In this document: positions 1 to 64,000 of the stretch, one piece after another
How positions within the stretch are numbered: the first letter of the stretch is position 1
Layout: every line of letters begins with the position of its first letter
NCBI GenBank assembly: GCA_900316365.1
Contig: ONCO01000007.1
Coordinates: 62,001 to 126,000 of the forward strand
Direction: 5' to 3'
Length of the DNA: 64,000 nt
DNA from: an uncultured Erysipelotrichaceae bacterium
Lineage (GTDB): Bacteria; Bacillota_I; Bacilli_A; RFN20; CAG-826
Position numbers and translations under genes: made by a program
Notes under the pieces: generated by a model
The model's input: only the letters and a program-made list of their open reading frames with translations
What the model was told of the DNA's origin: nothing
The model's database searches: none

Positions 1-707
1 GAGCGGTGTCCGAAGAAGATAACGGCAAGATGGTCAGGCGCGATTTCCGTTTAGGAAAGATGGAGATTGTCGGCGTTAAGCAAGAGAGTAGAAACATCCT
101 CTATGTAAATGGAGATTGGACCATCGACTATTTCAGGGACGAGTTAGGCATGAGCCCTTTCCTTTTAGAACCAAGTGGCGCGATCTTTACCTGCGAGAGC
201 AGTGGAGCGGCGTCTTATCTGCTTGATGTCCTAGCGAAAGAATACCCAAATTATCGCTTCTCCAACCCAGGCGCGGAGATTTATTCCTCAATAGAGGAAT
301 CCATGAATTATATCAAGTTGGCCTTATCTGCTTTTAGCTGTATCTCGCTACTTATCTCCAGCCTTCTATACTTCCTCACGATGATCGTCTCAATCAGGGA
401 GAATGAAGGGGAGACTAGGCTCCTAACGGTTTTGGGCATTTCTAGGGGCGATATTGTGAAGGCTCACGCCTCAAGGACAATGCTTATTTCCTTAGCGAGT
501 TTGGGCTTATCAAGCCTAGGCCTGTTCATTGCGGAATTCGTCATTCATTCATATATCTCAGATTCATTCTCCGCATCATCGCGATTTGTTTTTGCGACTA
601 AACCAATTTTTGCGATGATTGCCTTTTCTTTGCTCTCTTTCCTTTTGTCGGTAATTTTTCTGGCCTTTCATTCCTATTTTCAGCCTCGTTACAAGGAAAA
701 AATTTGA
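1..707 (+). CDS. FtsX-like ABC transporter permease, C-terminal part
   Basis: Only the last 235 or so codons are in the window; the frame is open at the left edge, so the start lies upstream. The tail has the FtsX/MacB permease layout: a membrane segment near residues 105-130, a cytoplasmic loop carrying NEGETRLLTVLGISRGDI (the usual coupling loop in which the permease touches its ATPase), then two more membrane segments near 155-180 and 195-222. Such proteins export lipids, peptides or lipoproteins, or drive cell-wall hydrolases. The partner ATPase is not visible. Family is secure; substrate is unknown. Confidence 0.8.
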   Translation, partial: AVSEEDNGKMVRRDFRLGKMEIVGVKQESRNILYVNGDWTIDYFRDELGMSPFLLEPSGAIFTCESSGAASYLLDVLAKEYPNYRFSNPGAEIYSSIEESMNYIKLALSAFSCISLLISSLLYFLTMIVSIRENEGETRLLTVLGISRGDIVKAHASRTMLISLASLGLSSLGLFIAEFVIHSYISDSFSASSRFVFATKPIFAMIAFSLLSFLLSVIFLAFHSYFQPRYKEKI

Positions 708-827
708 AAAAAGAGCCCGAATTAGTAAGTTTTTCAATTTTTATATAGCAGGATTTTGTTTTCCGTTATATACTGCTTTCAGTTAGTTTTTTTCACATAC
801 GAAGACCGACTAGAAAGGTTAGGATTC

Positions 828-1028
828 ATGAAGGGAACAGTCAAAATGTTCAATAAGGAAAAGGGCTACGGCTTTATTCGTGCCGAAGATGGCCATGATG
901 TCTTTTTCCATTATTCCGCTCTTCTAATGGACGACTACAAGACCGCCGAACAAGGCGAAAAGGTTGAGTTCGAAGAAGAGAGCTCTCCACGTGGCCCACG
1001 TGCGAAGGACATTAAGAAAATCGACTAA
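828..1028 (+). CDS. cspA: Cold-shock domain protein (CspA family)
   Basis: A 66-residue single-domain nucleic-acid-binding protein that melts RNA secondary structure. It starts MKGTVKMFNKEKGYGFI, containing the RNP1-type segment KGYGFI, followed by the RNP2-type DVFFHYSAL. Length matches the family (65-70). The ATG at 828 is chosen because it begins the conserved domain and has AGAAAGG upstream; the frame is open further back but that part is not conserved. A strong hairpin terminator follows, so it is monocistronic. The 120-base leader could carry a cold-responsive structure, which cannot be judged by eye. Confidence 0.95.
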   Translation: MKGTVKMFNKEKGYGFIRAEDGHDVFFHYSALLMDDYKTAEQGEKVEFEEESSPRGPRAKDIKKID

Positions 1029-1044
1029 CAACGCGATTTTTAGG

Positions 1045-1075
1045 ACCCCACTTGCGTAGTGGGGTTTTTCTTTTT
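1045..1075 (+). terminator. Intrinsic terminator after the cold-shock gene
   Basis: An 8-bp perfect stem (ACCCCACT with AGTGGGGT, five-base loop) is followed by a T-rich run. Confidence 0.9.
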
Positions 1076-1145
1076 ACGTTTTTCTAGGATATCCGCGTCC
1101 TTTGAGATAAAATCTCAATGCTCAAAAGAAAGAAGAATTGTTCCA

Positions 1146-2261
1146 ATGTCACTAAAAGCAGGTATCGTCGGTCTCCCAAACGTCGGCAAATCGACTCTAT
1201 TTAACGCCATCACTAACTCCCACGTCGAAGCGGCTAACTATCCGTTCGCGACCATCAATCCAAACTCCGGTGTCGTCATCGTCCCAGACGAACGACTTGA
1301 TTACTTAGCCAAGGCCTTCAATCCAGGCAAGAAAATCAACGCCACCTTCGAGTTCTACGATATCGCCGGTCTCGTCAAAGGCGCGTCCAAAGGCGAAGGT
1401 TTAGGCAATCAGTTCCTCGCCGCGATCCGCGAATGCGACGCTATCTGCGAAGTTGTCCGTTGCTTCGAATCCGAGGAAATCATCCACGTCGAGAATACCG
1501 TCGATCCAGCTAGAGATATCGACACCATCAACCTTGAGCTTGCGATGTCTGACTATGAAGCGGTCAAGAACCGCATCGGCAAACTTGAAGCCAAAGCCCG
1601 TATCGCCAAAGATAAGACCGCAATCTACGAGATGGCCATCTTAAAGCCTCTCGAAGAGTGGCTCGGTCAGGGCAAATCCGCCCGTAACGTTCCTGGCTTA
1701 AGCCAAGAGCAGTTCGAATATGCGAGAAAGTTCTTCTTCCTCCTTTCCATGAAGCCGATCATCTACGTCGCCAACGTTGCCGATAGCGACTACATGGACC
1801 TTGATAACTGCAAACACTACCAAACCGTTAAGGCCATCGCTGCAGAGCAGGGTGCCCAGTGCATCCCAGTCAGCTGCGAGATCGAATACGAAATCAGCCA
1901 GTTGGCCCCAGAGGAGAAGAAAGAATTCCTCACTACCTTGGGCGCCACCGAATCCGGCCTCGATAAATTAGTCAAAGCCGCCTATGCGCTTCTTAACCTC
2001 CGCACCTTCTTCACCGTCGGTAGCGATGAGTGCCGCGCATGGACGTTCGTGAATGGCATGACCGCGCCTGAATGCGCCGGCATCATCCACACCGATTTCC
2101 AGAAAGGCTTCATCAAAGCCGAAATCTACAGCTTTGAAGACTTCAAAGAGCTTGGCTCTGAATTGGCGGTCAAGGAAAAAGGCAAACTTCGCCAGGAAGG
2201 AAAGGAGTACTTGATGAAGGATGGAGACTGCGTCTTCTTCCGCTTCAACGTCTCGAAATAA
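1146..2261 (+). CDS. ychF: Redox-regulated ATPase/GTPase YchF (Obg family)
   Basis: A 371-residue OBG-family P-loop protein that binds ribosomes and prefers ATP. The P-loop GLPNVGKST is at residues 9-17, the switch region is FYDIAGLVKGASKGEGLG, and the C-terminal third is the TGS domain (GMTAPECAGIIHTDF..GFIKAEI). Length matches the usual 363-372. The ATG at 1146 starts the conserved MSLKAGIVGLPNVGK; an earlier in-frame codon would add 29 non-conserved residues. Its TAA overlaps the ispF ATG (TAATG at 2259), so it heads a coupled ychF-ispF-argS-rpoE run. Confidence 0.96.
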   Translation: MSLKAGIVGLPNVGKSTLFNAITNSHVEAANYPFATINPNSGVVIVPDERLDYLAKAFNPGKKINATFEFYDIAGLVKGASKGEGLGNQFLAAIRECDAICEVVRCFESEEIIHVENTVDPARDIDTINLELAMSDYEAVKNRIGKLEAKARIAKDKTAIYEMAILKPLEEWLGQGKSARNVPGLSQEQFEYARKFFFLLSMKPIIYVANVADSDYMDLDNCKHYQTVKAIAAEQGAQCIPVSCEIEYEISQLAPEEKKEFLTTLGATESGLDKLVKAAYALLNLRTFFTVGSDECRAWTFVNGMTAPECAGIIHTDFQKGFIKAEIYSFEDFKELGSELAVKEKGKLRQEGKEYLMKDGDCVFFRFNVSK

Positions 2262-2752
2262 TGACAGATAAACTCTTTCGTATAGGACTAGGCGAAGATA
2301 TCCACCAGTTGGTCGACGGCAATGAAGTCATCCTCTCTGGCGTGCATATCCCATTTAACAAAAAGCTTCTTGGACATAGCGACGCGGACGTGGTTTACCA
2401 CGCCGTGAGCGATGCCATCTTGGGCGCCCTTGCCCTTGGTGACATTGGTAAACATTTCCCGACCGATGATCCAACTTGGGAGGGTGCCGACTCTTCGAGA
2501 ATCCTTGGCAAAGTGGTGGAGATGATGGTCGAGGAAGGCTATGAAGTCTCCAATATCGACGTCTCGATTTGCTGCGAAAAGCCACATCTTGCCAAACATA
2601 TTCTTGCTATGCGTGAAAATCTTGCTAAACTTCTCCGCGTCTCTATTAAAGAGACGTCGGTCAAGGCCATGACCAATGAGGGCCTTGATGCGGTAGGCGA
2701 AGGCAAAGCCATCCGCGCCAACGCGATCGTTCTATTAGCGAAAGCGGACTGA
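2261..2752 (+). CDS. ispF: 2-C-methyl-D-erythritol 2,4-cyclodiphosphate synthase
   Basis: IspF closes the cyclic diphosphate in the MEP pathway to IPP and DMAPP. The 163-residue protein has the zinc site GLGEDIHQL (Asp13 and His15), the loop LLGHSDADVVYHAVSDAILGA and the motif GDIGKHFPTDDP. Length is typical (about 160). The start overlaps the ychF stop and argS follows after 8 bases. IspD lies on the other strand at 36541-37245, so the pathway is present but split. Confidence 0.96.
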   Translation: MTDKLFRIGLGEDIHQLVDGNEVILSGVHIPFNKKLLGHSDADVVYHAVSDAILGALALGDIGKHFPTDDPTWEGADSSRILGKVVEMMVEEGYEVSNIDVSICCEKPHLAKHILAMRENLAKLLRVSIKETSVKAMTNEGLDAVGEGKAIRANAIVLLAKAD

Positions 2753-2760
2753 GGTAATTT

Positions 2761-4383
2761 ATGGACAACGAAACCAAACTTAAAACCTTGCTCTCCGAGT
2801 ATGCAACCACGCTCGGAATGAGCTTAAAGCCAGAAGAAATCGTCATCGATCATTCTAAGGATCCAAGCCATGGCGACTATTCCACCAACTTCGCCCTTCG
2901 CTATGCGAAAGGCTTAGGCAGCAACCCACGTGAACTTGCTTCCAAGTTAGCGGAATCCCTCCATGACGAAATCATCGAGAAGATCGAAATCGCCGGCCCA
3001 GGCTTCATCAACTTCTTCTTAAAGCATGACGCCCTCTCCTCCGTCGTTGAGAAGATTCTCACCGAAGGCAAGAACTACGGCCAAGGCGCCCCAAAAGGAA
3101 AGAAGATCGACGTTGAATTCGTCTCTGCGAACCCAACTGGCGACCTCCACTTAGGACATACCCGTTGCGCGGTCGTCGGCGATGACATCTGCCGTCTCTA
3201 TGAGAAGGCCGGTTATGACACCACCCGCGAATATTACCTCAATGACTGCGGCAACCAGGTCGAGCACTTAGGTCACTCCCTCCGTTGCCGTTACCACGAA
3301 CTCTTCGGAGAAGAAAGCGAACTTGGTCCAGACGATTACCATGGCGTAGACCTCATCGACATCGCGAAGTCGATCAAAGAGGAATACGGCGATAAGTATC
3401 TAAAAGACAACAAGGAATCCCACGATTTCTTCATCTCCTACGGCATCGAGAAGGAATTCTCCAAGATCAAAGCCGACATGGCTAACTTCGGTGTCAAATT
3501 CACCGTCTTAACCAAAGAGAGCGAAATCCGTAAGGGCAATACCATCCAGGACACCATCGAGTCCTTGAGGGATTACACCTACGAACAAGATGGCGCGACC
3601 TTCTTAAGAACCACCGACTTCGTCGATGATAAGGATCGCCCAATCGTTAAAGCCGATGGCAGCTATACCTACTTCATGCCGGATATCTGCTATCACTACA
3701 ACAAGATGAGCCGCGGCTTCGACCTATTAGTCGACGTCCTCGGTTCCGACCACCATGGCTATATCGGCCGTATGAAGAGCGCTCTTATGATGAAGGGCTA
3801 CTCCGCCGATACGCTCGAGCCAGAATTCGTCCAGGTCGTCCGCGTCTTCAAGGATGGCGAAGAGGTCAAGATGAGCAAGCGTACCGGTAAGGCCATCACC
3901 CACCGCGAGCTTTGCGAAGACGTTGGCATCGACGCCGTGAGATATTTCTTCGCCGAGAGAGCTGCTTCCGCTCACCTCGACTTCGACTTCAACCTCGCGA
4001 CTGAGCATTCGGCCAATAACCCGGTCTACTATGCGCAATACGCCCACGCCCGCTGCTGCTCCATTCTTGAACTCGGCAAAGGCATCGCCATCGATAGAAG
4101 CGGCGCGCTTCTAAAAGAAGAAAGCGAAAAATCTATTTTGAAGCATTTAAACGATTTTCCGAGTATGATTGAGAATGCGGCCGCGACCAGATCACCGAAT
4201 AAAGTCGCTGCCTATATCCACAAGCTGGCCGAACTCTTCCATGAGTTCTACAGCAAGTGCAGGGTCGTTGATAAAGACAACCTCCCGTTAACGTCTTCTC
4301 GACTCGCTCTCATCGAGTGCGTCAAGATCACCATGGAGAACGCCTTAGACTTACTCGGCGTCTCCGCCCCAGAAAAGATGTAA
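2761..4383 (+). CDS. argS: Arginine-tRNA ligase
   Basis: Class I aminoacyl-tRNA synthetase that charges tRNA-Arg. The N-terminal Arg-S additional domain (about 1-85) is followed by the Rossmann catalytic domain with HLGH (residues 130-133, in the place of HIGH) and VKMSKRTGKAITHREL (KMSKS loop), then the helical DALR anticodon-binding domain to residue 540. All key parts are intact and the length is normal for bacteria (540-580). The start at 2761 has TGAGGT upstream and is 8 bases from ispF. It is cotranscribed with rpoE downstream. Confidence 0.97.
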   Translation: MDNETKLKTLLSEYATTLGMSLKPEEIVIDHSKDPSHGDYSTNFALRYAKGLGSNPRELASKLAESLHDEIIEKIEIAGPGFINFFLKHDALSSVVEKILTEGKNYGQGAPKGKKIDVEFVSANPTGDLHLGHTRCAVVGDDICRLYEKAGYDTTREYYLNDCGNQVEHLGHSLRCRYHELFGEESELGPDDYHGVDLIDIAKSIKEEYGDKYLKDNKESHDFFISYGIEKEFSKIKADMANFGVKFTVLTKESEIRKGNTIQDTIESLRDYTYEQDGATFLRTTDFVDDKDRPIVKADGSYTYFMPDICYHYNKMSRGFDLLVDVLGSDHHGYIGRMKSALMMKGYSADTLEPEFVQVVRVFKDGEEVKMSKRTGKAITHRELCEDVGIDAVRYFFAERAASAHLDFDFNLATEHSANNPVYYAQYAHARCCSILELGKGIAIDRSGALLKEESEKSILKHLNDFPSMIENAAATRSPNKVAAYIHKLAELFHEFYSKCRVVDKDNLPLTSSRLALIECVKITMENALDLLGVSAPEKM

Positions 4384-4400
4384 TTGAAAGGACAATAAAG

Positions 4401-4856
4401 ATGAAAGTAATCAGCTTACCAGAGACCGCCTTCGAGGTCTTAACCGCCGCTAACGGCACCATGACTTTCGCTGAGCTTTACGGCAAGGTCGCCGAAATCG
4501 CCGAGATGAGCGAAGAGGAAAAGGCCGCCCGTATCGGTCAGTTCTACACCGACATCAGCCTTGATGGCCGTTTCGTTGGTTTAACCGATAACACCTGGGA
4601 CCTCCGTTCCCGCCACACCTATGACAAGGTCCACATCGACGTCAACGATGTCTACTCCGAAGTCGATGAAGGCGAGAGAGATGCCGAAGACGCCAAAGAA
4701 GAGGCCGAATATGATGCCTCCATCCAGGGCACCGTCGTCAGCGATAGCGATGACGAAGAAGCCATCGTCGATGATGGCGAAGCCGAGGCCAAGAGCAAGG
4801 AAAGCAAAGAAGCTGCCGAGCTTGTTGGCATGGGCAAAGAAGGCTCTGATTATTAA
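4401..4856 (+). CDS. rpoE: DNA-directed RNA polymerase delta subunit
   Basis: A 151-residue protein: an N-terminal HARE-HTH domain (about residues 1-75) and a very acidic C-terminal tail (runs such as DSDDEEAIVDDGEAEA). This is the layout of the Firmicutes delta subunit, which helps polymerase recycling and promoter selectivity. The ATG at 4401 has GAAAGGA upstream and begins at the conserved domain. It lies 17 bases after argS and is followed by a terminator. This gene is one of the better lineage markers in the window. Confidence 0.92.
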   Translation: MKVISLPETAFEVLTAANGTMTFAELYGKVAEIAEMSEEEKAARIGQFYTDISLDGRFVGLTDNTWDLRSRHTYDKVHIDVNDVYSEVDEGERDAEDAKEEAEYDASIQGTVVSDSDDEEAIVDDGEAEAKSKESKEAAELVGMGKEGSDY

Positions 4857-4872
4857 TTTCCGACAAAATGAT

Positions 4873-4900
4873 AGCCATGGTTCGTCCGTGGCTTTTCATT
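4873..4900 (+). terminator. Terminator after rpoE
   Basis: AGCCATGG pairs with CCGTGGCT (one wobble) across a five-base loop, followed by TTTTCATTTTCTTT. It ends the ychF-rpoE operon. Confidence 0.8.
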
Positions 4901-4904
4901 TTCT

Positions 4905-4932
4905 TTGCAACTTCAATTTTTTAGCGTATTCT
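4905..4932 (+). promoter_or_regulatory. Promoter of the DHH phosphoesterase gene, leaderless type
   Basis: TTGCAA (4905-4910), 16-base spacer, TATTCT (4927-4932). The ATG at 4943 is only 10 bases after the -10 box and has no Shine-Dalgarno site, so transcription should start within a few bases of the ATG. Confidence 0.6.
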
Positions 4933-4942
4933 ATTGTGCTTC

Positions 4943-5896
4943 ATGGAAAACGAAGAATTATTTAACAAAAAAATCCGCGACGCGAAGATCATCACGATCT
5001 GGGGCCATGTCATGCCTGATCCGGATTGCTACGGCTGCCAAATCGGCCTTCGTGATATATTGCGTTTAAACTTCCCTGATAAGAAGGTTTACGCGATTGG
5101 TTCCGGCATTCCTGTTCTCTTCGATAGACTCAAGGAGATGGACAACGATGTAAGCGATGAGGAGATCGCCTCCTCCTTAGGCATCCTCGTTGACGTCAGC
5201 TGCATCAGAAGGGTAGAGGACCAAAGAGTTTGTAAGGTCAAAGACTTACTCAAGTTCGACCATCATATGTTTAATGAGGGCGAGGAATTCCCATACCCAT
5301 CCATCGTCGACCCAGAACGCGTTTCCGCGGCTGAGATCATCGCCGAATGGGCGGAACGTAATTCCCTTATTATTAATAAGGATATTGCCGAGGCCTTATA
5401 TATCGGCATCGTGACCGATTCCGGCGATTTCAGATTCCATGGAACCTGCCCAAAGACTTTCGAGACAGCGGGCAAGTTATTCGCCTATGGCGTTAAACCT
5501 TATTCTTTATTAAGCCCGGTCTCCACCCAGACCTCTGAATCCATCAGATTCCGTTCTTACTTGATCGATGAGGCCAAAACGGTTGGTCAGGTCTGCTACG
5601 TCTATCTTAAAAAAGAGGACTACGAATCCCGCGGCATGAGCTATGCGGCTGCTTCCTCTTTGGTTAACATCCTCGCTTGCAAGAAGACCAACATCTTCTG
5701 CCTCTTCACGGAAGATGGCAAAGGCGAGATTCGCGGCGAGATCCGTTCCGAATATGATTACCCAGTCCAGCCAACGGCTAAGAAGTTCGGTGGCGGCGGG
5801 CATATGTTCGCGGCCGGCTTAACCCTCAAGGTTGGCGGAAAACCAAGCGTTGAGGACGTCGTCGAAGCCCTTAACCAAATCGAAAAGATGCAATAA
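4943..5896 (+). CDS. DHH/DHHA1 phosphoesterase (NrnA/pAp phosphatase type)
   Basis: A 317-residue DHH-superfamily protein. Metal-binding motifs are GHVMPDPDCYG near residue 21 (where NrnA has a DxD motif), the FDHH motif near residue 106 and VTDSGDFRF near 158; the C-terminal DHHA1 domain has KKFGGGGHMFAAG. Relatives degrade 2-5-mer nanoRNA and dephosphorylate pAp; cyclic dinucleotide linearisers (GdpP) have extra N-terminal domains absent here. The neighbour cysQ also removes the phosphate of pAp, so the two may share substrate. The start has no Shine-Dalgarno site and looks leaderless. Confidence 0.88.
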   Translation: MENEELFNKKIRDAKIITIWGHVMPDPDCYGCQIGLRDILRLNFPDKKVYAIGSGIPVLFDRLKEMDNDVSDEEIASSLGILVDVSCIRRVEDQRVCKVKDLLKFDHHMFNEGEEFPYPSIVDPERVSAAEIIAEWAERNSLIINKDIAEALYIGIVTDSGDFRFHGTCPKTFETAGKLFAYGVKPYSLLSPVSTQTSESIRFRSYLIDEAKTVGQVCYVYLKKEDYESRGMSYAAASSLVNILACKKTNIFCLFTEDGKGEIRGEIRSEYDYPVQPTAKKFGGGGHMFAAGLTLKVGGKPSVEDVVEALNQIEKMQ

Positions 5897-5916
5897 TCCC
5901 CTTAGAGGGGATTTTT
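5895..5916 (+). terminator. Terminator between the DHH gene and cysQ
   Basis: AATCCCC pairs with GGGGATT over a five-base loop, followed by TTTTG. Confidence 0.75.
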
Positions 5917-5977
5917 GTTAGTGTTCTTTGTTAGATAAGCATAGAATATTAACGCCCAAAAACAGGAGGTGCGGAAA

Positions 5978-6757
5978 ATGTATCAGAAAGAGATTGAAGC
6001 CATGATCAAAGCCGCGCGAGAAGCGGAGAAGATCATCATGGAAATCTATGCGACTGATTTCGCCGTCGAGATTAAGTCAGACGATTCTCCTGTCACCGCC
6101 GCGGACAAAGGGGCGGACGCGATTATCCGCGAAGTCTTGGGCAAGGCTTTCCCGACCTATGGTTTCCTCACCGAGGAAAGCAGGGACACCAAGAAGCGTC
6201 TTAGCAAAAGAGACGTCTTCATCGTCGACCCAGTCGATGGCACCAAAGAGTTCGTCAACCGCAATGGCGAATTCTGCACCAACATCGCTTTGGCCCATGA
6301 CCACGAGATCGTCGCCGGCGTCATCAATGTCCCAGCCAAGAATACCCTCTATTACGCCTCGAAAGGGGAAGGGGCCTATCGCATCGATCCGGATGGAAGC
6401 ATCCATAAGATCCATGTCTCTGATAGAAAAGAGAATCTCCGCTGCGTCATGTCCAGAAGCTTCCTCCTTCCAGAAGAGGTCGCTCTCTTAAATAAGCATA
6501 ACGATAAGATTACCAAGAGCTGGTCCGCCGGCGCGGCCGTCAAATATTGCACCATCGCGCAGGGCGATGCCGAAATTTCCTTCCGCATGAGCCAAGGCAC
6601 CAAGGAATGGGATACCGCGGCAGGCGATATCTTGCTTCAGGAAGCGGGCGGCATGATGGTTAAGATGGATGGCACTCGCTACACCTATAACCGCGAAGAC
6701 GTCTATAACCGTGATCCATATGAATTACTCAACTCGATGGATAACTTCTTAAAGTAA
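5978..6757 (+). CDS. cysQ: 3'(2'),5'-bisphosphate nucleotidase (CysQ-like)
   Basis: A 259-residue inositol-monophosphatase-fold enzyme that converts pAp (from sulfate assimilation or CoA-dependent acyl-carrier loading) to AMP, using Mg2+. Metal ligands are visible: EE at 66-67 (FLTEES), DPVDGTK at 84-90, and the C-terminal WDTAAGDILLQEAGG. The ATG at 5978 is fixed by AGGAGGT at 5964-5970. It has terminators on both sides, so it is expressed alone. Inositol phosphatase activity cannot be excluded from sequence. Confidence 0.88.
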   Translation: MYQKEIEAMIKAAREAEKIIMEIYATDFAVEIKSDDSPVTAADKGADAIIREVLGKAFPTYGFLTEESRDTKKRLSKRDVFIVDPVDGTKEFVNRNGEFCTNIALAHDHEIVAGVINVPAKNTLYYASKGEGAYRIDPDGSIHKIHVSDRKENLRCVMSRSFLLPEEVALLNKHNDKITKSWSAGAAVKYCTIAQGDAEISFRMSQGTKEWDTAAGDILLQEAGGMMVKMDGTRYTYNREDVYNRDPYELLNSMDNFLK

Positions 6758-6773
6758 GGCAATTTGTATATGA

Positions 6774-6804
6774 AAAGGAGGCAAATCGTTGCCTCCTTTG
6801 TTTT
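6774..6804. terminator. Bidirectional terminator, cysQ versus the membrane protein gene
   Basis: A perfect 11-bp stem AAAGGAGGCAA with TTGCCTCCTTT, four-base loop ATCG, T run on the + side and a shorter one on the - side. It separates convergent genes. Confidence 0.9.
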
Positions 6805-8522
6805 TATTCGTCGTCCCTATTCTCAAGGTCTTCTGGCCTGACTTTGTTAAGTCCGACCGGCTGGGCTGGTTTAACTTCTTCCTCTTCCTCCGGCTCATCT
6901 TTTGGGGCAGGAGCGAGGGTCTTTTGTTTTCTAGTTTCACCCATGCCCGGAATGATTGGGGCTCTTTGAGGTTTAACTTCCTCTTTCTTTGGCTCTGGCG
7001 TTACTGGCGCCTCTTCTTTCTTTACCTCTGGCGTTTCGACCTTTTCGTCCACTAATTCAGCGGCTTTATCGGCGCCTTTCTTGTTCTTATTGTTGTTCTC
7101 GACGGAGACGATATGTCGGCCGGTCTGAGGATCGATCTTAGAAGAGGAGGCGATATAGACCTTGCCCTGATAGACGATGCGGTAATCCTTTTTATACACG
7201 TCTACGAGCGCGAGGGTGTATCTAAGGAATAACTGCTTCTTGGCTTCGATGGTGAAGTCCTCTGGGACCGTGATGGCGAAGAGGTGTGGGTTGTCTTTCT
7301 TCAATTTGTTTGGCTTACCAAGGGTCCAATCGAGATAGGCTTTCTTTGGCTTTTCTTTGCCCGCGAAGATAGCGGCCCTATTCTCTGGCTCAAAGGAAGC
7401 TTTCCGATTGAGAATCCATTTCTCATCGAAGAAACGAAGGGCCATGTTGATGGCGGTTAAGTAGAAGAAGAGGGCGAACATCAAGAGGTAGATGAGGATC
7501 GCGTAGCCCAAATATAGATACATTTCCTCCTGGAACATTGGCATATTCAAGGCGAAAGGAACGCCCAAGAGGCCGGCGAGTAAGAATCCAGTGCCGACGG
7601 CAAGAGGTAATAAGCACCACGGAAGTGGCCATGGTCTTTTCTTCTCGATGTCTCTTCCAAAGAATTGGATGAAGCCAAAGATGAGGGAGAAGATGGCGGC
7701 GAAAGCAGGGATAAGCTTATCGCCGAGGAGAATGCTGACGTCGTAGCCTCCGTTCATGATCATCATGACGATGTTGGTGGCGAAGATGCCGGTATAGCCG
7801 ATGGAGAGGAGCCCACTTAAGAGGTAGATGATATTTTGCCAACCAGAATACTTATGCCTCATGAAGAGGAAGTGGGCCATGCCTAAGAGGGAGGCGACAT
7901 AGATGCCGTCATTGAGTAAGACAAAGATGTCCTCTAAGGCGGTCACGCTATTGCCGAGCAAGAGGAGGTTATTGAAGCAGGTTAGGCCATTGATGTAGTT
8001 GAAGTCGTAGCTCGCATAGATATAAGCGGCGATAAGCAGGACGTGGGCGATGCAGCCGACGATGGAAATATGGCTCCTACCTGCGAGGAAGGCAATCATG
8101 AATGGCGGGAAGACCAACATGAAGGTCGGGAGAAGGAGCAACATTGGCTCGGTAAGGAAGTTGAATAAGACGTAGAAGGAGGCCATATATCCGAAATAGG
8201 CGATTCCCGTCATCAAGAACATCCAAGCACGGTCACGGAAGTTCTGAGAGTTTTTCGCTTTGCCGAAGACAAAGGAAAGGACATAGGAGATAACGAAACC
8301 TGCTCCAAAGATGCCCAAAACGACGTAACGCATGAGTTTGTTATTCTCGTATTCGACATCGGTCGCGCCGAACTTATTGAAGCCAAGGAAGAGGCCGACG
8401 ATTAAGATACCTAAAAGAAGGAAATCAAAAATCAGAGCGATATAGCTGTTATTTTGCTTGGATATCGCGACGCGGTATTCTTGCACGCGCGGCTGGATTG
8501 CTGTGTCTTTGTTCTTTTTCAT
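6804..8522 (-). CDS. Large multi-pass membrane protein with charged C-terminal tail
   Basis: No family recognised. The 572-residue protein has about ten hydrophobic segments from residue 28 to 365, then a cytoplasmic domain (about 375-470, with AYLDWTLGKPNKLKK and YRIVYQGKVYIAS), and a low-complexity tail rich in Pro, Glu and Lys (about 480-572). The ATG at 8522 is preferred; a GTG two codons upstream is possible, and neither has a clear ribosome site. It is transcribed divergently from the small membrane gene at 8630. The soluble domain after the membrane block suggests a scaffold or transporter-like role, but that is a guess. Confidence 0.7.
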   Translation of the reverse strand: MKKNKDTAIQPRVQEYRVAISKQNNSYIALIFDFLLLGILIVGLFLGFNKFGATDVEYENNKLMRYVVLGIFGAGFVISYVLSFVFGKAKNSQNFRDRAWMFLMTGIAYFGYMASFYVLFNFLTEPMLLLLPTFMLVFPPFMIAFLAGRSHISIVGCIAHVLLIAAYIYASYDFNYINGLTCFNNLLLLGNSVTALEDIFVLLNDGIYVASLLGMAHFLFMRHKYSGWQNIIYLLSGLLSIGYTGIFATNIVMMIMNGGYDVSILLGDKLIPAFAAIFSLIFGFIQFFGRDIEKKRPWPLPWCLLPLAVGTGFLLAGLLGVPFALNMPMFQEEMYLYLGYAILIYLLMFALFFYLTAINMALRFFDEKWILNRKASFEPENRAAIFAGKEKPKKAYLDWTLGKPNKLKKDNPHLFAITVPEDFTIEAKKQLFLRYTLALVDVYKKDYRIVYQGKVYIASSSKIDPQTGRHIVSVENNNKNKKGADKAAELVDEKVETPEVKKEEAPVTPEPKKEEVKPQRAPIIPGMGETRKQKTLAPAPKDEPEEEEEVKPAQPVGLNKVRPEDLENRDDE

Positions 8523-8572
8523 TACCACATAATATCTTAGGAATAGATTTCTACCAACTAATTTTTGTATGG

Positions 8573-8600
8573 TTACTTAGACCATTGAGCGTCCTATAAT
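8573..8600 (+). promoter_or_regulatory. Promoter of the 102-residue membrane protein gene
   Basis: TTACTT (8573-8578), 16-base spacer and a consensus TATAAT (8595-8600), 29 bases before the ATG. Confidence 0.5.
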
Positions 8601-8629
8601 TGAGAAATACGAAAAGGATTAAGTAAAAC

Positions 8630-8938
8630 ATGGAATTTAAAAAATCACTCGACAACCTCAACCAGATCGTAAAGGTCATCTTGGCTATCCTTCCGGTCGT
8701 CAATCTCGTCTGGGTCGCTTATGCGATCATCCGCGACCAGAAGAACATCACTTTATTGGTCCTCGACATCCTCCTTGGCATCGTCCCTCTCCCAGTCGTC
8801 TTCTACATCGCCAACATCATCTGCTTGGCGGTTAAGGATGAAGTCTTCTCCTTCGGCCTTGTCGTTGAAGGCGATCCTATCGGCGGCGAGAAGAAAGAAG
8901 ACGACAACACCATCGAAGTTGATTCCGTCGAGAAATAA
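8630..8938 (+). CDS. Small two-helix membrane protein
   Basis: A 102-residue protein, not recognised. It has two hydrophobic segments (about 13-35 and 41-68) and an acidic C-terminal tail (KKEDDNTIEVDSVEK). An AAAAGGA element lies upstream. It stands alone between a divergent gene and a weak terminator. Codon use matches the core genes. Confidence 0.7.
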   Translation: MEFKKSLDNLNQIVKVILAILPVVNLVWVAYAIIRDQKNITLLVLDILLGIVPLPVVFYIANIICLAVKDEVFSFGLVVEGDPIGGEKKEDDNTIEVDSVEK

Positions 8939-8954
8939 CAAAACCAAAGAACGA

Positions 8955-8980
8955 AACGGGTGGCGAGGCTATCCGTTTTT
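8955..8980 (+). terminator. Weak terminator after the small membrane gene
   Basis: ACGGGT pairs with ATCCGT (one wobble) around a nine-base loop, then TTTTCT. Confidence 0.5.
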
Positions 8981-9128
8981 CTATTTAAAGACCGCTTTGG
9001 CTTATCTCTCCATCGTTTTATTGCAAATTCAATAAGCGCCTATTCAAAAAATATAACAAAAACGAAGCGAAAAATTGAAACAAACCTCGATTGACAATTA
9101 TTGGTCAGGCGGGAAAATCGGCGGAGGA

Positions 9129-9281
9129 ATGAAAACGCTGGGAAAAACCTTCAACAAACATATGAATAAGAACGCTGCGGCAGTATGCGGGCGCTTCAGC
9201 CCAACGTTGAATGTACCGACGCATTATTACGAGGGCCAGAACGTCGTGCCTTGTTACGAGCAGCCGGAATGGAGCTATTGA
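9129..9281 (+). CDS. Possible small protein of unknown function
   Basis: A 50-codon frame (MKTLGKTFNKHMNKNAAAV...) with a purine-rich GGAGGA directly before the ATG; the frame is open back to a TTG at 9075. It has two cysteines and no hydrophobic helix, and ends two bases before the lipoprotein ATG. The region from 8990 to 9690 uses more CTG and GGG codons than its neighbours, which hints at foreign origin. It may equally be the untranslated leader of the lipoprotein gene. Confidence 0.25.
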   Translation: MKTLGKTFNKHMNKNAAAVCGRFSPTLNVPTHYYEGQNVVPCYEQPEWSY

Positions 9282-9283
9282 AT

Positions 9284-9691
9284 ATGAGAAAGACCTTGCC
9301 TTTATTGATTATCGCCTGTCTTTCATCGCTGGCGTCCTGTTCCCCTTCGCGCCAAAGCGATTCGGAGAGCGTTGCCTCGCCCATCCCTTCCTCCATCCAC
9401 TACGAAGGCGAGTCGACCATGCGCGTCTATCAGGTCATAATGGACATGGAGACGTTGAGGCCGTTAAGCGCAAGGTTCGACATAGAGTTTACGGCGAAGA
9501 ACGGGGAACCGATAGCGGATCTCGACAGGCACAATGAGCTTGAATCGCAGCTGAAACCCGACCGTAGCAATCTGATGGGAGACGGGCTTTATATTTTCCA
9601 CTGTTTCTACTATGACCTCGACTGCAGGATGTTCGTCGGGCTCGACGATATTGCGGTCGAAAACCTCAATCTCTTCTATTACCTAGTGTGA
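9284..9691 (+). CDS. Small predicted lipoprotein
   Basis: A 135-residue protein starting MRKTLPLLIIACLSSLASC: positive N-terminus, hydrophobic core and a lipobox LASC with the acylated Cys at residue 19. The mature part is serine-rich at first (SPSRQSDSESVAS), then a compact domain of about 90 residues that I do not recognise. The ATG at 9284 is chosen because it begins the signal peptide and has GGAG nine bases upstream. Codon use is atypical for the window, suggesting recent gain. A terminator follows. Confidence 0.7.
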   Translation: MRKTLPLLIIACLSSLASCSPSRQSDSESVASPIPSSIHYEGESTMRVYQVIMDMETLRPLSARFDIEFTAKNGEPIADLDRHNELESQLKPDRSNLMGDGLYIFHCFYYDLDCRMFVGLDDIAVENLNLFYYLV

Positions 9692-9704
9692 TTGTTAGTA
9701 TTTG

Positions 9705-9740
9705 AAAACGGGAATCCTATGCTCAGAATCCCCGTTTATT
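9705..9740. terminator. Hairpin between convergent genes
   Basis: AAACGGG pairs with CCCGTTT, extended by an imperfect inner stem; it lies between the lipoprotein gene and the NifU-like gene. Confidence 0.6.
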
Positions 9741-9761
9741 GATAAGTTCTTAAAGACAATC

Positions 9762-10100
9762 TCAGTCTTTCTTATTAAGCGCGGCGAAGTATTCTTCTTC
9801 GTGCTTTTTGTATTCGGCGAGCTGCTTTTCCTCGTAAGCCTTCATGAGGTCTTCTGGGATGTCATCAGCTTTAACGGCAATGACGCCTGGGACTTCTTCC
9901 ATGAGGATGATTTCAACGCCGGCGGAGATATCTTCTCCAACCATCGCGCAGCCATCGCAAGCCCCGCCCATTTTGACGTAGACGATACCGTCTCTAAAGC
10001 CGATGAGCTGGATGTCGCCACCGTCTCTTTGTAGGAATGGACGAACCTTGTTTAGGACCGTCTCGATTTGTTTCTCAATATCTTCAGGCATAATTGTCAC
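9762..10100 (-). CDS. NifU-like iron-sulfur cluster scaffold (C-terminal type)
   Basis: A 112-residue protein made of a single NifU C-terminal (Nfu) domain. The cluster-binding CxxC is GACDGCAM, with Cys48 and Cys51 counted from the GTG at 10100; the family signature LQRDGGDIQLIG lies before it. It carries or delivers Fe-S clusters to apo-proteins. A lysine/glutamate-rich helix extends the C-terminus. The start may be GTG 10100 or ATG 10091: a strong promoter has its -10 box ending 8 bases before the GTG, so the mRNA is leaderless or nearly so and there is no Shine-Dalgarno site. Confidence 0.88.
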   Translation of the reverse strand: MTIMPEDIEKQIETVLNKVRPFLQRDGGDIQLIGFRDGIVYVKMGGACDGCAMVGEDISAGVEIILMEEVPGVIAVKADDIPEDLMKAYEEKQLAEYKKHEEEYFAALNKKD

Positions 10101-10108
10101 CGCGGACT

Positions 10109-10137
10109 ATTCTAGGAGCAGTCTGCTTTAGTTGCAA
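10109..10137 (-). promoter_or_regulatory. Promoter of the NifU-like gene
   Basis: On the minus strand TTGCAA (10137-10132), exact 17-base spacer, TAGAAT (10114-10109). The coding start is 8 bases (GTG) or 17 bases (ATG) downstream. Confidence 0.7.
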
Positions 10138-10182
10138 TAAATAAGGCTTTTCCTTTTAGGAAAGAGACCATAAACTGATGCC

Positions 10183-10551
10183 ATGGAAAAGAAATTATCG
10201 CCATGCGCTATCGCTTTATTGGTCGTTATTGATGAATTAGCGGCCAGAGGAAAGATCGCCAGCATGGATGGCTTAATCAAAATCGTCCAAGGAGTAGTGG
10301 ACTCTGAGACTGAGGGATTTACCGATATGATCGGCTTCTCCAGCGCCATTTCTCTTAAGGGAAAACGGGCAAAAAACCTCTTACATTCACTTGTGCATCA
10401 AGGATATCTTGACCAAAGATACATCGAGGGTGATTATTTCTTAGCCCTTCGTGATTCGGGGAGGATTATCGCTTTGGAAAATAAAGCCAAAGTCGCCCAG
10501 AAATCCTTCAAAGAACCGAAGCTGAAAAGGGTTACCATCCGCAATATCTAA
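10183..10551 (+). CDS. Winged-helix-like small protein, possibly RQC-like
   Basis: A 122-residue protein. Residues 5-95 form a helix-rich block ending in a likely wing (HSLVHQGYLDQRYIEGDYFLAL), resembling small winged-helix domains such as the RQC domain found in RecQ helicases and as free RQC-minor proteins. No helicase or catalytic motif is present. The C-terminus is basic. The ATG follows a TAAACT box by 6 bases with no Shine-Dalgarno site. It lies 11 bases before the M3 peptidase gene, so the two are likely cotranscribed. The RQC link is a weak resemblance only. Confidence 0.6.
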   Translation: MEKKLSPCAIALLVVIDELAARGKIASMDGLIKIVQGVVDSETEGFTDMIGFSSAISLKGKRAKNLLHSLVHQGYLDQRYIEGDYFLALRDSGRIIALENKAKVAQKSFKEPKLKRVTIRNI

Positions 10552-10562
10552 AGGAGTAATAC

Positions 10563-12269
10563 ATGTCTAAAGAATTACCGGTTTTCGAAGAATGGCCTTT
10601 CAAAGTGCCGTCTATCAAAGTCGCCCAGAAGAAACTTGCCGCCTTCACCGAAGAATTAAAGAACGCCAAGAGTGAGAAAGAAGCCCTCGCCATCGTCAAG
10701 AAGAAGGCGAAGTGGTCCGACTCCATGGAGAATGAATTCACACATATCTCCGTCCTTTTCTCCATCGACACCAAAAACAAGAAGTATGAGAAGGCGATGA
10801 CCAGGCTCATGAACGATTCCCCGATCTATGAAGCCGCCTCCCTCGAATTCTCCAAGGCCATGAAGGAAAGCAAATTCCGTCCATACCTCGAAGAGAAACT
10901 CGGCTCCTTCATCTTCCAGATGATCGACTTCCGCTTAAAGAGCTTCGACGAGAAGATCATCCCAGAGGCCCAGAAAGAGAATGAGCTCACCATGAAATAC
11001 GATGCGCTCATCGCCGGAGCGGAAATCGAATTCCGCGGCAAGACCTACAATCTCCCTCAGATGGGCAAATTCATGCAGGACTTAGACCGCGAAACCCGTA
11101 AGGAAGCCAGCAAAGCCTACTACGGCTATTTGTCCACCATCGAAGATCAGATCGAGGATATCTATGACCAGTTGGTCAAAGTCCGCGACCAGATGGCCAA
11201 GAAGCTCGGCTTCAAGAACTATGTCGAACTCGGCTACATCAAAATGGGCCGTTATGACTACACCCCAGAGATGGTCGCCTCTTACCGCGAGCAGATCAGG
11301 GAATATGTCACCCCTGTCGCCGCGAAGATCCTCAAAGAGCAGTTCAAGAGAACTGGCATCAAGAATCCGCACATCTACGATACCGGCCTTGAATTCAAAG
11401 AAGGCAACCCTCTCCCGATGGGCACCACCCAGGATAAGATCGAAGCCGCGAAGAAGATGTATGATGCCCTCTCCCCAGAGACCTCTTTCTTCTTCCGTTA
11501 TATGGCCGATCACCACGTCCTTGACCTCGAAGCCAAGCCGGGCAAGCAGAGTGGTGGTTATATGACCTACTTCCCGAAGTACAAGATCCCATTCATCTTC
11601 TCCAACTTCAACGGCACCTCTGGTGACGTCGATGTCTTGACCCACGAATTCGGCCATGCCTTCCAGGCCTATATGGCCAGGAACATCAAGGTTCCGGAAT
11701 ACCGTTCCCCAACCATGGAGTCATGCGAAATCCATTCCATGTCCATGGAATTCATCGCCGAGCCATGGATGGACCTCTTCTTCGAGAATCCGACCAAGTA
11801 TCGTTATAGCCACTTGGCCTCCAGCATCTCCTTCCTCCCTTATGGCGTCACCGTCGACGAGTTCCAGCACTGGGTCTATGAGCATCCAGAGGCCACTCCA
11901 GCGGAAAGAGACGCCGAATGGGTCGAACTCGAAAAGAAGTACACCCCATATATCGTTGCCACCTATAAGGACTGCGAATACCGCGCCAAAGGCCATCGTT
12001 GGTTGACCCAAGGCCATATCTTCTCCTCGCCGTTCTATTACATCGACTATACCCTTGCCCAGGTCATGGCCTTCCAATTCTTCAACCTCGATAGGAAAAA
12101 CCATGAGCTCGCTTGGAAGAGATATCTCAATATCTGCAAGATGGGCGGCAAATACCCATTCGTCACCCTCGTGACCAAAGATCACATGAAATCCCCGTTT
12201 GAGCCGGGCGTCATGAAAAAGACCATCGCCCCGCTTGTTAAGGTTCTTAAGTCCTACAAGTTAGACTAA
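10563..12269 (+). CDS. M3-family oligoendopeptidase (PepF type)
   Basis: A 568-residue cytoplasmic zinc metallopeptidase that cuts short peptides. The zinc site HEFGH is at residues 361-365 (Glu362 catalytic) and the third ligand is expected in ESCEIHSMSMEF (Glu389). The N-terminal helical domain and the length fit bacterial M3 oligoendopeptidases (560-600). AAGGAG sits just before the ATG and the gene follows the winged-helix gene closely. A long hairpin terminator follows. It probably recycles peptides taken up or released inside the cell. Confidence 0.93.
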   Translation: MSKELPVFEEWPFKVPSIKVAQKKLAAFTEELKNAKSEKEALAIVKKKAKWSDSMENEFTHISVLFSIDTKNKKYEKAMTRLMNDSPIYEAASLEFSKAMKESKFRPYLEEKLGSFIFQMIDFRLKSFDEKIIPEAQKENELTMKYDALIAGAEIEFRGKTYNLPQMGKFMQDLDRETRKEASKAYYGYLSTIEDQIEDIYDQLVKVRDQMAKKLGFKNYVELGYIKMGRYDYTPEMVASYREQIREYVTPVAAKILKEQFKRTGIKNPHIYDTGLEFKEGNPLPMGTTQDKIEAAKKMYDALSPETSFFFRYMADHHVLDLEAKPGKQSGGYMTYFPKYKIPFIFSNFNGTSGDVDVLTHEFGHAFQAYMARNIKVPEYRSPTMESCEIHSMSMEFIAEPWMDLFFENPTKYRYSHLASSISFLPYGVTVDEFQHWVYEHPEATPAERDAEWVELEKKYTPYIVATYKDCEYRAKGHRWLTQGHIFSSPFYYIDYTLAQVMAFQFFNLDRKNHELAWKRYLNICKMGGKYPFVTLVTKDHMKSPFEPGVMKKTIAPLVKVLKSYKLD

Positions 12270-12287
12270 GGCAAAAGAAAAACACCA

Positions 12288-12352
12288 AAAGCGCCAATGA
12301 AGTCCTCTTCTCCTCGGATAGCGAAGGGAGACTAAGTTGGCGCTTTCTTTTC
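12288..12352 (+). terminator. Long hairpin terminator after the M3 peptidase gene
   Basis: AAAGCGCCAA (12288-12297) pairs perfectly with TTGGCGCTTT (12337-12346); the 39-base interior holds a further imperfect stem; TTTCTTTT follows. Confidence 0.8.
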
Positions 12353-12368
12353 ACCTAGCTAAGCCAGG

Positions 12369-12686
12369 TTACTCGCCTTTTTGGAGCAAGCGGTTAAAAA
12401 CCGCTCGCCTATGAGCGTCTTCTTTTAGCTCTTTCTTGTCGCGAATGCTTAGATATTTCCAATCTTCGTCGTCGATCATAAGTTCGTGTCCGTCATTACG
12501 ATCGCTGACGGAAACCATCATGACATTCAGCGCGCCTAGCATGTTTTTGCCATTAGGAGTGGAGCCGTTTAGCCAATTCAAAAGCGTCGTCCTTGAGACA
12601 CCCAAGGCCGCGGCGGCCTCCTTCTGGCTGTAGTGTTTCTCAGCCATGAAGGCGTGGAGCATTTTATGAAAACCTTCTTCCATCAT
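12369..12686 (-). CDS. XRE-family helix-turn-helix regulator
   Basis: A 105-residue DNA-binding protein. The helix-turn-helix is at about residues 20-42 (SQKEAAAALGVSRTTLLNWL). The rest is a short helical tail (WKYLSIRDKKELKEDAHRR). It stands alone, divergent from fba, and has no Shine-Dalgarno site: its predicted -10 box ends 11 bases before the ATG. An inverted repeat with 10-bp arms brackets the -35 box, so autoregulation is likely. Its regulon may include fba, whose start is about 300 bases away. Confidence 0.8.
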   Translation of the reverse strand: MMEEGFHKMLHAFMAEKHYSQKEAAAALGVSRTTLLNWLNGSTPNGKNMLGALNVMMVSVSDRNDGHELMIDDEDWKYLSIRDKKELKEDAHRRAVFNRLLQKGE

Positions 12687-12697
12687 CGGTAAATGTA

Positions 12698-12747
12698 TCC
12701 ATATTGCGTGACTATTTGCTGTACAAAAATGCCAAGAAAATAGTCAC
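12698..12747 (-). promoter_or_regulatory. Promoter of the XRE gene inside a 10-bp inverted repeat
   Basis: On the minus strand TTGTAC (12726-12721), 17-base spacer, TATGGA (12703-12698). The arms GTGACTATTT (12708-12717) and AAATAGTCAC (12738-12747) are exact inverted copies, 30 bp centre to centre (about three helical turns). A protein bound to both arms would cover the promoter. Confidence 0.6.
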
Positions 12748-12992
12748 TCTCAGTTTTTGAGATAAAACAAAAAGAAAGAAGACCGTTTCCCTGTGTAGTG
12801 TCCAATTATTTCACTTAACTCTTTTTAGAGTCCTTTAATTATTTCTTTTTAGGCGCTTAAGTGGCCATTTTTACCCAAAAAGGCCGCTTTTCACGCGATT
12901 GTCTAGCCGCAAGCAAATCATTATCTATATCCATTTCCAAAGGAAATCATTAAAATAGACGTTGCGAAAACACATAAGGAGACTCAATAACA
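12748..12992. other. Upstream region of fba without a gene
   Basis: No coding frame seen. It holds a possible hairpin with AAGTGGCC (12859-12866) and GGCCGCTT (12882-12889) followed by TTTTC, which could be a terminator or attenuator. A TAAAAT at 12951-12956 may be the fba -10 box. The fba ribosome site AAGGAG is next to the gene. Confidence 0.4.
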
Positions 12993-13874
12993 ATGTTAGT
13001 CAACGCAACTAGAATGTTGAAACTCGCCAAAGCCGGCCACTATGCCGTTGGTCAGATCAACATCAACAACCTTGAGTGGACCAAAGCTGTCTTGGAGACC
13101 GCTCAGAAACTCAACTCCCCAGTCATTTTAGGCGTCAGCGCCGGTGCCGCTAAGTATATGGGCGGTTTCAAAGTCGTCGCTGATATGGTCCGCGCCATGG
13201 ACGAATGCCTCGGCATCACCGTTCCAGTCGCCCTTCACTTAGACCACGGTACCTATGAAGCCGCGAAGACCTGCATTGAGGTCGGCTTCACCTCCATCAT
13301 GTTCGACGGTTCTTCCCTCCCACTCGAAGAAAACATCGCCAAGACCAAAGAGCTCGTTGCTCTTGCCCACGATAAAGGCTTATCCATCGAGGCCGAAGTT
13401 GGTGCCATCGGTGGTACCGAAGACGGCGTCACCGCTGACGGCGAAGTCGCCGATCCAAAAGAATGCGCCAAGATGGTCGAACTCGGCATCGACTTCCTCG
13501 CTGCTGGTATCGGCAACATCCACGGTCTCTATCCAGCTGGCTGGAAAGGCCTCCACTTCGACGCCCTTGATGAAATCAACAAGGCTACCGGCAACATCCC
13601 ACTCGTTCTCCACGGTGGCACCGGCATCCCAGATGACCAGATCACCCACGCCATCAAAGACGGCGTCAGCAAGATCAACGTCAACACCGAATGCCAGCTC
13701 GTCTTCGCCGGTGCGGTCGAAGAATACTGCAAAGCCGGCAAGGCTACCCCAACCGCTGAGAACACTGCCAAGGGCTATGACCCACGCAAACTCCTCAAAC
13801 CAGGCGTTGAAGCTATCAAAGCCAAGGTTGAAGAAAAGATGGTTCTCTTCGGATCCGTCGGCAAAGCTTGCTAA
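12993..13874 (+). CDS. fba: Class II fructose-bisphosphate aldolase
   Basis: A 293-residue zinc-dependent aldolase that splits fructose 1,6-bisphosphate into DHAP and glyceraldehyde 3-phosphate in glycolysis. The active-site segment LHLDHGTYE gives catalytic Asp84 and zinc ligand His85; further ligands are expected in GIGNIHGLYP and VLHGGTGIP; KINVNTE binds the phosphate. Length is typical of the short Gram-positive type. It is codon-biased like a highly expressed gene and has AAGGAG before the ATG. It is monocistronic, with a terminator after it. Confidence 0.96.
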   Translation: MLVNATRMLKLAKAGHYAVGQININNLEWTKAVLETAQKLNSPVILGVSAGAAKYMGGFKVVADMVRAMDECLGITVPVALHLDHGTYEAAKTCIEVGFTSIMFDGSSLPLEENIAKTKELVALAHDKGLSIEAEVGAIGGTEDGVTADGEVADPKECAKMVELGIDFLAAGIGNIHGLYPAGWKGLHFDALDEINKATGNIPLVLHGGTGIPDDQITHAIKDGVSKINVNTECQLVFAGAVEEYCKAGKATPTAENTAKGYDPRKLLKPGVEAIKAKVEEKMVLFGSVGKAC

Positions 13875-13891
13875 GTTCAATCTAACTAAAG

Positions 13892-13916
13892 AAGGACGCC
13901 TTGCGCGTCCTTTTCT
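13892..13916 (+). terminator. Terminator after fba
   Basis: Perfect stem AAGGACGC with GCGTCCTT, five-base loop, then TTCTTT. Confidence 0.88.
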
Positions 13917-13966
13917 TTACGCAAATTTAGGTTGCTAAATTAAAAAAGTCTAGTAATCGTAGTCGC

Positions 13967-13990
13967 GGGTTATATATATTATATATACCC
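13967..13990 (+). promoter_or_regulatory. AT palindrome in the SPFH operon promoter region
   Basis: A GGG/CCC-capped run of alternating TA (13967-13990) can fold back with one bulge. It includes -10-like TATATT sequences and lies 17 bases before the ATG, just ahead of the ribosome site CGGAGG. It may be the core promoter or an operator. Confidence 0.4.
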
Positions 13991-14007
13991 ACACACGGAG
14001 GATATTT

Positions 14008-15078
14008 ATGGCGTTTTATGACGTAATCCGTTGCGACAACGTCAACGGTGGCATTGATTGGTTGATGTACAAACACCCAGTCGATGAATTCAATAACAAA
14101 TCTCGCTTAATCGTCTCGCCTGGCCAGGTCGCGATCATTGTCCATAACGGCAAGATCGAGAAAATCTGCCAGGAAGGCACCTACAAAATCAACTCTGAGC
14201 TTTTGCCGTTCCTCAAGAACTTCACCAAAGCCTTCTTCGGCGGCAACAACCCATATCCAATCGAGATCTACTTCATCAACAAGAGACTCAAACTCGATTT
14301 GCTTTGGGGCACCTCTGACCCAGTCAAGCTCATTGATCCGAAGTACAACATCCAGATCAATGTCAGAGCCCGCGGTCAATTAGGCGTCCGCTTAGACAAC
14401 TATCAGTATTTCTACCAGACCTTGGTCGGCTCCCTCATGAAGGGCAATTACATCGATTTCAAGATCATCCAGACCTTCTTCCGCGGCAAGATCAACCAGA
14501 TCGCCAAGAAGCGTCTCTCCAGCTTCATCATCAACAACAGGATCACCTATTTCGAAATCGATCCACGTCTTGATGAGATCCAGAGCGCGATGCAGGAAGA
14601 CATCAAGGCGGAATTCGGCGAATTCGGCTTCGAGGTAATCAACCTCTCCATCGAATCCATCAACGTTCCAGACGAAGACCTCAACAAGCTCAACGATATT
14701 CTCCACAAGAAGGCCGAATACGAGCAGCTTGGCGATACCGTCTATCGCACCACCCGTGGCTACGACGTCCTTGAGGGCGCGGCCAATAACAATGGTGGCG
14801 TCGGCACCATGATGGGTCTCGGCATGGGTATGAATATGGCCAACCAAGCTAATGGCGCGGCCTCCATCATCCCGCCAAGCCAGCCGAATGCCGCTCCAGC
14901 GGCCCCAGCTGCTGCAGCGACCATCCGCTGCCCGAAGTGCGGCAAGGAAATCTCCGCGGATAGCAAGTTCTGCCCAGATTGCGGCACCAAGATCATCCGC
15001 GAATGCCCAAATTGCCACGCTCCAGTCACCCCAGGCACTAAGTTCTGCTCCAATTGCGGAGCCAAGCTCGTCGATTAA
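14008..15078 (+). CDS. SPFH-domain protein with two C-terminal zinc ribbons (YdjI-like)
   Basis: A 356-residue protein. Residues about 25-250 form an SPFH/virion-core-type domain (SPGQVAIIVHNGKIEKICQ.., ending NLSIESINVPDED); relatives such as YdjI act at the membrane in envelope-stress systems. A glycine/alanine-rich linker follows (about 255-305). The C-terminus carries two zinc ribbons, each with two CxxC pairs (CPKCGKE..FCPDCG and CPNCHAP..FCSNCG). It heads an operon with a membrane protein and another zinc-ribbon membrane protein. The scaffold role is inferred from the family. Confidence 0.82.
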   Translation: MAFYDVIRCDNVNGGIDWLMYKHPVDEFNNKSRLIVSPGQVAIIVHNGKIEKICQEGTYKINSELLPFLKNFTKAFFGGNNPYPIEIYFINKRLKLDLLWGTSDPVKLIDPKYNIQINVRARGQLGVRLDNYQYFYQTLVGSLMKGNYIDFKIIQTFFRGKINQIAKKRLSSFIINNRITYFEIDPRLDEIQSAMQEDIKAEFGEFGFEVINLSIESINVPDEDLNKLNDILHKKAEYEQLGDTVYRTTRGYDVLEGAANNNGGVGTMMGLGMGMNMANQANGAASIIPPSQPNAAPAAPAAAATIRCPKCGKEISADSKFCPDCGTKIIRECPNCHAPVTPGTKFCSNCGAKLVD

Positions 15079-15090
15079 GGAGGAAAGAAA

Positions 15091-15546
15091 ATGTCCCGCT
15101 TAAAGATTGCTTACTTGCTCGATGCCGCTATCGCGATTGCGTTAGTCATCATCATCCCGCTCTTGCTCGACAACACCTTTGCGCCGGCTAATTCCTTGGC
15201 CTATTACCTTGTCGCCAAGATCATCCTCGGCGTTATCTTCCTCGCTGCCATTGCCTATGGCTTACTCGGCAAAGGCGCCAACGGTTCCAACACGACCATC
15301 GTCGCTGTAGCTACCGCCTATCAGTTAGTTCCTCTCCTCGTCCGTTTCTTGGTTCTTTCTAAGATTCCGCACGCCGACATCATCGTCGTCGTCACCATCG
15401 CGATCCTCACCATCACCTTCATCGGCCTTGCTTTTGGTCTCTCCTATCAGGATTCCAAGATGATCGCCCGTGAAGAAGTCGCTGCCGGCAAGGAAATCGA
15501 AGTCCAGGAAGAAACCGTCCACCTCAACAAAAAAGAAGAGAAGTAG
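15091..15546 (+). CDS. Four-helix membrane protein in the SPFH operon
   Basis: A 151-residue protein, not assigned to a family. Four hydrophobic segments (about 7-26, 36-57, 70-92, 98-122) are followed by a charged cytoplasmic tail. AAGGAGG precedes the ATG, 12 bases after the SPFH gene. It is a natural membrane partner for the SPFH protein. Confidence 0.75.
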   Translation: MSRLKIAYLLDAAIAIALVIIIPLLLDNTFAPANSLAYYLVAKIILGVIFLAAIAYGLLGKGANGSNTTIVAVATAYQLVPLLVRFLVLSKIPHADIIVVVTIAILTITFIGLAFGLSYQDSKMIAREEVAAGKEIEVQEETVHLNKKEEK

Positions 15547-15549
15547 TTT

Positions 15550-15828
15550 ATGGCAAAGAAAGTTCACGAATGCGAGAATTGCGGTTACGATTTCGGCAGC
15601 AATGATCGCGTCTGCAAATACTGCGGTACCCCAAATCCGGATTACACGCCTTCCTATAGCTGGAAGAACGTTGTTTCGAATGCGGCCGCCGCGGCAAGTG
15701 GCTCTAGCAGCGATGACTCGGGCACCAGAATTGTCAGTGGAAAGGGATTCAACATTTGGATCTTCATCCTCCTACTCATCTTCGCTTGGCCTCTCGCCAT
15801 CATCTACGCGATTATCAAAGCTAGATAA
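15550..15828 (+). CDS. Zinc-ribbon protein with a C-terminal membrane helix
   Basis: A 92-residue tail-anchored protein. The N-terminal zinc ribbon has CENCGYDF and CKYCGTPN; a Ser/Ala-rich linker leads to a single membrane helix (about 69-89, IWIFILLLIFAWPLAIIYAI). It starts three bases after the previous stop, so it is the third gene of the SPFH operon and shares zinc ribbons with its first gene. An insertion sequence begins just after it and may have removed the original terminator. Confidence 0.75.
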   Translation: MAKKVHECENCGYDFGSNDRVCKYCGTPNPDYTPSYSWKNVVSNAAAAASGSSSDDSGTRIVSGKGFNIWIFILLLIFAWPLAIIYAIIKAR

Positions 15829-15872
15829 GAAAGACACGCTTAGGCGCCCTTTGAGGCTGGAGGGTATTTTTC

Positions 15873-16751
15873 ATGAAATGGACGTTTGAGCAGAAGCTGG
15901 CGTGGGCCAAGGCGTACATCGCGGGGGAGTCCGTCCCTATCCCAATCGGTTTTTCTGGATCCGTGAAGAAGTGGCATAAGAAGGTCATGGAGTGGGTCCA
16001 TGTGCTTTCGGAGTACGGCGAGGAGGGGCTGAATCCTTCCGGCCGTCATCGGTCCTTCTCGCCGGAACTTAAGCTCGCGGCCGTCGAGCGCGTCCTGTCC
16101 GGCGAATCGTCCCGCGCGGTCGCCTACTCGCTTGGAATGCCCAACAATATGTCCGTGCTGTCGTGGCTGCGCGCCTATCGCGAAAAAGGCTACGAGGGAC
16201 TACAATCTAAGCCGAAAGGCAGGAAGAAGCATGCCGAAGAAGAAGCCCAAATCCCCGGAGTCCCTCGAGCTGGAGAGGCTCAGGCGGGAGAACTACATGC
16301 TGACCCTCGAGAACGCCTACTTAAAAAACTTGAGGGCCTTGGTGGAATCGGAGGAGCGAAGCCGAGGAGCGAAGCCAAGGCAGAGATACGAAGCGATCCT
16401 CCAGACCAAAGGGGAATTCGAAGAAGCCGGACTGAGCGAGCTGCTCTCCGTCGCCGGCCTCCCCAAATCCACCTACTTCTACGAGGCCAAAAGGCGCGAT
16501 TTCGACGCGAAGAACGCCGGCCTGATCGGGGAAATCGAAAGGATATTCGCCTCGTCCAGGGGCCGTTACGGGGTCAGGCGGGTGGCAGCGGAGCTGCGTT
16601 CCCTCGGCTTCGCCGTCAACCACAAGAAGGTGCAGAGGCTGATGAGGAAGGCGGGCCTTTCGGCGAAGAGGAAAACCGTCCATTACAACTCCTACAGAGG
16701 GAGCGTCGGGAAGGTCGCGGACGACCTGATCATCGCCGAATACGTCCGTAA
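15873..16751 (+). CDS. IS3-family transposase OrfA (frame runs past its natural end)
   Basis: Residues 1-120 are OrfA: two helix-turn-helix blocks (about 5-55 and 60-110, with RAVAYSLGMPNNMSVLSWLRAYREKGYEGL) that bind the IS ends. After GRKK (about 16230) the normal OrfA leucine zipper is found in the other frame, so the remaining 170 residues of this frame are not meaningful. GGAGGG precedes the ATG. The true product is probably either a short OrfA or a fusion with OrfB. Confidence 0.7.
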   Translation: MKWTFEQKLAWAKAYIAGESVPIPIGFSGSVKKWHKKVMEWVHVLSEYGEEGLNPSGRHRSFSPELKLAAVERVLSGESSRAVAYSLGMPNNMSVLSWLRAYREKGYEGLQSKPKGRKKHAEEEAQIPGVPRAGEAQAGELHADPRERLLKKLEGLGGIGGAKPRSEAKAEIRSDPPDQRGIRRSRTERAALRRRPPQIHLLLRGQKARFRREERRPDRGNRKDIRLVQGPLRGQAGGSGAAFPRLRRQPQEGAEADEEGGPFGEEENRPLQLLQRERREGRGRPDHRRIRP

Positions 16752-17316
16752 GGACGGGCAGGTCCATCACAAATCCGACTTCTCGTGCACGGGGCCGAAC
16801 CAGAAATGGACGACCGACGTGAGCCAATTCACCCTCCCGTGGGGGAAATGCTACCTGAGCCCCATAAAGGACATGTACGACGGCAGGATCGTCGCCTACG
16901 ACCTCAGCCTCCGCGCGGACATGTCGCAGGCCAAGAGGATGCTCGACAGGGCGTTCTCCCTCGGGTACGACCTGAGCGGCCTCATATTCCATTCCGACCA
17001 GGGCTGGCAATACCAGCAAAACTGGTACGTGGAGCGGCTGAGAGGCAGGGGGATCCTCCAATCGATGTCGAGGAAGGGCAACTGCCTCGACAACTGCATA
17101 ATGGAATCCTTCTTCGGCACGATGAAGAACGAGATGCTCTATGGGCACGAATCGGAATACCGGAGCTTCGAATCGTTCGCGAAGGCGGTCGAAGAGTACA
17201 TCGCCTGGTACAACAAGACGAGGATCAGGTACCAAAAGGGCATGAAAAAATGGATGCCCCCTTTGGCCTGCTTCGAGGCAAGCTTCGGTGGACATCCATG
17301 CGGAGCGTCGTTATGA
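16231..17316 (+). CDS. IS3-family transposase OrfB (integrase catalytic domain)
   Basis: A 361-residue frame starting MPKKKPKSPESLE. It begins with the leucine-zipper segment LERLRRENYMLTLENAYLKN, which in most relatives belongs to OrfA, then the HTH_21 region (GRYGVRRVAAELRSLG) and the DDE integrase core: Asp in KWTTDVSQF, Asp in IFHSDQGWQYQ and Glu in DNCIMESFFGTMKNE, all present. ATG 16231 follows AGGAAG and may be a reinitiation start; the frame is open back to 16132. The frame is +1 relative to OrfA, not the -1 usual in this family. Confidence 0.85.
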   Translation: MPKKKPKSPESLELERLRRENYMLTLENAYLKNLRALVESEERSRGAKPRQRYEAILQTKGEFEEAGLSELLSVAGLPKSTYFYEAKRRDFDAKNAGLIGEIERIFASSRGRYGVRRVAAELRSLGFAVNHKKVQRLMRKAGLSAKRKTVHYNSYRGSVGKVADDLIIAEYVRKDGQVHHKSDFSCTGPNQKWTTDVSQFTLPWGKCYLSPIKDMYDGRIVAYDLSLRADMSQAKRMLDRAFSLGYDLSGLIFHSDQGWQYQQNWYVERLRGRGILQSMSRKGNCLDNCIMESFFGTMKNEMLYGHESEYRSFESFAKAVEEYIAWYNKTRIRYQKGMKKWMPPLACFEASFGGHPCGASL

Positions 17317-17481
17317 TGGTTTCAATTCGGTCCAGCAAATTGGGTACACATCATTGCGGGGCGCCTTTTCCTTTACTATTCGCGTATGTGCGTGAAGATA
17401 GATTAAAATAGTCTCTATGAATTGGTGGTTTAAAGACAGAAAGAAAGGAGTAGCTCTGGCAAGTCCACGGCCATCGGAACA

Positions 17482-17877
17482 GTGGTGGCGGAAACCATCA
17501 ATAACATCGCCGCTTCTTTTGGCGAGAAGCAACCTCCGATCACCGATATGAATTCCTTTTTAGCCTTTTTCCGCAAGCTAGTCGGTCATTATGGGGCGTT
17601 TTTGCTTTTAGGAATCCCATCTTCCTTCTTTTTCCTTATCGGATTTAACAATAAATCATTAATGTGGTCTGTTCCTGTTAACTTCGTTCATGGTCTGTTC
17701 ATGGCTGCCCTGACTGAGTTTATTCAACTCTTCACCCCGGGTCGATTTGGGGCTTGGAGCGACATCGGGATCGACTTTGCGGGCTACTGCACTTCCAGTG
17801 TTATTATCTCAATCGTTTTCGTGGCGATTTACCTTACTCGTGGACGGCAAACTTTACCAGCGTCGAAAGATTGTTAA
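17482..17877 (+). CDS. VanZ-like membrane protein, 5' end probably damaged
   Basis: The frame encodes the last three membrane segments of a VanZ-family protein with the hallmark ALTEFIQLFTPGRFGAWSDIGIDFAGY. The family role is uncertain (VanZ gives low-level teicoplanin resistance). The frame is open back to 17434 and reads GKSTAIGTVVAETINN, typical of the loop after the first membrane helix, but that first helix is missing. A likely original start, ATG 17417, lies 7 bases after TAAAAT and is out of frame. The adjacent IS3 element suggests damage near its insertion point. Confidence 0.6.
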   Translation: MVAETINNIAASFGEKQPPITDMNSFLAFFRKLVGHYGAFLLLGIPSSFFFLIGFNNKSLMWSVPVNFVHGLFMAALTEFIQLFTPGRFGAWSDIGIDFAGYCTSSVIISIVFVAIYLTRGRQTLPASKDC

Positions 17878-17983
17878 TCTATCTAGGTAAAAACCGCAAA
17901 AAAGTAGGGTGACAATCGCAACTTTTACATCTTTTCAAAAATTGGTTTCGCCCTTATCATAGATGGATGGACGGACTTAGCTA

Positions 17984-19939
17984 ATGAAAGAATTCCTACT
18001 CCTAAATGGTTTTAATATTGCCGCTTTTATGTTGGCGCTCCTGATAATTGGCTATGTCATTCTCGGCGGCGGCCTTAAGAGTTTTCATAGGCGCGTTTTC
18101 CTCTATTTACTCTTACATATTTGCCTCTCTTCCCTCTTAGCGATGATTAGCTGGTTTATGCAGCCGTTCGTTAAAGTTTCCGATGGGCAAGGAGCTCTTT
18201 GGTATGTCAGAAAGATCATCGACTGCGCTTATTTCGGGGTCCATATCACCGAGGGCGCTTTCTTTACTTTCCATTTAGGCACTTATCTAGGCACCATGAC
18301 GTGGCGAAAGAGGTCGGTCTATTTCTGGTATCTCTTCCCCCTTGTGGTCGTTTATGCCCTAATATTGATTGATCCATTCTTCAATGTCCTTTTCACCTAT
18401 GTCCCGGTCGATGGTGTCTATGTTTATCAGCGTGGCCCATTCATGCTCCTTATCTACCTCGTCGCCTGCGCTTATTTCGTCCAAGGCGCGGTTATTCTCT
18501 TTATTTACCGTAAAGGCGTCTCCACCAAACTTAGGGTTAAGCTCTTATTCCTTTATTTATGCGCGCTTGTCGGTTTAGCGGTCCAAGGCATTAACGAGAA
18601 CATCCAGATCGAAATCTTCTGCGAGATGCTCGCCGCCTCGGGCTTATTGCTCCTTATCGAAGACCGCGATAAAGACGTCGAAGCCGCTAGCTTGGCCTTG
18701 AATAGAAACGCCCTTATCGCTGACTTCCGCCGCCTTATTTTGACTGAGCATAGATTCACCGCCATCCATATCTGTTTGGATAACATATCGCACTATGTAC
18801 GCGTTCTTTCCGTTGAAGATAGGACCAAGATGTTTAAAGTCATCGTCGATTTCCTTAAGAAGAACAGCGGTGCCGAAGACGTTTATCGTTCGGGTTTATC
18901 CAGTTTCCTTTTCATGCTCGATGGGCAAGATGAGAAACGCGTCCAAGCGGCGATTGATAAGATTCATGCCTTCTTCGCTAACGGGGTGAAGATTGATGAC
19001 TCCATCATCAACTTAGCGGCCACGGTGGCGATTGTTAGGGTTCCAGATGAGATTCCAACCCTCGATGCTCTATTCCAAGTTTTAGAGCTTCCTGAGAACC
19101 TCTCGAATAGAGATTTCGTCGTGGTGCAAGGGGAAGGCTTAGCCTTTGCTAAAAGAAGGCTGGCCGTTGAGAAAGCCATCCGCACGGCGATTAGAAAGAA
19201 TTCCTTCACCCTCTATTACCAACCAATCTATAACCCAAACACCAAGTCCATGGACTATGCCGAAGCCTTGGTTAGGCTCTTCGATCCTGAGGCAGGGGAA
19301 ATCCCGCCTGCGGAATTTATTCCGATTGCCGAGAAATGCGGCCTTATCTGCGAAGTAGGCCGTCAGCTCTTCTTAGAGGCCTGCGAATTCATCGAATCGA
19401 TCGACATGAAGAAATGCGGCCTTGAATTCATTGAGGTCAACTTATCGCCTCTTCAGCTTTATTGCGAAGGCTTAGCCCAGGATTTCCTTGCCATGATGGA
19501 AGAACACCATGTCGACCCGCATCATATCAATCTCGAGGTCACGGAAGCGGTGGCCCTTAAGTCCTCTAAGATCTGCCGGGAGAATGTCGCTATGTTGATG
19601 GAAAAAGGCGTCACCTTCTCTCTTGATGACTTTGGTTCTGGCTATGCCAACTTCCAGACCCTTGCCGCCCTTGATTTCAATAACATCAAGGTCGACATGG
19701 ATATCCTCCGCCTCATCAAGACCGATAGCTCCGCCAAACGAGTTTATGAGGCCGTGGTTAAATCCCTCCGCGATGATGTCGCCATCATCCAGGAAGGCGT
19801 TGAGACCCAGGAAGAACTCGATTACGTTTTGGGCATCAACCCAGCGATGCGAATCCAAGGATTCTATTTCTCCAAGCCTTTACCGGCCAAAGATTTCTTA
19901 GACTATCTCAAAGACTTCAAGGCAAATCCAAAGGAATAA
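17984..19939 (+). CDS. Membrane c-di-GMP phosphodiesterase (EAL) with degenerate GGDEF
   Basis: A 651-residue protein. Residues 1-230 hold about seven membrane helices, like a 7TM sensor domain. Residues about 245-385 form a GGDEF-like fold in which the catalytic motif is replaced by RSGLSSF, so it should not make c-di-GMP. Residues about 395-645 are an EAL domain with AEALVR, EVNLSP, LEVTEA, DDFGSGYANF, IKVD, EGVET and QGFYFSKPL, all key residues present, so it should hydrolyse c-di-GMP to pGpG. It points to c-di-GMP signalling in this organism, possibly tied to the surface-protein operon at 25 kb. Confidence 0.9.
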   Translation: MKEFLLLNGFNIAAFMLALLIIGYVILGGGLKSFHRRVFLYLLLHICLSSLLAMISWFMQPFVKVSDGQGALWYVRKIIDCAYFGVHITEGAFFTFHLGTYLGTMTWRKRSVYFWYLFPLVVVYALILIDPFFNVLFTYVPVDGVYVYQRGPFMLLIYLVACAYFVQGAVILFIYRKGVSTKLRVKLLFLYLCALVGLAVQGINENIQIEIFCEMLAASGLLLLIEDRDKDVEAASLALNRNALIADFRRLILTEHRFTAIHICLDNISHYVRVLSVEDRTKMFKVIVDFLKKNSGAEDVYRSGLSSFLFMLDGQDEKRVQAAIDKIHAFFANGVKIDDSIINLAATVAIVRVPDEIPTLDALFQVLELPENLSNRDFVVVQGEGLAFAKRRLAVEKAIRTAIRKNSFTLYYQPIYNPNTKSMDYAEALVRLFDPEAGEIPPAEFIPIAEKCGLICEVGRQLFLEACEFIESIDMKKCGLEFIEVNLSPLQLYCEGLAQDFLAMMEEHHVDPHHINLEVTEAVALKSSKICRENVAMLMEKGVTFSLDDFGSGYANFQTLAALDFNNIKVDMDILRLIKTDSSAKRVYEAVVKSLRDDVAIIQEGVETQEELDYVLGINPAMRIQGFYFSKPLPAKDFLDYLKDFKANPKE

Positions 19940-19942
19940 GTA

Positions 19943-20584
19943 TTAATATTCGAACAGATCTTCAATTTTGCAGTGCAATGTTTTCGACAGTTTTAAGAGC
20001 GTATCCGCTTGAGCTTTATTGATGTCGTTGCGACGTTGCTCATACATTTGAATCGACCTTAAATCCACTTGGGAAATCGTCGCTAAGGCTGCTTGGGTTA
20101 GCCCACAGGAAAGCCTTAGGGTTTTTAGGTTCGTCTCGCATTCCTTTTCTTTCAATCGCCTAATTCCTAAATCGATGAATTTTTGGATATCGGCCTCGTG
20201 AAGTGCCTCGTATAACTCGAGCACGGACTGGATTGGGAAAAACCTATTGATTTTGAAAAACGATTGGCCGCATTCGTATTGGAGTCTTGCCAAAGCCCAA
20301 CCGGCCCAATAGCACTGATCATCATTCGCGGCTGAAGTTTTTGCTAAAAGCTTGTCTTCGTTAGTGGGGCCGGTGTCGATGAGTATGTCCAAATAATCTC
20401 TTCCAGAATAGCCGGCAAGGTATTTTGGGTTGGCCATTTCGATTTCTCTAGCCACCACCGAAGAGGCGAAGATCTCCCAAATAACGATTGGATTAAAACC
20501 GCATTTAAAGGCATATTCGAGCATCGTGCCGAGATTATCGCTGACGTCTTCTAGGTATGTGTGATCGTATGGTTTAATCTTCAT
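19943..20584 (-). CDS. HTH protein paired with DUF3990, probable antitoxin
   Basis: A 213-residue protein. The N-terminal 145 residues are helical (YWAGWALARLQYECGQSF..) and not a known enzyme; the C-terminus is an XRE helix-turn-helix (about 150-205, LRLSCGLTQAALATISQVDL). It overlaps the upstream DUF3990 gene by 11 bases and its ribosome site GGAGGAGG lies inside that gene, so translation is coupled. In such pairs the DNA-binding member normally neutralises the partner and represses the operon. The antitoxin role is inferred. Confidence 0.75.
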   Translation of the reverse strand: MKIKPYDHTYLEDVSDNLGTMLEYAFKCGFNPIVIWEIFASSVVAREIEMANPKYLAGYSGRDYLDILIDTGPTNEDKLLAKTSAANDDQCYWAGWALARLQYECGQSFFKINRFFPIQSVLELYEALHEADIQKFIDLGIRRLKEKECETNLKTLRLSCGLTQAALATISQVDLRSIQMYEQRRNDINKAQADTLLKLSKTLHCKIEDLFEY

Positions 20585-21242
20585 CGCGCGCCTCCTCCCT
20601 CATGATGTCGTTGATATATTTTTCGTCTTTGGCGTGATCGCTAAAACTCGTGTCATAGTCTTTTCTGGCCTTAAGGTCTCTAGTGGCTCTTTTCGCATAA
20701 TAGACTTTAACGTCAACGGCTTCGCTTTCTAGGAAGGACAAAGCGTCAAAGGCTTTTTCGCTTATCAAAACGATTTGCTTGCCCAATTCACCGAGCTTCA
20801 TGGCGAGGGAAAGTTTTTGGATGGAGATGGTGTTGTTTAAGAAGTCCTTGGCGAAGCGGAAATAAGAGTCGTCTGCTCTATAGCCAATGACGACGTCATA
20901 TTGACTGACGTCGATGTAATACTTGTTAATCAGGAAAGCTCTCGCCTCTTTGGCGATCGGGGAATTCACGTAGAAGGAACGGAAACGGACGAGAATCGCC
21001 ATCCAGTTGAGAATGGAATATTTTTCGTCGGTGAGATCCAGAATTCTAAGCCCGTTTAGGTTAAGCTCATACTTATTCGCGAATCCGTTGGTTTGGCTAT
21101 CGACTGAAGCCCATTCCTTTGCGAGTTCGACGCTCTCTGTGCAATAGAAACCTAAGCCATAGTCGTTATATGGCTTCCCCATTCCAAAGGTGGGTTTTTC
21201 TATGGTGTTGGTTGAGCCGTGATAGATGATTCGTTTTTCCAT
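20574..21242 (-). CDS. DUF3990 protein (ADP-ribosyltransferase-like fold), probable toxin
   Basis: A 222-residue protein beginning MEKRIIYHGSTNTIEKP. The pattern YHGS (residues 7-10), then GLGFYCTE and AKEWA, matches DUF3990, which resembles the ADP-ribosyltransferase fold in which a Tyr-His-Gly element binds NAD. No experimental function can be read from sequence. ATG 21242 is chosen because it starts the domain and follows GGGGGAAA. The gene has its own promoter with a palindrome in the spacer and is coupled to an HTH gene, which together look like a toxin-antitoxin module. Confidence 0.75.
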   Translation of the reverse strand: MEKRIIYHGSTNTIEKPTFGMGKPYNDYGLGFYCTESVELAKEWASVDSQTNGFANKYELNLNGLRILDLTDEKYSILNWMAILVRFRSFYVNSPIAKEARAFLINKYYIDVSQYDVVIGYRADDSYFRFAKDFLNNTISIQKLSLAMKLGELGKQIVLISEKAFDALSFLESEAVDVKVYYAKRATRDLKARKDYDTSFSDHAKDEKYINDIMREEARDED

Positions 21243-21261
21243 AGAGATTTCCCCCAACACC

Positions 21262-21290
21262 ATTGTATCATTGTAATGATAGTTAGTTAA
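21262..21290 (-). promoter_or_regulatory. Promoter of the DUF3990/HTH operon with an internal palindrome
   Basis: On the minus strand TTAACT (21290-21285), 17-base spacer, TACAAT (21267-21262). The 16-base palindrome TATCATT-GT-AATGATA (21266-21281) fills the spacer and touches the -10 box. It is the natural operator for the HTH protein of the operon. Confidence 0.65.
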
Positions 21291-21311
21291 TGAAAACGTT
21301 AATTTGGGCAA

Positions 21312-21347
21312 TATAAAAAGGTTCCCTTTTTTCGCGAGGGAACCTTT
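21312..21347 (-). terminator. Terminator after the ABC exporter gene
   Basis: An 11-bp perfect stem AAAGGTTCCCT with AGGGAACCTTT (loop 9) is followed on the minus strand by TTTTTAT. Confidence 0.88.
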
Positions 21348-21352
21348 CTTCG

Positions 21353-24157
21353 TTATTCGGTGCGGAGAGCGACGACAGGATCTTGTTTTGCCGCGGCTCT
21401 GGCTGGCACGATGCCAGCGAACATCGTTAAGAGAATGCTGATGGCAAAGACGATGACGGCGCTGACCAAGCTGAGGTTGGCGATCATGCCAAGCCCGAAG
21501 CTCGCGCCAACGGTTAGGTTGAGGATGAGCTCTAAGAGATAGGTGAGGGCTAAGCCGAAGGCGCCGCTTAAACCACCAATGATGAGGGTCTCCGCGTTGA
21601 ATAAGTGGGAGACGTCGCGTTTACGGCCACCAAGGGATCTGATGACACCGATTTCCTTAACGCGCTCCATGACGGAGACGTAGGTGATGATGCCAATCAT
21701 GACCGTCGAGACGACGAGGGATAAGGCCGTGAAGGCGATAAGGGCGACGGTGATCATGGTGATGACGTCGTTGATGATGTTGATGATGATGGCGAGGTTG
21801 TCGGTGTACCTGATCTCGGTGCGGTCTTCTTTGTGCAAGACTTTGCCAGTCGATAAGGTGATATCGCCTTCCGCTTCCCACTTATCGAGATAATCGGTGA
21901 CCATGTATTTGTCATCGAAGGAACGTGGGTAGATGGAGATGCTATTCGGGATTTCGGAACCACCGACGTCATGTAGAGATAAGGTCGCGGTCCTGATGGA
22001 GGTCTTTGGGCCTTCGCTGCCGGTATTTCCGCCTAAGGTGGAACCGAGCATATCCATGAGTCCGCTCAAGGAGTTCTCAGAGCCATAGAGGGCGACGCCA
22101 TCATAGGTGTTGACGGTCGAGGAGCCAATGCCGTCCGGGAAGTCGACGGAATAGGTGTAGGTGATACCGGAATTGATTGGGACGCTGGTGCCGTTATCAA
22201 GTTCCATCGTGCCGTAATAGGAGGCGACGGAATCCGCGTCGGTGCCGTCAGTCTTGTCGTGGATGTAGTTGGCGATCTCGGAGTCCTTGTTGTCCTGAAT
22301 GTACTTCTCGACGAAGGACTTGGTGAAATATAAGCCGGAATCGAGGGAGCCATAACGGACGGACTCTTTCGGGGTCAAAATGCCAACAATCTTCATCTCC
22401 ATCCCATTGGCCATAGAATCATTAGCCATGTAATGGTAGTCGAAGGTCCTCTGGTCTAAGACGGAGGAGTCGAGCTTGGTGAGCACGCTATTGTTTGGAT
22501 AATAGGTGTAGGTCTTATTCATCAAGGTCTCGAAGGAGATCTTGTTCTGCTTTTCCCAAAGTTCTGGGCTGAATTTGTCATTCTGCTCGCTGAACTTGTA
22601 GATGGCGTTCGCGAATTCGTCCTGGCTGTAATAGCCAAGGAGGGTGAGGGTGAACTCGCTTAAGGCGTTCTTGTGGTTAAGGACGATGACCATTTCGTCT
22701 TCCTTTTCCGGGAGTTTGCCTCTTAAGACGTCATATTGGTTAAGGATGTATTTATTGTCATCGAGGATCTGGCCGATGGAGTCGGTGTAGGAGTCGACCA
22801 TGGAGGCATAGCTCTTATAGTCGCCGTTATTGACGTTCTCCAAGACGGTCTTGCAGAAGTTGGTGATCGCGGTGATGGAATAACGTTGGGAGGCACGCTC
22901 AGAATCGGAGTAGCCCGCAAGACGGATATCCGCGTGGGTGTAGAAGTTGTTCTTCACGTTGATGCCATAGTCTTCCTTGACGGCCGCGTAATAGTCCTTC
23001 GGCATGTCATGGATGAATTGGACATAATCCTCATCGATTTTGTTGGAGACCATCGCATTCTGCATGGAATTGGAACGCTTGACCAAGGTCTCTGACATGA
23101 ATTCGACGTCGATCATGCCGTCTTTATAGGATTCAAAGACCAAGCCCGCGTTAGAGGATGTGCCGCTATTTCCGCCAGAGACGAGGGAGGCGAGGTCCAT
23201 GCCGGATTGGGCGATCTGGATTGGGTTACCGGAGAGCATATCGTCCTGCATGGATTGGATATAGCCGGTGACGCCCTGGGAGACCGCTAAAACGGCGGAG
23301 ACACCGACGATACCGATGGAAGAGGCAACGGCAATCAAAGCAGTGCGTTTGCCCTTGGATAAGAGGTTTTTAGCCGAGAGTCTAAAGGCGGTAAACCAGC
23401 TCATCTTGGCCTTTTCCTGGGCAAGCTGCTCCGCGCTCTTTTCGACGGCTTTCGCAGTCTCTTTCGCCTCCTCTTCGAAGGTGTATGGATTGCTATCATC
23501 CACGACCTTTCCGTCTAAAAGACGGATGATACGGGTAGAATACTTCTCCGCGATGTCTGGGTTATGGGTGACCATGATGACCAGCTTCTCTTTGGAAATC
23601 TCTTTGATGAGGTCCATGATCTGGACGCTGGTTTCGGAGTCAAGCGCGCCGGTTGGTTCGTCAGCGAGGAGGATCTCTGGCTCATTGACGAGGGCGCGGG
23701 CAATCGCGACTCTTTGGCACTGACCGCCAGAAAGCTGGTTTGGCTTTTTGGAATACATTCCCTTTAAGCCGACTTTGTCTAACGCTTCCCTGGCTTTGGC
23801 GACTCTTTCCTCTTTGGACATGCCGGCGATCGTTAAGGCAAGCTCAACGTTCTCCTCGATGTTCTGGTGAGGGATGAGGTTATAGGACTGGAAGATAAAA
23901 CCGATGCGGTGGTTTCTATAGACGTCCCAGTCACGGTCATTGAATTTCTTGGTGGAGATACCGGAGATTACAAGGTCGCCGGTGGTGTAGTGGTCTAAGC
24001 CGCCGATGATATTTAAAGCGGTGGTCTTACCGCATCCAGAAGGACCGAGGATTGAGACGAACTCGCTCTTACGGAAAGCGAGGGAGATGCCTTTTAAGGC
24101 CTCAACCTTCATATCTTTGGTCGCGTAGACCTTGGTAATGTTATCGAGTTTTAGCAT
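21353..24157 (-). CDS. ABC transporter, fused ATPase and FtsX-type permease (MacB-like)
   Basis: A 934-residue fusion. The N-terminal ATPase (about 1-220) has GPSGCGKT at 38-45, LSGGQCQRVAIARAL and ADEPTGALDSE. A membrane helix at about 270-292 leads to a large extracytoplasmic domain (about 300-785, polar and Ser/Asp/Tyr rich), followed by three membrane helices in the FtsX core (ERVKEIGVIRSLGGRKRDV loop) to the C-terminus. Such fusions export peptides, toxins or antibiotics. The start TAATG overlaps the upstream MarR gene, which probably controls it. Confidence 0.92.
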   Translation of the reverse strand: MLKLDNITKVYATKDMKVEALKGISLAFRKSEFVSILGPSGCGKTTALNIIGGLDHYTTGDLVISGISTKKFNDRDWDVYRNHRIGFIFQSYNLIPHQNIEENVELALTIAGMSKEERVAKAREALDKVGLKGMYSKKPNQLSGGQCQRVAIARALVNEPEILLADEPTGALDSETSVQIMDLIKEISKEKLVIMVTHNPDIAEKYSTRIIRLLDGKVVDDSNPYTFEEEAKETAKAVEKSAEQLAQEKAKMSWFTAFRLSAKNLLSKGKRTALIAVASSIGIVGVSAVLAVSQGVTGYIQSMQDDMLSGNPIQIAQSGMDLASLVSGGNSGTSSNAGLVFESYKDGMIDVEFMSETLVKRSNSMQNAMVSNKIDEDYVQFIHDMPKDYYAAVKEDYGINVKNNFYTHADIRLAGYSDSERASQRYSITAITNFCKTVLENVNNGDYKSYASMVDSYTDSIGQILDDNKYILNQYDVLRGKLPEKEDEMVIVLNHKNALSEFTLTLLGYYSQDEFANAIYKFSEQNDKFSPELWEKQNKISFETLMNKTYTYYPNNSVLTKLDSSVLDQRTFDYHYMANDSMANGMEMKIVGILTPKESVRYGSLDSGLYFTKSFVEKYIQDNKDSEIANYIHDKTDGTDADSVASYYGTMELDNGTSVPINSGITYTYSVDFPDGIGSSTVNTYDGVALYGSENSLSGLMDMLGSTLGGNTGSEGPKTSIRTATLSLHDVGGSEIPNSISIYPRSFDDKYMVTDYLDKWEAEGDITLSTGKVLHKEDRTEIRYTDNLAIIINIINDVITMITVALIAFTALSLVVSTVMIGIITYVSVMERVKEIGVIRSLGGRKRDVSHLFNAETLIIGGLSGAFGLALTYLLELILNLTVGASFGLGMIANLSLVSAVIVFAISILLTMFAGIVPARAAAKQDPVVALRTE

Positions 24158-24594
24158 TAGCAGACCTCCTTGCTTCTAAGGAAAGTTATGGCGTCATCGA
24201 CGTCTTTGATGAATGATTCGATCTTCTCTTTGCCGAAATGCTCACAAAGGAGGGAGGCGACTAAGAGGAGACGGTTACGATATGTTTCGACTTCTTTCTT
24301 GCCGCTTTTGGTTAAGCGGACGAAGACACGGCGGTGGTCGCCATGCTTATGGAAGCGTTCTAAGGTGCCTTTCTTCTCACCCGCGTTGATGATGGCTGTG
24401 ATGCGGCTTGGACGGCAGCCGACATGGCTGACGAGCTCACTAACGGAGGCTCCTTCAGGGCGTTGATACAAATAGCCGAAGGCAATCGCCGGGGCGCTGG
24501 TCATGGCTGAGATTTTGGATAAAGATTCGACATCGAGCACATCGCTAAAGCGATGGAGGGTGTTGGAGCAATAGCTTCTTTCTTCTTCTGTCAT
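24157..24594 (-). CDS. MarR-family transcriptional regulator
   Basis: A 145-residue winged helix-turn-helix dimer. The recognition region is SVSELVSHVGCRPSRITAII and the wing is KKGTLERFHKHGDHRRVFVRLT, carrying the family DxRR element (DHRR). Long N- and C-terminal helices form the dimer interface. AAGGAG precedes the ATG. Two identical-pattern palindromes lie directly upstream, so it should repress its own operon, and its stop overlaps the start of the exporter gene. Confidence 0.9.
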   Translation of the reverse strand: MTEEERSYCSNTLHRFSDVLDVESLSKISAMTSAPAIAFGYLYQRPEGASVSELVSHVGCRPSRITAIINAGEKKGTLERFHKHGDHRRVFVRLTKSGKKEVETYRNRLLLVASLLCEHFGKEKIESFIKDVDDAITFLRSKEVC

Positions 24595-24608
24595 TGCAAT
24601 ATTCTCCT

Positions 24609-24637
24609 TTCACACGGTGAATAGTTCACATCGTGAA
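24609..24637 (-). promoter_or_regulatory. Two tandem operators for the MarR regulator
   Basis: TTCACACGGTGAA (24609-24621) and TTCACATCGTGAA (24625-24637) share the palindrome TTCAC-n3-GTGAA and are separated by TAG, giving 16 bp centre to centre. The promoter-proximal copy touches the -10 box. Confidence 0.75.
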
Positions 24638-24664
24638 ATATACTCCTTTTTAAAAGGGTGACAA
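24637..24664 (-). promoter_or_regulatory. Promoter of the marR-ABC exporter operon
   Basis: On the minus strand TTGTCA (24664-24659), 16-base spacer, TATATT (24642-24637), with the two palindromes just downstream. Confidence 0.6.
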
Positions 24665-24762
24665 GAAGAATGCACTTTCAAAGAAAAGGGACTTTTAAAT
24701 AAGTAACCTTTCCCCTCTTCCTTGAATTAGAATTAGAGCCGAAATTGAAAGGATTATTGAAT

Positions 24763-25242
24763 ATGGCAAAAGCTAAAAAGATTTCCAAAGCCAACCATTC
24801 GTTGTTGCTTGCGATTGTCTTCATGATCTTCGGTGTCTGCTTAATGTTCGGCGGCTTTGGCGCCGCCCACAACGTTCTCGGCATCACCTTCACGGTCATG
24901 GGCATCGTCCTCATCGTCCTCGGCGTTCTTAACGCGGTGATCGGCATGATCCCGTTCGCGGTCGCCGAACTCCTCCTCGGCGTACTTATGATCGTCTTCG
25001 CCTGGACCTTAACCTGGGTGGCCTTCCTCGTCATCGGCGCCGGCTTGATGAATAAGCGTGGCAACCAACTCGTCAACATCATTGACTTCGTCATCGGTCT
25101 CCTTCTCATCCTCAATGCGGTCGGTTATAACATCCACACCGACATGGCTTGGGTTGCGGTGGCCCTCAACGTTGTCACCATCGTTGCTGGCGCGCTCCTC
25201 TTCGTCGATGGTCTCTTACTACTCATCGGCAGCAAGAAATAA
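24763..25242 (+). CDS. Small hydrophobic membrane protein
   Basis: A 159-residue protein with about five or six membrane helices from residue 13 to 156 and almost no polar domain, with a short basic N-terminus (MAKAKKISKAN). It resembles HdeD-like or DUF308-type proteins in hydrophobicity pattern, but no motif fixes this. ATG 24763 is preferred because GAAAGGA lies about 10 bases upstream. It is divergent from marR and ends at a terminator. Confidence 0.7.
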   Translation: MAKAKKISKANHSLLLAIVFMIFGVCLMFGGFGAAHNVLGITFTVMGIVLIVLGVLNAVIGMIPFAVAELLLGVLMIVFAWTLTWVAFLVIGAGLMNKRGNQLVNIIDFVIGLLLILNAVGYNIHTDMAWVAVALNVVTIVAGALLFVDGLLLLIGSKK

Positions 25243-25260
25243 GCTAATCAATTCTCCCTG

Positions 25261-25290
25261 ACGCATCGCCCCTCGGCGGTGCGTTTTTCT
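25261..25290 (+). terminator. Terminator before the surface-protein operon
   Basis: ACGCATCGCC pairs with GGCGGTGCGT (one wobble) with a four-base loop, then TTTTCTTT. Confidence 0.85.
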
Positions 25291-25368
25291 TTCGATTGCG
25301 CCTAGATTTTTAACGATACGAAATTATTTTTTAAAGCATTTATTGCTACCCTTTCGCCCGCGAGCGCA

Positions 25369-25482
25369 TATAATAGGGGTGAGCAAGAATCTATCAGTTC
25401 TTGAACGCCCACTGAAAAACATGGCTTCAAATCGAGCTTTTTGCATTTTTCAGGTAACCAAAAAGTAGAAAGGGGCGTTTTG
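25369..25482 (+). promoter_or_regulatory. Promoter box and structured leader of the surface-protein operon
   Basis: TATAAT at 25369-25374 is followed by a leader of about 100 bases with two stem-loops: CAAGAA/TTCTTG (25384-25403) and CTGAAAAA/TTTTTCAG (25412-25453, 26-base loop). No good -35 box is seen. The ribosome site AAAGGGG lies 7 bases before the ATG. The leader does not match a riboswitch class I know. Confidence 0.5.
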
Positions 25483-26331
25483 ATGAGCGGGTATCGCAAA
25501 AGGATAACGAGGAAAATGATGGCGCTTATGTGCTCTCTTTTGCTTGCGTCCAGCGCTCTTGCGGTAACCACCTACGCTTGGTTCGCCACGAACCATATCG
25601 TCCGCGCGACCGGCATGACCGTCTCCGCCAAGTCCCAAGAACCTCTTTCCGTCCAGCTTTACTATTACAACGGCAATTTCGCCGATGATCCTAACTACGC
25701 TAACCCGACCAAGGCCCCGCATGGCTATTTAAGCGCGAGCTCCTTCAGCGGGACTTTTGCTTCTAATTTCACCGCCGTCAGTGGCAACAATGATTATCAG
25801 ACTTCCAGCGCCGGCTTATACCCAGGCCGCAAATTGACTTATGCGGTGGTGGTCGGCAATGGTGGAGACTCTTCCCTTAGCATCGGCTGCTCCATCACTG
25901 ACTTCGATTCCGATCCGGGCAATTCCTATATCGCCGAAAGTGAGGATGAGCCAATCCTTCTTTCCTATGCGATTGATGTCCATTGCGACTATTGCCCATA
26001 CAATGCGGTCAACACCTATGTCGTCAATTACATGACTAATGACTATATCCCAGCCTTGTCCCATAGCAGCCAGTATGACGCGAATGGGGCCAAAGACTTA
26101 TTCAACGTCAATACTGCCAATCCAGGCACTATCGACTTGCTTAGCAACGCATCCTTAGGCACCGAAGGCATGGTCATCTTCTTCACGGTCATCTTCAGCG
26201 ATGCCTCCTCGACTTACTATTCCTACGTTTCGACGACTTCTAATAAGAACTATTACGAGAAAACCGTTTCGGGCGATAGCAACTGCTATATGTCCCTCTC
26301 GTTCCAATTGAAAGAGATGTTGGTGGGCTGA
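25483..26331 (+). CDS. Secreted TasA/SipW-type small protein
   Basis: A 282-residue exported protein. A basic N-terminus (SGYRKRITRKMM) and hydrophobic helix are followed by TTYAWFAT, the pattern of SipW-type signal peptides found in TasA-like biofilm-fibre proteins. The mature part is rich in Ser, Asn, Tyr and Thr, typical of an extracellular beta domain. No sortase motif is present. It is the first gene of a four-gene secreted-protein operon and sits one base before the next gene. Fibre formation is inferred from family resemblance. Confidence 0.7.
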   Translation: MSGYRKRITRKMMALMCSLLLASSALAVTTYAWFATNHIVRATGMTVSAKSQEPLSVQLYYYNGNFADDPNYANPTKAPHGYLSASSFSGTFASNFTAVSGNNDYQTSSAGLYPGRKLTYAVVVGNGGDSSLSIGCSITDFDSDPGNSYIAESEDEPILLSYAIDVHCDYCPYNAVNTYVVNYMTNDYIPALSHSSQYDANGAKDLFNVNTANPGTIDLLSNASLGTEGMVIFFTVIFSDASSTYYSYVSTTSNKNYYEKTVSGDSNCYMSLSFQLKEMLVG

Positions 26332-26332
26332 T

Positions 26333-27201
26333 ATGACGTACAGGGCAAAGAGAAAAACCAAGAATCTCATCGCCAGCTTCGCTCTTCTTTTTGCACTCGG
26401 CCTAGGCTCAGTGTGACCGAAACTGATTTCGTTTCCGGCACGATGGGTGTCTCCATCACCAGTGTGACCTCGTATAAATATGTTTACCCCGTCTTCCAGG
26501 GCACAACCTTAATTAATTATGACTCCACAGCTGCCGAAGTAGAGACCGAGGACGTCACGGACTATATGAGCGCCGACGAGAGCGATTTCCTCTCGCTCAA
26601 CAAACTCGACACCACGAAGATTTATTTAAATAACAACGCCTCCAGCGTCATTTCGGAAAACGATATGCGGACGGAGATTGCGGCTCAGAATACCTCTCTC
26701 CTTTTGGAGGTTTCCTTCACTTCCGTCAATACGGAAGACGTCGCTTTTACGCTCATTTCGAATCGCGATGCCGCGGATTCTTTCTCCTATGGCAACACGA
26801 CCGACAATATGTCAGACACCTCTTTGCTTGCGAGCGACTTCCTTTGCTTCAACGCTTTTCTCGACGAAGATTTAAGCGGCGTTAATGTCGGCGAAGGCGA
26901 AGATCTAGATGATGCCATTTGGGAGCATTTCCGCACCCTCCATGCTGGAACGAGTTACGCTAATCGCAGCTTTTTCCATCAAGACGAAAATAGCCATGGT
27001 ACAAAAATCGATGTCTTAAGGACTGAGCTTGCAAAGAATCCGGATACGACCCCTGTAGCGCATAAGTTATATATTTTCGTCGAATATGAGCCTTCGCACG
27101 TTAACCCTTATTTCATAAACGTCGAACGCTTACGTTATTCCTATCATTTAACTAACGATTTTAGCTTTACGCTCGCATTATCATCGGAGGTGGCCTCATG
27201 A
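26333..27201 (+). pseudogene. Second TasA/SipW-type gene, frameshifted at the signal peptide
   Basis: ATG 26333 begins a textbook signal peptide (MTYRAKRKTKNLIAS.. to ALGLGSV) but hits TGA at 26414. The mature protein continues in another frame from about 26413 (TETDFVSGTMGVSI..) for 262 codons to 27201. Relatives have a short aromatic stretch such as TYAYFT between these parts, so a small out-of-frame deletion at the cleavage site is the simplest reading. A sequencing error or programmed shift is possible. The 3' end overlaps the next ATG (ATGA), so the operon context is intact. Confidence 0.65.
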
Positions 27202-30026
27202 AAAAGATAGACCGTCTCCTAACGTTTGGCTGGTGGCTTTGCATCCTCTCGCTTGTGGCCTCGACCGTGGGGCTGGTTTCGCTTGCTGCCTTCGTCAAGA
27301 AGAGCGACGAAAAGACGGGACTTAATGGCGATGTCGGTCTCCGTAATTATTATCAGAAGGGGAGCGGTACCCTTTATGACCCTTTTGTCATCTCTCGCCC
27401 GATTCATTTATACAACCTATCTCGACTCCAGGCCTTAGGTTTATATAGCGACCCATCTTCCCCGAAATACTTCCAGCTTGGCTATGACCCAAATGGCGGA
27501 AGCGACTACGGCTTCTATCGGAGCGATTCCTCCTCCGAAATGGGCGATTATTTGGATATGTCTGCTTATGATGGGAGCACGGAGAGCAAAACCGTCCACC
27601 CCATTGGTTCCGAGGCCTTCCCTTTCTGCGGCAAATTCATCGGCAACAATATGCAGGTTTCCAACCTTCATGTCTTTGGCGACCCGCAGGACGTTGGCGT
27701 TTTCGGCTACACCTATAGCGGCTCTAAGGTTGAGAATGTCTTGTTCGACAATTTAACGATCACCGTCCGCGGTTATGATAACGAGGCCTTCGGCGACTTA
27801 TTCGCCTCGTCAATTTCTCCGAATATCGTCGTCAATAAAGGCGGCGTCCAGGAAGAAGTCGCAAACTCTAGTTCCTTCACCCTCGCTTCTGGCGAAAACC
27901 TCTCCATCTCTTTCGTCGAACCGATCGGCTCACAATATGTGACCCAGATTTCGCCTTCTAGCGAATATTTCCGCGTCTCGACAGATCATAAGACGTTATC
28001 GCTTAACCGCCTGGGCACGTATGATGACTCCCATAACGCCATCTCGGTTTTCGATTTATTCTCCTCCTACCAAGGTTCTTATCCGGCCGCCATCAGTGAC
28101 CGTATTTCCGTTGTTGCCCATAAGATTGCCCAGGGTGTTCCTACCGCCCGCGTCGTTTCGGTTTATAACGCGACCTTCTCCAAGACGAGCGAATCCTCGG
28201 CGATCACCTTATCGATCGCCAAAGCCAATCAAGAGGACCATGGTTGCAACGTCGGCTTCATCATCGGACATTGCAATGGTTCTTTGTCGAATGCCTATGT
28301 CCATAATGGCGTGATGGATATCAACCATCCTTATAGCGGCTATTCAACCTTGCCTCAGAAATCCGAATATGGCTTAATCGGCCTTATCGGTTCCTCGGTC
28401 AATAACAGCTATAAGGGCACATCCGGTACCGCCGGCGTTGAGGGGAACGATAACGGTGTCGTCGATTTCTCCGCCGTTTATGACGATATCGTCGATGAGA
28501 ATGCAAACTTCACCAAGATTGCCGACAACGTATATACCTTCGTTCCGCGCAGCGAGACCGCATATATGGATTACCTCCGTTATCAGCATTCTGGTGACGC
28601 TTATCGCTACACTTACGCCCCCAACACCGTCTCTCTCCGCGGTAGAAGTGCCATTCGCGATAGTTTGGAAAAAGACTACGGCTTAGGCGTTTTCACGATC
28701 GTTACCGACACCATGACTTCCGGTAATGGGGCGACCTATTACAACGAAAACCTCGACAAGTGCATGATCGAGAAAGAAAGCGCCTACCAGGATATTTATT
28801 ACGTCACGGCGGAATGGCAGAACACCAACCTGGATCCCGCGAGCAGTTGGAACGAATACCAGCAGGGCGATTGGCGCGTCCATCCGGGCTATGTCATCCC
28901 GAAAGACTTCGATAGCGAAAGTAACGCCAACTATGAGAAGAACGTAAATTTCATTTTCAAGACCCGCTTGGACGGGGAGAGCAGCCGTTTCTATTTTGCG
29001 GACGCGGATAGCACCTCCATCGGCGGCAATTATCTAACGGAATATTTCCACTCGAAGTTGGTTGATGCAAACGGCAACCCGATTTCCAAAACGAGCGCCA
29101 GCCGCGGCGTCATGATTAAGGATAAGAGCGGCAACAACATTGCCTCCTTCTCCTCTTCTCTCCACCTCCCGAACCAAAGTAACGATGATAGCCAAACCCT
29201 CCATTACATGGTTGATCCGGATAACGATGAGAAGACCCTCATTTCCCGTACCGTCAATTTCTCGATTAAAGCGGAGAAGGCTAACGTTACCGTAGTCGTC
29301 CGTAAAGCCAGCAATCAGCAGAGCAATAGCGCACAGGTTGGCATCTACCGCGTCAATAACATCAATCGCGGGGCCTCTTTGCTCACGGATCGCGATTACT
29401 CCCGTCCCGATTATGCGATGTATATCCCAAGCGATTCCAACTTCGCTTATTTCGATTATCAAAATGGCAAAGTCGGTAACTCGGAGCTAGGCTATTTCCA
29501 GGAATCCCAATATGCGAATATCGCGCATACGAACTCTTCTACGACCGGAAAACTATTTGCCCATACCTTCTGCCTCCCAAAAGGCGATTATGCGATCGCG
29601 GTTCCAAGTAGCGACTGCTATCTCCATTATGTCTGCGCCCAAGGTCAGGATGAAGGTGACTTCGGTACCGCCGGCGTTTTGACTTCGATTATCAACACCA
29701 TCGAGCTCGTCGATTTCGTAAAGGCTCCGATTTATAAGGAGCAAGATGGCTCGATCATCCAGATATTTAGCTTCGATCACCCAGAACTATCCCGTTGCTT
29801 CTTGTCGTTGGACCAAGCCCATGTCTCACACTTTAAATCCGGACATTTGGAACTCGATTTCCATTATGACGATAGTTCTGGTGACTACTATATCGTCGTA
29901 GGGGAAAGCGGGCAGGAAGCGCAAATCCAGACGATGTCCGTCATCAACTACGCAAAGAACAAGATGACCGTGCACTTGATCGATATCGCATCGAGCGAAC
30001 AAACGATTGCTTACCCATCAAGTTAA
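27198..30026 (+). CDS. Large secreted or surface protein (942 residues)
   Basis: The N-terminus has one membrane helix (about 8-33) that can serve as signal or anchor. Next is GSGTLYDPFVISRPIHLYNLSRLQAL, a pattern common at the start of GLUG-type adhesins and surface proteins. Residues 130-560 are beta-rich with recurring GSxVENVxFDNLTI and NVGFIIGHCNGSL units; the rest is polar and Ser/Asn/Tyr rich. No catalytic motif, lipobox or sortase signal is seen. It is coupled to the previous gene by ATGA and to the leucine-rich lipoprotein gene 12 bases later. Cell-surface adhesion is inferred. Confidence 0.7.
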   Translation: MKKIDRLLTFGWWLCILSLVASTVGLVSLAAFVKKSDEKTGLNGDVGLRNYYQKGSGTLYDPFVISRPIHLYNLSRLQALGLYSDPSSPKYFQLGYDPNGGSDYGFYRSDSSSEMGDYLDMSAYDGSTESKTVHPIGSEAFPFCGKFIGNNMQVSNLHVFGDPQDVGVFGYTYSGSKVENVLFDNLTITVRGYDNEAFGDLFASSISPNIVVNKGGVQEEVANSSSFTLASGENLSISFVEPIGSQYVTQISPSSEYFRVSTDHKTLSLNRLGTYDDSHNAISVFDLFSSYQGSYPAAISDRISVVAHKIAQGVPTARVVSVYNATFSKTSESSAITLSIAKANQEDHGCNVGFIIGHCNGSLSNAYVHNGVMDINHPYSGYSTLPQKSEYGLIGLIGSSVNNSYKGTSGTAGVEGNDNGVVDFSAVYDDIVDENANFTKIADNVYTFVPRSETAYMDYLRYQHSGDAYRYTYAPNTVSLRGRSAIRDSLEKDYGLGVFTIVTDTMTSGNGATYYNENLDKCMIEKESAYQDIYYVTAEWQNTNLDPASSWNEYQQGDWRVHPGYVIPKDFDSESNANYEKNVNFIFKTRLDGESSRFYFADADSTSIGGNYLTEYFHSKLVDANGNPISKTSASRGVMIKDKSGNNIASFSSSLHLPNQSNDDSQTLHYMVDPDNDEKTLISRTVNFSIKAEKANVTVVVRKASNQQSNSAQVGIYRVNNINRGASLLTDRDYSRPDYAMYIPSDSNFAYFDYQNGKVGNSELGYFQESQYANIAHTNSSTTGKLFAHTFCLPKGDYAIAVPSSDCYLHYVCAQGQDEGDFGTAGVLTSIINTIELVDFVKAPIYKEQDGSIIQIFSFDHPELSRCFLSLDQAHVSHFKSGHLELDFHYDDSSGDYYIVVGESGQEAQIQTMSVINYAKNKMTVHLIDIASSEQTIAYPSS

Positions 30027-30038
30027 GGAGGAGAGACA

Positions 30039-33000
30039 ATGGAAAAAAGAAAACACGCTTTATCACTATTCTGGTCCTGCTGTCTTTTCGTTGTCCTAAT
30101 GGGCTGCTCCAATAGCGAAATCACGAATAGGGTCCCAGGCAAATATCTTTTAAACGGCAATCTAAGCGATGAAACCGATGCGAATGGCTTTGCTTATTAT
30201 CTTGATGATGGCGAGGCGTATGTCGCGCGTGGCGCGAATACCGAGACTTCGCCGGTGGTTCCTGCTTCCGTCACCCTTGGCGGCGTCGTTTACCCTGTGA
30301 CGGGCGTCTACCATAATGGCTTTGCGAAGAGCAATATCACGAGCATCGATTTGCCTTTATCCATCAAGACCATCGATTACCAAGCCTTTGCGGGCAGTGC
30401 CTTAACGGGCGCGGTCATTCCTTGTAACGTCGAGGCAATGGGTAGTGGCGCCTACATGAACTGCCATCAACTTGCAGTCGCCCAGTTTAAGAATGACGAA
30501 AGCAAGGGCTCAATCACCATCGGCGTATGCGGCGGCCAGGAGACTTCTGGCGGCGTCGTAACGGGATCTTCTCATTTGGCGGCGATTTCGGATTATTGTT
30601 TCTTTAATGACGAGAATCTGACGACCGTTGCTTTGCCGCAGTCCCTTACGACCGTAAAATCTTCGGCCTTCTCTTGCTGCACCTCCTTAAAGAAGATGGC
30701 TTTCTTAAGCCATTTCACCACGTTAGAGAAATACGCCTTTGAATCCTGCACCGCCTTGGAAGACGTTTATCTCCCGAATTCCTTCACGAGCGCCAGCAAC
30801 GACACTTCTAACTGCGATCCTCATGCCTTCTACCGCGCGAAAGCGAGTTGTATCATCCATCTATCTTCCTTAACCTCGAGTGCCTATGACGTTTGGTACA
30901 ACGCCACCGCATGGAGGAGATATAACGATGGGAATAACGTTTTGACCTTAGCGGCCAGAGAAACGAGCGACATCGGTTTGGGTAGCGACTACCTATATCG
31001 CGTCGAAAACGGCGAGGCGACGTTATTCTCCTACGCCCCATCTTCTTTCCCGGATGACGGCGTCGTCGTTATGCCGAATATGATTGATGGCTATGCCGTT
31101 GCAAAGGCGGACGCCACAACCTATGCCGCCTATAAGACGCAGATTGAAGAGATCTATCTTTCCCATAACCTTCGTGAAATCAGCAACTCCTTCTTCGACG
31201 GTTGGACTGCCTTACAGACGATTTCCACGACGGGGGACGGCTGCTATGTCCCGACGGATAACGTCATCGATTTGAGCGGCATGGTCCAGCTTGACCGAGC
31301 GGGGCAGCATCTTTTCAATAATGCCACCTACATGAATAACACCTTCGCAGGTAGATTGATCCTACCTTCTTGCTTACGCACGATTGATTCCGGTGCTTTC
31401 CGTAACTTAAAGAAGGCGACCTCAATCGAAATCGACGCGGATGATCCAAGTGATTCGCAGCTTGAATTAATTGGCGAACTCGCCTTCGAGAGTTTCGGCG
31501 CGAACATCAGTAGCAATCGCGGCGACTCTCTCTCCAATTATTTCTCTTTGACTCTTCCGGCCTCTTGCACCAGCATCAACTACCGTGCGTTTAACGGTGT
31601 TTGCGGTTTGAAGAAAATCGAATTCTTAGGCGCGAGCGGCAAATCCCTATCGATCGGCAACCAAGCTTTCTACCGTTGCCATTCCCTCTCGGAGATTATT
31701 TTCCCTAAGGAAGATGACTCCGTGGCGATTGCCGAAAAGGCCTTCTACCAATGCTCCGCCGGGGCGTTCTTTGGTTTCTCCAATATCAGCGGCATCGAGG
31801 AAGTCTATATCCCGGCAAACGTCACTTCGATTGGCTCAAAAGCCTTCGGGAACAATGAGCGCGCCATCTTCTATTTCGAATCCACAAACCCAACGGGAGT
31901 CCATTCTGAGTTTAACTATGTCGCTGGGGAAAAATTCAAAGATCAAAGCGATAGGGACGGTAGTCTTTATTCCAAACATGAAGCCTCCTTCATCGGTTAC
32001 CTTGAACATGCGCCTGTCTATTATGGCGTCGGCTATATGGATGGCTCGACCTCCAGCAAACGCCGCTACTTGAGGACGGAAGATTTTGGCTTCGTCGAAA
32101 CCGCAATCGGTTCGGGTGAATTTATCTGCGCCAAATATCTCTATCGCCCAGAAAACTTAGCCAAGAACGCCCATGTGACCGTCACTGTCCCTGAGCGAAT
32201 CAAATATAGCGTGGGAGGGGTAAACCCGTGCGATGGCGAAACCGGAGCTTCGGCCGACTTTAAAGTCCTTTCCGTCGGCGATAGCTGCTTCGCCGCCTGT
32301 TATTCCCGCGGTGGCAAATACCTTTCTAGCGTGAATGTCCCGCATGCGATCGTCCGCATCGGCGATAACGCCTTTGCCCGCTCCATCTTCTTCTATCAGC
32401 TGAACTCTTATACGGGTAACACGATTGATGCGAATAACTTCCCATCCTCTTTGAAATATATCGGGCGCAGCGCCTTTATCATGACGCGCCTCCGTGATGC
32501 GTTAAATATTCCAGGCGACGTCTTAACCTTCGATATGATTGATGAGACTGATTTGGCGAATCAGAGAACGCCGATTAATTACGCGAACCTAGATAACGCC
32601 TCACCACGTTTATATAGCGTCAGCGAAGCCGAGCCTCGCCGCTATAGCACTATCTTTGCCAATGACTGGTTCTTAAGGAATATCACCTTCACGACCGTCG
32701 CCAATCCAAATTTCGCCTTTGATTCCTCCATCGGCGCTTTCTACCGCTTAAGGAAGATTTCTGTGGATGGGAACAGTTCCCTGCTTAGCGATGACATCCA
32801 ATTACTCATGGTCAAGGCAAAACTGAAAGACACCTACCTCAATAACGCCACCGCGGATGTATCGGCGGATAAAGAGAATAACATCGATATCCAAGATATT
32901 ACTTTGGGGGACAACACCCATCCGTTCATGAGCGGCATGACCTCGATTCATTATGGCGCCTTCAAGATTGCTACGTGGTTCCGCGGCTTGATTCTTGATA

Positions 33001-34244
33001 CCGCGGTCGACATCTTTCCCCGTCGCTGGAATAGCACGGAACTCCTTCCGCAAAACTTATTCCTCGGTCGTAACCAGTTAAAGACCTATGCCGATATCGG
33101 CGAAAAAGATAATGACTATAGTTATGCCGTCGCCATCCAAACGCTCCGATTTAAGAATAGTGCCGCAACCTTCGCTCTTCCGAACGTCATTGCTAGATGC
33201 TGCACCAATCTCACGAGCCTTGAGATTCCAAATAACCTCACCGTCATTCCGCAGAATGCCTTTGACCGTGCCGAGAAGATCTCGACTTGGACAACGCCAA
33301 ATGCCAGTGGTGTCTTGACTGTCGGCGGGGAGACGGGACGCACCAGGGTCTTGGACCTCCGCTATAATACCAACCTCACCAAGATTGGCGAATCCTCTTT
33401 CTACGGCGCGAAAGGCATCGATGAACTTTACCTCGGTTCCAGTTTAACAAGCATCGAACAAAAGGCTTGGTATAACGCCACCAGCATCCAGAAGGTCGAT
33501 ATGTCATCCTGTACTTCCTTAACATCGGCCTTAAACAACCAGACGTTCTTAGGGTGCACTTCCTTAACGGAAGTCGCCTTGCCGCCTAACATCACGACAA
33601 TCCTCAACGAATGCTTTTCTAGTGCCCCGATCACTAGCCTCACCTGGCCAAGCGGCAATGCCTTAACGAAGTTAGAGACTTCTTGCTTTAAAGGGAATCG
33701 CCTCGAAGTGTTGGAGATTCCTGATTCGGTGGAGACAATTGGTAAGACAGTCTTCCAAGACGGCACCGCCACGACGATTGTCCGTCTCCCGACAAGTCTT
33801 TCGAAGATTGATTCAACCTCTTTCTCGAATAATACCGCGCTCAACCAGGTCTTTTTCTCGGACGCCAGGACGAGCCGTGCTGCCGCGAAGGTCACCATCG
33901 CCGAAGGAACATTTGGCCCGAATGTCAAATATGCGATCATCCCGAACTTTGTCACCTTTGCGAGCAAGCCGTTTAAGACTTGCACCGCGCTTCAAGGCGT
34001 TTTCTATGGCCGTAAATACAGCGAAATCAGCGCCAGCGAAACTACTAAAGGCTTGGCGACTTACAATAATAACGCTTCGACGGCGACGCTATATTATTAC
34101 GCCGAAAGTGTGAGCGACATGACTGCCGATGTCTCCTATTGGCGGTACAAAGGAAGTAGCAAAACAATCGTTGAGGTCATCACCAAAAACGGCGATACGA
34201 TCACCCCAGTTGCCGAATACGATTTCTCAACTTATATCTCATAA
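30039..34244 (+). CDS. BspA-type leucine-rich-repeat lipoprotein (1401 residues)
   Basis: A very large lipoprotein. The signal ends in the lipobox LMGC (Cys near residue 23). The body is built of many degenerate LRR_5 repeats, for example SIDLPLSIKTIDYQAFAGSAL, then TLPASCTSINYRAFNG, EIPNNLTVIPQNAF and EIPDSVETIGKTVFQ. Such BspA-like proteins bind host or microbial surfaces. AAGGAGG precedes the ATG. It is the last gene of the operon and is followed by a terminator. The repeats are unevenly spaced, with long inserts at about 270-340 and 640-770. Confidence 0.85.
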   Translation: MEKRKHALSLFWSCCLFVVLMGCSNSEITNRVPGKYLLNGNLSDETDANGFAYYLDDGEAYVARGANTETSPVVPASVTLGGVVYPVTGVYHNGFAKSNITSIDLPLSIKTIDYQAFAGSALTGAVIPCNVEAMGSGAYMNCHQLAVAQFKNDESKGSITIGVCGGQETSGGVVTGSSHLAAISDYCFFNDENLTTVALPQSLTTVKSSAFSCCTSLKKMAFLSHFTTLEKYAFESCTALEDVYLPNSFTSASNDTSNCDPHAFYRAKASCIIHLSSLTSSAYDVWYNATAWRRYNDGNNVLTLAARETSDIGLGSDYLYRVENGEATLFSYAPSSFPDDGVVVMPNMIDGYAVAKADATTYAAYKTQIEEIYLSHNLREISNSFFDGWTALQTISTTGDGCYVPTDNVIDLSGMVQLDRAGQHLFNNATYMNNTFAGRLILPSCLRTIDSGAFRNLKKATSIEIDADDPSDSQLELIGELAFESFGANISSNRGDSLSNYFSLTLPASCTSINYRAFNGVCGLKKIEFLGASGKSLSIGNQAFYRCHSLSEIIFPKEDDSVAIAEKAFYQCSAGAFFGFSNISGIEEVYIPANVTSIGSKAFGNNERAIFYFESTNPTGVHSEFNYVAGEKFKDQSDRDGSLYSKHEASFIGYLEHAPVYYGVGYMDGSTSSKRRYLRTEDFGFVETAIGSGEFICAKYLYRPENLAKNAHVTVTVPERIKYSVGGVNPCDGETGASADFKVLSVGDSCFAACYSRGGKYLSSVNVPHAIVRIGDNAFARSIFFYQLNSYTGNTIDANNFPSSLKYIGRSAFIMTRLRDALNIPGDVLTFDMIDETDLANQRTPINYANLDNASPRLYSVSEAEPRRYSTIFANDWFLRNITFTTVANPNFAFDSSIGAFYRLRKISVDGNSSLLSDDIQLLMVKAKLKDTYLNNATADVSADKENNIDIQDITLGDNTHPFMSGMTSIHYGAFKIATWFRGLILDTAVDIFPRRWNSTELLPQNLFLGRNQLKTYADIGEKDNDYSYAVAIQTLRFKNSAATFALPNVIARCCTNLTSLEIPNNLTVIPQNAFDRAEKISTWTTPNASGVLTVGGETGRTRVLDLRYNTNLTKIGESSFYGAKGIDELYLGSSLTSIEQKAWYNATSIQKVDMSSCTSLTSALNNQTFLGCTSLTEVALPPNITTILNECFSSAPITSLTWPSGNALTKLETSCFKGNRLEVLEIPDSVETIGKTVFQDGTATTIVRLPTSLSKIDSTSFSNNTALNQVFFSDARTSRAAAKVTIAEGTFGPNVKYAIIPNFVTFASKPFKTCTALQGVFYGRKYSEISASETTKGLATYNNNASTATLYYYAESVSDMTADVSYWRYKGSSKTIVEVITKNGDTITPVAEYDFSTYIS

Positions 34245-34249
34245 CTTAG

Positions 34250-34278
34250 GTGCCTAGTCCTCTAGGCACTTTTCTTTT
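34250..34278 (+). terminator. Terminator of the surface-protein operon
   Basis: Perfect GTGCCTAG/CTAGGCAC stem with loop TCCT, then TTTTCTTTT. Confidence 0.9.
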
Positions 34279-34293
34279 GTCTCTTGGAGGCGC

Positions 34294-34318
34294 AAAAAAA
34301 GCAGCCCTCACGGACTGC
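34294..34318 (-). terminator. Terminator of the tRNA operon
   Basis: On the minus strand GCAGTCC pairs with GGGCTGC (one wobble) and is followed by seven T. Confidence 0.88.
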
Positions 34319-34332
34319 GTGATTTCAATCTT

Positions 34333-34419
34333 TGGTGCCCGGGACCGGACTCGAACCGGTATGAGGTCATCCCTCGAGGGATTTTAAGTCCCTTGCGTCT
34401 ACCATTTCGCCACCCGGGC
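34333..34419 (-). tRNA. tRNA-Leu (anticodon TAA)
   Basis: An 87-base tRNA with encoded CCA. Acceptor GCCCGGG/CCCGGGC, anticodon loop within GGGACTTAAAATCCC (TAA), long variable arm (class II) and T arm CCGGTTCGAGTCCGG. Last gene of the five-tRNA run. Confidence 0.95.
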
Positions 34420-34430
34420 ACAAGATTAAT

Positions 34431-34506
34431 TGGTCCCCCGCGAGAGGCTCGAACTCTCGACCCCTTGATTAAAAGTCAAGTGCTCTACCACTGAGCTAGC
34501 GGAGGA
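34431..34506 (-). tRNA. tRNA-Lys (anticodon TTT)
   Basis: A 76-base cloverleaf with encoded CCA; acceptor TCCTCCG/CGGGGGA, D arm GCTCAGTGGTAGAGC, anticodon arm CTTGACTTTTAATCAAG, T arm GAGAGTTCGAGCCTCTC. Confidence 0.95.
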
Positions 34507-34517
34507 TCGGAAGAATG

Positions 34518-34592
34518 TGGCTGGGGTGGCTGGGATCGGACCAGCGAATGACAGAGTCAAAGTCTGTTGCCTTACCACTTGGCTACACCCCA
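34518..34592 (-). tRNA. tRNA-Gln (anticodon TTG)
   Basis: A 75-base tRNA with encoded CCA; acceptor TGGGGTG/CACCCCA, anticodon arm ACAGACTTTGACTCTGT, T arm CTGGTCCGATCCCAG. Confidence 0.95.
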
Positions 34593-34599
34593 ATAAGAG

Positions 34600-34683
34600 T
34601 GGTGGGTGAAGATGGATTTGAACCACCGAACCCGAAGGAGCTGATTTACAGTCAGCCGCGTTTGGCCACTTCGCTATTCACCC
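34600..34683 (-). tRNA. tRNA-Tyr (anticodon GTA)
   Basis: An 84-base class II tRNA with encoded CCA; acceptor GGGTGAA/TTCACCC, anticodon arm CTGACTGTAAATCAG, long variable arm with a TTCG loop. Confidence 0.95.
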
Positions 34684-34707
34684 ACAGACTCGACACGCGT
34701 TTAGATG

Positions 34708-34782
34708 TGGTGGATACTGTAGGTTTCGAACCTACGACCCCCGCCTTGTAAGGGCGATGCTCTCCCGCTGAGCTAAGTATCC
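34708..34782 (-). tRNA. tRNA-Val (anticodon TAC)
   Basis: A 75-base tRNA with encoded CCA; acceptor GGATACT/AGTATCC, anticodon arm CGCCCTTACAAGGCG, T arm GTAGGTTCGAAACCTAC. First gene after the promoter. Confidence 0.95.
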
Positions 34783-34817
34783 ACACCGGGTTAGGCGCCC
34801 CTAAAACGCGCCTAATA

Positions 34818-34846
34818 AATATACCATTCGACCCCCTGTCGGTCAA
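34818..34846 (-). promoter_or_regulatory. Promoter of the tRNA operon
   Basis: On the minus strand TTGACC (34846-34841), 17-base spacer, TATATT (34823-34818), about 35 bases before tRNA-Val. Confidence 0.8.
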
Positions 34847-34850
34847 CGAA

Positions 34851-34884
34851 AAGAAAAAGCTTTTGCAAATTTCGCAAAAGCTTT
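34851..34884 (-). terminator. Terminator after pgi
   Basis: Perfect 11-bp stem AAAGCTTTTGC with GCAAAAGCTTT (loop 7), followed on the minus strand by TTCTTTTC. Confidence 0.9.
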
Positions 34885-34908
34885 GACGTTATCGTTACTT
34901 TTTAGGCA

Positions 34909-36186
34909 TCAATAGCCAGGTTTTCCAAGAAGATGGAACATATTCTTCTTATAAATCTCTACGCCAGGCTGGTTGAATGGGTTAACTCCATTGAGATAGC
35001 AGCTCATCGCGCAGGCGCGCATGTAGAAATACATAAGGTAACCAAGGCTATAGGCATTCATGTAATCGAGGGCGATGACAACGTTTGGCACGCCACCGGT
35101 TTCGCTATGGGCCTTGAGGGTTCCTTCCATGGCCTGCTCAGAGATATAGCTGAGGGTCTTGCCGTCTAAGTAGTTAAGGCCATCGAGGTTCTCTTCGTCA
35201 TGTGGCATATCGATGTCGACGGCGACCTTGTTGATCTTGAGAACGCTCTCGAATAAGACCTTGGAGCCTTCCTGGACGAACTGGCCTAAGGAATGTAAGT
35301 CAGTGGTGAAGGTAGCGGAATCTGGGAGTAAGCCAGTGCCGTCTTTGCCTTCGGATTCGCCATAGAGCTGTTTCCACCATTCGCCGAGCTGGACAAACTT
35401 TGGCTCATAGGTGACGAACATTTCAGCGGCCTTCTTCTCAACCGCATACATCTCATGACGGACGATCGCGTATTTGTAGGCTTCGTTGATGGTGTCGGTG
35501 TCGTATTCCTTCCTCGCGTCTTTGGCGCCATTCATGAAGGAGACGATGTCGATGCCGGCAACGGCCATCGGTAAGAGGCCGACAGCGGTGTAGACGCTAT
35601 AACGTCCACCGACGTCACCTGGGAGGACATAAGTGGTGTAACCATGCTTCTTGGAGAGTTCAAGGAGCGCGCCCTTTTCCTTATCGGTGGTCGCGTAGAT
35701 GGCTTTCTTGGAGGCTTCTTCGCCGATCTGGGAAACAAGGAGCTGCTGTAAGAGACGGAAACCAACCGCGGTCTCGGTGGTGGTGCCGCTCTTGGAGATG
35801 ACGTTGATGGCAAACTTCTTGCCCTTGAGGTGTTTCATAACCTGGGAGATGTAGCTTGGGGCAACGGTCTGACCCATGAAGATGATCTCGACTTTGTTAT
35901 CTGGATATAAGCCATTGATGGCTTCGATCGCGGCTCTGGCGCCTAAATAGGAACCGCCGATACCGCAGACGACAAGAGTGTCGAAATGCTCTCTGATGTA
36001 TTCGGCATCTTTCTGGATGCGCGCAAATTCTTCTTTATCGTAAGTCTCTGGGTAATTCGCCCAACCAAGGAAATCGGAACCAGCGCCGGTTTTATTGTCG
36101 ATGGCCTGATTGATTTCGGCGACTTTCTTCTCGTAGGAAGCGAAGTCGATTTCCTTACCAAGATATCTAAGATCTAACTTAATCAT
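34909..36186 (-). CDS. pgi: Glucose-6-phosphate isomerase
   Basis: A 425-residue enzyme interconverting glucose 6-phosphate and fructose 6-phosphate. Recognisable are CGIGGSYLGARAAIEA (sugar-phosphate binding), VISKSGTTTETAVGFR (the SIS-domain phosphate loop), GGRYSVYTAVGLLP and the C-terminal FNQPGVEIYKKN. Length matches the short Firmicutes type (about 425-450). ATG 36186 is fixed by AGGAGG upstream. It is the last gene of an ispD - S1 protein - pgi operon. Confidence 0.97.
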   Translation of the reverse strand: MIKLDLRYLGKEIDFASYEKKVAEINQAIDNKTGAGSDFLGWANYPETYDKEEFARIQKDAEYIREHFDTLVVCGIGGSYLGARAAIEAINGLYPDNKVEIIFMGQTVAPSYISQVMKHLKGKKFAINVISKSGTTTETAVGFRLLQQLLVSQIGEEASKKAIYATTDKEKGALLELSKKHGYTTYVLPGDVGGRYSVYTAVGLLPMAVAGIDIVSFMNGAKDARKEYDTDTINEAYKYAIVRHEMYAVEKKAAEMFVTYEPKFVQLGEWWKQLYGESEGKDGTGLLPDSATFTTDLHSLGQFVQEGSKVLFESVLKINKVAVDIDMPHDEENLDGLNYLDGKTLSYISEQAMEGTLKAHSETGGVPNVVIALDYMNAYSLGYLMYFYMRACAMSCYLNGVNPFNQPGVEIYKKNMFHLLGKPGY

Positions 36187-36199
36187 TGTAGGTACCTCC

Positions 36200-36544
36200 T
36201 TATTCCTGTACCCATTCGGGTAGTTTAGACTCCAAGACGGCAAAATCAACCTGTTCGATATCGATTGCGCATGGCTGAAGCGCTTTCTTTCTATCTTGGC
36301 TGCTCATTTGCTTCAAAGAGACCTTAACCGAACGTTTGCTTTCATCTACGTCGATGACTTTAACCGCGTAGATATTGCCGACTTTGCAATAGCCGGAGAA
36401 GCTCCTGATGAACTTATGGCTGAGCTCGCTGATATGGAGCAAGCCGGTGAAACCACCGTCAAAGAGCATGATCGCGTAATTGTGGTAGACGCGGACGACG
36501 GTGCCTTGGATGACATCGCCTACGCTTGGAAGTTGGTTATTCAT
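36200..36544 (-). CDS. S1-domain RNA-binding protein (GSP13/YugI-like)
   Basis: A 114-residue protein. Residues 6-80 are one S1 domain (GDVIQGTVVRVYHNYAIMLF, GLLHISELS, VKVIDVDESKRSVKVSL), followed by a short helical tail. Small S1 proteins of this type bind ribosomes in Firmicutes as general stress proteins. Its ATG overlaps the ispD stop (ATGA at 36541-36544) and pgi begins 13 bases after it, so translation is coupled. Confidence 0.88.
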   Translation of the reverse strand: MNNQLPSVGDVIQGTVVRVYHNYAIMLFDGGFTGLLHISELSHKFIRSFSGYCKVGNIYAVKVIDVDESKRSVKVSLKQMSSQDRKKALQPCAIDIEQVDFAVLESKLPEWVQE

Positions 36545-37245
36545 ATCTTTTCCCCCTGGAAGAGGTAGATGTCCTCTTTCCTCGTGATCTTCTGGTTGTG
36601 GCCATTGGAGAGAACGATTCCGACCTTGCCCCCATAAAAGAGGTGGCAGCTGGCATCATCGGTAAAGGTTTTGCCTTCTTCTTTTGCTTTCCTTGAAGCG
36701 TTAAGGATTTCCTTAAATGGGAATGTCTGCGGGGTTTCAGCCCTAAAGACGGTTGAGCGGTCCATATAGGAAGAGACGTCGCTTTTATTCTCGGAGAGGA
36801 AGACGCTATCGGTGGACGGGAAGGCCGTGACGGCACCGCCTTTTTCTTTGGCGATGACGAAGTTCTCATAAATGAGCTCTTCGTTAATGGCAGGGCGATC
36901 TCCATCTTGGATAAGCACATAGTCGCCTTCTTTGGCTAAACCTCTGGCGTCGAGGTAATTAAGGGCGGCTAAGACGCTATCTTGCCTGCTGTCTCCACCA
37001 GGGACGAAAGCAATGATCCTTTTGAAGTGGAAAGGAGCCAATACGGCTTTGGTCTCGTCGACATAATCCTTATTGGCAACGATGATGATTCCGGAAACGT
37101 TGACGCTTCTCTCACAGGCATTGACGGCGTAATAGCAAAGCGGCTTGCCATTAAGTTGGGCGAATTGCTTTGGCGTCTCTAGCGAAAAACGGGAGCCGGT
37201 CCCGCCGAACAATACGATGGCAATACGAGAGGAAGTCTGATTCAT
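36541..37245 (-). CDS. ispD: 2-C-methyl-D-erythritol 4-phosphate cytidylyltransferase
   Basis: A 234-residue cytidylyltransferase of the MEP pathway. The CTP loop is LFGGTGSRFSLETPKQF; the family Arg-Pro element appears as QDGDRPAINEEL, where most relatives have HDAARP, a mild deviation. The segment TDDASCHLFYGGKVGIVLSNG is the usual substrate-binding end. ATG 37245 begins the conserved part; TAGAAT lies 10 bases upstream and no Shine-Dalgarno site is seen. It could in principle act on another sugar phosphate (TarI-like), but ispF elsewhere in the window supports IspD. Confidence 0.88.
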   Translation of the reverse strand: MNQTSSRIAIVLFGGTGSRFSLETPKQFAQLNGKPLCYYAVNACERSVNVSGIIIVANKDYVDETKAVLAPFHFKRIIAFVPGGDSRQDSVLAALNYLDARGLAKEGDYVLIQDGDRPAINEELIYENFVIAKEKGGAVTAFPSTDSVFLSENKSDVSSYMDRSTVFRAETPQTFPFKEILNASRKAKEEGKTFTDDASCHLFYGGKVGIVLSNGHNQKITRKEDIYLFQGEKI

Positions 37246-37280
37246 TTTCAATGATATTCTACATCGAGATGTAGGATACA

Positions 37281-37319
37281 AAAAGGAAGAGAACCAATTA
37301 TGCTAATTTAATTCTCTTC
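37281..37319 (-). terminator. Terminator after the acetyltransferase gene
   Basis: GAAGAGAA (37286-37293) pairs with TTCTCTTC (37312-37319); the minus strand continues CTTTTTG. Confidence 0.7.
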
Positions 37320-37340
37320 TTTCGTGGGTAAAAGGCGTTT

Positions 37341-37892
37341 TTAGAGGTGGTAGTTCTTCACGAAGACCGTGCATTCATTCGCGGATCCGCCCCATTCGAA
37401 ATCGGGGAAGATTCCGATTTCTTTATAGCCGAGGTGGCGGTATAGCCTGATGGCGTTCTCGTCGTTTAAGAAGACGGCGAAAAGCCAATCATATTGCGGC
37501 ATAGTCTCGTGTAGGTGGCCGAAGATGGAGGTGGCGATTCCTCTTCCTTGATAGGAAGGATGGACCATCAGCCTCTCAAGGACGATGATCTTGGATTCTT
37601 TTCCTAAATCGGCTTTTTGGAGGAGGGAAAGGTATTTCGCCTCGTCTAGGCTATCGGGGTAGAAATAATTTAGCGGGTCTTCGTTATAGGCGATGCAACC
37701 TACGATTTTATCGTCCATTTTGGCCAATAGCATTCGCCCCGCGTCGATGTCTTCGTATAAATAGTCGAGTTTAGGATAATCGCCTGACCACATGAAATTG
37801 CCCTTTTGCTCTAGGTCCTTCCTTACGTCATCGAAAAGAGCGGCGACTTCCGCTTTATCGTGGGTGGTGGCTTTAACAAAAATCGGTTTCAT
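37341..37892 (-). CDS. GNAT-family N-acetyltransferase
   Basis: A 183-residue acetyl-CoA-dependent transferase. Motif A is LERLMVHPSYQGRGIATSI, with the Q-x-x-G-x-G/A pyrophosphate loop; motif B is NENAIRLYRHLGYKEIG-like (NDENAIRLYRHLGY). Substrate is unknown; GNATs acetylate small amines, antibiotics or protein N-termini. No strong ribosome site is visible. It lies between two terminators and is transcribed on its own. Confidence 0.88.
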   Translation of the reverse strand: MKPIFVKATTHDKAEVAALFDDVRKDLEQKGNFMWSGDYPKLDYLYEDIDAGRMLLAKMDDKIVGCIAYNEDPLNYFYPDSLDEAKYLSLLQKADLGKESKIIVLERLMVHPSYQGRGIATSIFGHLHETMPQYDWLFAVFLNDENAIRLYRHLGYKEIGIFPDFEWGGSANECTVFVKNYHL

Positions 37893-37899
37893 ATCGTTT

Positions 37900-37925
37900 A
37901 AAAGAAAGCCCGGGGTGCCGGGCTT
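37900..37925 (-). terminator. Terminator after the HAD gene
   Basis: Perfect AAGCCCGG/CCGGGCTT stem with a four-base loop, followed on the minus strand by TCTTTT. Confidence 0.88.
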
Positions 37926-37929
37926 GTTC

Positions 37930-38769
37930 TTAGTCTTGCATGACGTTTTGGTTTTCTCTCGTCTTGAGGCTTTCGTTGATGGCCACGCCTTGGATGATGA
38001 GCTTCATGACCTTCTCAATCTCGCTGCCTTCTTTGTAATTGGCTGGGCAGACGTAATTGACGCGGCCGTCATCATATAAATCTTTGACGCGGTCTTCTTT
38101 GCCTTTCGGGTAAACGGCGATCGATTTGCCTCCGTTATCCTTGACGATGATCATCGATGGGATGTCGGTCATTCCATCGCCGATATAGATGATGTTGCTA
38201 TATGGGATTCGTTTCTCCTTGGCCTTCTCGTTGACACCTTTATCGTCGGTCGCGTCGACGGCGCCTTTGGAGATACGGAAGAAATATTGGGTCTTCTGGG
38301 TGTAATTGATGGCGAGCTTTGGCCAGACTGGGACGCCAGTAACTGGATCAAAGATATATTCGCAGCCATAGATGACTTTGAATTGCTTGGCGATTTTGCA
38401 GCCTTCGACGATCTCCTTATTTCCGGAAGAGATGAGGTAATGCTCGACGTTTACGCCGTGTTCTTTGCCATAGGCGTTGATGCGGTCGAACCATGTTTCG
38501 ACGCCGTTATAGAATTCGATGCCTTTGCCTTGCTCCTTGAGCCATTCTTTGGTCATCTTGATTCCCTTTTCGGCGGCAAGCTTCTGCATCATATAAAGGT
38601 AGGCCAGCGTGCGTTCGCAGCCGGTCTCTTCACTAAACTTTCCGGTCGCGCCCCAAAACTCGGCTGGGGTCATGCCTAGAGAGGGGATAAAACCGAAGTT
38701 CTGCATATCGGTTCTGCTAAGGGTTGAGTCGAAGTCATAGAGGATGGCGACAATTGGTTTCTTTCTCAT
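37930..38769 (-). CDS. HAD-superfamily hydrolase
   Basis: A 279-residue phosphatase-like enzyme. Motif I is LYDFDSTLS with Asp12 and Asp14, motif II is ISSGN, and motif IV is YIGDGMTDIPSM. The helical cap lies at about residues 20-110. The pattern resembles phosphoserine phosphatase-like HADs of unknown substrate. ATG 38769 has GGAGG upstream. The upstream region is shared with the divergent membrane gene at 38898. Confidence 0.88.
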   Translation of the reverse strand: MRKKPIVAILYDFDSTLSRTDMQNFGFIPSLGMTPAEFWGATGKFSEETGCERTLAYLYMMQKLAAEKGIKMTKEWLKEQGKGIEFYNGVETWFDRINAYGKEHGVNVEHYLISSGNKEIVEGCKIAKQFKVIYGCEYIFDPVTGVPVWPKLAINYTQKTQYFFRISKGAVDATDDKGVNEKAKEKRIPYSNIIYIGDGMTDIPSMIIVKDNGGKSIAVYPKGKEDRVKDLYDDGRVNYVCPANYKEGSEIEKVMKLIIQGVAINESLKTRENQNVMQD

Positions 38770-38839
38770 GGTTTTCCTCCAACCCAAAATTGTAGCAATT
38801 ACGCTTATTTCCGTCAATTTTGCCGACTAATCGTCTAGA

Positions 38840-38876
38840 TAGCAAAAAAGCATTGAATCCTGCACCTATTTTGCTA
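38840..38876. promoter_or_regulatory. Inverted repeat over the promoter of the 407-residue membrane protein
   Basis: TAGCAAAA (38840-38847) and TTTTGCTA (38869-38876) are exact inverted copies with 21 bases between. Within it lies a possible promoter: TTGAAT (38853-38858), 16 bases, TAAATT (38875-38880). This suggests an operator, or an RNA hairpin for the opposite strand. Confidence 0.4.
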
Positions 38877-38897
38877 AATTAACCTAGGCAAATTACT

Positions 38898-40121
38898 ATG
38901 TGGGACAAAAGAAAGATTGCATTTGATAAACGTAAACCTATCAGGAGAAACTTCCTCGGCTTTGGTGCGGTGGTCGCAGTATTCGCGATTCTTTTAACCA
39001 TCGTCTGCATCCTTACCGGGAACAACGCTAAGACGGAAAACCTCATCGATGTTGATGTGACCATCTCCGCGATCAGCGATATCACCGATGATGGTTTAAC
39101 CATCTCCGTTAATGAGTCGGATAAGGTCTATATCGTCAACAAAGAAACTGCGGAGAGCAGCAAGGTTAGGGAAAAGTTAGAGATCGGTGAGAACTACCAT
39201 TTCTATATCACCGCAGTGCAGCAAGATAGGAAAGACCCAAGGATCTTCGAGATTATCAAAGATAACGAGGTCGTTTTCTCCATCGTTGAGAGCGAACGTC
39301 TCGCCAGCGAAGTCTGCGCTTATATCTCTGGCGGTCTTTATGTCGTTGCCGCCGTCTTATTTGGCGTTTATGTCTACCTTAAGCGTAACCCAAAGTATAT
39401 CGAGAACAGCATGGCGGAGCTCGTCTTTGTCTGCACTTACCGTTTCGATATCGTGACTAAGAAAAAGGCTGAGCCTATGTCATGGAAAAGGAGAATCGCC
39501 TTCATCCTCATTGATATGGGCATCGCCCTTGCTTTCGCCGGGGCAGGTATCGCCATGATCATCATCGCCAATATCTTTGGCGAAGCAATTTGGATGAGCG
39601 TTCTTAAGATCATCTTCTTCGTCTCTATGATCGTAGTCCCACCTTTCACTTTGTTTTTCTTCCAGCCGATGTATAGCAAGAAAAACATCCCTCTCTTTGT
39701 GGAGAACTATGTGAAATTCATCAAGAGCGGACCAGAGCAAAAGACCAGGTCCCCATTTACGGAGAAGGGCCTTGGCTATGAAGAAGAGGAAAATTTAGAA
39801 GAGGAAATTATCCCTTATTCCGAGTGCAAGATCTATGTCGCCGTCGCGTATGCGAAAGCCTTCTGCGCGGCTAATATCTACATCATCACCGAAATTCGAA
39901 ATGGCGAGGACTACTTCATCACCCCATTGCTCCCTGAAGTTTATAAGTCCATCAAGGAATATAACGTCGAAGTCGAAGGCTTAGATGAAGCCTTGGATAA
40001 CTTAGAGGAGAACATCCGTAAGCACGTTTCCAAAAAACGCGTGGTCGTCATGAAAAAAGACGGCGTGGAGGAAGAACATTCTCTCGATGCAAGAATCGCC
40101 ACGCGCAATTACTGGAACTAG
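38898..40121 (+). CDS. Membrane protein of unknown function (407 residues)
   Basis: Not assigned to a family. One N-terminal helix (about 20-41), an extracytoplasmic OB-like or beta domain (about 45-128), a second helix (about 140-160), two more helices (about 198-225 and 232-258), then a cytoplasmic domain of about 140 residues with an acidic stretch (EEEENLEEEII). No Shine-Dalgarno site precedes the ATG. The LemA-like gene follows after 43 bases but has its own -10 box. Confidence 0.7.
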   Translation: MWDKRKIAFDKRKPIRRNFLGFGAVVAVFAILLTIVCILTGNNAKTENLIDVDVTISAISDITDDGLTISVNESDKVYIVNKETAESSKVREKLEIGENYHFYITAVQQDRKDPRIFEIIKDNEVVFSIVESERLASEVCAYISGGLYVVAAVLFGVYVYLKRNPKYIENSMAELVFVCTYRFDIVTKKKAEPMSWKRRIAFILIDMGIALAFAGAGIAMIIIANIFGEAIWMSVLKIIFFVSMIVVPPFTLFFFQPMYSKKNIPLFVENYVKFIKSGPEQKTRSPFTEKGLGYEEEENLEEEIIPYSECKIYVAVAYAKAFCAANIYIITEIRNGEDYFITPLLPEVYKSIKEYNVEVEGLDEALDNLEENIRKHVSKKRVVVMKKDGVEEEHSLDARIATRNYWN

Positions 40122-40128
40122 TATTAAT

Positions 40129-40157
40129 TTCCAATTGTCTTAGACATGGACTAAAAT
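40129..40157 (+). promoter_or_regulatory. Promoter of the LemA-like gene, leaderless type
   Basis: TTCCAA (40129-40134), 17-base spacer, TAAAAT (40152-40157), 7 bases, then ATG 40165. Transcription would start at or next to the A of the ATG. Confidence 0.55.
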
Positions 40158-40164
40158 AGCAGCC

Positions 40165-40692
40165 ATGCAACCGTGGCAGATTGTTTTATTAATCGTCGGC
40201 ATCATCCTCTTGGTCTATACGGCCATAGAGGTTTATGTCATTTGGTCTGTCGTCGGCTTTAGCAATAAGCTCAAAAGAAGGCTCCTTGCCGTCTCGATTA
40301 TTCTTAACGAAAGACGCGACTTCCTTTTAAGCGAGATCGATGGCTTCCGCGCCGCGGGCGTTCCTTTCCGTGATTCCGATGAATTGGTCTTTAGGCAGGT
40401 CAGGGAACTCCAGCTCTCCAAACTTAAGCCGGAAGACGTCCATTACATCTCCCAACTCTTAAACGACGCGGATTCGCGTTTCAATTACTTGGCGACTAAG
40501 AACGCCTGGGCCACCAAGGGAGAGGAATTCCAGACCCTTTCCTTGGTCTCCAAGGACCTTGAGGTGAATTACCGTCAAGCCGTCGTTGGCTATAACACCG
40601 ACCTCCTTGGCTATAACTATTGGGTTAAGATCCCATTATGCCATTGGATTCCATGGCTTCTTGGCTTTAGGGCCAGAGAAAGAATCGGCTAA
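40165..40692 (+). CDS. LemA-like membrane protein
   Basis: A 175-residue protein: N-terminal membrane helix (about 7-29), then a long helical bundle with the LemA-like features SNKLKRRLLAVSIILNERRD, LEVNYRQAVVGYNTDLLGYN and a hydrophobic C-terminus (IPLCHWIPWLLGF). LemA proteins are membrane-anchored helical bundles of uncertain function. The match is by layout, so moderately sure. It is followed by a bidirectional terminator. Confidence 0.65.
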   Translation: MQPWQIVLLIVGIILLVYTAIEVYVIWSVVGFSNKLKRRLLAVSIILNERRDFLLSEIDGFRAAGVPFRDSDELVFRQVRELQLSKLKPEDVHYISQLLNDADSRFNYLATKNAWATKGEEFQTLSLVSKDLEVNYRQAVVGYNTDLLGYNYWVKIPLCHWIPWLLGFRARERIG

Positions 40693-40696
40693 AAAG

Positions 40697-40720
40697 AAAG
40701 ACCCCGAAGGGTCTTTTTTA
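40697..40720. terminator. Bidirectional terminator, LemA-like gene versus ABC-F gene
   Basis: AAAGACCC/GGGTCTTT stem with loop CGAA; T runs on both strands. Confidence 0.88.
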
Positions 40721-42250
40721 GAACTTAAGCTCGTAATCGACCAAGCCGTCGTAGAAGTCTTTCTCGTGGCTGACGATGATGACCGCGCCGGGATAGTTCT
40801 CGATTGCCTCAAATAAGGCGTCCTTGGCTTTCTGGTCGAGGTGGTTGGTCGGTTCGTCGAAGACTAGGAAGTTGCTCTTCTTACGGGTCATTACGGCGAG
40901 TCTAGCCTTAGTCATCTCGCCACCGGAGAGTTCCTTCATCTTGCGGAGGGCAAGTTCTTTCTTTACGCCTACCGCCCCAAGGAGGGTGCGCACTTCGGTG
41001 TTGGTGAGGTTTGGATAGATGTTATGGATATAGTCGAATGGCGACATCTCCAAGTCGATCTTCTCATCCTGGCCATAGTAGTTAAGCTCAATGCCATCAA
41101 GCCATTTGTAGGAGCCGCCTAAAGAAGGAATCTGCCCCAAGATGGTCTTGATGAAGGTTGATTTGCCAACGCCGTTTTGACCTAGAATGGCAATCTTCTC
41201 GCCTTTCTTAAGCAAGAAAGAGATCGGGGAAAGTAGCGGTTTATCGTAGCCGATGACCAACTCATTGACCTCTAGAGGCTTCTGTCCAACGTCCTTGGTA
41301 AACGGGAAGTTGAAGTGGACATTGCCTTCGTCTTTTGACGGCGCGTCCATGACCTCGAGATGGGCTAATCTCGCGCGGTGGCTTTTCGCCGCTTTGGCGC
41401 TGGTGGCCCTGACGATATGCGCGGCGATGAATTGTTCTTCCTTCTTGATGTATCGCTGCTGGGCTTCGTAGTTCTTCTTGTATTGCTCTTTGTCGAGTTC
41501 GTGCTGGAGGAGATATTCCCCAAAGGTGCCCTTGTATCTCGTGATCACGCCGTTCTCTAAGCAGAAGACGACTTGGGCGATCTTCTCCAAGAAGGCTTCG
41601 TCGTGGCTGACGACTAGGAAAGCCTTTGGGTAGGAATTTAGATAATTCTCGAGCCAAGCGACCTGGAACTGGTCTAAGAAGTTGGTCGGCTCGTCCATAA
41701 GGAGGACGTCATGCTCTTCGAGCAGCATCTTGCAAAGGTAAGCCTTCTCGCGTTCCCCGCTGGAAAGCTCATGGAGAGGCTGTCTAAGCTTCTCTTTGCC
41801 TAAACCTAAGCCATCGCTTAAGCGGCCTACTTTCTCTTGGAGGGCATAGAAACCATTCTCATTGAGGTAATCCCCAATCTTCATGGCTTTGTCTAGTAGT
41901 TTCTCGTAGCCATCATTCCCTAAGGCCGCCTCTTCGTAGAGTTCCTCCATGCGGCGTTCTTTCTGGAAGAGTTCTTCGTAAACGCCATAGAGATATTGCT
42001 CAAGCGGCATATCCTGTTTGACTTTAAGCTGCTGGTCTAAGTAGGAGTAGGTGACGTGTGGTTCCCAACTGACTTTGCCTTTATCAGGACGTAAGTCGCC
42101 GACCGCTAAAGAAAGAAGGGTGGACTTACCGACTCCGTTGGCGCCGACTAAAACCGCGTGCTCGCCCACGTTAAGCTTCAAAGAGGCGGATTTGTATAAT
42201 TCTCTGTCGCTATAGTTGAATTCGATGTCGGTAAGTTCCAGTAACGCCAT
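40718..42250 (-). CDS. ABC-F family ATPase
   Basis: A 510-residue protein with two ABC domains and no membrane part. The first has GANGVGKS (36-43), LSSGEREKAYL and LLMDEPTNFLD; the second has GQNGVGKS, LSGGEMTKARLA and LVFDEPTNHLD. A charged linker (about 225-310, with QRYIKKEEQF and KAAKSHRARLAHLE) is the P-site tRNA interaction motif region. ABC-F proteins act on stalled or antibiotic-bound ribosomes. The subgroup cannot be fixed by eye, so drug resistance is only possible. Confidence 0.93.
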   Translation of the reverse strand: MALLELTDIEFNYSDRELYKSASLKLNVGEHAVLVGANGVGKSTLLSLAVGDLRPDKGKVSWEPHVTYSYLDQQLKVKQDMPLEQYLYGVYEELFQKERRMEELYEEAALGNDGYEKLLDKAMKIGDYLNENGFYALQEKVGRLSDGLGLGKEKLRQPLHELSSGEREKAYLCKMLLEEHDVLLMDEPTNFLDQFQVAWLENYLNSYPKAFLVVSHDEAFLEKIAQVVFCLENGVITRYKGTFGEYLLQHELDKEQYKKNYEAQQRYIKKEEQFIAAHIVRATSAKAAKSHRARLAHLEVMDAPSKDEGNVHFNFPFTKDVGQKPLEVNELVIGYDKPLLSPISFLLKKGEKIAILGQNGVGKSTFIKTILGQIPSLGGSYKWLDGIELNYYGQDEKIDLEMSPFDYIHNIYPNLTNTEVRTLLGAVGVKKELALRKMKELSGGEMTKARLAVMTRKKSNFLVFDEPTNHLDQKAKDALFEAIENYPGAVIIVSHEKDFYDGLVDYELKF

Positions 42251-42292
42251 AACGGGCGTTAGTCTAGCACGATTTCGCTATCTTTGGGCATG

Positions 42293-42322
42293 AAAAAGCC
42301 TTGGCGAACCAAGGCGTTTTTA
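42293..42322 (-). terminator. Terminator after the MqsA-like gene
   Basis: GCCTTGG (42298-42304) pairs with CCAAGGC (42309-42315), loop CGAA, with A and T runs on both sides. The same hairpin recurs at 43472-43491. Confidence 0.85.
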
Positions 42323-42345
42323 ACATCGATCGCTTAAAAGCGTAG

Positions 42346-42969
42346 CTAGATGGTGCTGACATAAGGATAGAAGGTGGAGTAGCTAACTCCGTCTAAGTAA
42401 CGTTTCTCGTCTTTGCCCCAAATCTCCACGAGGTTTTTGCCGAGTAATTGGGTGATTCCTTCATACCAATCTTGGTAGAGGTCATTATCACCGAAGGTTA
42501 TTGGATTGGCTTTGTAATAGCCGTTAAGGCACCTCTGGTATTCTTTCTCGGTTAATTTAGACCTGTTGAAATTGATTATTTCCAAGAAGTTCTCCGGTTT
42601 TTGTACGAGGCGAAGCAAACTGTTAGTCTCGCGGCTTTGGACGAAGTCGTTTTCCAATCTAGTGATCGATTTTAGACCCATGCCCAACGCTTTGGAGAAA
42701 AGTTCGGCGGATAGACCGTATTTAGCTCTAATATTCCTGATTTCCTGACGCGTAAGGAATCCGATGGCTTTGCGGTAGGCGGTATCGATTATGCCGAAGT
42801 TCGCCGTTTCGATGTCGTAGTCGAAAAGTTCGTGTCCTGCTGGGTCCACGATGTAAGTTAGGCGGACGTGCACGGGGATACCACGCACTTTGATATCTTC
42901 CTCGCGAATCTCTCTTTTGACAGGCACGTCTTTCATGCAGATGCTGCAAAATATGGTGTCTTTCTTCAT
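42346..42969 (-). CDS. MqsA-like antitoxin (YgiT-type), degenerate zinc site
   Basis: A 207-residue protein. The N-terminus begins MKKDTIFCSICMKDVPVK, the first half of a YgiT-type zinc finger, but the second CxxC is replaced by DPAGHELFD. Residues 70-130 are the family helix-turn-helix (LTRQEIRNIRAKYGLSAELF, then LGMGLKSITRLENDFVQSRE). The last 75 residues are an extra domain not seen in classic MqsA. It lies 12 bases after a putative MqsR-like toxin gene and should repress the pair. A strong AAGGGGA precedes the ATG. Confidence 0.75.
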   Translation of the reverse strand: MKKDTIFCSICMKDVPVKREIREEDIKVRGIPVHVRLTYIVDPAGHELFDYDIETANFGIIDTAYRKAIGFLTRQEIRNIRAKYGLSAELFSKALGMGLKSITRLENDFVQSRETNSLLRLVQKPENFLEIINFNRSKLTEKEYQRCLNGYYKANPITFGDNDLYQDWYEGITQLLGKNLVEIWGKDEKRYLDGVSYSTFYPYVSTI

Positions 42970-42981
42970 TTTTCTTTCCCC

Positions 42982-43374
42982 TTACATGTCTTGGTGGAAC
43001 GATTCGACAACCACTAAGCGCTGATTAAGATCGTTGATGATTATTTTGATGTAGATGACGATCGTCACCCTGTGGCCGACCTCGTCATAGATGTGGTTGT
43101 GTTTGAATATCCAGCGGTCTTTGGTCATCACCAAGTCGAATGGTGTGCGTTCGGTCATATTCGCTGGGGATGGGCCCTTAACAAACTCCTCTTTCGTCAG
43201 ATGGGTAATTATCCTTATCGCCTCACTTGGACTCATATGGAGGGAATGGATAAAAGCCATGAATCTCTTCTCTTTATTGGGTTTCAAGTTCGCCCTAGAG
43301 AAATCGAATTCAGACGGTTTGTGCAAGGTCCTGAGGAAATCTATGACCTCTATAATATTACGCGGTTCGCTCAT
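42982..43374 (-). CDS. Putative toxin, MqsR-like
   Basis: A 130-residue protein. The end VIYIKIIINDLNQRLVVVESFH is close to the last strand and core of MqsR-type mRNA interferases (YIK.. then vvSFH), and residues 50-70 (SPSEAIRIITHLTKEEF) match the helix before it. Catalytic residues cannot be placed with certainty. ATG 43374 begins the domain; a -10-like TATCAT lies 9 bases upstream and there is no Shine-Dalgarno site. The assignment rests on partner, size and the C-terminal pattern. Confidence 0.6.
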   Translation of the reverse strand: MSEPRNIIEVIDFLRTLHKPSEFDFSRANLKPNKEKRFMAFIHSLHMSPSEAIRIITHLTKEEFVKGPSPANMTERTPFDLVMTKDRWIFKHNHIYDEVGHRVTIVIYIKIIINDLNQRLVVVESFHQDM

Positions 43375-43376
43375 CT

Positions 43377-43390
43377 GTATCAAATGATAC
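43377..43390 (-). promoter_or_regulatory. Palindrome over the MqsR/MqsA-like promoter
   Basis: The 14-base perfect palindrome GTATCA-TT-TGATAC (minus-strand reading) overlaps the TATCAT -10 box and ends two bases before the ATG. It is a natural operator for the HTH antitoxin. Confidence 0.65.
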
Positions 43391-43465
43391 GACAAATTTT
43401 TGGTGGTGAACGTCAGACCAACAAAATTTCTAAAAAAGTTTGGGACCAAATAGTCGGCAAGGTAC

Positions 43466-43491
43466 GAAAAAAGCCTTGGCGAACCAAGGCT
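43466..43491 (-). terminator. Terminator after tRNA-Leu(GAG)
   Basis: AGCCTTGG (43472-43479) pairs with CCAAGGCT (43484-43491), loop CGAA, followed on the minus strand by six T. Confidence 0.88.
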
Positions 43492-43501
43492 AATTTTCAA
43501 T

Positions 43502-43585
43502 TGGTGCGGGAAATGAGAGTTGAACTCACACGGGTCTCCCCATACGCCCCTCAAACGTACGCGTCTACCATTCCGCCATTCCCGC
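43502..43585 (-). tRNA. tRNA-Leu (anticodon GAG)
   Basis: An 84-base class II tRNA with encoded CCA. Acceptor GCGGGAA/TTCCCGC, anticodon stem TACGT/GCGTA with loop TTGAGGG (GAG), long variable arm, T arm TGAGAGTTGAACTCA on the plus strand. Confidence 0.92.
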
Positions 43586-43631
43586 GGCGTTTGCTATTAT
43601 ATTGAGTGATATTTCGCTCCGCAAGAGAAAT

Positions 43632-45074
43632 TTAACGAAGCTGCGGGAATACTGTGATACAGATAGCAAAATAGATGAGAAGCGACGTGATATCCATGAT
43701 CGTCGTAAGGATTGGCTGAGCCAGCAACGCAGGGTCCTTTTTGATGGCGGCCGCCCCAACGGTGAGGGAGGTGCCGACGAACTTGGAGGCAACCATGCCG
43801 ATGAATAAGGTTCCGGCGACGGTGGCGGAGATCTTCATGACTTCACCGAAGAAGATTGGGCTCCAGCATTCGCCATTCCAGATGGTCGGGATGACGTCTG
43901 GGGATAAGCCCATCGCTTCATTCTCGATCGTGTTGGCGACGATGCCGGTATATTGCTCCATCGTAAACCAGATGAAGGCGAAGGAAGCGACAATCGCGGC
44001 AACAATCATGGCCGAACGGACTTCCTTCCAAACGACTTTGAAGTAATCTTTTGGCTCGAATTCGAAGGCCGCGAGGATGGCGAGAGTGGAGATCTTATCC
44101 TGGAAGACGGAAAGGATCATCGAGGAGAAGGTGCCAAGGACCAATAAGACGATAAGCCATGGGAAGCATTTCTTAGCAGTGCTCCAGACGGTGGTGTCGA
44201 GATACGGCTCATCCGATGGGACGACCGCATTCATCTTCGCGATATCCTCGGTGGACTCCTCGGTCATGACGTCGACCGCGTCGTCGATGGTGATGATACC
44301 GACGAGCTTGTCGTCATCGTTTAAGACCGCCAAGGCGTTTAAGTCGTAACGACGGAACATCTGACCAACCTCTTCCTGGTCGGTGGAGGTGGTGACGGAG
44401 ACGACGTCCTGATTCATGATGTCGCGTAACCTTTGATCCTTCTTGGCGAAGATAAGGTCATCTAAGTCGACCGTACCGACAAAGTCGCGGTTCTTGTCTT
44501 TGACGAATAAGGTATAAATGGTTTCCGCGTCTTTGCCGCGTTTCCTGATGGTTTCGATTGCATCATCGACGTAAGTGGTGTCCTTGAACTCCAAATACTC
44601 GGTGGTCATGATGGCGCCGGCGGTCTGATCCTTATAACGGAGCAACCTATTGATGTCATCGCGCATGTCCTTGGAGGCCGCGCTTAAGACACGGGCCGCT
44701 AAGTTGGCAGGCATCTCGCCGACCGAGTCGGTGACATCGTCGACGGACTGCTCATTGATGACCTGGATAAGTTCCTTGTCGGTCATGGCCTTAACAAGGT
44801 TCTCTTGGGCGTCTTGGTCGAGTTCGGAGAAGAAACCGGCGGTGTATTTGCTCTCAACCGCGCGGAAGACCCAAATAAGGTCTTTGGAGGAGAGGTTATC
44901 GGCCGCCTCAGCGATATCGATGTCCGGGACCGTAACGAAAATCTCGCGAATGGCTTTTACGTCCTTCGCTTCTATAAGCTCTTCAAGGTCTTCTTGGGTT
45001 AGCTTATGTTCTTCCTCTTCTTCCTCTTCAGGGCCGGTTTCGATTTCGGTTTCTTTTTCGTCAAACTCTTTCAT
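43632..45074 (-). CDS. mgtE: MgtE-family magnesium transporter with a missing motif
   Basis: A 480-residue protein: an acidic N-terminal extension (EEEEEEE, about residues 15-23), the MgtE N domain (about 28-135), two CBS domains (about 140-275) that sense Mg2+, and a membrane domain from about 305. The last helix keeps KKDPALLAQPILTTIMDITSLLIYF with the pore Asp. After the first helix the sequence runs LAILAAFEFEPKDYFKV, with no counterpart of the conserved GGNxGxQ segment of about 24 residues found there in MgtE. Function may be altered. Confidence 0.88.
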   Translation of the reverse strand: MKEFDEKETEIETGPEEEEEEEHKLTQEDLEELIEAKDVKAIREIFVTVPDIDIAEAADNLSSKDLIWVFRAVESKYTAGFFSELDQDAQENLVKAMTDKELIQVINEQSVDDVTDSVGEMPANLAARVLSAASKDMRDDINRLLRYKDQTAGAIMTTEYLEFKDTTYVDDAIETIRKRGKDAETIYTLFVKDKNRDFVGTVDLDDLIFAKKDQRLRDIMNQDVVSVTTSTDQEEVGQMFRRYDLNALAVLNDDDKLVGIITIDDAVDVMTEESTEDIAKMNAVVPSDEPYLDTTVWSTAKKCFPWLIVLLVLGTFSSMILSVFQDKISTLAILAAFEFEPKDYFKVVWKEVRSAMIVAAIVASFAFIWFTMEQYTGIVANTIENEAMGLSPDVIPTIWNGECWSPIFFGEVMKISATVAGTLFIGMVASKFVGTSLTVGAAAIKKDPALLAQPILTTIMDITSLLIYFAICITVFPQLR

Positions 45075-45127
45075 GCGCCTAAGTCTAGCCTCTTCTTATC
45101 AAAGAAGATAGATAAAAAACGCAAAAG

Positions 45128-45158
45128 TTTACAACCTTCCCCTTAAGGGGGATATAAT
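45128..45158 (+). promoter_or_regulatory. Promoter of pduL with a palindrome in the spacer
   Basis: TTTACA (45128-45133), 19-base spacer, TATAAT (45153-45158). The perfect palindrome CCCCTTAAGGGG (45139-45150) fills the spacer, a position typical of operators that twist or block the promoter. The spacer is longer than ideal, which fits regulators that need to bend it. Confidence 0.55.
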
Positions 45159-45194
45159 AGCCCAGTCATTACAGGAGAAATCAATTCACACAAC

Positions 45195-45881
45195 ATGGAA
45201 AACAAAATCTTAGTCGAGACCTCCGCCCGTCACGTCCACGTCACTCAGGAGACCCTCGAAGTCCTCTTCGGTGCTGGTCATCAGCTCGAAGTCCGTAAGA
45301 TGCTTTCTCAGCCAGGCCAGTTCGCCTCCACTGATAAAGTCACCGTCATCGGCTACAACAAGAAAGATCCAAACGGCCCACGTCCAAGCGCCGCATTATC
45401 CATCCTCGGTCCAGTCCGCGACCACAACCAGGTCGAAGTCAGCTACACCGATGCCCGTAACCTCGGCTTAACCGCCCCGGTTCGCGAATCCGGCGATATC
45501 GCTGGTTCCGGCAAGTGCACCCTTAAGGGCCCAGCCGGCGAAGTCGACCTCGAAGAAGGCGTCATCATCGCCAAGCGTCATATCCACATGACCCCAGAGG
45601 ACGCCGAAGGCTTCGGCGTCAAGAATGGTGACATCGTCGCCGTCATGGTCGGTGGTGAAGGCAGAGCTACCATCTTCTGCGACACCGTCGTCCGCGTCTC
45701 TCCGAAATACGCCCTTGCGATGCACATCGACACCGATGAATGCAACGCTGCCGCCGCCTTTGGCGAAGTCTATGGCCAGCTCGTCATGTTCGAAGACCAT
45801 CATTGCCACGAAGGCGAATGCTGCTGCGGCGAGGGTGAAGGCGAAGGCGAATGCTGCTGTGGCCATCATCATCACGAATAA
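45195..45881 (+). CDS. pduL: Phosphate acyltransferase PduL with a Cys/His-rich tail
   Basis: A 228-residue zinc enzyme that swaps CoA and phosphate on acetyl or propionyl groups, feeding acetate kinase. The two barrel repeats carry SARHVHVTQE and AKRHIHMTPED, and ALAMHIDTDECNAA near the end. The core ends at about residue 200; the last 27 residues are a tail with seven Cys and eight His, including ECCCGEGEGEGECCCG and HHHH, absent from the family as I know it. No microcompartment genes or encapsulation peptide are visible, so it is probably the free metabolic type. Confidence 0.9.
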   Translation: MENKILVETSARHVHVTQETLEVLFGAGHQLEVRKMLSQPGQFASTDKVTVIGYNKKDPNGPRPSAALSILGPVRDHNQVEVSYTDARNLGLTAPVRESGDIAGSGKCTLKGPAGEVDLEEGVIIAKRHIHMTPEDAEGFGVKNGDIVAVMVGGEGRATIFCDTVVRVSPKYALAMHIDTDECNAAAAFGEVYGQLVMFEDHHCHEGECCCGEGEGEGECCCGHHHHE

Positions 45882-46141
45882 TGGCCGAGACATTCGAATA
45901 TAGACCGCAGAACGTCTGCTCCAGGCTCATCAAGATCACCATCGAAGGCGACATCGTCGCGAAGGTTGAATTCGTCGGAGGATGCAGAGGCAACACCCAA
46001 GGCGTCGCCGCGCTTATCGCCGGCATGAAGATCGATGAGGCGATCAGGAGGTTAGACGGCATTCAGTGCCGTAACGGCACCTCTTGCCCGGATCAGCTTG
46101 CGCAAGGCCTAAAGAAAATCAAAGCCGAAAAAGGCATCTAA
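45881..46141 (+). CDS. TSCPD-domain protein
   Basis: An 86-residue protein of the TSCPD family, with FEYRPQNVCSRLIKITIEGD, GGCRGNTQGVAALIAGM and the name-giving TSCPDQLAQGL. Four cysteines are positioned as in the domain attached to some ribonucleotide reductases. Function of free copies is unclear. It overlaps pduL as TAATG and has no ribosome site of its own, so translation is coupled. Confidence 0.85.
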   Translation: MAETFEYRPQNVCSRLIKITIEGDIVAKVEFVGGCRGNTQGVAALIAGMKIDEAIRRLDGIQCRNGTSCPDQLAQGLKKIKAEKGI

Positions 46142-46149
46142 AAACCATG

Positions 46150-46178
46150 AAATGGATGGGGCGACCTGTCCATTTTTT
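46150..46178 (+). terminator. Terminator of the pduL operon
   Basis: AAATGGA pairs with TCCATTT across a 12-base loop, followed by TTTCTT. Confidence 0.75.
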
Positions 46179-46200
46179 CTTGCTCTTTTTGGCTTTTATC

Positions 46201-46286
46201 GCAAAAAAGGTTTTTAAAATGCCGCAAAAAAGGTCGGCAAAATACCGCAAAAAAGGTTTTTTAAATACCGCAAAAAAGGTTTTTTC
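46201..46286. repeat. Four tandem copies of a 23-bp repeat
   Basis: Copies begin at 46201, 46224, 46247 and 46270, exactly 23 bp apart. Each starts GCAAAAAAGGT; three continue TTTTT and two then end AAATACC. The second copy has CGGC in place of TTTT. The last is cut short at about 46286. They lie between the pduL terminator and the metK promoter. Confidence 0.85.
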
Positions 46287-46326
46287 TTGAGTTTCCTTCT
46301 TAAAAGAAGGAGCGGATTCTTTTCCC

Positions 46327-46355
46327 TTGCATTGGAGAATAGGAGCGACTATGAT
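46327..46355 (+). promoter_or_regulatory. Promoter of metK
   Basis: TTGCAT (46327-46332), 17-base spacer, TATGAT (46350-46355). The riboswitch begins about 20 bases later. Confidence 0.65.
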
Positions 46356-46374
46356 TTACGCACGACCGAAAAGG

Positions 46375-46486
46375 TCGGACATCCAGAAAGGGCCGTCAAG
46401 GCGACGTTACAGGGCCCTAGCAACTCCATTGGAACCAATGGTAAGTGCTCGTTGCCAGCCCCTTCCCACCGGGGAACGATGTCCGA
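46375..46486 (+). promoter_or_regulatory. SAM-I-clan riboswitch aptamer upstream of metK
   Basis: P1 is a perfect 9-bp pair, TCGGACATC (46375-46383) with GATGTCCGA (46478-46486). P2 is AGGGCC (46389-46394) with GGCCCT (46413-46418); P3 includes CCATTGG/CCAATGG (46426-46441); P4 has CCCC/GGGG (46459-46474). Between P2 and P3 comes AGCAAC, and after P3 AAGTGCT, as in the SAM-binding core. P2 lacks the long GAGGGA internal loop of SAM-I, so it looks like the SAM-I/IV variant. A small competing hairpin CGACC/GGTCG precedes P1. Position before metK and a terminator supports an off-switch. Confidence 0.75.
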
Positions 46487-46504
46487 GGGTATGACGTCTT
46501 TATA

Positions 46505-46535
46505 GGCGCCTCCCCATGTGGGAGGTGCCTTTTCT
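46505..46535 (+). terminator. Riboswitch-controlled terminator before metK
   Basis: GGCGCCTCCC pairs with GGGAGGTGCC (one wobble), five-base loop, then TTTTCT. It lies between the aptamer and the metK ribosome site, so SAM binding should end transcription here. Confidence 0.85.
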
Positions 46536-46556
46536 GTCTCTAGAGGAGATATGTAC

Positions 46557-47729
46557 ATGAAACAAAAGGTTTTATTCACGTCTGAAGCCGTTTCCGAAGG
46601 CCATCCAGACAAAGTCTGCGACCAGATCGCCGACGCGATTCTTGACGCTTGCTTAAAGGGAGACAGCCATAGCCACGTGGCCTGCGAGGTCTTCGCGACC
46701 ACCGAATACGTTCTTATCGGCGGCGAGATCACCACGAACGCGAAAGTCGATTATGAGAAGATTGCGAGAAACGTTTTAAGGGAGATCGGCTATACCTCCA
46801 AAGAACTTGGCATCGGGGCCGACACCTGCAAGATCGATGTCCGCGTTAAGGAGCAATCCGGCGACATCGCGATGGGCGTCGATAGGGGCGACATCTTAGA
46901 ACAGGGCGCGGGCGACCAGGGCATTATGTTTGGTTATGCGACCACGGAGACCGAAGGCTATATGCCTCTTGCCATCTCCATTGCCCAGAAGCTTGTCCGT
47001 TATGCGACCCAGCTCCGTAAGGAGGGTTCCTTCAAAGGCGCCCGTCCGGATATGAAGTCCCAGGTCACCATCGACTACACCGACCCAAAGCATTACAAAA
47101 TCGACAATATCCTCATGTCCATCCAGCATGATCCGGATGTCGATTTGGATGCCTTCCGCGCCTATGTGCACGAGAACATCATGAAGAAAGTCGCCAAGAG
47201 CTTCGGCTTAAATGACGATTTCGCCTTCCTCGTGAATCCGACTGGACGTTTCGTTATCGGCGGACCAGAGGGCGATACCGGCTTAACCGGGCGCAAGCTT
47301 ATCGTCGATACCTATGGCGGCGCTTCCCGTCATGGTGGTGGAGCCTTCTCTGGCAAGGACCCATCCAAGGTTGACCGTTCCGCTTCTTATTATGCGAGAT
47401 ATATGGCCAAGAACTTAGTCGCCGCGGGAGCGGCGGATAGGCTTGAGGTCCAGCTCTCTTACGCGATCGGCGTCGCCAAACCGATGTCCATCGGCTTATC
47501 TACCTTCCATACCGCCAAGTATTCAGATGAGGTTATCTTGGAAGCCATCGCGAAGGTCTTCGACGCCAGGCCGGGCGCAATTATCTCTAACTTCGGCTTA
47601 ACCAAACCGACGTGGAGATATCAAGACGTCGCCAATTACGGCGCGTTCGGAAGGCCGGATTTAGACCTTCCGTGGGAAAGGTTAGATAAAGTAGAGGAAC
47701 TTAAGGCGTTCTTCGCTTCCTGCAAGTAA
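46557..47729 (+). CDS. metK: S-adenosylmethionine synthase
   Basis: A 390-residue enzyme making SAM from methionine and ATP. Hallmarks are FTSEAVSEGHPDKVCDQ, the hexapeptide-type GAGDQGIMFGYA, the P-loop-like GGAFSGKDPSKVDRSA and the K+-site region. Length is typical (about 385-400). ATG 46557 is 8 bases after AGAGGAG; the ATG at 46551 is too close. It is controlled by the SAM riboswitch and terminator in its leader, giving feedback on its own product. Confidence 0.97.
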   Translation: MKQKVLFTSEAVSEGHPDKVCDQIADAILDACLKGDSHSHVACEVFATTEYVLIGGEITTNAKVDYEKIARNVLREIGYTSKELGIGADTCKIDVRVKEQSGDIAMGVDRGDILEQGAGDQGIMFGYATTETEGYMPLAISIAQKLVRYATQLRKEGSFKGARPDMKSQVTIDYTDPKHYKIDNILMSIQHDPDVDLDAFRAYVHENIMKKVAKSFGLNDDFAFLVNPTGRFVIGGPEGDTGLTGRKLIVDTYGGASRHGGGAFSGKDPSKVDRSASYYARYMAKNLVAAGAADRLEVQLSYAIGVAKPMSIGLSTFHTAKYSDEVILEAIAKVFDARPGAIISNFGLTKPTWRYQDVANYGAFGRPDLDLPWERLDKVEELKAFFASCK

Positions 47730-47743
47730 TTATTGAGATTAAG

Positions 47744-47765
47744 GCCCGGCAACTGCCGGGCTTTT
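47744..47765 (+). terminator. Terminator after metK
   Basis: Perfect GCCCGGC/GCCGGGC stem with a four-base loop, then TTTT. Confidence 0.85.
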
Positions 47766-47774
47766 AAAATCGCA

Positions 47775-47805
47775 AAAAGTGTGTGCCCACACAAAAAAAG
47801 CGATT
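47775..47805. repeat. 31-bp direct repeat, copy 1
   Basis: Begins AAAAGTGTGTGCCCACAC and ends AAAGCGATT; the core GTGTG-n3-CCACAC is nearly palindromic. It is identical to the copy at 47848-47878. Confidence 0.85.
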
Positions 47806-47847
47806 TGAGATGCACAAAAAGGCGCATTATGATAGAAACTAATCGAC

Positions 47848-47878
47848 AAAAGTGTGTGCCCACACAAAAAAAGCGATT
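47848..47878. repeat. 31-bp direct repeat, copy 2
   Basis: Exact copy of 47775-47805, 73 bp downstream (seven helical turns). Between them lies TTATGATAG, a possible -10 box. Confidence 0.85.
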
Positions 47879-48052
47879 ATGACCCGATAGGCCGGTCGCG
47901 GCCTCGGAACTTGTTTTTCGTGGGTCTTAGCCAGGATTAAAGTTGGATTTCCTTCCTAAACGAGACTAAAAAAGGCAATAAAAAATGCCCTTCTGGGCCT
48001 AGATGTTTCTCACACCTATTATTCTTACCATGAAACCGCTTACGGTCAAGAC
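47879..48052. other. Region without a gene between metK and hpf
   Basis: No convincing coding frame. A hairpin GGCA/TGCC flanked by A-rich sequence (about 47970-47990) could end a minus-strand transcript, since six T follow in that direction. A small RNA is possible but not shown. Confidence 0.3.
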
Positions 48053-48080
48053 TTTATCTTTACTTTTTCTTGGCTACAAT
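48053..48080 (+). promoter_or_regulatory. Promoter of hpf
   Basis: TTTATC (48053-48058), 16-base spacer, TACAAT (48075-48080), with the ribosome site AAAGGAGG before the ATG. Confidence 0.5.
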
Positions 48081-48118
48081 AAAGGTATAACATCAGTCCT
48101 GAAAGGAGGACGCAGCCG

Positions 48119-48670
48119 ATGAAATACCAGATAATTGGCAAGAACATCGAGGTCACGGATGCAATCAAAGCCGTGTTGGAGGAGAAACTCTCCCGCATGG
48201 ATAAGTACTTCGTGATTGACGATAGTGTTCTTTGCCGCGCCGTTGTGCGAGCCTACAAGGTAGGCGCAAAAGTGGAGGTCACCATCTTCACTAAGCAGAT
48301 GGATTTCCGCGCAGAAGTTAGAGATAACGATCTCTATGCCGCAGTTGATTTCGCCATCGATAAACTCGAGGGTCAGATGAGGAAACTCAAGACCCGTATG
48401 GATAGAAGCAAGGCCGCTATGGGCCTTGGCCGTTCGGTCGTGTTCGAAAATCTCGAGGAGCAGCTTGAGGAGGAGGAAGACGAAGAAGTCGTCAGAACCA
48501 AATCCATCTACCTCGAACCGATGACTCTCGATGAAGCCATCACCCGCATGGAAGCCTTAGGACATACCTTCTTCATGTACCTCGATAGCGAGGATGATCA
48601 GGTCTCCGTCGCCTATAAGCGTCTTGAAGGCGGTTATGGCGTCATCCAGGCCGAAAACAAACTTAAATAA
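48119..48670 (+). CDS. hpf: Ribosome hibernation promoting factor, long form
   Basis: A 183-residue protein that joins 70S ribosomes into inactive 100S dimers. The N-terminal RaiA domain (about 1-105) binds the 30S decoding region; the C-terminal domain (about 125-183: SIYLEPMTLDEAITRMEALG, YKRLEGGYGVIQ) mediates dimerisation, as in Firmicutes long HPF. A charged linker (EEQLEEEEDEE) joins them. AAAGGAGG precedes the ATG and a terminator follows. Confidence 0.95.
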   Translation: MKYQIIGKNIEVTDAIKAVLEEKLSRMDKYFVIDDSVLCRAVVRAYKVGAKVEVTIFTKQMDFRAEVRDNDLYAAVDFAIDKLEGQMRKLKTRMDRSKAAMGLGRSVVFENLEEQLEEEEDEEVVRTKSIYLEPMTLDEAITRMEALGHTFFMYLDSEDDQVSVAYKRLEGGYGVIQAENKLK

Positions 48671-48688
48671 GTACTAACTTAATCAAGG

Positions 48689-48714
48689 GGGCTGCCATTA
48701 GGCGGCCCTTTTTC
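48689..48714 (+). terminator. Terminator after hpf
   Basis: GGGCTGCC pairs with GGCGGCCC (one wobble), loop ATTA, then TTTTT. Confidence 0.85.
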
Positions 48715-48742
48715 ATTGCCTTAAACCTGAGCCTCACGTATT

Positions 48743-48809
48743 AAAAAAGCATCGAATTTATCTATAAATGGATAAAAATAGGTGCATTTCCGAGATGTAT
48801 TGCTTTTTT
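48743..48809. repeat. Imperfect inverted-repeat element before the HAD gene
   Basis: AAAAAAGCA (48743-48751) and TGCTTTTTT (48801-48809) are exact inverted ends of a 67-bp element, with an inner hairpin TTTATC/GATAAA (48757-48776). The left arm and the words GCAT.GAAT and AAAATAGGTGC also occur near 38844-38872 in part. Confidence 0.5.
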
Positions 48810-48861
48810 GTTTGTAACAAAAGTCATACAATAGGCACCTACAAAAGGGAAACAAACGAGC

Positions 48862-49740
48862 ATGGCCGAGATTAAGGACACTTTAATAGCCACCGACCTT
48901 GACGGTACTTATCTTTATCCGAAACACCGCTTCAGGCTGTTGGATAAAAGCTATACCATCTTTTCCAAGCGCTTCATCGCCGACGGGGGACATCTTCTTT
49001 TCGTCACCTCGAGGAATAAGCATCTCTACAAGAAGCTGAATAAGAAGCTCGGCGGCGGGGTCGATATGATCGGCTGCAATGGCTCGCTCGTATTCTCTAA
49101 TGGCGAGCTCATCAAAGAAGAGCATTTCGAATCCGAGAAGCTCGTCTCCCTTATGGAGGAGATCGAAAGGGACTACAAGCCGATGCTTTGCATGGCCTGC
49201 AGCGAGAAGCATAACCTCGTCGTCCCCCAGAAGAAGGAATCAATCATCTTCAAGTGCTACCTCTATAGCCAGTTCCGTTTAGGCGATAGATTTGTCTGCA
49301 ATACCAAGAGATACAATTGGGTCTTGGCCAACGATAATGTCTACAAAATGATGGTCTTCATCGGCTGGGGCAAAAAAGGCAAAGCCAAAGCGGAAAGAGT
49401 CACCGAGGAACTTAAGGCCAAATACCCTGATTATGAGTGGTGCTGGTCCAATGAAATCATCGAAATCACCCCTAAGGGGTGCACTAAGTCCTCTGGCTTA
49501 TCGTTTTATCTTGATTACAACCATATTAGCCACGATAATGTTTTAGTTGTCGGCGATTCCGGCAACGATATCTCAATGTTCGCTGAATTCCAGGAACGCA
49601 GCTACTGTATGGCCCATGGCCCAGCTTCGGTTAGGGCAAAAGCCAAATACACGATCAAGCGTTTCGATGAATTAGAAAAAGTGCTATACCCATCGGCGGA
49701 TAGCAAAAGCAGCCGAAGAAAGAAGAAAAAGAAACTATGA
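48862..49740 (+). CDS. Cof-type HAD phosphatase
   Basis: A 292-residue haloacid-dehalogenase-fold phosphatase. Motif I is IATDLDGTYL, motif II is FVTSRN, motif III includes the Lys of KGCTKSSGL, and motif IV is VVGDSGNDISMF. The cap lies at about residues 85-190 (type IIB). A basic tail SSRRKKKKKL ends the protein. Relatives act on sugar phosphates or FMN. Its stop overlaps the next ATG (ATGA), so it is coupled to an unknown gene. Confidence 0.92.
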   Translation: MAEIKDTLIATDLDGTYLYPKHRFRLLDKSYTIFSKRFIADGGHLLFVTSRNKHLYKKLNKKLGGGVDMIGCNGSLVFSNGELIKEEHFESEKLVSLMEEIERDYKPMLCMACSEKHNLVVPQKKESIIFKCYLYSQFRLGDRFVCNTKRYNWVLANDNVYKMMVFIGWGKKGKAKAERVTEELKAKYPDYEWCWSNEIIEITPKGCTKSSGLSFYLDYNHISHDNVLVVGDSGNDISMFAEFQERSYCMAHGPASVRAKAKYTIKRFDELEKVLYPSADSKSSRRKKKKKL

Positions 49741-50705
49741 ACAAAACCAGCGAAGTTTTGGCCACCCTCATCCACTATAACGTGGCTGTCAGGGACACCT
49801 TGGAGTACTGCCTTAAGAAGGACGCCTATGATGCGAACCTCTTCAAGGAAAAGAAACGCTCCGTCCTCATTGAAGTCAATGAGCACACCCCATTAAAGGA
49901 CATCATCGATCATTCCGGCGAGAATGGCGCGAACCTCGAAAAGCAGATCCGCGAGTTCTACGACGAAGTCTATGGCGATTCCAGCACCATCCTCAAATTA
50001 GCGGATGATGGTTTACGTGTTGACCACGCTCAGCACCTCAAGATGTATAAGTACATCCTCCCAATCCACGAAGCCGTCGCTTCCATGGTCGCGGGCATCA
50101 TCAATGACGCTCACACCAAGTCCATCGACGTTGCTGATATGGAAGCCCTCTATAAGGCCGACGAGAGAATGTATCGTGGCGTCGTCACCCTTTGCCTTAC
50201 CAACGACCTCGTTCTCTTATTCAACGACTTCAACAAGGCGATGCAGGATAACGGTGGCAAACCAAGCGCCGCGTCCAACTTCATCGGACAGGACATCCAG
50301 ACCGTCATCAACCATCTCAATTTCGTTAAGGCCAATGGCCACGTCACCCAGCTTGACTATAAGGAAGGCGTCGAAGACAAGGTCAATGCCTTCATGGAAA
50401 ATGTCACCGGCCGTCGTGATCTCAAACAGGGCGAACGCTTCCCAGATGCGATCCGCGCCGTCCAGAACTCCATCGGCGACTATGTCCGTGTCACCGAAGA
50501 AGCTTTCCGCACCCTTTACGTCCCAGCCATGCAGGCTTTAGTTGCCCAGGCTCAGGCCGACGCGAAGAATGCCGAAGCCCAGCCAGAAGCCCCAAAAGCT
50601 GAAGCTCCAAAGGCTGAAGAAGCCCCAAAGGCCGCTGAAGGCGGTGTCGATGCTCCACTCACCATGGGCGAAATCGACCCAAAGACCGGCTTACCAAAAG
50701 CCTAA
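49737..50705 (+). CDS. Helical protein of unknown function with a Pro/Ala/Lys tail
   Basis: A 322-residue protein I do not recognise. Residues 1-270 are predicted helical (YKYILPIHEAVASMVAGI, VTLCLTNDLVLLFNDFNKAM); the end is a low-complexity linker (PEAPKAEAPKAEEAPKAAE) followed by a short conserved-looking GEIDPKTGLPKA. No membrane helix or enzyme motif is visible. Translation is coupled to the HAD gene. It has strongly biased core codon use, so it is probably well expressed. Confidence 0.75.
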   Translation: MNKTSEVLATLIHYNVAVRDTLEYCLKKDAYDANLFKEKKRSVLIEVNEHTPLKDIIDHSGENGANLEKQIREFYDEVYGDSSTILKLADDGLRVDHAQHLKMYKYILPIHEAVASMVAGIINDAHTKSIDVADMEALYKADERMYRGVVTLCLTNDLVLLFNDFNKAMQDNGGKPSAASNFIGQDIQTVINHLNFVKANGHVTQLDYKEGVEDKVNAFMENVTGRRDLKQGERFPDAIRAVQNSIGDYVRVTEEAFRTLYVPAMQALVAQAQADAKNAEAQPEAPKAEAPKAEEAPKAAEGGVDAPLTMGEIDPKTGLPKA

Positions 50706-50757
50706 TTCATCATTAATAAAGTAGTTTGTCGTTTTATCCGTTTTTAGGAGTGCACGT

Positions 50758-51162
50758 ATGGAAGAGAAGAAAAGCAAGAAATTAGCCAAAGGCGAAATCA
50801 CCGTTTATGCGATCGCCGCCTTTATCGCGCTTGTTGGAATCACCTTCATTATCTTTGGCCTTATCGGTAGCCATTACCCAGGCAAAGACAGTGAGAACTG
50901 GGTTTCCATCAGCGAGAAGGCTTGGTTAGTCAATTGGTCCCACATCGGCTATCGCTGGTGGGGCGTCATCCTTCTCCTCGTTGGCGCGCTCGTTGCCGTC
51001 ATCGGCTTAACCGCCTATGCTAGAAGCGGCGACCGCGACGAAGAGAGAGCCCTCCGTAGAAGACAGAGACTTGGCGTTGCCCCTGTGCAAGAAGTCGAAG
51101 CTAAGGACGTGAAGGAAGAGGGTAAAGCCCCAGCCGAGAACGCTCCTGCGAAAGCGGAATAA
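50758..51162 (+). CDS. Two-helix membrane protein
   Basis: A 134-residue protein with helices at about 15-37 and 66-88, a loop rich in Trp (NWVSISEKAWLVNWS) between them, and a charged cytoplasmic tail ending in Ala/Glu/Lys-rich sequence like that of the preceding gene. TAGGAGT precedes the ATG. It follows the unknown helical protein by 52 bases and ends at a terminator. Not assigned to a family. Confidence 0.75.
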   Translation: MEEKKSKKLAKGEITVYAIAAFIALVGITFIIFGLIGSHYPGKDSENWVSISEKAWLVNWSHIGYRWWGVILLLVGALVAVIGLTAYARSGDRDEERALRRRQRLGVAPVQEVEAKDVKEEGKAPAENAPAKAE

Positions 51163-51180
51163 ACCTTATCTTATTAATAA

Positions 51181-51209
51181 AGGGAGACGGACAACCGTCT
51201 CCCTTTTTC
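51181..51209 (+). terminator. Terminator of the HAD operon
   Basis: Perfect AGGGAGACGG/CCGTCTCCCT stem, loop ACAA, then TTTTC. Confidence 0.92.
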
Positions 51210-51215
51210 GTGCAT

Positions 51216-51247
51216 GAAAAAAGCTCCATTGGTTTACCCGATGGAGC
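51216..51247 (-). terminator. Terminator after the zinc-ribbon/nuclease-like gene
   Basis: GCTCCAT (51223-51229) pairs with ATGGAGC (51241-51247); the minus strand continues with TTTTTTC. Confidence 0.8.
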
Positions 51248-51254
51248 CTTTAGC

Positions 51255-52229
51255 TTATTTGTTGAATTGGTCGATGATGAAGTCTTTGATTCTCTGTCTT
51301 AAGACTGGGAGGTTCTTGGTTTCATCGGATTCGATGCCGAGGAGTGGTAAGCCGTTGGATTGATACAAAGCAATCTTCTCGGCCTTGTTCTTCTCGTATT
51401 TGGCGTCATTCTTGACTCCCCAATACTCGACGTAGAAGTCGTTGATTTGCTTAAGTGGGAAGCCAACGTAGAAGTCGGCATTCATTCCACGCTCCACAAC
51501 CTGCTCTAAATCGTAATGCGGGATATGGTAGGTGATGATGTTCTTCTTTAATAAGGCTGGGTCTCTCTGTAATTCGAAGAGAATTTCGTCGATGGTCTGT
51601 TCGCCCGGAGAATCGAGGACGTGGCCGTCGGTGGAGGTGAAGACCTGTCCGCCTTGCTCATCCATGGCTTTGGCAACCTGGGATTCGTTTGGCTTCTTCT
51701 TACGGTGGCTTTCCATGATCTTGGCGACGTCTTCGTAAACGGTCTTGAAGTAGATGTCGTAGTGGAAGCCGTCTCTTAATGCGATGGCGATGCCGACGAG
51801 TTTCACAGCGTTCTCGCGCAAGATGTCTTCGCTATACATCTGATACATGTTGCGGCGGAGATTGCGGTAATAGACGACAAGCTTTCTCTGGTCTTTGTTC
51901 TGTTTGATGAGATCGACCGCTAAATCTTTGGCCTCGCGATAATCGTTAAGGCAAATCTCGCCTGGTTTGGCAGCTTTGCCGCAGATAGGGCAAATTCCAG
52001 TGGCCGCTTTCGCCTCAGGCGCTTTCTGCTCGGCTGCTTTTGGAGTGGAAGCCTCCTTTTTAGCGCCGACTGGCAAGCCGGTGTTAGTGTAAACGTAAAC
52101 GCCGTCTTTTAATACGATCTTTTCCGCTTTTAAAAGGTCGGCGTGGTAACCGCAAAGTCCATCTTTTCTTGCGTTGCCCATGTAAACGCGGGTTGGGTTA
52201 CCACAAATAGGGCAAGTTTTATTTTCCAT
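51255..52229 (-). CDS. Zinc-ribbon protein with a PD-(D/E)xK-like C-terminal domain
   Basis: A 324-residue protein. Two short zinc motifs are separated by a linker: CPICGNPTRVYMG with CGYH, then CPICGKAAKPGEIC. A helical middle (about 100-185) leads to a C-terminal domain with NADFYVGFPLKQINDFYVEYWG, then NKAEKIALYQSNGLPLLGIE. The Asp, the Glu of EYWG and the following Lys-rich helix fit the restriction-endonuclease-like fold, but the exact catalytic Lys is not certain. It may cut or repair nucleic acid; this is inferred. Confidence 0.7.
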   Translation of the reverse strand: MENKTCPICGNPTRVYMGNARKDGLCGYHADLLKAEKIVLKDGVYVYTNTGLPVGAKKEASTPKAAEQKAPEAKAATGICPICGKAAKPGEICLNDYREAKDLAVDLIKQNKDQRKLVVYYRNLRRNMYQMYSEDILRENAVKLVGIAIALRDGFHYDIYFKTVYEDVAKIMESHRKKKPNESQVAKAMDEQGGQVFTSTDGHVLDSPGEQTIDEILFELQRDPALLKKNIITYHIPHYDLEQVVERGMNADFYVGFPLKQINDFYVEYWGVKNDAKYEKNKAEKIALYQSNGLPLLGIESDETKNLPVLRQRIKDFIIDQFNK

Positions 52230-52300
52230 ACCTCTGAATTATACGCACCTGATGCGGTGGTTACTATGATTAGTAAGCACTGGTTCTATTTTTGTCACGA

Positions 52301-52333
52301 TAAGAAAAAACGGAGACATATCGCCTCCGTTTT
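52301..52333 (-). terminator. Terminator of the three-paralogue operon
   Basis: AAAACGGAG pairs with CTCCGTTTT across a nine-base loop; on the minus strand TTTCTTA follows. Confidence 0.85.
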
Positions 52334-52348
52334 GTGGTTTTGATTGTT

Positions 52349-52552
52349 CTATTTACGTTTGAATAGCCGTTTGAAGAAGGTTTTGATCCCCTTCTCTTTG
52401 ATCGTCTTTTCGGAGGATTCGAAGCGTTCCCGCTCCTCTAGTTTTTCCGATGGCTCCCAGTTATGCGGTTTGCCTTCGTATTCAACGTAGTAACGGTCCT
52501 TCATGGGGTTGGGGAGATAACTGGTGCTATGTCTTTCGGGTTTAAATGCCAT
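52349..52552 (-). CDS. Small basic hypothetical protein
   Basis: A 67-residue, highly charged protein (ends IKTFFKRLFKRK). No domain is recognised. A strong AAGGAGGGA precedes the ATG, and it follows the SHOCT-tailed gene by 28 bases, so it is likely the last gene of that operon. Confidence 0.65.
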   Translation of the reverse strand: MAFKPERHSTSYLPNPMKDRYYVEYEGKPHNWEPSEKLEERERFESSEKTIKEKGIKTFFKRLFKRK

Positions 52553-52580
52553 CTTATCCCTCCTTGTTTACTTTAAAACT

Positions 52581-53330
52581 TTATAGCTTATCGATGTATT
52601 TCTGACGGGCCTGCTCGTATTCTTCCTGGGAGATATAACCAGATTCGAGATAGCTTTCGAGCCTTTTGAGTTCGGCGACTGGATCAAGTTTGCCATCAAG
52701 GGAGACATCAGTCCCGCATTCTTCGTCTTTGGATGCGAGATACATGATGGCCAAGATTAATTGCCCAAGGGTTAATAAGGCCATGAAGAAAGCAGAGGAG
52801 CTATTTTCTCCTGAGCTGGTGATTTGGAGGATAAACGTGACGCCGATGGGGATGATCATAAAGACGCATTTGAGGACTCTGTGCTTTTCGTAACGAATGA
52901 ATATGGAAGCGACTAGCATGATTATGGAAGCGATGATAATGATAAACCTGTTTATTTGCCCCACCTTGTTGTAATCCACACCAAGCTCTTCGATGTGGCC
53001 CAAGACTATGAAAGCGACGATGAGCGCGGTGAGGAGATAACTTCCGGCGATGATGGCAATAACATTTAGGATCTTCTGACCGTTTTGCTTCTTTGCCGCG
53101 AGGATAATGCCGATAGCCGCGGACATCATAGCAACGAAAGCATAGATCATCGTGCTGACAAAGGTTCCTTCAGTGATGGCGATGAGCGCTAATTTGCCGG
53201 CATCACCATTGGCTTGTTCTTTCGCGATTGCGATGGCGCCTAATAAGGCTCCGCAACCAAGAAAGACAATGAAGTAGAGGATTGTTTCGAGCACGTAGAG
53301 GATTAACGCGCAAATTTGTTTTTTATTCAT
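52581..53330 (-). CDS. Membrane protein with SHOCT-like tail, paralogue 1
   Basis: A 249-residue protein with six hydrophobic segments (about 6-27, 48-72, 86-110, 122-142, 150-168, 175-195) and a C-terminal short helical motif LKRLESYLESGYISQEEYEQARQKYID of the SHOCT kind, an oligomerisation or regulatory element. It shares this layout with the two genes upstream. AAGGAGGGAG precedes the ATG. Function unknown. Confidence 0.75.
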   Translation of the reverse strand: MNKKQICALILYVLETILYFIVFLGCGALLGAIAIAKEQANGDAGKLALIAITEGTFVSTMIYAFVAMMSAAIGIILAAKKQNGQKILNVIAIIAGSYLLTALIVAFIVLGHIEELGVDYNKVGQINRFIIIIASIIMLVASIFIRYEKHRVLKCVFMIIPIGVTFILQITSSGENSSSAFFMALLTLGQLILAIMYLASKDEECGTDVSLDGKLDPVAELKRLESYLESGYISQEEYEQARQKYIDKL

Positions 53331-53344
53331 AGGTGCTCCCTCCT

Positions 53345-54112
53345 TTATAACTTATCGATGTATTGTTTGCGCAGTTCATCGAATTCCGCGTCGCTGATGC
53401 GGCCGGAATTAAGATCTTCCTGGAGTTCGGTTAAAGCGGTTAGCGCGTCCGCCGCGCTTTCTTCGTCGAGGTTGTTTACCGATGCATTTTGAAAGGCGTC
53501 TTCGTCTTTAGAGACGAGGTAGAGGATTGCAAGGGTCAGTTGACCAATCACCAACAAGAAGATGAGCGAGGCGCTGGAATTGGTTGTTTCGCCGGTTAAC
53601 ATCAAGACGAGGGTGAGAGCCGATCCAACGATAAGCGTTGAGCACTTGGCGGCTCTGCTCGTGGCGTAATCCATGAACATAGACACGATTGGGAGAACGC
53701 CGCTGATTGCGATAATGGCCAAACGGAAGTAGACGAGCGGCATGTTGACGGCTTCGGAGCCAAGGTCATTGGCTAAGCTGATCGTGGCGACGCCAGAAAC
53801 TGTTAGAACGATTGAGTAGCCGGTGAGGAGGAGGGCCAAGATATTAAGGATGCTGTTCCCACTCTTTTTCTTAGCAGAGAAGATGATGCCAATGATGGCT
53901 AACACAATACCGAAGAGGCCATAGATGAGAATGGCAACGAGTGCGGTTTTCAGTAAAGTGTAGGCCGCATTTACCGCAGGATTGTCGGAGTGATTGCCCG
54001 CCATAGCGGCGTCGATTATCGACATCGCACTTGGGGAACCTATTAGGATTAGAAGGAAGAATAGGGCTTCCAGGGAATAGAGAATTATTCCAATGATATG
54101 TTTTGCTTTCAT
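53345..54112 (-). CDS. Membrane protein with SHOCT-like tail, paralogue 2
   Basis: A 255-residue protein built like paralogue 1: N-terminal helix with the shared start (MKAKHIIGIILYSLEALFF versus MNKKQICALILYVLETILY), several membrane helices, and the tail LQEDLNSGRISDAEFDELRKQYIDKL. It ends 14 bases before paralogue 1, so the two are cotranscribed. The ATG lies 7 bases after AATAAT with no Shine-Dalgarno site, another leaderless candidate. Confidence 0.75.
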   Translation of the reverse strand: MKAKHIIGIILYSLEALFFLLILIGSPSAMSIIDAAMAGNHSDNPAVNAAYTLLKTALVAILIYGLFGIVLAIIGIIFSAKKKSGNSILNILALLLTGYSIVLTVSGVATISLANDLGSEAVNMPLVYFRLAIIAISGVLPIVSMFMDYATSRAAKCSTLIVGSALTLVLMLTGETTNSSASLIFLLVIGQLTLAILYLVSKDEDAFQNASVNNLDEESAADALTALTELQEDLNSGRISDAEFDELRKQYIDKL

Positions 54113-54217
54113 ATTTTTAATTATTCACGTTCACTAATTCGATGGAGAAGTCAAATTATGCGTTTTCCTTATGGTCATTTTTGCGAACATCTAAGATGAA
54201 TAGGTGAAAAAGGGAAC

Positions 54218-54243
54218 AAAAAAAGAGGCGCTTGGGCCTCTTT
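54218..54243 (-). terminator. Terminator after paralogue 3
   Basis: AAAGAGG (54222-54228) pairs with CCTCTTT (54237-54243); seven T follow on the minus strand. Confidence 0.85.
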
Positions 54244-54255
54244 GAATGAAACGCT

Positions 54256-55053
54256 TTATAGCAACTCGACGTATTTGCTCATCTTAGCTTTGTAGTCTTC
54301 GTCGCTGATTAGACCGTTTTCGTGGAGCTCTTTGAGCGTTTTGAGCTTGGATGCGATGTCGGAGGAATTGTCAGCGCCCTCGCCGCCTTCAACGGCTTTG
54401 GCCGGAATTGGAGACTGCTCTTTGCTGGAATCAATGATCCCGATGATGGACATGGCGATGAAACCGAGAATCATGGAGTAGTAGAGGAGCGTCGTTAGAG
54501 GGGACGCTTTGATGACGCTGGACGTGGACGACATGCTCATGGTAAAGAAGATGAGCAACAAGGAATAGCCGACGGCGGAGAGAACGCTCTTAACAAGGCC
54601 TTTTTTGCGATAGTCATAGCATAAGGAGATGAGAAGAACGACTAATATTCCGACGAGAATGAGCACAGGCAAATACGGGAAGGCAGGGCCATCTACTGGT
54701 GCGCGTTCGGTAGAGACCTTTTCAACGTAATCGGTGGTGATTGCGTAGGTCTGGATGAGGCCGATGATGAAGAAAAGGCTTAAGGTCATCATTGAGGCGG
54801 CCGAGAAGCCAAAGGCGTTGTTCTCGCTGAGGCTGCGTGCGGTTTTGACGATGCCTATGATGCCGAGGGTGATGACGACGACGGACATGAGGATATAGGT
54901 CCAGAAGAGCGGGGTTAATTCCTTGAGAAGCGCCCCTTCCTCTAACTCGCTGACTTGTCCAAGGGCCTGCACGTCGCCGAAAAATTCGATCGTGAAAGCG
55001 GCAATCATCAAAGACATGAACGTGATGCCTAAAATCTTGATTACTTTTTTCAT
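54256..55053 (-). CDS. Membrane protein with SHOCT-like tail, paralogue 3
   Basis: A 265-residue protein with about six membrane helices and the same type of tail (LKTLKELHENGLISDEDYKAKMSKYVELL). It is the most divergent of the three and has its own terminator, so it forms a separate unit. GGAG lies about 10 bases before the ATG. Function unknown. Confidence 0.75.
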   Translation of the reverse strand: MKKVIKILGITFMSLMIAAFTIEFFGDVQALGQVSELEEGALLKELTPLFWTYILMSVVVITLGIIGIVKTARSLSENNAFGFSAASMMTLSLFFIIGLIQTYAITTDYVEKVSTERAPVDGPAFPYLPVLILVGILVVLLISLCYDYRKKGLVKSVLSAVGYSLLLIFFTMSMSSTSSVIKASPLTTLLYYSMILGFIAMSIIGIIDSSKEQSPIPAKAVEGGEGADNSSDIASKLKTLKELHENGLISDEDYKAKMSKYVELL

Positions 55054-55188
55054 AGTTTTTTACTCCGCCGAATAGTATGAACAAATGAGTGTTCAGATAC
55101 AATTATTTTTTTAGTTTTCTTGCCCAATGTGGCGCATCGGTATTATTTATTGCCTTTTCCCTGTTCTTGTTGGTGAGATAATGTCTAT

Positions 55189-55758
55189 ATGAGTTTTCTA
55201 GGTTTGCTCTTATTCCGTTTCGTCTTTGATTCTCGCCTCCCTAGTAGCAAGAAGAATAAAGGCAACTGCAAAAGGTGGGCCGATGGCCCTAAGTCGCATG
55301 GAGAATATATCGCCTCGACAATGATCCAAAGGTTCATGGACCACGACGGCGGTTATCTTTTCGATAACGTCATCCTCTCTGATGGACGCGATATCGACCA
55401 TATCTATGTTTCCCGTCGCGGAATCTTCTTCATTTCTACCTTAGGCGCGCCTGGGAAGTATCTCGGCACGGATGAAAACGAAGAATGGGTTCGCATCACC
55501 CCGAGGAACGAAAAAGAAATCTTCACTTCTCCTTCTCTCTACAACCAGGAATTCATTGATTCCTTCTCTTCGCTCGTCTATCCGGTCCACGAGCAAAAGA
55601 ACGTCGTCTTCTTCACTAACGCGGACTTCAGTAACGTTATGTCCAAGCATGCGATGTCCGCGATGGCGTTCCCGAATATCTGCCTTAAGCTCCCAGCGGT
55701 CTTAAGCGATGAGGAGATATACGAAATCGCGTCTGCGATCGTGACTCATACTCATTGA
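55189..55758 (+). CDS. NERD-domain protein with a degenerate active site
   Basis: A 189-residue protein beginning with a hydrophobic stretch (MSFLGLLLFRFVF). Residues 38-100 match the nuclease-related domain (HGEYIASTMIQRF, LFDNVILSD, DIDHIYVSRRGIFFI), but the usual Glu-x-Lys after the last strand is replaced by STLGAPGKYLG, so nuclease activity is doubtful. The ATG is 6 bases after GATAAT with no Shine-Dalgarno site. It sits just before the nuclease-helicase gene and may belong to the defence island. Confidence 0.7.
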   Translation: MSFLGLLLFRFVFDSRLPSSKKNKGNCKRWADGPKSHGEYIASTMIQRFMDHDGGYLFDNVILSDGRDIDHIYVSRRGIFFISTLGAPGKYLGTDENEEWVRITPRNEKEIFTSPSLYNQEFIDSFSSLVYPVHEQKNVVFFTNADFSNVMSKHAMSAMAFPNICLKLPAVLSDEEIYEIASAIVTHTH

Positions 55759-55797
55759 TGGTTGCCAGAAAGCGGCCGTTCATTCGGTTGTTTTTCG

Positions 55798-55826
55798 TTG
55801 ACCGAAATATAACAACTATATAACAT
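55798..55826 (+). promoter_or_regulatory. Promoter of the nuclease-helicase gene
   Basis: TTGACC (55798-55803), 17-base spacer, TAACAT (55821-55826). Two direct copies of ATATAACA overlap the spacer and -10 box. Confidence 0.55.
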
Positions 55827-55851
55827 TCAATCTTAAGGATAGGTACTTAAG

Positions 55852-57747
55852 ATGATCGTTTATCATGCGACGAAAGCCGGCTTTGACGCGGATGTTATCA
55901 ATGGTAATATCGCCGATGCCATCAAGAGGGCTCTAAGCGAGAGAGGCATCCACGACGGCAACGAGGCCGAATACAATGCGTGGAACAATTCCATGCAGTT
56001 CATGGAACTCGCCCTTCAGCATCCAGCGATTCCGGATGATTGCGAAATATCAATTGAGTATCAGGTTCCGCTTACGTCGAAGCGCGTAGATTTCATCATC
56101 AGCGGGCGCGATGAGGCCGGAGAAGACAATATCATTATCATCGAGCTCAAGCAGTGGACCACCGCGGAGAAGGTCAACGATATAGAAAGACACAGCGTAC
56201 GCACCTTCGTGGGGCAAAAGGAAAGAAACGTGGCCCATCCGTCATATCAGGCCTATTCATACAAAGTCCATATCATGAATTACGCGGAGGCCGCCGCCGA
56301 CCCGCATTTGCATCTGCTCCCGTGCGCGTTTTGCCATAACTTCAGGGAGGAGGACCGCGGGGTTTTGGAAGATCCGATTTATGCTCCATGGATCAAGCAA
56401 GCCCCGTTATTTTTGAAGCACGATCTCCAGAAACTTAGATCTTTTATAGCGTCCAAAATTAGCAAGAAAAGCCCAAGAGGCGACCTTTTATACGAGATCG
56501 ATAACGGGAGGATCAAACCAGCCAAGGCTTTGCAGGATTGCCTCGCTAGCCTTTTAAGGGGCAATAAAGACTTCCAACTGATGGATGAGCAAATCACCAT
56601 CTACGATAAATGCATCAAGGCGTTTGCCGATTGCGAAAGGGATGAGGAGAAGCGCGTCCTTATCATTCAAGGCGGACCTGGCACCGGTAAGTCCGTTCTG
56701 GCGGTCAACCTTCTATACGAATTCACCCATGGCACGAAGCTTCATTTGCCTGGAACGGCCGCTTATGTCACTAAAAACAGTGCGCCTCGCGATTGCTACC
56801 TAAAGCTTTTGTCCAAAGACTCAATTAGCAAAGAACTTCAGATCAAGGAACTTTTCCGCTCTCCATTCGGGCTACACGCTTTGCCGAAGGATTTCTATGA
56901 CTGCTTGATCGTCGATGAAGCCCATCGTCTTGTTAAGAATATGTATGGCGACTGGGGCGGTGAGAACCAGATTAAAGAATGCATTGCCGCGTCTAAGCTC
57001 ACCATCTTCTTTATTGATGAATCCCAAAGAATCACCACGAAGGACATTGGTTCTATCGATGGCATTTGCGAATGGGCCAGGAAATTGGGCGTCAAAGAAG
57101 AAAACATTCTCTTCGGCGAAGATTTGGTTTTAAGTTCTCAGTTCCGTTGCAATGGCAGCGATGCCTATATCTCCTTCTTGGATAATCTCTTAGAGATTAG
57201 GAGGACCGCGAATCCGGATTTGGATTACGAAGGCTTTGATTTACGCGTCTATGATGACCCGAACGAGATGAGGGATGCCCTAAGAGAAAAGAATGAAATC
57301 AATAACAAGGCGAGAATGGTCGCTGGATATTGCTATGACTGGAACGTCAAGAACCGCAGGGGCGAATGGGACGTAATGTTAGACAAAGGCTTCAAGGCCA
57401 AATGGAACTTGGAAAAGAATTCCACCTTATGGTCAATCTTGCCAGAATCTTTCGAGGAGATTGGCTGCATCCATACCGCTCAAGGCATGGAGTTTGATTA
57501 TGTCGGTGTCATCATTGGTAAAGACTTGGTCTACAGAGATGGCCATGTCATGACTGATAAAGAGGCCGTCTCAAAAGATGACAAATCCTCTGGTATCAGA
57601 GGCTGCAAAGACGCAAGACTAGCCGATCAGTTGATTAGAAACACATACAAAGTCCTTCTTTCTCGCGGTCAGAAGGGTTGCTACATCTACGCGGAAGATT
57701 CGGCGTTACGCGAATATATTAAGAAAATGGTTAAGGGAGGCGAATAA
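55852..57747 (+). CDS. Nuclease-helicase of the DUF2075 (Schlafen-like) kind
   Basis: A 631-residue protein. The N-terminal region (about 60-160) has a PD-(D/E)xK-like site: Asp80 in RVDFIIS and Glu98-Leu-Lys100 in IIIIELKQW. The superfamily 1 helicase core has GGPGTGKS (274-281), LIVDEAHR (Asp355), FFIDESQRI, HTAQGMEFDYVGVIIG and KVLLSRGQKGCYIY. Such proteins recur in defence islands. It is followed two bases later by a MazG-like gene, an association I recognise as frequent. Action on invading nucleic acid is inferred. Confidence 0.88.
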   Translation: MIVYHATKAGFDADVINGNIADAIKRALSERGIHDGNEAEYNAWNNSMQFMELALQHPAIPDDCEISIEYQVPLTSKRVDFIISGRDEAGEDNIIIIELKQWTTAEKVNDIERHSVRTFVGQKERNVAHPSYQAYSYKVHIMNYAEAAADPHLHLLPCAFCHNFREEDRGVLEDPIYAPWIKQAPLFLKHDLQKLRSFIASKISKKSPRGDLLYEIDNGRIKPAKALQDCLASLLRGNKDFQLMDEQITIYDKCIKAFADCERDEEKRVLIIQGGPGTGKSVLAVNLLYEFTHGTKLHLPGTAAYVTKNSAPRDCYLKLLSKDSISKELQIKELFRSPFGLHALPKDFYDCLIVDEAHRLVKNMYGDWGGENQIKECIAASKLTIFFIDESQRITTKDIGSIDGICEWARKLGVKEENILFGEDLVLSSQFRCNGSDAYISFLDNLLEIRRTANPDLDYEGFDLRVYDDPNEMRDALREKNEINNKARMVAGYCYDWNVKNRRGEWDVMLDKGFKAKWNLEKNSTLWSILPESFEEIGCIHTAQGMEFDYVGVIIGKDLVYRDGHVMTDKEAVSKDDKSSGIRGCKDARLADQLIRNTYKVLLSRGQKGCYIYAEDSALREYIKKMVKGGE

Positions 57748-57749
57748 TC

Positions 57750-58076
57750 ATGGACTCCATTAAAGAAATCGAAGAGAGAATTGATGCGTTTAACAAAGCA
57801 AGGGATTGGGACCAATTCCATTCTCCTGCTAATCTTGCGAAATCAATCGCCATTGAAGCAGGGGAACTTCTCGAATGCTTTCAGTGGGACGAGAAGAACT
57901 ATAACCTTCAAGACGTTTCCGAAGAGCTCGCGGATGTCATGAATTATTGCTTCCAGATGGCTATGGTTTTGGGCGTTGATCCAAAAGAGATAATCATGTC
58001 CAAGATCGAGAAAACGGAAAAGAAGTACCCAGTTGAGAAAGCTAAAGGTAAAGCGGATAAATACAACAAGCTTTAA
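57750..58076 (+). CDS. MazG-like nucleotide pyrophosphohydrolase
   Basis: A 108-residue all-helical NTP pyrophosphatase (RS21-C6/iMazG type). The metal site is EAGELLECFQW with EELADVMNYC, the ExxE...ExxD arrangement. It would cleave dNTPs or modified nucleotides to monophosphates. It starts two bases after the helicase gene, so the two act together, possibly by lowering nucleotide pools during attack. Confidence 0.9.
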   Translation: MDSIKEIEERIDAFNKARDWDQFHSPANLAKSIAIEAGELLECFQWDEKNYNLQDVSEELADVMNYCFQMAMVLGVDPKEIIMSKIEKTEKKYPVEKAKGKADKYNKL

Positions 58077-58189
58077 AATTGGATACGCTTTAGAAACGAA
58101 AAATCATTCTTTACGAACAAAATTAATAAATATGTTGAACGAAAAAACTTCAATGCTAATATAGAAAAAGCATTATCAGCGAGGTTTTC

Positions 58190-60829
58190 ATGTCTGCAAG
58201 CATTTCTTTATCTAATTACTACCAACTTTCTGATGAAAATAAGGATCTTTATCTACAACTTCTTTTAGAAGAGAATAACGTAATTTTTTCCTTTGGAAAA
58301 GCCAAGAGGAAAGAGATTGAACCGCTTCTAAACGCAGCAAAGAAAAAGATGTTTCAATATGCTTTTATTAGCGGTAAGAAACAACTTGGGAAGCCTTTCC
58401 TAAAGAATATATTAGATGATCTCGGAGAAGGATCTCTCGAGGAGTTGAATGCCAAACTTTTATCTTCTCTTTTTAGTTCCCAGCTTGCCAGCGATTTAAA
58501 AAATGGATCTTTTGATGAAGAACAAATGATCCTTTTCCTTGAAGACCAAAGGCCTCAAAAAAGGAAACTATGTGACAAGTTTTTGCTTTTGGAAGGCATT
58601 TCTATTGATATCTCCGAAGCAAGAAAAGAGTCTATAAAACTAAAAAAGGAAGCTGAAGATAGCAAAAGAGCAAGAGACGATATTCAGGCTAAATACGAAG
58701 AGCTTAGACAGCTATACGATAAGGCCGTGGAAGACAATAAACGTCTGAAGGGCGGGGTTAAAAGCGATCCTGAGTATATAAAATTGGAAAACAAATATGA
58801 AAGCTCGGAAAGCACGCTCCAGAGAATAAGAAAAGAATTGGCGGATGCGAAAGAAGAAAACAAAAAAGTTATAGCAGAAAATGAAACCCTTAAACAGACC
58901 GCCCAAAATGGCGCATTACCATTGCAAACAGAAAATGCCGATCATATAAATGACGGGCTCGATGATAGGGTGTTAGACGATCTGCAAGATCGTGTCTTAA
59001 TGGGCGTAGTCAATAGAATAAGACTACGAGATGGTTTTTTGGTGGTTCATCCGATATCATCGATTTTTGGCGACGTAAGTATTGACTTGCGAGAAAAACT
59101 CGAGACAGTTATAGATTATCGAGGCGATTTTTCATCCTCTCTTTTATTCTTAAGAAATACCAGCCAAACAAATCTTTTTTTGCCCGAAGGGATTGGATCT
59201 ATTTTCTCGTCATTGAGCGATGACGTTAGATACGAGTACCTACGAGAAGCTTTTAAAGATAAAGTGTTCTTCTACCGCATTGAATTAGCTACCCCAAAAA
59301 ATGGCGATAAGATGAAACTCAATGCCGTTTTGTGCTCCAAACCTCAAGAGATTACACAAGTATTTGCCAATTTTAACAGCAAGAAAGTGTTTATTCCTAG
59401 ATATCGCGGTAGCGAAAAAGAGTTCCTTGAACTGCTCAAAAACAAAGAAAATTTGCGATTTGAGAACTATCCGACAACGTTGTTTTCTTCGCTTTCGTAT
59501 GTTGTCGTTGATAAAAAAGTTTATAAAGTAAGTTACGGAAGGCGCCTAGGCGGTTCTGATGATAGCTACACTTGGGAGTATCGCCCTGATGACTCGCTGC
59601 CGCCTTACAAACTAGTAAAATCCAACATCAATTCTGGCAACAAAGATTGGTATTATACGCTTCCCGCAGACGACGAAGGTTTTAGTGGAGGCATTTACGC
59701 CGACCTTAATACTTTGAACGATGATAGCAACAGCGATCTTGATGAGCCAAAATTTATTAGCGACGTCAATAGAAATGCTCAATCTGCTAGTTTGTATTTT
59801 GAAGAGGACGACATCAAACTTTTCCATATTGCAATGAAGTCATCTCCGCTGGTGATTCTCGCCGGTCCTAATGGCATCGGCAAGACTCAGTTGCCACTTG
59901 TCTATGCCGAAACATTGGGTCTTAGCGAGGAACGAGGCACATTGCTTTTTGTGCCTATAAGCCCTTCTTTTTTGGAGCCGGAAGATGTCTTGGGGTATGT
60001 TCGCCCGTGCACCGATAAACAATATGGTGGAGAATTTATTGAATCGCAGACTGGGCTGGTGAGTTTTCTAAAAGAAGCAGAGGAAATGAAAGATAAGATA
60101 TTCATGATTGTGTTCGATGAGATGAATTTATCTCAGATTGAGCATTGGTTTGCCCCTTTCATGTCTCTCCTCGAAAGGAACGAAAAATCTAGGACACTCC
60201 GCTTATATGCCGAAGGACTGACGGTTAAAAACGACGATATGTACCCTTCTTCTATTACTATTGGCGATAATGTGTTTTTTGTCGGAACGATTAATATCGA
60301 CGAGACTACCAAACAGATTTCCGATAGATTAATGGACAGGGCTATAATTATGAATCTTTCGGCTCCTTCTTTTGAAAAACTATGTGATATGGAGCCATCA
60401 TCGCCTAGCACGTACAAAGAGATATCATTTTCCTCGTTTGGGGCAGTGGTAAAAAACGTCGACAATGCAGCGAAGGTCTTTAAAGAGAAAGAGCCAGAGG
60501 CATTTGCTCTTCTTGATGAGATGAATCGCTGTATGCTTGACTCGCCTTATCACAAGGGAATCTCTTTTCGAAGTCTGAAAAAATTGGCTCTGTTTTTCGA
60601 TAACTCAAGTGGCTTATTAAGACCGGAATTGGCCTTGGATTACGGCATAGCTGAGATTGTTGTAAAAAAGATTTCTGGCACTTTTGATGAATTGGGTTCA
60701 ATTCTCCAAGAGGATGGCGGCTTGCTAGCAATTATAAATAACCACCCGAAAGTTGGCCCACTTACAAGAACGGTTAAGTCAATAAAACAGAAGATTGCAG
60801 AACTTAGCAATTATGGATTCACAAGATAA
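58190..60829 (+). CDS. McrB-like AAA+ protein with coiled coil
   Basis: An 879-residue protein with AT-rich codons. Residues 1-145 are helical and contain no known DNA-binding domain; residues about 145-240 form a coiled coil (KLENKYESSESTLQRIRKEL); a mid domain (about 250-530) is unassigned. The AAA+ module has GPNGIGKT (559-566), FDEMN (Walker B, Asp643) and GTINIDETTKQISDRLMDRA, in the style of McrB. It lacks the usual N-terminal methyl-DNA or YTH-type reader, which may be replaced by the coiled-coil part. It is coupled to an McrC-like gene. Confidence 0.85.
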   Translation: MSASISLSNYYQLSDENKDLYLQLLLEENNVIFSFGKAKRKEIEPLLNAAKKKMFQYAFISGKKQLGKPFLKNILDDLGEGSLEELNAKLLSSLFSSQLASDLKNGSFDEEQMILFLEDQRPQKRKLCDKFLLLEGISIDISEARKESIKLKKEAEDSKRARDDIQAKYEELRQLYDKAVEDNKRLKGGVKSDPEYIKLENKYESSESTLQRIRKELADAKEENKKVIAENETLKQTAQNGALPLQTENADHINDGLDDRVLDDLQDRVLMGVVNRIRLRDGFLVVHPISSIFGDVSIDLREKLETVIDYRGDFSSSLLFLRNTSQTNLFLPEGIGSIFSSLSDDVRYEYLREAFKDKVFFYRIELATPKNGDKMKLNAVLCSKPQEITQVFANFNSKKVFIPRYRGSEKEFLELLKNKENLRFENYPTTLFSSLSYVVVDKKVYKVSYGRRLGGSDDSYTWEYRPDDSLPPYKLVKSNINSGNKDWYYTLPADDEGFSGGIYADLNTLNDDSNSDLDEPKFISDVNRNAQSASLYFEEDDIKLFHIAMKSSPLVILAGPNGIGKTQLPLVYAETLGLSEERGTLLFVPISPSFLEPEDVLGYVRPCTDKQYGGEFIESQTGLVSFLKEAEEMKDKIFMIVFDEMNLSQIEHWFAPFMSLLERNEKSRTLRLYAEGLTVKNDDMYPSSITIGDNVFFVGTINIDETTKQISDRLMDRAIIMNLSAPSFEKLCDMEPSSPSTYKEISFSSFGAVVKNVDNAAKVFKEKEPEAFALLDEMNRCMLDSPYHKGISFRSLKKLALFFDNSSGLLRPELALDYGIAEIVVKKISGTFDELGSILQEDGGLLAIINNHPKVGPLTRTVKSIKQKIAELSNYGFTR

Positions 60830-62522
60830 CTTGATTTTCAAAAAAGGGGACATTGTCTTAAAAACAGTTGACCTAAAGGATCCTTTTCTTGTAAACCCGG
60901 TTTTCACTTTTGAAGAGTCCAAAGATGTCGATGTCTATTGTGAAAGTGGCAGATTCAAGGCTTATGTAGAATGCCTCGTCGACACCGGCCATCCTTATAA
61001 AGAGGGTGACGAGATATGCATCAACGAGCAAAAGCACCAAATCAATGACGGTTCCTACCCTTTTCCGCCGTTTCTTTATCCAATTCGCGTTGAAGACGAA
61101 AAAACTGGTGTAAAGCGCGTTCTCTTTTATTCAATAGTGCGGGAAGGTTCTGCTGACGAAAACCAGTACAGAACAATGATAGATACCATATCTGAATGGG
61201 ATCAATCTCTTTTATATGAAAACTATAATAGAACTTTAATTGGTAGTTCTTCGTATGGCAGAACGTATGTTGTTTTGCCGACTTTACTGGCGGCGATTAA
61301 CAAGAAATTCACGAAGATTAAGCAGGCTCTCGTTTTGCTCGAATCATCAATTGTTTTAGACGAAAAGAAAGAATTGGTAAAAAGCCGCAAATACGGGAAA
61401 CAATCAGCAAAGTCCATCGCTAAAAACTCGCAATTTGGTCACCCTGACAAGACCTTTGTCACTCGCCTTAATCTCACGGCGGATACGCCAACAAACAGAT
61501 ACATAGTTGGCGCTTTGCGTTTTTGTAGGAACCGTTTGATTGAAGCCGAAAAGGAAAGTGTGTCATTGAAACGAGATTTGCTTTCCTTTCAAGACAAGGT
61601 CAGATTGCAGTATGGCGAGAATTCTGCGGAATGGCGTCCTCACGTCGTGAAAAGGATGCGAATGGCAAAAAGTAAAGTCGAATGCATAGACGTTTTTTTG
61701 TCAAATGCCTCGCAACTCAAAAAGGCACTGTCTAAGTTATTGGATGAAAGCCCGCTATCCGTGGTTAATGCAAAGAGTGGATGGCACAGAATGTGCGGGT
61801 CATTTGCGTTGCATAATCCCCATTTTAGAATAGTCGAAAGAGATTTGTTCTTACCTTTGTGCCATGATATGAAATTCAATCCTGGAACTACAGGTTCTCT
61901 TGTGGCAACTACGCCAATCAAAAAGACCTCAAAGGTTTTTGAAGTCTACGTTCTGGTCTCGATAGTGAGTGCTATCGAAGCATTGGGGTTTAATATGATC
62001 GATGAGCCAGAAAAAGATGGTGACCGAATTGTTCTGAGTTTTGCCAATGGTGACCGTAAGTGCGATGTTTCTTATGGAATTGAAGTAAAGAATTATTCAG
62101 ACGCTGGCGCAGGTGACATTTTTTATTTAGGTAGAGTACAGCATGTTTCGCCTGATTTTTGTGTTGTTTTAAAAGAACATGACAAGGTTAAGTATTTCCT
62201 TGTTATTGATGCGAAATGCAAAAGGACAAGTCAATTGCAGAAAGAGATAACAAAAAATCGTGTTTCATATGAAAACACGATTTGCGATTATTTGTCTTTC
62301 AGGTACGCAGCGGAATCTAGATTGTTCGACAACCCAAAAACGGTAGATTCTTTGTGGTTTGTTTTCCCAAACGACGGCAATTCTACGCATTACGCGCCTG
62401 TGCATAATTTAGAGTATGTATTCGTAAAACTCGTAATGGACGGCAATGAGGTTGATTTTGGAAACAAATTAGGGGATCTCTTTAAACAACACCTTGGTGT
62501 TCCTGCTGCTTCTTTAAGCTGA
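60813..62522 (+). CDS. McrC-like nuclease (DUF2357 type)
   Basis: A 569-residue protein from ATG 60813, which overlaps the previous gene by 17 bases. The N-terminal half is a DUF2357-like region (FLVNPVFTFEES, TPTNRYIVGALRFCRNRL); the C-terminal nuclease has Pro447-Asp448 in SPDFCVVL and Asp466-Ala-Lys468 in LVIDAKCKR, a complete PD-(D/E)xK site. It should be the nuclease that the McrB-like ring drives. A + T content and codon use differ from the core genes. A start at TTG 60795 is possible. Confidence 0.85.
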   Translation: MDSQDNLIFKKGDIVLKTVDLKDPFLVNPVFTFEESKDVDVYCESGRFKAYVECLVDTGHPYKEGDEICINEQKHQINDGSYPFPPFLYPIRVEDEKTGVKRVLFYSIVREGSADENQYRTMIDTISEWDQSLLYENYNRTLIGSSSYGRTYVVLPTLLAAINKKFTKIKQALVLLESSIVLDEKKELVKSRKYGKQSAKSIAKNSQFGHPDKTFVTRLNLTADTPTNRYIVGALRFCRNRLIEAEKESVSLKRDLLSFQDKVRLQYGENSAEWRPHVVKRMRMAKSKVECIDVFLSNASQLKKALSKLLDESPLSVVNAKSGWHRMCGSFALHNPHFRIVERDLFLPLCHDMKFNPGTTGSLVATTPIKKTSKVFEVYVLVSIVSAIEALGFNMIDEPEKDGDRIVLSFANGDRKCDVSYGIEVKNYSDAGAGDIFYLGRVQHVSPDFCVVLKEHDKVKYFLVIDAKCKRTSQLQKEITKNRVSYENTICDYLSFRYAAESRLFDNPKTVDSLWFVFPNDGNSTHYAPVHNLEYVFVKLVMDGNEVDFGNKLGDLFKQHLGVPAASLS

Positions 62523-62558
62523 TTTGACTGAATGGCGTTTACTGACCTAAATAAGTCA

Positions 62559-63002
62559 TTAACATTTCTCTATTTTTAGTAATGTTTCAACGGTCGCTTC
62601 TTCTTTTTCGGTGATAACACCATCGGCAGCAGTGATGCACATGCCGATCTTGGCGATAGCCTCAATGACGTCCTTCGGGGCGTCTTTTAATATGGCCTCG
62701 ATCTCTTTCTTGCTATTCTCATCGGAATAGATGGTCATGATGTCTCTGATCTGTTCATAGGAGAACTGACTTCCACCAGTCATGGCAACGAAGGTCTCGT
62801 ATTCCTCTTCCTGGAAGATGCCGTCCGCGCCAACGAAAGGAGCGATGACCTTAAGGATAAAGGCGTAGGTCTTCTCCCATTTGGCGAAGAGAGGGAACAA
62901 ATAGCAAGCCGCATCTTTAAAGGCCCGCTGGGCGATGGCCCTTCTTTCGTTCTTGTCTGCCTTGAGTATGGCGTCCCAGAGTTTCTTGGTTTCAGGATTC
63001 AT
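62559..63002 (-). CDS. TerB-like protein
   Basis: A 147-residue protein of two helical halves, each with a TerB-type acidic loop: GADGIFQEEEYETF and TAADGVITEKEEATV. TerB domains bind metal ions and occur in tellurite or stress clusters. AGGAGC lies upstream of the ATG. It is convergent with the McrC-like gene and seems a single gene. Function unknown beyond the fold. Confidence 0.75.
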   Translation of the reverse strand: MNPETKKLWDAILKADKNERRAIAQRAFKDAACYLFPLFAKWEKTYAFILKVIAPFVGADGIFQEEEYETFVAMTGGSQFSYEQIRDIMTIYSDENSKKEIEAILKDAPKDVIEAIAKIGMCITAADGVITEKEEATVETLLKIEKC

Positions 63003-63210
63003 GAGTGGTGGTGCTCCTATGTGTTTTGGATCTATAGATCCGTCGATGCCTTTAATTTGACCACATTTATGAGTAATCGCAAGGGATTACGTGCGTTTTA
63101 TTGAAATTAGCCATGTTAAATTAACGTATTTGTCCATTTTCATAGGGTCAGTAAGGGCTATCATGAGCCATACGCACATCAACCAACTCTATTTTCATTA
63201 AGGAGAAAGC

Positions 63211-64000
63211 ATGAGAAAAAAGAACTTTTCGAAGCCGTTAGTGCTCGTTGCAGCCATTTTCCTTGCCGCTTGCACTGCGCCTAAACAGCAGAATAGCTCG
63301 GTTCCCGAAACCGAATCGAGTGAGAACGATTCCCTTCCGCCGACCTCGGAGCCAGCTGTTAGCTCCAGCCAGGCTGGCGAAACCCCGGAATCCAGCCAGC
63401 CGCTTCCATCTAGCGTCCCACATGGCACCCAGACCGCTGACGGATTCAGCCTCGCCGACATCAGCGGCGAGCAGGTCTTAATCAATCCAAAGGCCAAACT
63501 CTACGTCGATGCGATGAGAGAGCAGGAGAAAACCCTCCAATACGAATATCGCGTCTCCCCGTTATATGGTCCAGAAGACTTCAACCATAACGGTAGCGAC
63601 AAACCAGACGGCGTCACCTATAGCGATGCCGAAAAGGGCGGTGTCGACGTCGTCGATTACTTAAACCGCACCGACTATAACGACATGACCCCAGCGATGC
63701 CGGTCAAGATCGAATGGACCAAAGGCAGCTTGCAGTATGTCAACGCGACCATCGAATATTGGCCAAAGGGCAGAGAAAGCGAGAGATTAAGCAAATCGAC
63801 CACCTCCAACTCCGTTGAGATCGATAACCTCTATTCCAACACCGAATACGAATACCGCTTAATCACCGACTACGACGCCAACTGGAAATCCGCGACCAAG
63901 AGCTTCAAGACCGCGGATTACCCACGTCCAATTAACCTTGGTACCCTCCGCAACGTCAGAGACTGCGGCGGTTATATGACAAGCTATGGCAAGAGGACCA
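63211..64000 (+). CDS. Lipoprotein with tyrosine-phosphatase-like domain, 5' part
   Basis: The frame is open to the right edge (263 codons seen). Signal peptide MRKKNFSKPLVLVAAIFLAAC with lipobox LAAC; a Ser/Pro/Glu-rich spacer (about 24-75) follows; residues about 150-235 look like a fibronectin-type beta domain (NATIEYWP, NTEYEYRLITDYDANW). The last residues NLGTLRNVRDCGGYMTSYG are the start of a Y_phosphatase3-type domain. The catalytic Cys would lie beyond the window. AAGGAGA precedes the ATG. It would act outside the cell. Confidence 0.75.
   Translation, partial: MRKKNFSKPLVLVAAIFLAACTAPKQQNSSVPETESSENDSLPPTSEPAVSSSQAGETPESSQPLPSSVPHGTQTADGFSLADISGEQVLINPKAKLYVDAMREQEKTLQYEYRVSPLYGPEDFNHNGSDKPDGVTYSDAEKGGVDVVDYLNRTDYNDMTPAMPVKIEWTKGSLQYVNATIEYWPKGRESERLSKSTTSNSVEIDNLYSNTEYEYRLITDYDANWKSATKSFKTADYPRPINLGTLRNVRDCGGYMTSYGKRT

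Follow-up and report, generated by a model that had tools for sequence, protein, structure and literature searches.

The same-strand array of four genes at 25483-34244 of the window (the whole stretch of 64,000 nt that was analysed) is rather probably a conserved SipW-dependent surface operon whose machine, encoded on another contig of the same genome (C9), drives or gates the export or assembly of proteins with an AWF-type signal-peptide box. A SipW-dependent surface system is well supported, since a peptidase of this type is present elsewhere in the genome and the gene order is conserved in relatives. The fibre-plus-adhesin surface system proposed in a sequence-only reading of the window is retained to that extent, but its TasA-type fibre is not. 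The most fitting place for the operon is on the cargo side of a SipW/CoCoPALM-type system, and the McrB/DUF2357 machine on C9 supplies it with a context that is absent from the window.

The four-gene array and its products

The four genes, termed A to D, all lie on the + strand and are as tightly spaced as had been claimed, with a gap of 1 nt between A and B, an overlap of 4 nt (ATGA) between B and C and a gap of 12 nt between C and D. The features of the region are the following.

25260..25285, + strand: intrinsic terminator of the preceding gene (11-bp stem and T tract), the upstream boundary
25369..25374, + strand: candidate -10 box TATAAT, perfect, with no good -35 at 16-18 nt (read by eye, missed by the scan)
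25483..26331, + strand: gene A, 282 aa, SipW-type signal peptide with TYAWF at 25570-25584
26333..26416, + strand: N-terminal remnant of gene B, MTYRAKRKTKNLIASFALLFALGLGSV then TGA (from frame reading)
26413..27201, + strand: body of gene B, 262 aa, in a different frame, missing the AWF box found in homologues
27198..30026, + strand: gene C, 942 aa, N-terminal helix and conserved motif
30039..34244, + strand: gene D, 1401 aa, BspA-type LRR_5 lipoprotein
34248..34271, + strand: strong intrinsic terminator after D (10-bp stem and T tract)

The sequence-only reading had given the operon one promoter, a structured leader and one terminator. The terminator was found after D. For the promoter, a + strand scan for sigma-70-type sites upstream of A passed no site, and the TATAAT box was seen by eye only. 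The structured leader was not borne out, as its folding was no better than chance (z=-1.29, with 24 of 200 shuffles folding equally well), and a search of the leader and operon against Rfam gave no family above the gathering score.

Gene A carries the mark of SipW-dependent secreted proteins, an AWF-type signal-peptide box with an aromatic residue at P2', and its TYAWF is encoded by the genome's sole T[FY]AWF-coding site. The label 'TasA-type' attached to A and B is without sequence or fold support. Pfam and NCBIfam searches with families A, B and C returned no credible match (for B, Pfam was run on the window copy only), a profile search of the PDB with the three families returned no match, and neither did a fold search of the PDB with the predicted structure of A, a poor model (pLDDT 49). 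Membership of A and B in the TasA/camelysin group was rejected on these results, and similarity between A and B beyond the signal peptide was rejected because hhalign aligned only 43 columns, that is, just the signal peptide. Of the proposed operon of four secreted proteins, two of them TasA/SipW-type, the array and the signal of A are therefore kept, but the TasA label and an intact B are not.

In C, the N-terminal helix ends with SLA/AF and leads into a conserved region with the motif GLRxYxxxGxGTxxDPxVIxRPxHLYNLxRLQxLG...PIGSExxPFxGxFxGN...DVGVFGY; a conserved N-terminal region follows a membrane helix across the homologues. Using a loose pattern, A/S-x-aromatic was found within the hydrophobic helix or directly behind it in 26 of 29 C homologues compared to 1 of 21 D proteins. 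Some distant members of the C family have the plain AWF box and, by the same loose pattern, most close ones have A/S-x-aromatic nearby; in this genome C has only the weaker SLA/AF form, compared to TYAWF in A. As TasA, which is cleaved by SipW, carries Phe at P2' (PMC10269814), C is probably a SipW substrate, judging from its signal region. The predicted structure of C is fair (pLDDT 73). The best-scoring PDB hits to it are CBM6/35-like carbohydrate-binding domains, which at E 1e-4 to 3e-3 and target TM 0.34-0.46 are too weak for a fold to be assigned.

The BspA-type lipoprotein that had been read in D was confirmed by LRR_5 repeats over cut-off (E=1e-83, 277.9 bits, 8 stretches) and a lipobox-like ...VLMGCS with its cysteine. 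D shares these repeats and the lipobox with BspA-type LRR surface proteins and differs from them in closing an operon of SipW-type proteins and the C family.

The signal peptidase cluster on contig C9

The window encodes no SipW peptidase, as had been noted, and a search of the genome matched contigs C9 and C19 only. The check for such an enzyme elsewhere in the genome was thereby answered by a Ser/His SipW-type signal peptidase at C9:4757-5782. Its serine (TDSM/SPSM, xSM) and its histidine, in (S/T)HR, are invariant in 11 homologues, which have hydrophobic segments at both ends. A catalytic Ser and His in place of Lys, with a membrane anchor, is what marks the SipW/ER-type signal peptidases. 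Its scores against TIGR02228 (9e-9, 35.3 of 51.85 bits) and against the SipW model NF046067 (3e-5, 23.7 of 190 bits) are below the curated cut-offs, which makes it a SipW-like, divergent relative and not a SipW in the strict sense. The C19 peptidase (147 aa) was rejected as a partner because it is S24-like and, by reading, lies beside PqqD-like and HPr-kinase-like genes. This C19 region (~176973-180218; loci L001 and L049), in which the small S24/SipW-like peptidase is accompanied by PqqD-like and HPr-kinase-like genes and by an ABC transporter, resembles a peptide-maturation cluster.

The C9 cluster comprises genes for an AWF protein, truncated where the contig ends, an AAA_5 protein, a DUF2357 protein, the SipW-type signal peptidase, an EAL protein and a PNP_UDP_1 protein. 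In relatives, the gene directly upstream of AAA also encodes an AWF protein, to which the C9 fragment is homologous (1e-17 to 1e-8), and the peptidase is encoded next to the McrB/McrC-like pair both in this genome and in the relatives read. The AAA protein has a Walker A motif GISGTGKT, a Walker B motif LDEMN, the NxD motif GTANNDD and a strong transmembrane window at ~61-81; it also matches the candidate anti-phage model PADLOC PDC-M26A. Its McrC-like DUF2357 partner matches PF09823 over cut-off (2.6e-7), and a Pfam search of this 665-aa protein and one homologue detected only DUF2357 and no PD-(D/E)xK nuclease domain. The PNP_UDP_1 protein (phosphorylase superfamily; C9 7343-8056, locus L048, and relatives) is regularly found in the SipW/AAA cluster, where it sits between two EAL or EAL-like proteins.

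This architecture fits that of CoCoPALM, a name given to McrB-like systems that carry the NxD motif, have a membrane segment near the N-terminus and are accompanied by signal peptidases (PMC11090510, 2024). The likeness, read from the proteins, extends to the McrB-like AAA/GTPase protein with its NxD motif and predicted N-terminal transmembrane segment, the McrC-like DUF2357 protein and the associated peptidase. In CoCoPALM that segment is FtsB-like and is joined by a coiled coil; on the C9 protein, the transmembrane window is the part that was seen. The C9 system differs in that AWF proteins, members of the C family, LRR lipoproteins and EAL proteins go with it, and in occurring mostly in uncultured Bacilli. 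The same paper deferred CoCoPALM to a later publication, its main text giving neither cargo nor function, and a search by the name CoCoPALM found no later functional paper in the collection of papers covered.

A c-di-GMP phosphodiesterase had been pointed out 6 kb upstream of the operon, and an EAL protein is indeed encoded there (17984-19939, E=1e-51, ~6 kb upstream). As a link to the operon it is weaker than the EAL protein beside the C9 peptidase, whose motifs look intact and which offers the better connection to c-di-GMP; opposite-strand genes intervene between the upstream EAL gene and the operon. An IS3-like transposase lies at 15873-17316 of the window, read as two overlapping frames in an OrfA/OrfB arrangement.

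Conservation and linkage of operon and machine

A scan of the genome collection found 39 loci with C relatives. Most are in MAGs named uncultured Bacilli, Bacillales or Erysipelotrichaceae, and many of these MAGs come from the rumen or from other samples of animal gut. Gene orders were scored with HMMs built from the operon families across these loci. Searching relatives for the operon, as the sequence-only reading had suggested, showed the order A-B-C-D in 11 other uncultured Bacilli MAGs (L051-L056, L058, L059, L064, L076 and L077). Variant orders elsewhere are B-C-D, A-B-C followed by a different fourth gene, and B-C-D followed by an A-like gene. In L057 and L062 (MAG of another family), the fourth gene encodes a different protein of 1500-1660 aa and C-D units recur in tandem or on further contigs.

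Operon and machine lie together in other genomes. In RUG13318 (L117/L058), a single-strand array begins with four signal-bearing proteins, three of them with WF/WY boxes, and continues as AAA-DUF2357-SipW-EAL-PNP-EAL2-701-A-B-C-D, where 701 is a 701-aa protein. In another MAG (L051/L118), the machine follows downstream of A-B-C-D and shares its strand. The machine array is strand-consistent in several genera, with AAA between AWF genes and SipW, and in Clostridia (L081, L082) AAA is beside SipW and DUF2357.

The AAA protein was found at E<=4.3e-164 in 11 of the 12 genomes carrying the operon or a near variant of it; in the remaining one, G183 (L059), the operon is present without a close AAA. 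In the order sample (147 genomes), AAA was present in 33 of 35 genomes with a C-type protein compared to 6 of 112 others (Fisher 2e-24, kinship not corrected), and the two genes lie <=20 kb apart in 16 genomes. The two C-bearing genomes without AAA are 74-75% complete, and C was not detected in 6 of the 39 AAA genomes of the order. In the phylum sample (245 genomes), AAA was present in 14 of 16 genomes with C, several of the C-type matches being in frames of 4000-6000 aa. The p values exaggerate the association because the thresholds for having AAA and having C were set after the lists were seen and kinship was ignored. Despite this, the linkage of C and AAA spans families and extends to Clostridia. 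The C-type domains within reading frames of ~4000-6000 aa were seen in G350, G322, G326, G330, G341, G236 and G289, several of them ~20-28 kb from the AAA gene.

A model for the system and the lesion in gene B

In the model that we favour, the SipW-type peptidase would cut A, C and the intact B of relatives at signals ending in A/S-x-aromatic, and D would be a lipid-anchored LRR protein. The membrane-bound NxD McrB-like AAA protein, with the DUF2357 protein, on which Pfam detected no nuclease domain, would power or gate the export of AWF proteins or their assembly into a surface structure, of which C and D may form large, probably ligand-binding parts, and the EAL protein of the cluster would tie the system to c-di-GMP. 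The analysis shows the genes, their motifs and conserved order, the genetic linkage and the co-occurrence, whereas we infer cleavage, the formation of a fibre, what the AAA protein does and adhesion. Counting against the model are the failure of A, B and C to match a known fibre protein, the poor model of A without a fold match, the location of operon and machine on different contigs, the operon of G183 without a close AAA, the 6 AAA genomes of the order in which C was not detected, the co-occurrence figures uncorrected for kinship and the PDC-M26A match of the AAA protein. More tentatively, and with some doubt, CoCoPALM in general, so far described just as an offshoot of the McrBC 'restriction' family, might be a nucleotide-driven, c-di-GMP-linked exporter or assembler of SipW-processed surface structures, with A-B-C-D as cargo, and not an immunity system. 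Such a role would suggest that an McrBC-like motor was recruited for surface assembly. The association links three families without annotation (A, B and C) to a machine class named in 2024 without a main-text cargo; and AAA proteins of the C9 type, as the PDC-M26A match indicates, may be scored as phage defence.

It is unlikely that the operon encodes a plain TasA/SipW-like fibre with adhesins and that AAA/DUF2357 is a neighbouring restriction or defence system sharing the locus. LRR and SipW signatures would suffice for a surface role, the AAA protein resembles McrB-type enzymes besides matching the PADLOC model, and its relatives are treated as restriction systems in the CoCoNuT paper. However, the DUF2357 protein has no nuclease domain by Pfam, and the AAA protein, with its transmembrane helix and NxD motif, is placed between AWF genes and SipW in several genera, adjoins SipW and DUF2357 in Clostridia and co-occurs closely with C; nor did the family and profile searches give A or B any TasA-family similarity. 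The B. subtilis SipW/TasA system shares with the present one a Ser/His SipW-type peptidase and secreted proteins with an aromatic residue at P2' of the signal peptide. In contrast to that system, TasA/camelysin similarity was not detected here by Pfam, NCBIfam or PDB profile searches or by the fold search with the poor model of A, the peptidase is on another contig than the operon, and AAA, DUF2357, EAL and PNP genes surround it.

B is not the intact second SipW-type protein that had been described, its frame being split and its AWF box absent. An ATG at 26333, one base past the stop of A, opens a 27-codon frame that ends with TGA at 26414, and the conserved body of B is in another frame, from GTG 26413. 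About 15 residues present in B relatives are absent at the lesion, and nearly all of these relatives have a T-x-A-W-F/I box in that segment; the box and the frame were thus lost in this assembly, from which B cannot be produced as one secreted protein. A further copy of the B region was sought in viral contigs and none was found.

The frameshift and lost signal box in B could also mean that the operon is decaying in this lineage, with B a pseudogene and A, C and D functionless remnants. We regard this as quite improbable: A, C, D and the entire body of B have open frames that retain residues invariant in their families, and no damage is apparent in the machine genes read on C9, of which the first and the last run off the contig. 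An assembly error or very recent lesion would give an identical picture at B. Production of B as a single protein by programmed frameshifting is scarcely credible, for although the shift is early in B and the frame downstream is fully open, no standard -1 slippery heptamer was seen by eye at the junction, B homologues are single-frame and their AWF segment is physically absent here. A 10-nt direct repeat, CAGTGTGACC, lies beside the lesion at 26409 and 26460 and was set aside as a clue to its origin, as repeats of this kind turn up roughly once in every kb of this DNA.
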